Shown: positions 1 through 21,470 of the stretch, piece after piece | How the letters are laid out: each line of letters begins with the position of its first letter | How positions within the stretch are numbered: the stretch's first letter is position 1 | From: a virus | DNA length: 21,470 bases | IMG/VR virus record: IMGVR_UViG_3300005253_001093 | Span: 1 to 21,470 of that record | Strand: one strand, 5' to 3' | Notes under the pieces: model-generated | Seen by the model: only the letters and a program-made list of their open reading frames with translations | Told to the model about the DNA's origin: nothing | Databases searched by the model: none | Made by a program: the position numbers and the translations under genes

Positions 1-1
1 G

Positions 2-874
2 GGTATACGAGATATAGAGTCTCAAAGATTAGCTGAAGAGATATTTGATTCTGCTCTAAAAGCCACTAAAGAAAGTTTAGTGGAGGTTAATGAGGAGTTA
101 GCCGCAGGAGCAAAGTTATCTAAAGTATTTCCTGTAGGTCCGTTGGGCGGTCAATTACCTACAGGTTTTGAAGTAGGGGGTCAAGAATTCGGTAATCGAG
201 AAAAAGCTGTAATTGCTCAAGAAAAACTAGTGAAGCTAACAGATCAGTATGAAAGAGCATCTGAATTACTTAAACAAAGTCTTGAAGGGACTTTTGACCC
301 AGAAAAATATAACACTGCTGTCACTTCAATGGAAGGAGTTAAGATAGCATTAGAGAACGCCGGATTTGATAAGTTTTCAGAGAAAATAACTATAACTATG
401 ACAAATGCGACTGATGCTGCGACTGCCATGCAAAATATAAAACTATCTGAAACGGCAATAGCAGGCATTAAGGCTTTTACAATTGCTCTTAAAGCGGCAG
501 AAACACAGGCAATTGTAACTGCCGCAGCTACAGCCAAGATAGAGGCAGCAAAAGCATCACAGTCAAAAGCACTAGGCGGCATGATATATAGAGCCGGTGG
601 TGGTTTTGTACCGAGAGGAACAGACCGAGTACCGGCGATGCTAACGATTGGTGAAATGGTAATGAATAGTAAGGCGTCCAGAAGATTTCAATCTCAATTG
701 ATAGCGATGAATGCCGGAGTCAGTCCTCAGTTTAGACAATCAGGTGGCTCTGTGACTAATATCGGTGATGTTAATATCTCTGTTCAAGGTGCAACGTTAC
801 CTGCCCAAACAGCTAGAGCGACGATGGCAGCATTCAAACGTGAAATGAGACGCAGCGGTACAACACTTAACTAA
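2..874 (+). CDS. Tail tape-measure protein, C-terminal part (5' end outside window)
   Basis: The reading frame is open from base 2 without a stop, so the gene starts upstream of the window and only the last 290 or so residues are seen. A GTG at 80 is internal and need not be a start. The C-terminal part carries the GGFVPRGTDRVPAMLTIGE motif followed by a short segment with MNSKASRRFQSQL. This motif is characteristic of the C-terminus of phage tape-measure proteins, which set tail length and sit in the tail lumen during assembly. The part before it is helical and Ala-rich, also typical. It ends at a TAA just before the AAGGAG ribosome site of the next virion gene. The next genes are all tail-like, which agrees. 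Confidence in the family is high; the true length is unknown. Confidence 0.85.
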   Translation, partial: GIRDIESQRLAEEIFDSALKATKESLVEVNEELAAGAKLSKVFPVGPLGGQLPTGFEVGGQEFGNREKAVIAQEKLVKLTDQYERASELLKQSLEGTFDPEKYNTAVTSMEGVKIALENAGFDKFSEKITITMTNATDAATAMQNIKLSETAIAGIKAFTIALKAAETQAIVTAAATAKIEAAKASQSKALGGMIYRAGGGFVPRGTDRVPAMLTIGEMVMNSKASRRFQSQLIAMNAGVSPQFRQSGGSVTNIGDVNISVQGATLPAQTARATMAAFKREMRRSGTTLN

Positions 875-883
875 GGAGAAACA

Positions 884-1483
884 ATGTCAGATAGGCTAAA
901 CATGGGTTCGGAAATAGGCGCACAAATAACTCAAAATCGTGGCCAGGTCGAAGGATTCGACCCTAAAGGTAAGTTTCACGCTGAGCTTTGGCGTGGCGGT
1001 AAGTGTATTCACCGCGAAGAATTTGCTAATGGAATAACTGATGAGGGTAAGAAGAAGATTTTCGACCTCTACTTCCTTTACGCTGACGTTGATGTTCCTA
1101 ATGGTACTACTGAGAAAACGTACATCGGCCTTGTTAACACGGGCTCGACGCTTGCGTCAGGTGACACTTATGTAACTCATGCGGGCTGGACCGAGTTTAC
1201 TAGTTACACGGTTTCTGCTTCGGCTAAGCGTGGGGAGTGGACCGCTGGCGCGGCAACAGGTGCAGGGACAGTTAGCATTACCAATGCTTCTCCCGTTACG
1301 TTCGACTTTACCGGGTCAGGAACGGTAGACGGTATCTTTGTCGTCTCGGGCACCACTACGGAAATCGAAGTTCAGAGCAACGTCACGGCCGGCAACATAC
1401 TGTGGTCGACTGGCGACCTCGCCGCTCCTTTGGCAGTTGTTAGTGCCGATCAATTGAAGATTACGTATACTGTCAACGCTTAA
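884..1483 (+). CDS. Virion-associated protein, probably tail or decoration
   Basis: This 199-residue protein starts at ATG 884, 6 bases after an AAGGAG Shine-Dalgarno sequence. The N-terminal third has the pattern GKFHAELWRGGKCIHREEF followed by NGITDEGKK, then a YIGLV strand, an FTSYTV segment and a C-terminal Gly/Thr/Ser-rich beta region ending LKITYTVNA. This architecture recurs in many phage genomes in small virion proteins beside head or tail genes, usually without an assigned role. No catalytic motif, signal peptide or membrane segment is visible. It lies between the tape measure and other tail proteins, so an exposed structural or adhesion role is inferred. From about 1080 onward its GC content is clearly above that of the flanking genes. 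Confidence 0.7.
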   Translation: MSDRLNMGSEIGAQITQNRGQVEGFDPKGKFHAELWRGGKCIHREEFANGITDEGKKKIFDLYFLYADVDVPNGTTEKTYIGLVNTGSTLASGDTYVTHAGWTEFTSYTVSASAKRGEWTAGAATGAGTVSITNASPVTFDFTGSGTVDGIFVVSGTTTEIEVQSNVTAGNILWSTGDLAAPLAVVSADQLKITYTVNA

Positions 1484-1494
1484 TTTCAGAATTA

Positions 1495-1524
1495 AAGCCT
1501 AGGGCGGGATAACGCCCTAGGCTT
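1495..1524 (+). promoter_or_regulatory. Strong intergenic RNA hairpin between two tail genes
   Basis: A perfect 12-bp inverted repeat (AAGCCTAGGGCG and its complement) encloses a 6-base loop, GGATAA. It fills the 54-base gap between the 199-residue and 344-residue genes and ends just before the CAGGAG ribosome site. The stem is GC-rich like an intrinsic terminator, but only TTC follows it, not a run of T. It is therefore more likely a partial terminator, a transcript-processing or stability element, or a translation modulator than a full stop. Confidence 0.6.
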
Positions 1525-1537
1525 CAGGAGAACAAAC

Positions 1538-2572
1538 ATGGCTCTACGCTGGATCGAAGGCTTTGAGGGTTTCGGCGCTCTTACGGGAGCTTCTTTGATA
1601 ACTGAAGTGGGGAAGAAGTACGACGCTTCGAGTATGTCTGCTTCTACTCTCCAGACCGGTCGCGGTGGCGGGTCTGCTCTGAACATTGGGGTAACACAAG
1701 CACACTACATAGCGAAACTCTTCGATAACCAGGAAACTTGGATTATCGGATTTGCTTTTCACACGCCGCCATCGTTCTCAGGTACTGGGAGAACTATGAT
1801 TCAACTCCTAGACGGCGGTGTAGCTGGCACTTTGCAGATGGATCTAAGGCTAATTGACGACAAGCTAGCGATTACTAGGAATGGCACGCTACTCGATACG
1901 ACAGCTAGTATATTCTCTACGAGTACATGGTACTACATAGAGTTCAAAGTCAAGATAAATGTCACCACGGGCACGTATGAAATGCGTGTAAATGGGAACG
2001 CGGTAGGCACGCCCGGCTCAGGTGCTAATACCGACAATACTACAACTGGAGTCGCTGACGCGGTAAGAATCTATAACACAGAGTCGACGCCTTGGTACGA
2101 TGATATTTATATCCTTGACGGTACAGGCGGAGAAAATGACGATTTCCTCGGCGAAATGAAGGTAGAGATTTTACTGCCTACGAGTGACTCCATTTCTGCC
2201 GACTGGTCATTGAGCACAGGAGCAGACCACTATGCACTGGTCGACGAGAATCCTAGCGACGAAGATACTACGTATGTTTATTCTACTGTTAGTGCTGAAG
2301 TTGACCTCTATAACTACGACGATATTGGTTCAGCCTTCCAGACCATTTACGGCGTACAAATAAACACCCAAGCTAAGGTGTCATCGGCAGCGTCAATTGA
2401 CATGTACGTCCCGGTGTCTTCCGGTTCGACGGTAAGTAACGGCACCGCGGTAACGGTGTCCGATACAAATTATAAGACGTTCGGTAGGGCCATAGGTCTG
2501 GACCCGGACACAGGTGCCTTGTGGCTCAGCGGTGCGATTGACGCGGCCCTCTTTGGAGTACGAATAGTCTAA
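1538..2572 (+). CDS. Tail/virion protein with LamG-like (concanavalin A-like) fold
   Basis: This 344-residue protein starts at ATG 1538 with a CAGGAG site just upstream. It opens with ALRWIEGFEGFG. A region to about residue 190 follows with the alternating strands of a jelly-roll lectin-like domain: WIIGFAFHTPP, LQMDLRLIDDKLAI, WYYIEFKVKINVTTGTYEMR and YDDIYILDGTG. The second half (FLGEMKVEILLPTSDS onward) ends GALWLSGAIDAALFGVRIV. This layout is common in phage tail proteins of unknown function and suggests surface or sugar binding, but no binding site is demonstrated. Its GC content (60% in 2401-2460) is the highest in the window. Its stop overlaps the next start as TAATG, so the two are probably translationally coupled. 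Confidence 0.7.
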   Translation: MALRWIEGFEGFGALTGASLITEVGKKYDASSMSASTLQTGRGGGSALNIGVTQAHYIAKLFDNQETWIIGFAFHTPPSFSGTGRTMIQLLDGGVAGTLQMDLRLIDDKLAITRNGTLLDTTASIFSTSTWYYIEFKVKINVTTGTYEMRVNGNAVGTPGSGANTDNTTTGVADAVRIYNTESTPWYDDIYILDGTGGENDDFLGEMKVEILLPTSDSISADWSLSTGADHYALVDENPSDEDTTYVYSTVSAEVDLYNYDDIGSAFQTIYGVQINTQAKVSSAASIDMYVPVSSGSTVSNGTAVTVSDTNYKTFGRAIGLDPDTGALWLSGAIDAALFGVRIV

Positions 2573-4413
2573 TGGCCGACGTTAGGGTAACAACACAGGC
2601 TACTGAAGTCCTAGGTTCTGTTACTAGTGACATTAGAGTCACTATGCAGTACATAGAGTATCTGCGCGTATACAATGATGGCTTCATCGACGACACTCTG
2701 ATTCTGACTGACAGCCCCATTGTGGGCAATATGGTTAGGAGTCGATCGGTAACTCACGGTATATTCTTTGGTGAGTTTATAGTTGCAGCCGGTGTGCCCC
2801 TGTCTAAAGAGATTATCCATAGGTTCACAGACGACGCCACAGTTTACGACCCTGAAACCGGTCTTTACAAGGTGATACACAATGGACTCAACGGTATAAT
2901 AACTCAGGAGGTAATTAGGAATAGGCCGCAGGATAATAAGCTATACGTAGATCAAGATATAACCTATGTATTCATAAAAAATACAGCCGTAGACGAGCCT
3001 ATTGAATCAACTATCACTTTCGGTCAGGATGTATCCGGGGCGAAAGGTAGGGAGTCAACTATAACCTTCGGTCAGATTATCGGCCAGGAAGTCGGTCGCG
3101 GTATATTCGATGATATTACTATCAGGGATAGTATCGGCGAAGTAAAAATAAGTAATTCCGGAATTACGTCAAGTTTAACTATTAGTGATAATATCGAATA
3201 TACTTTCAATGAGGGTGACAGAGCGGTACTTTGTACATATTCACCATTTGTGGGTTCTACAACTGACAGCGAAGCCCCATCTCCACCGCTAACAACAGTA
3301 CCAACACTGATACCATTAAATGGAATAACTCTAACCTGTCCTGCCGCAGCAACAAGTATTACATTAAGAAATCCTGAATTGGGTGACAAAGATATTTCCC
3401 AATTCCAAAGAATTAATAGAGAGACTCGTGGTGGCACACTAGTTGTCTTCTCAGATCCAATTTGGCCCCGTACCCAAAAATTAATTTTAGAATTTACCGG
3501 GCTAACGGAAGATAAGGCCCAAGAGTTCTTGACGTTCCTCAATCTTTCCTTGGGACAATATGTGGAACTAACTGATTGGGAAAGTAATACATGGAGAGGG
3601 ATTTTAACATCACCGCAAAGTCCTATTATACGTGATGGTACATGTAAAATTACTGCTACGGTGGAATTTGAAGGGGGTAAATTATATCTTGAGACTATTA
3701 CTGATACGTTACCAATTACACAAAATATATTGGGCAGTGTGTCAGATGTGTCTTGGAGTGGTTTTGAAGCAGATAAACTCTATTTACAATCGGGTCAATT
3801 TACATCAACTGTTAAATTTAGTCACCATTTGAATATAGTTGGAGGGCAAGTACACGGTATAGAGTGGGACGGGACTGATACTCTTTGGTGTAGACTAGGT
3901 ACAGCCAAATTGTATTTACAATCCGGTCAATTTTTCTCACCAATTAAATTTAGCTTCGATGTTAGTGGTAAAGATACTCAACCGACGGGTATATCGTGGG
4001 ATGGTATTGATACATTGTGGGTGGGCAATGTATCAGACAAATTGTATTTACAATCCGGTCAATTTTTCTCACCAATTAAAGAAAGTTTAAATATAAATGC
4101 GAAGAATCCTAATCCTCGTGATATCTCTTGGGATGGTACAGATATTCCATGGTTAGGTATTTCACCCGCCACATTATATCTCCAATCTGGGCAATTTACT
4201 TCAACAATATTGGCTAGTCGTTCTATAACTGGTATTGATACTGACCCAGGTGGAATATCATGGAATAAATTTGACACACCTTGGTGTGGACGTACAGACG
4301 ACAAATTATACTTACAATCAGGCCAATTTACGACTACGTTAATAACTAGTGTTTATGTAGGCAGTATCGATAATAATCCATCAGGAATCTCGTCTAATAA
4401 CTTTAATCTCTAA
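2572..4413 (+). CDS. Repeat-containing tail protein with propeller-like C-terminal repeats
   Basis: This 613-residue protein starts at ATG 2572, which shares one base with the preceding stop. Three parts can be seen. Residues 1-215 contain short beta repeats such as ESTITFGQ (twice, 16 residues apart), DDITIRDSIGE and SSLTISDNIEY. Residues about 264-370 form a domain similar to the whole product of the next gene. Residues 402-613 hold five copies of a 44-residue unit marked by KLYLQSGQF (positions 402, 446, 490, 534 and 578) and an ISWDGTDTLW-like segment. The latter resembles blade repeats found in phage tail proteins. The last unit is incomplete. The role is inferred to be distal tail or receptor contact. 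Composition shifts from GC-richer to AT-rich along the gene, which suggests a mosaic. Confidence 0.7.
   Translation: MADVRVTTQATEVLGSVTSDIRVTMQYIEYLRVYNDGFIDDTLILTDSPIVGNMVRSRSVTHGIFFGEFIVAAGVPLSKEIIHRFTDDATVYDPETGLYKVIHNGLNGIITQEVIRNRPQDNKLYVDQDITYVFIKNTAVDEPIESTITFGQDVSGAKGRESTITFGQIIGQEVGRGIFDDITIRDSIGEVKISNSGITSSLTISDNIEYTFNEGDRAVLCTYSPFVGSTTDSEAPSPPLTTVPTLIPLNGITLTCPAAATSITLRNPELGDKDISQFQRINRETRGGTLVVFSDPIWPRTQKLILEFTGLTEDKAQEFLTFLNLSLGQYVELTDWESNTWRGILTSPQSPIIRDGTCKITATVEFEGGKLYLETITDTLPITQNILGSVSDVSWSGFEADKLYLQSGQFTSTVKFSHHLNIVGGQVHGIEWDGTDTLWCRLGTAKLYLQSGQFFSPIKFSFDVSGKDTQPTGISWDGIDTLWVGNVSDKLYLQSGQFFSPIKESLNINAKNPNPRDISWDGTDIPWLGISPATLYLQSGQFTSTILASRSITGIDTDPGGISWNKFDTPWCGRTDDKLYLQSGQFTTTLITSVYVGSIDNNPSGISSNNFNL
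3775..4413 (+). repeat. Five 132-bp tandem coding repeats (44 residues each)
   Basis: KLYLQSGQF codons begin at 3775, 3907, 4039, 4171 (TLYLQSGQF in this copy) and 4303, exactly 132 bases apart. Copies 2 and 3 share almost the same DNA over CAATTTTTCTCACCAATTAA, so they duplicated most recently. The fifth unit stops early, where SSNNFNL replaces the SWDG segment. The period is fixed without any indel, which fits a blade or solenoid with a strict length limit. Confidence 0.85.
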
Positions 4414-4414
4414 C

Positions 4415-4768
4415 ATGATTAAATTAACATCTTATCAAACGACTACCTTACTCCCGAATCCTGAATTCGGGGATAGTGAAGGTTTGTTGGATGAAGTTTC
4501 CATTAAACGTACTATTGACGGTAGTCGACATGTTTATGTAAAAACTAAAAATCAACGTAGGAAATTAATTTTTAGTTTTAGACTTACTAGACTTAAAGCA
4601 CTTGAATTGCGTGCTTTCATACAATCGTATTTTGCATCGACTGTGACCCTAGTCGACCATCTTGATCAAATATGGGTAGGTAATTTTATGTCTAATCCAT
4701 TTGAATTTACATCGGTAGCTGCCACAGAAATAACAGTACAATTAGATTTTGAAGGGGTAAAACAATGA
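4415..4768 (+). CDS. Small tail protein, paralogue of the middle domain of the upstream protein
   Basis: This 117-residue protein starts one base after the previous TAA. There is no visible Shine-Dalgarno sequence, so coupled translation is likely. It aligns along nearly its full length with residues 264-370 of the preceding 613-residue protein: LPNPEFGD with LRNPELGD, RRKLIFSFRLTRLKA with TQKLILEFTGLTEDKA, and ITVQLDFEGVK with ITATVEFEGGK. No motif points to an enzyme. Position suggests a distal-tail or tail-tip component that packs against the same partner as its paralogous domain. Its TGA overlaps the next ATG (ATGA). The gene is real; the exact role is unknown. Confidence 0.7.
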   Translation: MIKLTSYQTTTLLPNPEFGDSEGLLDEVSIKRTIDGSRHVYVKTKNQRRKLIFSFRLTRLKALELRAFIQSYFASTVTLVDHLDQIWVGNFMSNPFEFTSVAATEITVQLDFEGVKQ

Positions 4769-7743
4769 GAAACTTGTCCGCCGACGCACTGTTGAAAATT
4801 GCCAATAATATCGGTAATGAACCGGTAAATATAATTGAAGTCGAATGGATTAGGGATAGTGGTAATAAATTCAGCTATGCTGATCGAGACTTGACATCGA
4901 TTCAAGGTAAGATACTAGAAGTGAACGATCTTGATAATGTAATCAATGTAACGGGTAACACTGATTCACAGGAGATCACAGTCAAACTCGACGATACCGA
5001 TGGAACAATTCGCGGTGTAATGGACAAGAACGATATACATTTCCGTGACGTATGGGTGTATCAATGGTTCGAGGGATTAGACTTATCTGACAAATTCCTA
5101 CTGTTCAAGGGCAAGATAAATTCTCCAGTATCCTGGAATGAAGGCGATAGGACTGTAACATTTACTATTATTTCACAATTAGAATCACTTGAAATAGGAT
5201 TTTCACCCGAAGAAGGAAATTTCCTAGATATAACGCCGGAATTAATTGGTAAGCCATGGCCTATGTGTTTTGGAACAGTTAAATATGTGCGTGCTTTAAG
5301 ACTAACTGAAACTATGACGGGTACTCTAGGCGACGGGGTAGGTATAGCAGATTTTGCTTTAGAAGCTAGGGCTTTTGCATTATCTGTAGTTACTGGTTAC
5401 CATGGAAAAACGTCTTCTACACATACTAATCAGTCTGATGCAGCTTTAGCGACTTTCCTATGTCAAAAGAAAACTGAGAGAAATAGTTTTAGAGTTTTTA
5501 ATCACGATCAATTTCCGCGAGGAACAATTGATCTTAAAATCGGAAAAGCAGTATTAGAGGGACATTTTGTAGGGAAAACAAACCGTTTTATATTACATAA
5601 AATAGGTTCAAGATACCAAGAAAATCACCCAGAGTGGGAAAATTTTGAAGTTGTTGGATACCAAGCTATTCCACGTGGATGGGGAACAGGTAATGCTACT
5701 TTGGGTGGCGGCGTTATACAGCCCTGTCCTGGGGGCGAGACCTTTATTGCAACCAGTTTTGGTGGAATAATTCAAACTGGTTTTGAATATCGTTGTGGTG
5801 GTGATTGTACTCAAAAGTCAAAAATTATGCCACATGCAGGTAATTGGCCACCTTTTGTAAATTCGGTTACAGGGTATAAACAACATTTTACAGGTAAAAT
5901 TACTGGTGACAACGCAGGATATGTGTTTTTGAAAGCGGGTAATAAAGTACAGTTAGCCGCTACTGTGAGTCAAAAATTTGTAGTAAGTATTGTTCCTGGT
6001 ACTGTACTTAAAGTGACTGCTTGGTCTACGCGTGAAGGTCAAAGATTTCTACAGACTGTTCCTTCTAATTATTATACTGTTTCTACAGAATCGTGGGGAG
6101 AAATTACAGCTGTGATTGTAACTCTCGATGAGGCATTGTCTAAATATGAAGAAATGGGATGGGAAGATGATATTTTTGTCACATTTAGATCAAATGTTGG
6201 ACCTAATGTGGTGGAGATATTAGAGTATCTCATAGATAGATACACAGATTTTACTGTAGATTCCACTTCATTCGACCATGTAAGAGGCCGTGTAGAAGTA
6301 TACTCAGCACATTTTGCGATATATGACCGTAAGGATATTTTAACAGTGTTACAAGAAATTTCTTACCAAGCCTGCTGTTCATTAGTGTTAAAGAATGATG
6401 TATTTTTTATTAAATATTTGCCCGAAGAGCCTACTCCGGTAAGTACAATAACAAAGGGAGATATTTTAGTAGAATCTTTAATTTTAGAACATACAAACAC
6501 TGAAGATATTATAACTAAAATGGTGTGTAAATGGAAGTTGTCAGACGCTCAAGAGAAGCCATATAAAACAATTTTACGACATAATGTCGCAAAGTACGGT
6601 GTACATGAACAAGAATTTGATTATTATATTTATAATTATGCTGATGCAGTTATTAAAAGTGCAACATTTTGGACTATACGTAGGGCAAATACTTGGAAAA
6701 AATTAACCTTTAGTACACCTTTAACGAAATTAAATCTGGAGTCATTGGATGATATTAGTATCAGTTTAATTGGAGACCTAGCGAATGTTCCGGTGATTTC
6801 AAGTATTGAAACTGGCACATATAATTCAGCAGATAGATCTTTAACTTTTACGTGTTGGACACCGGTAAAAGCTGGGACTATGGTTCCGTATATTTTCGCT
6901 TATCCAGCCGATGTAGATGAAACACTAACCTTTCCAACACCGGAAGAAATACAACAGGGTTTTAATGGTAGTGGATTTTCACCCAATAAAAGTGCAACAG
7001 GGCAATTGGTGCAAGGGGCAGGACTCACACTTGCCAATAAATCATATATTGCTGGATCAAGTGATGGTAAAGATGCCCCGTGTACCAAGTATGATACCCA
7101 AATTGATAAGGCACATAAAGGTTGTGAAGACAAAGATGATGACGATAATGACGATACTGAAGATGAGAAAGGGGATCTAAACAATGATGAAGGTAAAAGA
7201 AATCCTAGTGATCTCGGTGATATTAAAATAGAACCTGATACCCCATTAGATGAGACATGGATAGATGATCCACAAGGGCCGCCAAGCGTAAATTATCAAG
7301 GGCAAGAGATACCTTCCCCCGATGGTTATGGGAATGATTATGAGGGTGGATTCAAAAGTAATTTAGAGTCAGGTGATATTGACAGCGGTGATACAGATGG
7401 GTTACCAGATCCTGATGATATAGATGATGATGCCTGCAATTGGATTGTGACTGCGGGACAACTTACTCCAGTGTTAGACGTAAGACCTGGTGGTTGTCAA
7501 TCTTTTGACAGGTCTCAAGAAGCCGGGACATTCGGTTGTGTGGTCAACGGTGTGTATGTAGCTCAGGTCTATACTTTTGTGTTTAATTCGCACGCAGCAG
7601 CAGAGGCTAAAACAGTAGAGATTAACTCAAATAAAAATGGCACCGTCGGCGAGAATCTGATATGGTCAGCAGGCATTACATCTGGCTTAGGAAGTTGTCA
7701 AGAGCCTGCTGATCCTCAGATGATAGCATATCGCGGTCCATAA
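4765..7743 (+). CDS. Large tail-tip / central tail fibre-like protein
   Basis: This 992-residue protein is the last gene of the tail block and the usual place for a phage tip-attachment or hub protein. ATG 4765 overlaps the previous TGA, with AAGGGG just upstream. Residues 1-220 resemble a tip-domain arrangement (FLLFKGKINSPVSWNEGDRT, then ELIGKPWPMCFGTVKYV). Residues about 330-360 carry a small Cys group (CPGG, YRCGGDC). Residues 480-760 are beta-rich. Residues about 783-893 are an Asp/Glu-rich low-complexity linker with DDDDNDD and PDPDDIDDD. Residues 893-992 form a Cys-containing C-terminal domain. The acidic linker could bind calcium, but this is inference. A host-recognition or tail-tip scaffold role is inferred from size, order and domain style; no enzymatic site is seen. 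Confidence 0.65.
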   Translation: MRNLSADALLKIANNIGNEPVNIIEVEWIRDSGNKFSYADRDLTSIQGKILEVNDLDNVINVTGNTDSQEITVKLDDTDGTIRGVMDKNDIHFRDVWVYQWFEGLDLSDKFLLFKGKINSPVSWNEGDRTVTFTIISQLESLEIGFSPEEGNFLDITPELIGKPWPMCFGTVKYVRALRLTETMTGTLGDGVGIADFALEARAFALSVVTGYHGKTSSTHTNQSDAALATFLCQKKTERNSFRVFNHDQFPRGTIDLKIGKAVLEGHFVGKTNRFILHKIGSRYQENHPEWENFEVVGYQAIPRGWGTGNATLGGGVIQPCPGGETFIATSFGGIIQTGFEYRCGGDCTQKSKIMPHAGNWPPFVNSVTGYKQHFTGKITGDNAGYVFLKAGNKVQLAATVSQKFVVSIVPGTVLKVTAWSTREGQRFLQTVPSNYYTVSTESWGEITAVIVTLDEALSKYEEMGWEDDIFVTFRSNVGPNVVEILEYLIDRYTDFTVDSTSFDHVRGRVEVYSAHFAIYDRKDILTVLQEISYQACCSLVLKNDVFFIKYLPEEPTPVSTITKGDILVESLILEHTNTEDIITKMVCKWKLSDAQEKPYKTILRHNVAKYGVHEQEFDYYIYNYADAVIKSATFWTIRRANTWKKLTFSTPLTKLNLESLDDISISLIGDLANVPVISSIETGTYNSADRSLTFTCWTPVKAGTMVPYIFAYPADVDETLTFPTPEEIQQGFNGSGFSPNKSATGQLVQGAGLTLANKSYIAGSSDGKDAPCTKYDTQIDKAHKGCEDKDDDDNDDTEDEKGDLNNDEGKRNPSDLGDIKIEPDTPLDETWIDDPQGPPSVNYQGQEIPSPDGYGNDYEGGFKSNLESGDIDSGDTDGLPDPDDIDDDACNWIVTAGQLTPVLDVRPGGCQSFDRSQEAGTFGCVVNGVYVAQVYTFVFNSHAAAEAKTVEINSNKNGTVGENLIWSAGITSGLGSCQEPADPQMIAYRGP

Positions 7744-7746
7744 TAA

Positions 7747-8367
7747 TTAGCGTTGTCTTAGAAGCATACGTCGATAACACTCCGCTGTAGCTATACAATC
7801 TTGTAAAGCATCATGTGCTTTAACATTAGTTACATCTAATTTTTTACAGATAAAACCAAGATTATATTTATTAAACATAATTTTTTCGCTTCTAAAATCA
7901 CAAAGGTCGCTATCAAATGCTGCTGCGACCATTGTGTCTCTGTAAACAGGGTAAAATGCCTGATTAAAAGACTCTAGGCCCATCCAGTCTTTCAAAAACT
8001 CCCTGTCAAACGGCCAGTTCTGTGCTAAAGGCACAATCTTTTTGTATAGGGGAAGTTCTAATCGATCAAACCATTCGTCAAATAAATCTGCGCAGGTAAA
8101 TGACTCGATAGCATGTTGCTGTCGACGGACAAAATCTGCCTTTGGGAGTAACATTGCCTTTTTTTCCATACGTTCAGGATTTTTGATTTTAATATCCATA
8201 CAGAAAGGCATAATTTCACGAAGTGGTTTGATATTAGTATCTAATGGGAGTACAGCAATTTGCCAAATATCGTGATAACCTGGACGAAGCCCGGTAGTTT
8301 CCACGTCAATAGCACACAGTAAATGTCCATTAAGATGTTGCATCGATGAGTATTTACTATATCCCAT
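7747..8367 (-). CDS. DnaQ-like DEDDh 3'-5' exonuclease
   Basis: This 206-residue protein carries the full set of DEDDh exonuclease motifs. Exo I is DVETTG (D21, E23). Exo II is AQNWPFDREFL (D121). Exo III is HDALQDC (H185, D190). These acidic residues bind two metal ions, and the His activates water for 3'-end hydrolysis of DNA or RNA. The start at 8367 follows AAGGGTGG; a second ATG lies 8 codons in. The start lies inside the end of the upstream 83-residue gene (11-base overlap), so the two are coupled. It is the last gene of the leftward replication operon. A proofreading, RNA-primer or host-DNA degradation role is possible. The polymerase in this window has its own exonuclease domain, so this is an extra nuclease. 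Confidence 0.88.
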   Translation of the reverse strand: MGYSKYSSMQHLNGHLLCAIDVETTGLRPGYHDIWQIAVLPLDTNIKPLREIMPFCMDIKIKNPERMEKKAMLLPKADFVRRQQHAIESFTCADLFDEWFDRLELPLYKKIVPLAQNWPFDREFLKDWMGLESFNQAFYPVYRDTMVAAAFDSDLCDFRSEKIMFNKYNLGFICKKLDVTNVKAHDALQDCIATAECYRRMLLRQR

Positions 8368-8608
8368 ATCGCCACCCTTTTAACCAGTCGATAATACGCA
8401 GGTACCTTGATCTTTTACACATTTCCTGTTTTAATAAATCAAATTCTTTCGATATTTGTAAAAATACTTCTTTTGTCTGTCCATTGTATCTAGCATAATT
8501 TATAAGGCCAAACTGTGCGTCATGAAAACTTCGTGATAATTTGGAAAGATTTAATTTAAATAGTATTGCGCGTTTCTCTAATACAGTTAGTCGATTTGAC
8601 TTATACAT
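8357..8608 (-). CDS. Small hypothetical protein (83 aa)
   Basis: I do not recognise this protein. It is basic and helical, rich in Lys, Arg, Leu and Tyr, with no Cys cluster or membrane segment. It starts at ATG 8608 behind a clear GAGGT site (GAGGTAAATAATG). Its 3' end overlaps the exonuclease gene by 11 bases. The good ribosome site and the overlap with a well-supported gene make it a real gene. A small nucleic-acid-binding or accessory role in the replication operon is only a guess. Confidence 0.65.
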   Translation of the reverse strand: MYKSNRLTVLEKRAILFKLNLSKLSRSFHDAQFGLINYARYNGQTKEVFLQISKEFDLLKQEMCKRSRYLRIIDWLKGWRYGI

Positions 8609-8642
8609 TATTTACCTCGCAGAAAATTAAAGGCTCGGTAGA

Positions 8643-8684
8643 CTAGTGATTTTCTTTTTGCAATAATTCTATTTCATTATCCAT
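8643..8684 (-). CDS. Possible 13-residue peptide ORF (MDNEIELLQKENH)
   Basis: An ATG at 8684 is preceded by GAGGTAAATA, identical over 13 bases (including the ATG) to the start site of the 83-residue gene 76 bases downstream. The frame closes after 13 codons at 8643. Its start lies inside the last codons of the upstream gene. It may be a leader peptide, a remnant of a duplicated start region, or a chance frame. Confidence 0.3.
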   Translation of the reverse strand: MDNEIELLQKENH

Positions 8685-8925
8685 TATTTACCTCAAAAGT
8701 AAAATACTCTTTAATTCTTATCACTATCGACTTGGGGCGCAATTTACGTAATGCTACATTATTACGTTTTTGTAATTTTTTAAGAGTCTTTTGTTGACCT
8801 TTTAGTACAATTAATTGACCTTCTATAATAGTTAAGTCATTCTTAATAGCCTTTCTCAAATCTACAATCTTATTGATATTAAGGTTAAAAGCGTCAAATG
8901 TATGTGTAATACCTCCATTAACCAT
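8677..8925 (-). CDS. Small coiled-coil hypothetical protein (82 aa)
   Basis: The start is placed at ATG 8925 because AGGGAGA lies 7 bases before it and the ATG overlaps the stop of the kinase gene by 8 bases. A TTG nine codons upstream has no such site. The protein begins MVNGGITHTFDAFNLN. A Leu/Lys-rich stretch with heptad character follows (about residues 22-62, for example IIEGQLIVLKGQQKTLKKL), suggesting a coiled coil, and then a basic segment. The family is unknown. Its place between the dNMP kinase and the exonuclease puts it in the replication operon. A coiled-coil adaptor is possible, but nothing shows a function. Confidence 0.6.
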   Translation of the reverse strand: MVNGGITHTFDAFNLNINKIVDLRKAIKNDLTIIEGQLIVLKGQQKTLKKLQKRNNVALRKLRPKSIVIRIKEYFTFEVNNG

Positions 8926-9493
8926 TCGTAATCTCCCTGAAAATACTTTCAATTTTATTATTCAAATCGTCAAATGTACCGTCATTTCCCATCTTAAAAT
9001 CCCATCCATCATACGCGAGTAAACTAGTTTCAGCGTCATCAGTCCCAAGATTACTTAGCGTACGTGTTATTTTAACTAACACACCACCTTGTTTTTTGAT
9101 GTATTCTGCTTCATTCAAAAATCTAAGGTCACTAATGATTATAATATCACAATTCGGACAAATAAGAGCATTTTTAAGCCAAACGTTTGGGTCAATTTCT
9201 CGCATCTTATTTCCGACAGCTATCCAAATATCCCTCGGAGATTTTCCGATCTGCGGTAGGACTATTTCTTTCTCTTCATAATGGGTTTCATAGTAAATAC
9301 CACGCTGTAATCCCGCCCACCCAAAAAGTTGAAAAGAAATATCTTTCAATTTGCCTGCAAAAGCATTACTTTTAACCCGTAATTCAGGGCGCGTTGTTCG
9401 AATATAAGTATCAAGAAACTTAGCTGCCGTACTCTTTCCCACCCCTTTCTGATGTCCAAACGCTATAATTTTTGGATTTTTCCTGTCGACCAT
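8918..9493 (-). CDS. Deoxynucleoside monophosphate kinase (phage type)
   Basis: This 191-residue P-loop protein should phosphorylate dNMPs to dNDPs with ATP, supplying precursors for phage DNA synthesis. The Walker A motif GHQKGVGKST is at residues 13-22. The region KLKDISFQLFGWAGLQ then YYETHYEEKEIVLPQIGKSP and RDIWIAVGNKMREIDPNVW is a strong signature of the T4 gp1-like phage dNMP kinase group. The IIIISDLRFLNEAEYI segment (about 117-132) supplies the later catalytic Asp/Arg. ATG 9493 follows a perfect AGGAGGT. The gene starts inside the end of the 67-residue gene (31-base overlap). It is complete with no odd residues. Confidence 0.88.
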   Translation of the reverse strand: MVDRKNPKIIAFGHQKGVGKSTAAKFLDTYIRTTRPELRVKSNAFAGKLKDISFQLFGWAGLQRGIYYETHYEEKEIVLPQIGKSPRDIWIAVGNKMREIDPNVWLKNALICPNCDIIIISDLRFLNEAEYIKKQGGVLVKITRTLSNLGTDDAETSLLAYDGWDFKMGNDGTFDDLNNKIESIFREITNG

Positions 9494-9666
9494 ACTCCGA
9501 CCTCCTCTTCTATCACTAAGTGTCTAAGACGTTTATGGTCTAAATTGACCCCTACAAATGTGCTATTATTCGTTTCTATAAATTGCGAAAATCCCCGATC
9601 AAAAGCATGGGCTAATTGTTGGCGTTCTTGTATTGTTAACTGTTCTATTTTTGATTTTATACTCAA
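9463..9666 (-). CDS. Small hypothetical protein with TTG start (67 aa)
   Basis: I do not recognise the family. The start is a TTG at 9666 whose last bases form the TGA of the primase gene (TTGA overlap). GGAGGT lies 6 bases upstream, so the unusual start is well supported. The protein is helical at first (KIEQLTIQERQQLAHAFDRGF) with a short C-terminal segment, and lacks cysteines and membrane spans. It overlaps the kinase gene by 31 bases. Its position suggests a small accessory factor made together with the primase-helicase and kinase; its function is unknown. Confidence 0.6.
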   Translation of the reverse strand: MSIKSKIEQLTIQERQQLAHAFDRGFSQFIETNNSTFVGVNLDHKRLRHLVIEEEVGVWSTGKIQKL

Positions 9667-12344
9667 ATTTCTACCTCCAATTTATTATCACATAGAATTA
9701 GAGGTGAATCTTCTGTCTCAATAGAAGTTAAACTGATATTACCTACGTAATACTGTGCCCCTTCGGACATGACTCGTCCTTTAGGGAAATGTGGCGGTAA
9801 CTTTTTACCAAATTTAATTTTTGTCCATGTATAGACTTCATTTGGATCTAGCCAATTTAAAAATTGATTATATAATTCAGAGTATAAAATCATTGTACCA
9901 GGTACATAATAAGTTGTTTCGTCTAAGAATTCTTCAAGTTGAGTTCTATTATGTTTTTGAGTTTGTTTTTTGATTTCAGTGTCTAAAGTTGGTACAAACA
10001 ACCTGTCATTAGAGGGTGGTATTTCTACACGTAAAAGACTTGCCATAAAATCAGGGGCTTCTTTTTCCAGTAATATTTTCATCTTAGTAGTTGGTATCAT
10101 ATCTACTAGATCAAATGGCGGGACATGTATCATAGTAATCCTGGTATCACCTGGGAAAATAGGACACTCGGTAGATTCATTACCTGTTTGTACAAAATGG
10201 ACAGTATTTTCTACTTGATACGGAGTACGACCTTTATGGTGGATTGATATATTTGACGCGGTAATCCAGTCTTTAATTCTATTTCTAGCTCCTGGATTCT
10301 TTTGGAGATTAGTTTCTTCGACTACACATAAAATAGCGTTTTCCAATTCGCCATTAAATCCCGCACTTGAAATAAGGGACGTATCTGCTCTCACATATCC
10401 ACGAGTCATTAGAGAGCCAATAGCTTCATGGAATGTAGTTTTCCCGGTACGCTCTTCTTTCGAGAAAAAGAATAAGTATGGTAAATGTTCTTTTGGGAAA
10501 CGAAACAAAGACGCAACCCATATTTTAAGATAGTCTGCCCCTGTCTTGATACTATTAGCCTTACACCAACCATTTTTCTTTATAGTTGAATCTAGACCTT
10601 TACCGCAATGATCTAGTATCTTTTGCCATGTAGGAAATATGAAAGGTTCGTCGTCTTTAGGTAGATACCGGAATTCGGCAGCATTACGGTTCCATTTCCT
10701 GCCACCTATATATTCATCTTGAAATGGCTCATTAGTCAATGTCCAGCCCTCTAGTACGCAATGTCCTAAAATCTTGCTTATTTCAGACTCAGAAAAATAT
10801 AGGGCTTTTAACGCTACACGGACATGAGTCATGGGCTCATTATGCCAATTATCGCCTGTTTTAATGACCCAACCATAATCATCGCCAGTCTCAGTAATGA
10901 CATGACGGATAAGATCATCAAAATCCATTGCTTTAGACTCACCAGGTTGTTGTAATTTAACATCAAACAACCTCTTCCAATGTCCTTTATCTTCACGCCA
11001 TCCCGGAACTTCGTCGTATTTATCCGTAGGTTCTCTTTTAATATGTATTATCAGTCGTCCATCTTTGTGTTGTTTAAGCAAAGCCGGCCGACTACTCATC
11101 CAGTCAGGAGAATTAGTCTGAGCACCAAGCATCTTCGCTGCATCGACGGCTGATTTTCCATCATTGAATACGAAACCGCCTTTTTCGTCTTCCATTCCGC
11201 CGTAAGCACTTGCAGCGATATCAAGTGACGGGTCTCGATTGAAATAACAATACGTCCAACCACTTGCGTCTTGTTTCCAAGAAAGAGACTCTTGGATTCC
11301 GGGAGAATATCGTCTAACGACCCATGCCCCATCTGGTCGGTCTAAGGCGAAACAGAAGCAATTATGGTCACTTCCTTGTTCTTTTCCAGTTGCTACGGTA
11401 TTAAATAATCCTCTCAATTTCAAAGCATCATGGGCACGTTTAAGATCAAAAGTGTGACATACAAGCATCTGATGATCTTGGTCCCACCACCAAGATGATT
11501 TTGTATCACTTAAAAAATCTAAAAGTTTTCTATGTTGTTCGCTAAGTCGTACCCGTGAACGTTGACCTGTTAATTGGTCAAAAATATCTTCTTCTTTGTT
11601 TTCGATAAATCCCGGACGTGTTTTACGTTTTTTACCGCATATTACACTAATATGATCTTTCCAATTGATAGGAATATCAGTAAGAGTATTGCCTCTTTTA
11701 ATAAGTTTTAGACCTTCATTGTCGTCAGTTTTCTTTCTATGCCATACCCACATAACTCCGCCGCAACAATCAACTCTGCTCGCAAAATCAAACCCGGTAA
11801 GGGCAGACATTTTACCTAGAATTGATCTAGCTAAAGCAGCGTGTTCATTGTGATTCTCTGTTGGTACATCAGATAAAAATACATATAAATGTAATCCGCT
11901 ACCTGAAGTTGATTTTCTTACTGTAACCCACGGAATATTATACGCAGTATCACGAACTGCTTTTAATTCTGTGTCGGATAAAATATTACTAGTGTGTCCA
12001 GCAATGGCGTCAAAATCAAAAGCCACCCATTTGGATGTTTTACTCTTAAAATTCCAACCGGTAAGACCTATACCTTCAGCATGTACTGAAATATCATATT
12101 TGATTTCAAAATCATTATTTTCAGGTACAGAAAATGCTTTTTTAGGCATACGAATAGAATACCACTCTTGTACACCATCAGAATAAGAATGCCAGGTTCG
12201 ACCTTGGTATCCTTCGGTAGAAATACGTTCGCCTTCATCTTGGGCGACGTTAACTTGGACTTCCATCCCTGAGCTATATAGGTATGAAAGATCAGACCAA
12301 GTAGATTTGGTCAAAAAGATTTTAATGGCATCAGAGCGTAACAT
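9663..12344 (-). CDS. Primase-helicase (AEP primase plus SF3/D5-like helicase)
   Basis: This protein of about 893 residues makes primers and unwinds DNA at the phage fork. The N-terminal third has archaeo-eukaryotic primase motifs: AFDFD (D110, D112), SGSGLHLYVFL (H152) and SRVDCCGGVMW (D192). The C-terminal third is a D5-type superfamily 3 helicase: a P-loop in SKEERTGKTTFHEA (K634, T635), VVEETN as Walker B, TGNES as sensor 1, and CPIFPGDTRIT with the arginine finger at about R734. The middle region is the usual linker. The start at 12344 lacks a good Shine-Dalgarno site but agrees with the conserved N-terminus of such proteins (MEVQVNVAQDEG at 27-38). It is the first gene of the leftward operon. 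No other replicative helicase is seen here. Confidence 0.88.
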   Translation of the reverse strand: MLRSDAIKIFLTKSTWSDLSYLYSSGMEVQVNVAQDEGERISTEGYQGRTWHSYSDGVQEWYSIRMPKKAFSVPENNDFEIKYDISVHAEGIGLTGWNFKSKTSKWVAFDFDAIAGHTSNILSDTELKAVRDTAYNIPWVTVRKSTSGSGLHLYVFLSDVPTENHNEHAALARSILGKMSALTGFDFASRVDCCGGVMWVWHRKKTDDNEGLKLIKRGNTLTDIPINWKDHISVICGKKRKTRPGFIENKEEDIFDQLTGQRSRVRLSEQHRKLLDFLSDTKSSWWWDQDHQMLVCHTFDLKRAHDALKLRGLFNTVATGKEQGSDHNCFCFALDRPDGAWVVRRYSPGIQESLSWKQDASGWTYCYFNRDPSLDIAASAYGGMEDEKGGFVFNDGKSAVDAAKMLGAQTNSPDWMSSRPALLKQHKDGRLIIHIKREPTDKYDEVPGWREDKGHWKRLFDVKLQQPGESKAMDFDDLIRHVITETGDDYGWVIKTGDNWHNEPMTHVRVALKALYFSESEISKILGHCVLEGWTLTNEPFQDEYIGGRKWNRNAAEFRYLPKDDEPFIFPTWQKILDHCGKGLDSTIKKNGWCKANSIKTGADYLKIWVASLFRFPKEHLPYLFFFSKEERTGKTTFHEAIGSLMTRGYVRADTSLISSAGFNGELENAILCVVEETNLQKNPGARNRIKDWITASNISIHHKGRTPYQVENTVHFVQTGNESTECPIFPGDTRITMIHVPPFDLVDMIPTTKMKILLEKEAPDFMASLLRVEIPPSNDRLFVPTLDTEIKKQTQKHNRTQLEEFLDETTYYVPGTMILYSELYNQFLNWLDPNEVYTWTKIKFGKKLPPHFPKGRVMSEGAQYYVGNISLTSIETEDSPLILCDNKLEVEI

Positions 12345-12483
12345 TGATTTTATTCACTGATTTTATTGCTCCCGTAAAATCATATCGGAAAGCGGGGCAA
12401 TAAACACCAATAAATATAGACCGATTAGACAAAATATAATACGCGGAAAATGGCACATATTTTTATTTTTCTTAGTATTTTTA

Positions 12484-12508
12484 TAAGTCGCTATGACGCA
12501 ACGACTTA
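12484..12508. repeat. Inverted repeat, 7-bp arms, in divergent region
   Basis: TAAGTCG (12484-12490) and CGACTTA (12502-12508) flank 11 bases. The spacing suits either an operator dyad or a small RNA hairpin in the primase leader. It is short, so chance cannot be excluded. Confidence 0.4.
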
Positions 12509-12604
12509 CAGAATAGAGATATAACGCCTTTCTACCCTCTCTTTGTATATAATTATTTCTATTTCTATTTCTATATAACAATTAAAAATACGTATAACTC
12601 GTAA

Positions 12605-12665
12605 GCTGTAACTTATTAGTATGTATACGTTTATAAACACCCCTACAATGGCGGCTGTAACTTAT
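12605..12665. repeat. Direct repeat pair GCTGTAACTTAT
   Basis: Twelve identical bases occur at 12605-12616 and 12654-12665, 49 bases apart. Similarity continues weakly downstream (TTAGTATGTATA and AAAGTATTATA). Two spaced copies in a divergent regulatory region suggest binding sites for a phage repressor or initiator. Confidence 0.5.
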
Positions 12666-12671
12666 AAAGTA

Positions 12672-12690
12672 TTATACAATATACTATAGG
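12672..12690 (+). promoter_or_regulatory. Possible T7-type (single-subunit RNA polymerase) promoter
   Basis: TTATACAATATACTATAGG matches TAATACGACTCACTATAGG at 14 of 19 positions, including the whole ACTATAGG end and most of the upstream TA-rich part. The mismatches fall mainly at -11 and -9 to -7, the bases that differ between polymerases of different phages. It points toward the ParB gene. No such polymerase is seen in this window, and only one good match was found, so chance in an AT-rich stretch is a serious alternative. TATACT within it could also be a sigma70 -10 box. Confidence 0.25.
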
Positions 12691-12720
12691 CAATTATCAG
12701 ATATATTTTTCGATAATTGC
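12690..12720. repeat. Inverted repeat, 9-bp perfect arms
   Basis: GCAATTATC (12690-12698) and GATAATTGC (12712-12720) flank 13 bases rich in T and A. It lies about 140 bases upstream of the ParB-like gene and directly after the possible T7-type start site. It could be an operator or a hairpin at the 5' end of the transcript. Confidence 0.5.
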
Positions 12721-12857
12721 TAGAAAATATAGACGTTATAGCGTAATATACCACGTAAGAAGTACAGTTTTATACTGGATGATATGATTTGGTGACTCCG
12801 ATTTATTATCCATTTAGAACTGACTTCAAAATCACTTCATTTTAAGGGAGACATTTA

Positions 12858-13823
12858 ATGTCAGAGTCAAAGGTCGATGTAATTCGTGTAGAAGAAATTC
12901 GAGAGAATCCTATTGCTTTGCGTGCGGTGAATCGTGAAAGTGAAGTTTATATCGGTTTGCGTGATTCCATTCAAGCAGTTGGTTTGATTTCACCTGTCAG
13001 TGTACGTGTCCGCACAGATGACAAAGATGGCACAAAGTATTATGAACTTCTTGACGGTCTACACCGATATTCTGCCGCCAAGGATATTGGTCTTGAGACA
13101 ATTCCGGTCAATATCAAGGATCTTGATGATGCTCAGGCATTGGAAGCTCAGATTATGGCAAATGTCCATAAGGTCGAAACTCGTCCGGTAGAATATACGA
13201 GACAACTGTATCGTATTCTAGGCGGTAATTCTCTTATGACTCTTGCTGAGTTGGCCGTAAAGGTGGCAAAGAGCCCAACATGGATTGGGCAAAGGCTCAA
13301 TCTTTTGAAATTGGATCCTGCCATCCAGAAATTGACTGATGATGGTAAAATCACAGTTACTAATGCAATTCAATTGGCGAAGTTGCCCCCTATTGAGCAA
13401 GTCGATTATATCGAGCAGGCAATGAGTATGGGTGCTGAGGATTTTGTCCCGCTTGTAATGGGCAGAGTCAAAGAAATCAGGGATGCGTCACGCGAAGGTA
13501 GAAAAGCTGACGCTCCGGTTTTTGTCGCCAATCCTAAGCTCCGTAAGGTGGCAGTTTTATCAGAGGAAGTTGATAATTCTGTAATTGGACCTGAGTTGTG
13601 CACTCGTTGTAAGGTTGAAACTCCGGAAGCTGGTTTTAATTTGGGTGTTAAATGGGCGCTCAATATTGACCCTGTTAGTATTGAAGTGCGTACCTCTTTG
13701 GATGCTGAACAAAAGGCCGCTCAAAAAGAAGCTAAGGCTAAGCGTACCGCAGAACGTGAAGCCAAAAAGGCTAAGGAAGCTAAGGAGCGAGCAGACCAAG
13801 CGGCTGCGGCGGCCGGACTTTAA
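12858..13823 (+). CDS. ParB-like nuclease-fold protein with HTH and Lys/Ala tail
   Basis: This 321-residue protein starts at ATG 12858 after AAGGGAG. Residues 7-95 are a ParB/Srx-fold domain (VDVIRVEEIRENP; LRDSIQAVGLISPV; LLDGLHRYSAAKDIGLETIP) with a GLHR version of the GxRR box. Residues 96-120 (IMANVHKVETRPVEYTRQL) correspond to the ENxxR box in diverged form. Residues 127-155 form a helix-turn-helix (MTLAELAVKVAKSPTWIGQ). Residues about 283-321 are a charged Ala/Lys/Glu helix. ParB proteins bind specific DNA sites, often with CTP. No ParA partner is visible, so a role in transcription control or genome organisation is more likely than partition. It is first in the rightward operon and followed by a terminator, so it may be made separately and in excess. 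Confidence 0.82.
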   Translation: MSESKVDVIRVEEIRENPIALRAVNRESEVYIGLRDSIQAVGLISPVSVRVRTDDKDGTKYYELLDGLHRYSAAKDIGLETIPVNIKDLDDAQALEAQIMANVHKVETRPVEYTRQLYRILGGNSLMTLAELAVKVAKSPTWIGQRLNLLKLDPAIQKLTDDGKITVTNAIQLAKLPPIEQVDYIEQAMSMGAEDFVPLVMGRVKEIRDASREGRKADAPVFVANPKLRKVAVLSEEVDNSVIGPELCTRCKVETPEAGFNLGVKWALNIDPVSIEVRTSLDAEQKAAQKEAKAKRTAEREAKKAKEAKERADQAAAAAGL

Positions 13824-13837
13824 GTTTGTAGAATAGG

Positions 13838-13867
13838 CCGCCCTCATATTGAGGGCGGTCTCTTTTT
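13838..13867 (+). terminator. Intrinsic terminator after ParB-like gene
   Basis: CCGCCCTCA and TGAGGGCGG form a perfect 9-bp GC-rich stem with a TAT loop, followed by TCTCTTTTT. It sits between the ParB stop and the AGGAG site of the next gene, with no space for a separate promoter. Downstream genes therefore probably depend on read-through or antitermination. Confidence 0.85.
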
Positions 13868-13877
13868 AGGAGTCACA

Positions 13878-14132
13878 ATGCCTATAAACAGAATTTTAGA
13901 TTGGGCAATTGAAAATGATGTTAAAATCGAATTGTTAAACAGTAAGGGCAGATATGCTTTAGTTATTAGTAAAGGTGAAATTAAGTCTACTTTTTCAATT
14001 GATCAAGGTATAGGTTTTGATTTAGCTCAACATCTCCTGTATCCTGCTATTGAATCAATACGACACAAATCGAATAAAGATTCACTACAACACCACCACC
14101 AGGACCAATTAAACGACCATGACAGAAGATAA
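13878..14132 (+). CDS. Small hypothetical protein (84 aa)
   Basis: ATG 13878 follows AGGAG by 5 bases. The N-terminal two thirds (MPINRILDWAIENDVKIELL, then YALVISKGEIKSTFSID) look like a small alpha/beta domain. The C-terminus is polar and His-rich (SLQHHHQDQLNDHDRR), partly because the reading frame overlaps the next gene by 14 bases. I do not recognise a family. The good ribosome site and position after the terminator support a real gene. Confidence 0.6.
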   Translation: MPINRILDWAIENDVKIELLNSKGRYALVISKGEIKSTFSIDQGIGFDLAQHLLYPAIESIRHKSNKDSLQHHHQDQLNDHDRR

Positions 14133-14775
14133 CCAAAACCAACTGATTCCGAAAGATATTGTAAGCGGAGATTTGTCTACAAATTTTGATGACATTGTAG
14201 CTTCAGGTGATTACCTTGGTAGGCTACAATTATTTGGTTCAAAATCTGACGCAGTAGCTGAAGGGTCTATTTCTGCTGCACATTACGGCCTTGTGAAAGA
14301 CGATGAGATTACGGATCTCGGTGAAGAAATTGATGTTATACTCGTTGGATGGCGTCCAAAAGCGTTGGACACTAGTGGTGATTCACTAATTATTGACCAT
14401 GACGCAAATAGCTCTGTTTTTGCAGAAATTAAAGAACGATCAGGTATCAGAGATTCTGGCTGTATGTATGGACCAGAGTTTTTGGTATGGCTGCCTGAAC
14501 AAGCAGTTTTTGCCACTTACTACATGAGTAGTAAGACTGCTCGACGTGAGGCTAAAAAAGTGCTACCGCTGGTAGGGAAGGCCGCTACTTTTAAGTGCCA
14601 TCTTATCGAGACTGCAAAATATAAATGGCATGGTCCTCTCGTATTCCCATGCTCGGCTCCAATGGTCGCTCTGTCTGAAGACAAGGTAAGGGCAGAATGG
14701 GCAAAATTTATCAATCCACCGAAGTCCGACGTTGAAGTCGCAGAAGATAAAAGCACTGATACAAGGGCACGGTAA
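14119..14775 (+). CDS. Conserved phage protein of unknown function, near replication genes
   Basis: This 218-residue protein has a pattern I have seen in phage proteins without an assigned function: YLGRLQLFGSKSDAVAEG, then HYGLVKDDEITDLG, VILVGWRPKALD, DSGCMYGPEFLVWLPEQAVF, and SSKTARREAKKVLPLVGKAA. The end is acidic and polar (VEVAEDKSTDTRAR), which resembles tails of single-strand DNA-binding proteins. An SSB-like role is therefore conceivable here but not shown. The start at 14119 overlaps the previous gene and has only a weak site (CAGGA, about 15 bases upstream). It is followed after 2 bases by the next gene. The gene is clearly real; the function is open. Confidence 0.7.
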   Translation: MTEDNQNQLIPKDIVSGDLSTNFDDIVASGDYLGRLQLFGSKSDAVAEGSISAAHYGLVKDDEITDLGEEIDVILVGWRPKALDTSGDSLIIDHDANSSVFAEIKERSGIRDSGCMYGPEFLVWLPEQAVFATYYMSSKTARREAKKVLPLVGKAATFKCHLIETAKYKWHGPLVFPCSAPMVALSEDKVRAEWAKFINPPKSDVEVAEDKSTDTRAR

Positions 14776-14777
14776 AT

Positions 14778-15320
14778 ATGGGGGATTCGGCCAGTCAGTC
14801 AGGTGTGAAACCAATAATTGGGTCTACTATATCGTGGGCTGATCTTATAAAGGACATCGCAGAACTGATTGGCCGTTCTCCTACTTCCGGTATTGACTCA
14901 TACAAATACAAACTTTCTGATTATGCTAGTTTTTTAGCTACTGTTAACGAATTCAGAACAGGAAATACACAGAATCCATTAAAAATAATCCAAAATGCAA
15001 ATGATATATTAGATCATTTGCATTTTGGATTTTTAATGTATGGCAAATCCAGTTTGTTTTTCCACATACTTGAACAAACTGATTTGAAAATCACTTCGGT
15101 GCGTGCTAAGAATTACAGAGTAGCAATAGTCACAGGCACCTTAGGTCAATGGAAACAGGCAATAATCAACATTCTTACTAATAAATCAACGTCAGAAGCC
15201 CAATGGGTGTTTAGTTATTGTTATGATTTTTTCCAAAGTATTGGGCTACAGAGTGTTTGGGCCGACTACAGGAAGAAACAAACTGGGGACCACACATATC
15301 TACTGGAGTATAAGAAATGA
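14778..15320 (+). CDS. Hypothetical protein (180 aa) carrying an internal palindrome
   Basis: I do not recognise this protein. It is mixed alpha/beta with aromatic residues near the C-terminus (WVFSYCYDFFQSIGLQSVWADYR) and no known catalytic motif or membrane span. Starting 2 bases after the previous stop, it ends with an ATGA overlap into the next gene, so it belongs to the same translation unit. The unusual feature is a perfect 19-bp inverted repeat at 14987-15031 that encodes IIQNANDILDHLHFGF. Codon use otherwise matches its neighbours. Confidence 0.6.
   Translation: MGDSASQSGVKPIIGSTISWADLIKDIAELIGRSPTSGIDSYKYKLSDYASFLATVNEFRTGNTQNPLKIIQNANDILDHLHFGFLMYGKSSLFFHILEQTDLKITSVRAKNYRVAIVTGTLGQWKQAIINILTNKSTSEAQWVFSYCYDFFQSIGLQSVWADYRKKQTGDHTYLLEYKK
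14987..15031. repeat. Perfect 19-bp inverted repeat within a coding sequence
   Basis: The left arm AATCCAAAATGCAAATGAT (14987-15005) and its exact complement (15013-15031) surround a 7-base loop, ATATTAG. Five T residues (15030-15034) lie at and just beyond the end of the right arm, so the RNA would look like an AT-rich terminator hairpin. A match this long at this spacing is not expected by chance. Both arms are in frame within the 180-residue gene. Confidence 0.9.
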
Positions 15321-15586
15321 AAGTTCTTATTACTGGACATAAGTTCCAAAAACTGATTGAACTTATGCAGACGCATGGTCTAACTCTCTATTGTCATTAT
15401 TGTGCGGATGATATTGTCATAGTACGTATTCGAGGTTGCAATCTTAAAGGTGTCTCTTTAATTTATACCCAAGCCTATGGTCGTACAATAGAAAGTGCCA
15501 TTGATAACTTTATAAAGAAAATAAACGACAAGGTTCTTGACAGTTTAGACACATTCAGTGAAATAGAAGTAGGGAATCTAACATGA
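15317..15586 (+). CDS. Small phage protein (89 aa), relative of the next gene product
   Basis: ATG 15317 overlaps the previous TGA (ATGA), with TGGAG 9 bases upstream. The second half (GRTIESAIDNFIKKINDKVL) has the G-x-T/S-x-x-x-A-I-x-x-F/Y pattern of a family of small proteins that often stand in series in phage early regions. The next product has the matching GLSEKQAIEDYARHIKLHKMIL segment. It contains three Cys (HYCADD, RGCN) without a paired cluster. The function of this family is unknown. It overlaps the next gene by 4 bases. Confidence 0.6.
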   Translation: MKVLITGHKFQKLIELMQTHGLTLYCHYCADDIVIVRIRGCNLKGVSLIYTQAYGRTIESAIDNFIKKINDKVLDSLDTFSEIEVGNLT

Positions 15587-15873
15587 AAATCGAACGTATA
15601 AACGCAATTTCTGAGAGTATAGAAAGTTTCGCATACGTCTACACTTTGACGATGGTTATTACTCGTGTGGAAATATATAATCGGTACAATAATCGTTACC
15701 GATACTATGCCAGTTTCAAAGATGTTAAAGTTATGACTAATTCTGGCACTGCTTTTATCCAAGGAACTGGTTTGTCGGAGAAACAGGCAATAGAAGATTA
15801 TGCTAGACATATTAAATTACATAAAATGATATTACCTAAAGGCCATACCATAAATGTCTGGAATCTACAATGA
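15583..15873 (+). CDS. Small phage protein (96 aa), tandem paralogue
   Basis: It starts at ATG 15583 (ATGA overlap) with AGGGA a few bases upstream. A Tyr/Arg-rich middle (IYNRYNNRYRYYASF) precedes SGTAFIQGTGLSEKQAIEDYA, which corresponds in order and spacing to the C-terminal half of the 89-residue product upstream. The two are likely old tandem duplicates. No enzymatic motif is visible. Its stop overlaps a further small reading frame at 15870. Confidence 0.6.
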   Translation: MKIERINAISESIESFAYVYTLTMVITRVEIYNRYNNRYRYYASFKDVKVMTNSGTAFIQGTGLSEKQAIEDYARHIKLHKMILPKGHTINVWNLQ

Positions 15874-16074
15874 TAGCGACAATGATTCCAATATCCGGTG
15901 ATCCTTGGTATATTGAAATAAATGAAGCTACACCGAAAATGTGTCACAGTTCGTAATGATTCACCTATTGACTACTATAACTCCTCGCCAGCTACAGTGT
16001 TAAGGAATACAGTAGTATATAAGTTAATAGCTTATCACACTTTAGTATACAAAGAGCAACTGGGTAGGATATGA
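15870..16074 (+). pseudogene. Small gene apparently split by a frameshift (about 67 aa if intact)
   Basis: ATG 15870 overlaps the previous TGA and opens a 28-codon frame (MIATMIPISGDPWYIEINEA and so on) ending at 15956. The +1 frame from 15922 to 16074 is open for 50 codons (VTVRNDSPIDYYNSSPATVL, then TVVYKLIAYHTLVYKEQLGR). If the AAAA at about 15934-15937 had one A fewer, the two would join as one 67-residue protein whose TGA again overlaps the next ATG. Both outer junctions have the ATGA form found between neighbouring genes, which favours one gene. A read or assembly error, a real frameshift mutation, or two overlapping small genes are the alternatives. The function is unknown. Confidence 0.5.
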
Positions 16075-16127
16075 GTTTTATTGGAGTCGGTAAAACAATT
16101 ATACCTGTCTATAGCGAAATAATATGA
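16071..16127 (+). CDS. Possible 18-residue peptide coupled to the SNF2 gene
   Basis: ATG 16071 overlaps the stop of the preceding frame (ATGA), and GGGTAGG lies 2 bases upstream. It encodes MSFIGVGKTIIPVYSEII and ends at a TGA overlapping the ATG of the SNF2 helicase. The SNF2 start itself has no Shine-Dalgarno sequence, so translation of this frame could deliver ribosomes to it. It may work as a coupling leader rather than as a peptide with its own role. Confidence 0.4.
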   Translation: MSFIGVGKTIIPVYSEII

Positions 16128-17935
16128 AAAAACAAATCAAAGTTAAAATAGGCCGGTTTCTATATCCAGTGACCTTGGACTATCGCGGCGATCGTATTTT
16201 CGTTGTGTTTAAGTACAACAAAGCTATCATTGCAGAAATTAAGGCTATGGAAGGTGCTAAGTGGCATGGTTTTGATACTCCGCCTCTAAAAGTGTGGAGT
16301 ATAGCTAATTCTTCTCGAAACGAATTCCAACTTGGATATCTACAGGGAAAGAATCCGTACCAACACTATGATACTGAAATCATAGAAAATGAGTATGTCA
16401 GATCCTTGTATCAACACCAAAAAGAATTGGCTGATTTTGCCTTAGCCAGACACCATTGCATTATTGCAGGTGAAATGGGCGTGGGTAAGACTCTTTCTGC
16501 TATTGAAGTTATGGAGCAATCTGGAACTTTGGATTGGTGGTATGTGGCACCTAAGAGTGCCCTTAAAGCAGTAGAAAGAGAATTAGTTCTTTGGAATTGC
16601 AGAGTAATTCCTAAAATGATGACGTATGAGGGACTAGTTAAGTGGGTAAAACAGAACGAAAACCTCTCTGAGTCAATTAGTGCTGAAATTCCTAGAGGTA
16701 TTGTATTTGATGAATCAGCAAGAATCAAGAATCCTACGGCACAAAGATCCCAGGCCGCTAAAGCAGTAGCTGATGCTATTAGAAATCTATGGGGCTATGA
16801 TGGCTATATAATACTAATGAGCGGTGCTCCTGCCCCCAAGGTACCTGTTGATTGGTGGCATCAGTGTGAAGTAGCCTGCCCAGGATTCATTAGAGAAGGG
16901 ACCAAAGCCAAGTTTCAGAAAAGACTTGGTATAATTACACAGGTGGATTTCTATGGTACAGGAAACAGTTTTCCTAAATTGGAGTCTTGGCTTGATGATG
17001 AAAATAAATGTGCTATTTGCGGGAAGCTGGAGAAAGAACATATTTTTGACGATAATGACCATACTTTTAAGAAAAGTGTCAATGAAGTCAGCTATTTATA
17101 TGAGCGTATGCAAGGATTAGTCATAGTTAAACTAAAAAAAGAATGTTTGGATTTACCGGATAAACATTATCGTAAAATCATTCTTGAACCTTCTACGAAA
17201 ATAACTAATCTCGCAAAGACACTTCTACAAACAGCTAAGACTACTATAGCCGGTATCACTTTAATTCGAGAATTAAGTGACGGTTTTCAATATAATAAGA
17301 AAAAGACGGGAACTGAAGTTTGTCCTATTTGTCGAGGAGCTGAAGAGCTACCCGATCCGTTAAACGAAAATGAACTGGCTCTATGTGATGGTTGCGGTGG
17401 TGCAGGTGAGCGTACTGTATATACTAGAGTGACAGAGCAGGTCGAAACTCCAAAAGAAGGTGCTCTTTGTTCACTACTTGATGAATATGGTGAAGTAGGT
17501 CGAGTAGTTATATTTGGCGGGTTCACTGGCTCTATCGATCGATGTGAGATTATTTGTCAGGATAACGGTTGGGAAACTATTAGAGTAGACGGTAGAGGTT
17601 GGAGCCATAACTATACTGATCCATTAGAAGTTTTTCAAAATGGGCACAAAGAACATCCACGTATCGCCTTTATTGGACAACCTGGTGCTGGTGGAATCGG
17701 ACTGACTTTAACTGCATCGCCAGTTGTAATTTATTATTCCAATGATTTTAATGCCGAAAACAGGATACAGTCGGAAGATCGCTGTCACCGAATAGGTATG
17801 GATATGAATAGGGGGTGTACGATTATTGATTTAATACATTTACCGACGGATGAATTAATTCTCGACAATCTACAGAAAAAACGCGATCTACAAGCTCTTA
17901 CAATGGGTCAATTACAACAAGCATTAGGGAAATAA
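16124..17935 (+). CDS. SNF2-type ATP-dependent DNA helicase/translocase with Zn-cluster inserts
   Basis: This 603-residue superfamily 2 protein has Walker A GEMGVGKT (116-123), motif Ia APKSALKAV, DESA in place of DEAH (196-199), LMSGAP as motif III (231-236), QPGAGGIGLTLT as motif V (519-530) and a Q-x3-RCHRIG type motif VI (549-558). Two Cys/His groups lie between the RecA lobes: C296-x2-C299 with H306 and H313, and C400-x2-C403 with C421-x2-C424, the latter with DnaJ-like CxxCxG spacing. Such proteins translocate on duplex DNA and remodel forks or protein-DNA complexes. Its start lacks a ribosome site and is coupled to the preceding small frame. It is followed after 2 bases by the phosphoesterase gene. 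A role in phage replication or recombination is inferred. Confidence 0.85.
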   Translation: MKKQIKVKIGRFLYPVTLDYRGDRIFVVFKYNKAIIAEIKAMEGAKWHGFDTPPLKVWSIANSSRNEFQLGYLQGKNPYQHYDTEIIENEYVRSLYQHQKELADFALARHHCIIAGEMGVGKTLSAIEVMEQSGTLDWWYVAPKSALKAVERELVLWNCRVIPKMMTYEGLVKWVKQNENLSESISAEIPRGIVFDESARIKNPTAQRSQAAKAVADAIRNLWGYDGYIILMSGAPAPKVPVDWWHQCEVACPGFIREGTKAKFQKRLGIITQVDFYGTGNSFPKLESWLDDENKCAICGKLEKEHIFDDNDHTFKKSVNEVSYLYERMQGLVIVKLKKECLDLPDKHYRKIILEPSTKITNLAKTLLQTAKTTIAGITLIRELSDGFQYNKKKTGTEVCPICRGAEELPDPLNENELALCDGCGGAGERTVYTRVTEQVETPKEGALCSLLDEYGEVGRVVIFGGFTGSIDRCEIICQDNGWETIRVDGRGWSHNYTDPLEVFQNGHKEHPRIAFIGQPGAGGIGLTLTASPVVIYYSNDFNAENRIQSEDRCHRIGMDMNRGCTIIDLIHLPTDELILDNLQKKRDLQALTMGQLQQALGK

Positions 17936-17937
17936 TT

Positions 17938-19215
17938 ATGAGTAGACAATTAAGTGATGAAAAGGAATTAGCCATTAGAGACGCATTAAAAAAAGGCACA
18001 TCTAAATCGCGTATAAAAATAGAGTTAAAGGTAGGTCAAACTACAATTGATCGAATAGCTAATTCTCTTAATATAAAGGCGAAAAAAGAAAGATTCAAGA
18101 AATTAAAGGCCGAAGAAAAATCTGACCCGACAGACGAAAGAGTATTGAAACTTGAAGCTAGAAATATAGCTCTTAAAGATGAAATACTTAGGTGTAAGCG
18201 TGCCTATACAGCGGCACAGAGAAATAATAGTGTTTTTGAAGCCCTTGTAGATGAATTACAAAGTGCTGTAAAACCGATTAGTCCATTACCATCTGCTATT
18301 AAAATCAAACCGAGAACAAATTTAATTAAAGAGTCTGTAGTTGCTATTCTTAGCGATGAACATGCAGATCAGGTAGTTTTACCCCATCAGGTTGGTAACT
18401 TAGAGCGTTTTAATTTCCCTATTGCGTTGAGGCGTGCGGAAAGGTATGTTGATACTATAATCAAATTTACTCAACGTACTCTACAAAATTATAATTTTGA
18501 TACATTATGGATTTTCGCTAATGGGGATCATACTTCTGGGGAAATTCATAGTGCGGTTGATCACAGCACGTATAGAAATAGTTTTAGAAACAGTTTAGCT
18601 GTTGGTCAGATGCACAGTCTTATGTTTCGTGATCTGGCTTCCCATTTCAATAAAGTGAAAGTCGTGTATGTTCCCGGTAATCACGGCCGGCGATCAACAA
18701 AAAAAGATTACCATGGTGCATGGAATAACTGGGATTATCTTATTGCGGAAACTGCTAAATTACATTGTGCACAATTAGAAAATGTAGAATTTTGTATACC
18801 TGACGCTTTTTCGATATGTGTAGATATTGAGGGGCATGGATTCCATGTGACACATGGAGATGAAATCAAGGGTTGGATGGGTATACCTTGGTACGGTATT
18901 AACCGTAAAACACAAAAACTTACGGCATTAAATGCGTCACAGAAGAAAAAAATAAGCTATTATATTTTTGGGCATTTTCATCAAGCCAGTACACTCGCTG
19001 TACTCGATGGCGAAACAATAATTAACGGATCTTGGGTAGCAACAGATCCCTTTGCATACGAGGGATTATCAGTATTCAGTGAGCCTAGCCAATGGCTTTT
19101 CGGGGTAAATGCTCAAAGAGGTATTTCTTGGCGATTGAATATGAAATTGAAAACTGAAAGAGAGCATCTAGGACCAGATAGATATGCTGTTAAACTCACA
19201 AAGGAGAATGAATAA
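17938..19215 (+). CDS. Metallophosphoesterase with N-terminal HTH and coiled coil
   Basis: This 425-residue protein starts at ATG 17938 with AGGGAAA upstream. Residues 5-47 look like a helix-turn-helix (LSDEKELAIRDALKKGTSKS, then GQTTIDRIANSLN). Residues 60-110 are charged and helical, probably a coiled coil. Residues 134-360 are a calcineurin-like metallophosphoesterase with all metal-binding blocks: SDEHAD (D140, H142), NGDHTS (D197), PGNHG (N248, H249), THGDE (H306) and GHFH (H346, H348). Such domains cleave phosphodiester bonds using Mn2+ or similar; SbcD/Mre11-like nucleases are one example. The HTH suggests DNA is the substrate or recruiter, but the substrate is not proven. It lies directly behind the SNF2 helicase, so the two may act together. 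Its TAA shares a base with the next ATG. Confidence 0.82.
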   Translation: MSRQLSDEKELAIRDALKKGTSKSRIKIELKVGQTTIDRIANSLNIKAKKERFKKLKAEEKSDPTDERVLKLEARNIALKDEILRCKRAYTAAQRNNSVFEALVDELQSAVKPISPLPSAIKIKPRTNLIKESVVAILSDEHADQVVLPHQVGNLERFNFPIALRRAERYVDTIIKFTQRTLQNYNFDTLWIFANGDHTSGEIHSAVDHSTYRNSFRNSLAVGQMHSLMFRDLASHFNKVKVVYVPGNHGRRSTKKDYHGAWNNWDYLIAETAKLHCAQLENVEFCIPDAFSICVDIEGHGFHVTHGDEIKGWMGIPWYGINRKTQKLTALNASQKKKISYYIFGHFHQASTLAVLDGETIINGSWVATDPFAYEGLSVFSEPSQWLFGVNAQRGISWRLNMKLKTEREHLGPDRYAVKLTKENE

Positions 19216-19400
19216 TGCCTAAATTCCCACCCGCCAATATCGACGTGGTACGAGTAAAAAATAGTTTATATATGATCCCAAAAGACGAACAATCTGATGA
19301 TATACTAGAACTCTTTGCTAATGCTACTATTATCAAGCGGCGTGATGATACTGAAATTACATGTGGCTATAACTTAGTCCTTGAACTCAGGAGAGAATAA
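19215..19400 (+). CDS. Small hypothetical protein (61 aa)
   Basis: ATG 19215 overlaps the preceding TAA by one base (TAATG), and AGGAG lies 9-13 bases upstream. The sequence has alternating short strands (DVVRVKNSLYMIP, ANATIIKRRDD, YNLVLELRRE) and one Cys. I do not recognise it. It ends 2 bases before the second ParB-like gene. Coupling and ribosome site support a real gene; no function can be given. Confidence 0.6.
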   Translation: MPKFPPANIDVVRVKNSLYMIPKDEQSDDILELFANATIIKRRDDTEITCGYNLVLELRRE

Positions 19401-19402
19401 TA

Positions 19403-20320
19403 ATGTTTTGTAGTAATTGTTTTGGACCTATTGAAGACAATGAGTGTAGAGCATGTTACGGTAAAGGTATACGGTATAAACGGTTAGATGAATACTCTGT
19501 AGTAAATATACCATTAGATAGAATATACTCAGATCCCATTTTCAACTGCCGCGGTACGATAGTACCATTAGATGTTATCGATCTAGTCAAAGATATTGAA
19601 AAGACTGGACTACAATCTCCAATAGCAATTCAACCAATTTCTGATGTTTCTGAATTTCCTGAAGAAGATTATGATTATAGAATCGTTGCAGGTCATCGAC
19701 GTTTCGCATCGTTCAAAATCTTAAAGAAAGAAACAATCCCTGCGATGATAAAAGTTGGACTCTCTGAGGTCCGTGCTAAATTGATAAATCTTGCGGAGAA
19801 TCTCAAACGCCAAGATTTGAATATCGTACAAGAAGCTAATGCGATTGAACATCTACGTAAATTAGGCTTAAATCGCCGGCAAGTCGGTGAAGAGCTTGGC
19901 GTTAGTCCGTCATGGGTTCAAGTTCGCTATAACCTTTTAGACTTACCAATAGAGATACGCGATGAAGTTGCAGCTGGTATGATTAACCAGTACCAGATTA
20001 AAGAGATTTATAGTTTAGAGTCAAAAGAGCAACAATTTGAAGCAGTAAAACAAATTAAAGACGCTAAACTTCGCGGTGAACGCGGTATCAGTGTAGGTAA
20101 AAAGCCGAAAGATAGCCCTTTTAAGAAACGTCGACAACCTGTAAATGTTGTTCAAGAAATGATTGAACATATAGGTAAAACTGTAGGTTATGGACTACAT
20201 ACTAGAGTTTTAGCTTGGGCTAATGGCAATATCAATTCTGCAGAATTGTATTTTGATATTAAAAGCGAAGCAGATGAAAAAGGTATTAACTATGAAATCC
20301 CGATCAGAGGTGTAGAGTGA
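19403..20320 (+). CDS. ParB-like protein with N-terminal zinc-finger-like cluster
   Basis: This 305-residue protein starts at ATG 19403 with AGGAGAG upstream. Residues 3-18 contain two CxxC pairs (C3, C6, C15, C18), a short zinc-binding knuckle. Residues 32-135 are a ParB nuclease-fold domain: VVNIPLDRIYSDP, VKDIEKTGLQSPIAI, and YRIVAGHRRFASF with the GxRR box at 97-100. AENLKRQDLNIVQEANAIEH (131-150) is a good ENxxR box, so CTP binding is plausible. An HTH follows at about 151-180 (LGLNRRQVGEELGVSPSW). The remainder is a basic region and a C-terminal helical part. No ParA gene is seen. It probably binds DNA as a regulator, or assists replication or packaging. It differs from the other ParB-like protein in this window. 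Confidence 0.82.
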   Translation: MFCSNCFGPIEDNECRACYGKGIRYKRLDEYSVVNIPLDRIYSDPIFNCRGTIVPLDVIDLVKDIEKTGLQSPIAIQPISDVSEFPEEDYDYRIVAGHRRFASFKILKKETIPAMIKVGLSEVRAKLINLAENLKRQDLNIVQEANAIEHLRKLGLNRRQVGEELGVSPSWVQVRYNLLDLPIEIRDEVAAGMINQYQIKEIYSLESKEQQFEAVKQIKDAKLRGERGISVGKKPKDSPFKKRRQPVNVVQEMIEHIGKTVGYGLHTRVLAWANGNINSAELYFDIKSEADEKGINYEIPIRGVE

Positions 20321-20505
20321 TATTTCATAATATACTAGTAATAATAATGTTATTTGTGTATTTACTGCAATGGCGGAAAATACGACTGATTAGTAAAGAG
20401 CTGGATCAATCCCGCAAAGAATATTATTTATCCCAGTCCAGGCATTTTGAGCAACTAAGAGGAGAATGTAACTGTGTGCAAACTCGAAAATCACAAATGC
20501 CTTAA
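20317..20505 (+). CDS. Small single-pass membrane protein (62 aa)
   Basis: The start is a GTG at 20317 overlapping the previous TGA (GTGA), with AGAGGT 5 bases upstream. Residues 3-19 (FHNILVIIMLFVYLLQW) form one membrane-spanning segment. The rest is charged and helical, probably cytoplasmic, with two Cys near the end (CNC). It is too short and in the wrong place for a confident holin or spanin call. It may anchor a protein at the membrane during replication, but that is a guess. It overlaps the next gene by 32 bases. Confidence 0.55.
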   Translation: MIFHNILVIIMLFVYLLQWRKIRLISKELDQSRKEYYLSQSRHFEQLRGECNCVQTRKSQMP

Positions 20506-20674
20506 CGCTGATCTAGCCACTAGACTAGTCCGTAAATGCTATAACAATTTCAATTTAATGATTGCTCTAATACGTCCGGTACCGGGTTTTAATGAGTTTG
20601 ACAAAGATAAAGTTAATCAAGCGGTCAGTGATTTTGAAATCCTTTTAGACGAAGTACGTGAGTTGGTACGTTAA
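20474..20674 (+). CDS. Small hypothetical protein with GTG start (66 aa)
   Basis: A GTG at 20474 follows AGAGGAG by 9 bases. The protein is helical (LATRLVRKCYNNFNLMIALI, and KVNQAVSDFEILLDEVRELV) with three Cys that do not form a clear metal site. I do not recognise it. Its start lies inside the end of the membrane-protein gene in another frame. Support comes from the ribosome site and coding character; function is unknown. Confidence 0.5.
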   Translation: MCKLENHKCLNADLATRLVRKCYNNFNLMIALIRPVPGFNEFDKDKVNQAVSDFEILLDEVRELVR

Positions 20675-20691
20675 TTTATCAAGGAGCTACT

Positions 20692-20886
20692 ATGTTTATT
20701 AAAGAAACGCTTAAATTACGTAACAAAGACAAAATTTAATTTTATCGCAGAATGTACAACGGTGACTTTAATACTTCTTTAGTATTAACTCCGGCTAAAG
20801 CCGTAGGTAAAAGTGAAAATTTCCAAGTACAATGGGAAAATACCCTTGTTCCGGAGATATTAAAGGCCTTGTCCTCTCCCGAGTAA
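20692..20886 (+). pseudogene. Small gene interrupted by an in-frame TAA (64 codons if intact)
   Basis: ATG 20692 follows a perfect AAGGAG (20681-20686), but the frame closes after 15 codons at TAA 20737-20739. The same frame then stays open from 20740 to 20886, giving FYRRMYNGDFNTSLVLTPAK and a further 29 residues ending ILKALSSPE. The second part has an ATG at 20752 without a ribosome site. One base change (for example CAA to TAA) explains the break. Other genes here end in TAA, so recoding is unlikely. Independent small peptides are the alternative. The function is unknown. Confidence 0.5.
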
Positions 20887-20891
20887 TTAAC

Positions 20892-21470
20892 ATGATTTTC
20901 TATGATACAGAAACATGTGGCTTTTACGGAATGCCCGTACTCTTACAGTACGCGGTGAATGATGGGGATATTAAGCTCTGGGATATTTGGCGGGAGCGGA
21001 TAGGTGATACACTTGAACTTATCGAATGGATGATGGATCACGACGTCTGTGGTTTCAATCTAGCCTTTGACCATTTCCAACTCTCTAAATGTTATACCAC
21101 GTTCACACAATTCAATGATCCTGACGCTATACCAGAAGACCATATTAACGCCTTAGCAGTTTGTGAAGAAAGAGCAAGATTCTTGGATCTTTGCATCAAG
21201 CCTAAATCTTCTTGTGATATAATGTTACACGCTAGAAAAGGGCCATATCAGTCTCTAATGCAACGAAGTGCTATTAAGGTCAAAAGAATTCCCACTAGAT
21301 TGTGTAAAGCTGTTTGTGCAGAATTGGAACAACGTATTGAATTGGATGGAATTTATTTCGCAAAAAGACAAGATAGAAATGCACCTAATTGGCAGATTAA
21401 AGACATTGAAATCGACGGGGAAATAGTACCCGACTTCAAAAATATTGTTTTGAAATTCCACCCAAGTGGG
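20892..21470 (+). CDS. Phage DNA polymerase, N-terminal 3'-5' exonuclease domain (3' end outside window)
   Basis: The frame is open from ATG 20892 to the window end (193 codons), so the gene is partial. It starts MIFYDTETCGF, with Exo I residues D5 and E7. CGFNLAFDHFQL at 53-64 is Exo II, with N56 and D60. The Exo III block lies beyond, or is not recognised in the visible part. The order and wording match phage DNA polymerases of the Pol I (family A) type that begin directly with the proofreading domain. It would extend primers made by the primase-helicase encoded on the other strand. No clear ribosome site is seen; the start is 5 bases after the preceding stop. The polymerase domain itself is not visible. 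Confidence 0.75.
   Translation, partial: MIFYDTETCGFYGMPVLLQYAVNDGDIKLWDIWRERIGDTLELIEWMMDHDVCGFNLAFDHFQLSKCYTTFTQFNDPDAIPEDHINALAVCEERARFLDLCIKPKSSCDIMLHARKGPYQSLMQRSAIKVKRIPTRLCKAVCAELEQRIELDGIYFAKRQDRNAPNWQIKDIEIDGEIVPDFKNIVLKFHPSG

Follow-up and report, generated by a model that had tools for sequence, protein, structure and literature searches.

In an uncultured phage genome, a perfect palindrome inside the coding sequence of the gene p180 may serve as an intrinsic terminator or attenuator of the transcript of the preceding gene, p218, written into p180 codons. It was found in a 21,470-bp virus record of IMG/VR, analysed at its full length (hereafter the window), and we put the probability of this reading at roughly 55%. 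The argument is carried by the hairpin and its placement, a hairpin at the 3′ end of p218 across the clade, a link between p180 hairpins and the loss of the p218-p180 gap, and a bias of p180 stems towards the sense strand. Of the explanations that an earlier note on this DNA had listed, the one with the best support is an internal attenuator upstream of the SNF2 and polymerase genes, and it is supported in part. Nothing in the present analyses pointed to an origin hairpin, which that note had also listed.

The genes around the palindrome are arranged in the order ParB-like, p84, p218, p180, two small ORFs, SNF2-family helicase, exonuclease, a second ParB-like gene and a putative polymerase-like ORF, the last label being the name used for that ORF in the earlier note. 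On the + strand, p218 (14119-14775) and p180 (14778-15320) are 2 nt apart, and the helicase gene (16124-17935), whose transcription the hairpin would attenuate, follows downstream. Two different ParB-like proteins (12858-13823 and 19403-20320) are encoded in one replication module, a pattern kept in most related loci. Two other hairpins were observed in the window: a GC-rich, canonical 12-bp terminator-like hairpin with the tail CTTTTTAG directly after the first ParB-like gene (13835-13861), and a perfect 12-bp intergenic hairpin (1495-1524, -24.3 kcal/mol) that lacks a T-run and follows the ORF at 884-1483.

The left arm (14987-15005, + strand; AATCCAAAATGCAAATGAT) and the right arm (15013-15031, + strand) are exactly complementary across all 19 bases, separated by the 7-nt loop ATATTAG (15006-15012, + strand), as the earlier note had described, and the p180 reading frame runs straight through them. 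The note had also placed five T residues at the end of the right arm; the T-run is present (15030-15034, + strand), but only two of the five lie inside the arm and the rest lie beyond it. A 17-bp core stem (14989-15029, -21.7 kcal/mol) has CC/GG at its base and is followed directly by TTTTTAAT, which would be the U-tract of a terminator, its five T residues being fewer than in classical tracts. Past a 3-nt bulge, the stem extends to 14977-15038 (+ strand; CATTAAAA / TTTTAATG) and reaches -28.2 kcal/mol. Apart from the CC/GG near the base, the 19-bp stem is A+T-rich, with 5 G-C pairs of 19. With 17-19 bp, -21.7 to -28.2 kcal/mol and a loop of 7 nt, the structure is as stable as expected of an intrinsic terminator stem-loop and falls within the loop range of 3-8 nt. 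A consensus scan classed it as terminator-like, although the same scan called 5 terminators in the region against 4.8 in shuffles, that is, no excess. Rfam covariance models at the gathering score gave 0 matches in the window, and neither known RNA families nor tRNAs were found there.

The pairing is far beyond what composition or coding would produce. The RNA fold z-score of the palindrome was -5.8, and it is the sole perfect inverted repeat in the window with arms of at least 13 bp and a loop of at most 60 nt; third-order Markov simulation of 1.28 Mb of the clade produced one such repeat, with 13-bp arms, and none longer. Given the protein and the codon usage of the genome, the probability of 19 perfect pairs is 4.5e-5, and only 1 of 221,184 synonymous versions reached 19 pairs. 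No second copy of the arm occurs elsewhere in the window, and a search of IMG/VR with the 19-base arm returned three matches, none with a hairpin. Chance or an assembly artefact is accordingly a very improbable explanation: the window is a single metagenomic contig without a close relative, but such a repeat is expected at a negligible rate by chance, the residues encoded by the two arms are typical of the family, and the reading frame is uninterrupted.

Among named phages, neither p218 nor p180 nor the DNA of 12.8-20.7 kb revealed a near relative. A direct homologue search with p180 found nothing in IMG/VR and only insignificant matches (E 0.8) in named phages, and a family-wide p180 alignment was too diverse to serve as a scan query; p180 homologues were recovered solely via the proteins of neighbouring genes. 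Scans with these proteins uncovered more than 100 loci of an uncultured clade, with p180 in 103 of 105. Two members (L189 and L190) lie in MAG contigs labelled Anaerolinea and Planctomycetota, which hints at possible hosts. In three others, the SNF2 helicase match is split in two parts 0.4-1 kb apart (L017 4947-7760, L023 7662-9956 and L033 7997-11002), which suggests that the helicase gene contains an insert, intein or intron. The p218 protein is conserved across the clade, beta-rich and without a family match; its model gave weak fold matches, none significant, to the phiC31 recombination directionality factor and to the phage and plasmid ssDNA-binding proteins PRD1 SSB P12 and PrgE, and it may be a nucleic-acid-binding protein.

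The 180-residue product of p180 is predicted to have the fold of ThyX. p180 matched no Pfam or NCBIfam entry and none of the PHROGs convincingly. The AlphaFold2 model (pLDDT 92.9) matched ThyX in all 17 Foldseek hits at E ≤0.001 (best E 1.8e-5), and ThyX also made up the top four hits of a profile search of PDB sequences (E 0.012-0.2). The RHR of the RHR(x7)S signature is absent from 91 of 92 p180 proteins, and the one RHR that occurs, in L148, is not followed by an S at the distance that the signature demands. Because this signature is missing, a role as a standard ThyX enzyme appears unlikely for the modelled protein, and the family is possibly a non-enzymatic or altered-function relative of ThyX. 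Such a ThyX-fold family without RHR(x7)S is widespread: in the window and 91 related loci, its gene sits after p218 and before the SNF2 helicase.

In alignments, p180 homologues continue across the palindrome with no gap and share the motif encoded there, L-R-D/N-A-N-D-L-L-N/D-H-L-x-F-G/S-F-L. The insertion of a palindromic element in frame, which the earlier note had considered and which would leave a clean gap in homologues, was therefore rejected. Both arms code for family-typical, conserved residues, the right arm for the family-conserved D-H-L-x-F-G-F. Selection for the exact palindrome, also put forward in that note, fared no better: similar residues occur unpaired in L017 and L006, and by the criterion that the note itself had set, the exact palindrome is therefore not maintained. 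A hairpin fixed at one site throughout the family was likewise unsupported, the median fold z-score of p180 (-0.49) being like that of other genes (p = 0.13). Strong p180 hairpins are sporadic across the family and fall mostly at residues 17-40 and 65-80. The recurring feature is a hairpin at this position of the transcript and not this particular sequence.

How the pairing became perfect is suggested by L006, which has the same 6-bp core, AATGAT-N7-ATCATT, and the same 7-nt loop; in the window, this core is extended outward. The core is set by the conserved codons N-D and D/N-H. Fold-back template switching during replication could have perfected such a short imperfect palindrome by copying one arm onto the other, with subsequent drift to fixation in a fast-evolving gene, in which case the hairpin would be functionless. 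Quasipalindrome template switching is an established maker of perfect hairpins (PMC8794818, PMC7202029) and accounts for the step from a short core to a perfect stem in one event. The arms are perfect and have no G-U pair, and Q72 in the left arm stands in place of a family-typical R, as though this arm had been overwritten, while the residues of the right arm are strongly conserved. The nearest p180 homologue is 42% identical, too distant to show the replacement of one arm by the reverse complement of the other. A functionless accident of this kind is, in our judgement, unlikely given the comparative evidence below, but template switching may be the origin of the perfect pairing and is compatible with later selection.

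Evidence for a function at the end of p218 comes from its 3′ side in the relatives. Of 92 loci, 49% have a hairpin (stem score of at least 10, loop of at most 12 nt) no more than 75 nt past the p218 stop; the corresponding share is 20% after ParB and 0-4% after p180, SNF2, ParB2 and exo. The gap hairpins, counted in 57 loci, start at a median of 13 nt after the p218 stop, and their 8-nt tails contain 44% T against a background of 26% (p = 7e-8), a T-richness like that of intrinsic terminators. At least 5 T in 8 were present in 19 of the 57, and many have no clear U-tract. This last observation would suit a different role, in which the hairpin is an RNase III site or a barrier to 3′ exonucleases that guards the p218 part of the mRNA. 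RNase III is suited by long perfect stems, and some p180 hairpins have a weak tail (L014) or none at all (the 17-bp stem of L023). RNase III processing or mRNA stabilisation could yield the same pattern. However, the overall T enrichment of the tails and the five-T run directly after the CC/GG base of the window stem speak against it, and we consider processing or stabilisation rather improbable as the main role.

In 11 genomes, the window included, p218 and p180 abut (a gap of at most 30 nt), leaving no room for a gap hairpin, and it is here that long stems appear within p180. The median of the best p180 stem score was 13.3 in the 11 abutting loci versus 9.2 in the 81 spaced ones (p = 2.4e-5), and long stems (score of at least 12.5) were present in 8 of 11 versus 5 of 81 (p = 1.9e-6). 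No such difference between abutting and spaced loci was seen in the coding sequence of p218 or SNF2, and the association was stable across gap limits of 0-50 nt. Terminator-like p180 hairpins, defined by at least 20 kcal/mol and a T-rich tail, occurred in 6 of 11 abutting versus 8 of 81 spaced loci (p = 0.0013), and 12 synonymous shuffles of each of the six (L086, L014, L018, L130, the window and L023) all fell short of the score; as a continuous measure, the terminator score did not differ significantly between abutting and spaced loci (p = 0.10).

The association has exceptions and was formed after the fact. Three abutting genomes have no long p180 stem (L039, L040 and L219, the last of which was found later), and 15 of the 81 spaced genomes also have a p180 segment with a folding z-score below -5. 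The hypothesis was framed post hoc, from the 78 loci recovered first; of the 22 that joined them later, the abutting L130 fits it and the abutting L219 does not. The last scan gave 8 new loci, including L219 and also L221, which is spaced and has a long stem. With all loci pooled, 8 of 12 abutting versus 6 of 88 spaced loci had long stems (p = 6e-6). On a tree of SNF2 proteins, in which many branches are weakly supported, abutting requires about 8 changes; the well-supported branches offer 3 independent contrasts, of which 2.2 agree on average and 0 oppose, which is not significant.

The p180 hairpins of different loci are distinct structures, among them those of L023 (17 bp), L022 (12 bp inside a much longer stem), L014, L101, L086, L065/L052 and L035/L221. 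Compared with synonymous shuffles, 5.3% of p180 folding segments had a z-score below -4, versus 0.3-2.0% in other genes, while the medians were alike. Stems of at least 12 bp with 1-3 G-U pairs numbered 22 on the sense strand of p180 (3.0 expected) and 4 on the antisense strand (2.7 expected); roughly 5 of these sense stems fall before the true start, where ORF starts had been called too early, and about 17 remain. The sense bias is weaker in other genes, for example 45 versus 31 in the class 'other'. An excess of G-U stems confined to the mRNA strand is predicted by selection on RNA and not by copying of DNA strands alone, and the bias in these sequences thus appears to point to RNA-level selection. 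A pure mutation hot spot is weakened by this strand asymmetry.

Pairing is also conserved between L035 and L221, whose p180 proteins share 68% amino acid identity and use the same codon at 52 of 114 identical residues (46%). Both keep a 14-15-bp p180 hairpin near the site of the window hairpin, with G-U/G-C exchanges that preserve pairing. Since both have a p218-p180 gap, these two genomes speak for general selection on hairpins in p180 and not for the idea of gap loss. Template switching alone predicts neither this conserved hairpin nor the sense-strand excess of G-U stems and, as a mutation process, leaves the link to the missing gap unexplained.

We therefore favour the reading of the palindrome as a terminator or attenuator of the p218 transcript, which would work as follows. 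In most relatives the hairpin lies in the p218-p180 gap, and where the genes abut, as here, it would have moved into p180 codons. RNA polymerase moving past p218 would form the 17-19-bp stem and then U5, at which a fraction of the complexes would stop; p218 output would thereby exceed that of p180, the SNF2 helicase, the exonuclease and the polymerase. A ribosome following RNA polymerase closely could melt the hairpin in the translated RNA, and transcription would go on. In E. coli, intrinsic terminator hairpins are blocked by translating ribosomes (PMC5021804), and a hairpin in translated RNA could therefore respond to p180 translation. Termination is made less certain by the position of the window hairpin, 212 nt beyond the p218 stop and much farther than the gap hairpins of relatives, and by its A+T-rich stem and U-tract of only five.

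The putative element, read from sequence, resembles intrinsic (Rho-independent) terminators and attenuators in the G/C pairs at the stem base beside a U run, in its position downstream of the upstream cistron, and in the T-enriched tails across the clade; unlike them, the window hairpin lies in in-frame coding sequence, its stem is mostly A-U and its U-tract is short. In E. coli, a minority of ORF-internal 3′ ends, such as aceK int, fit intrinsic termination (PMC7815308). Those ends were mapped in cells, whereas the phage case comes from comparative sequence alone, and in the phage clade, unlike in E. coli, the same gene is used repeatedly when intergenic space is lost. Coding perfect inverted repeats of up to 284 bp, with both arms encoding conserved residues, are known from Nematomorpha mitochondria (PMC6649704). 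Both phage arms likewise encode conserved residues, but the phage repeats are 12-19 bp long and tied to gene order.

Extended to the whole clade, the terminator reading would mean that the terminator of one gene was repeatedly recoded into the next gene upon gap loss and, being translated, became a ribosome-sensed switch in which p180 translation decides transcription of the replication genes. This broader proposal, drawn from the sequence comparisons above, is tentative. In the part of the literature covered, no report was found of a terminator that had been recoded into the following gene after the gap was lost.

The locus offers a testable case in which a protein code and a transcript-end signal would share one stretch of DNA, in several distant lineages, upon loss of gene spacing. 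It also provides a comparative route to separate selected coding hairpins from template-switch scars, by the association with gap loss, the sense-strand G-U asymmetry and synonymous shuffles. Together, these findings suggest that a long palindrome read in frame in a phage gene is not necessarily an accident or an insert.
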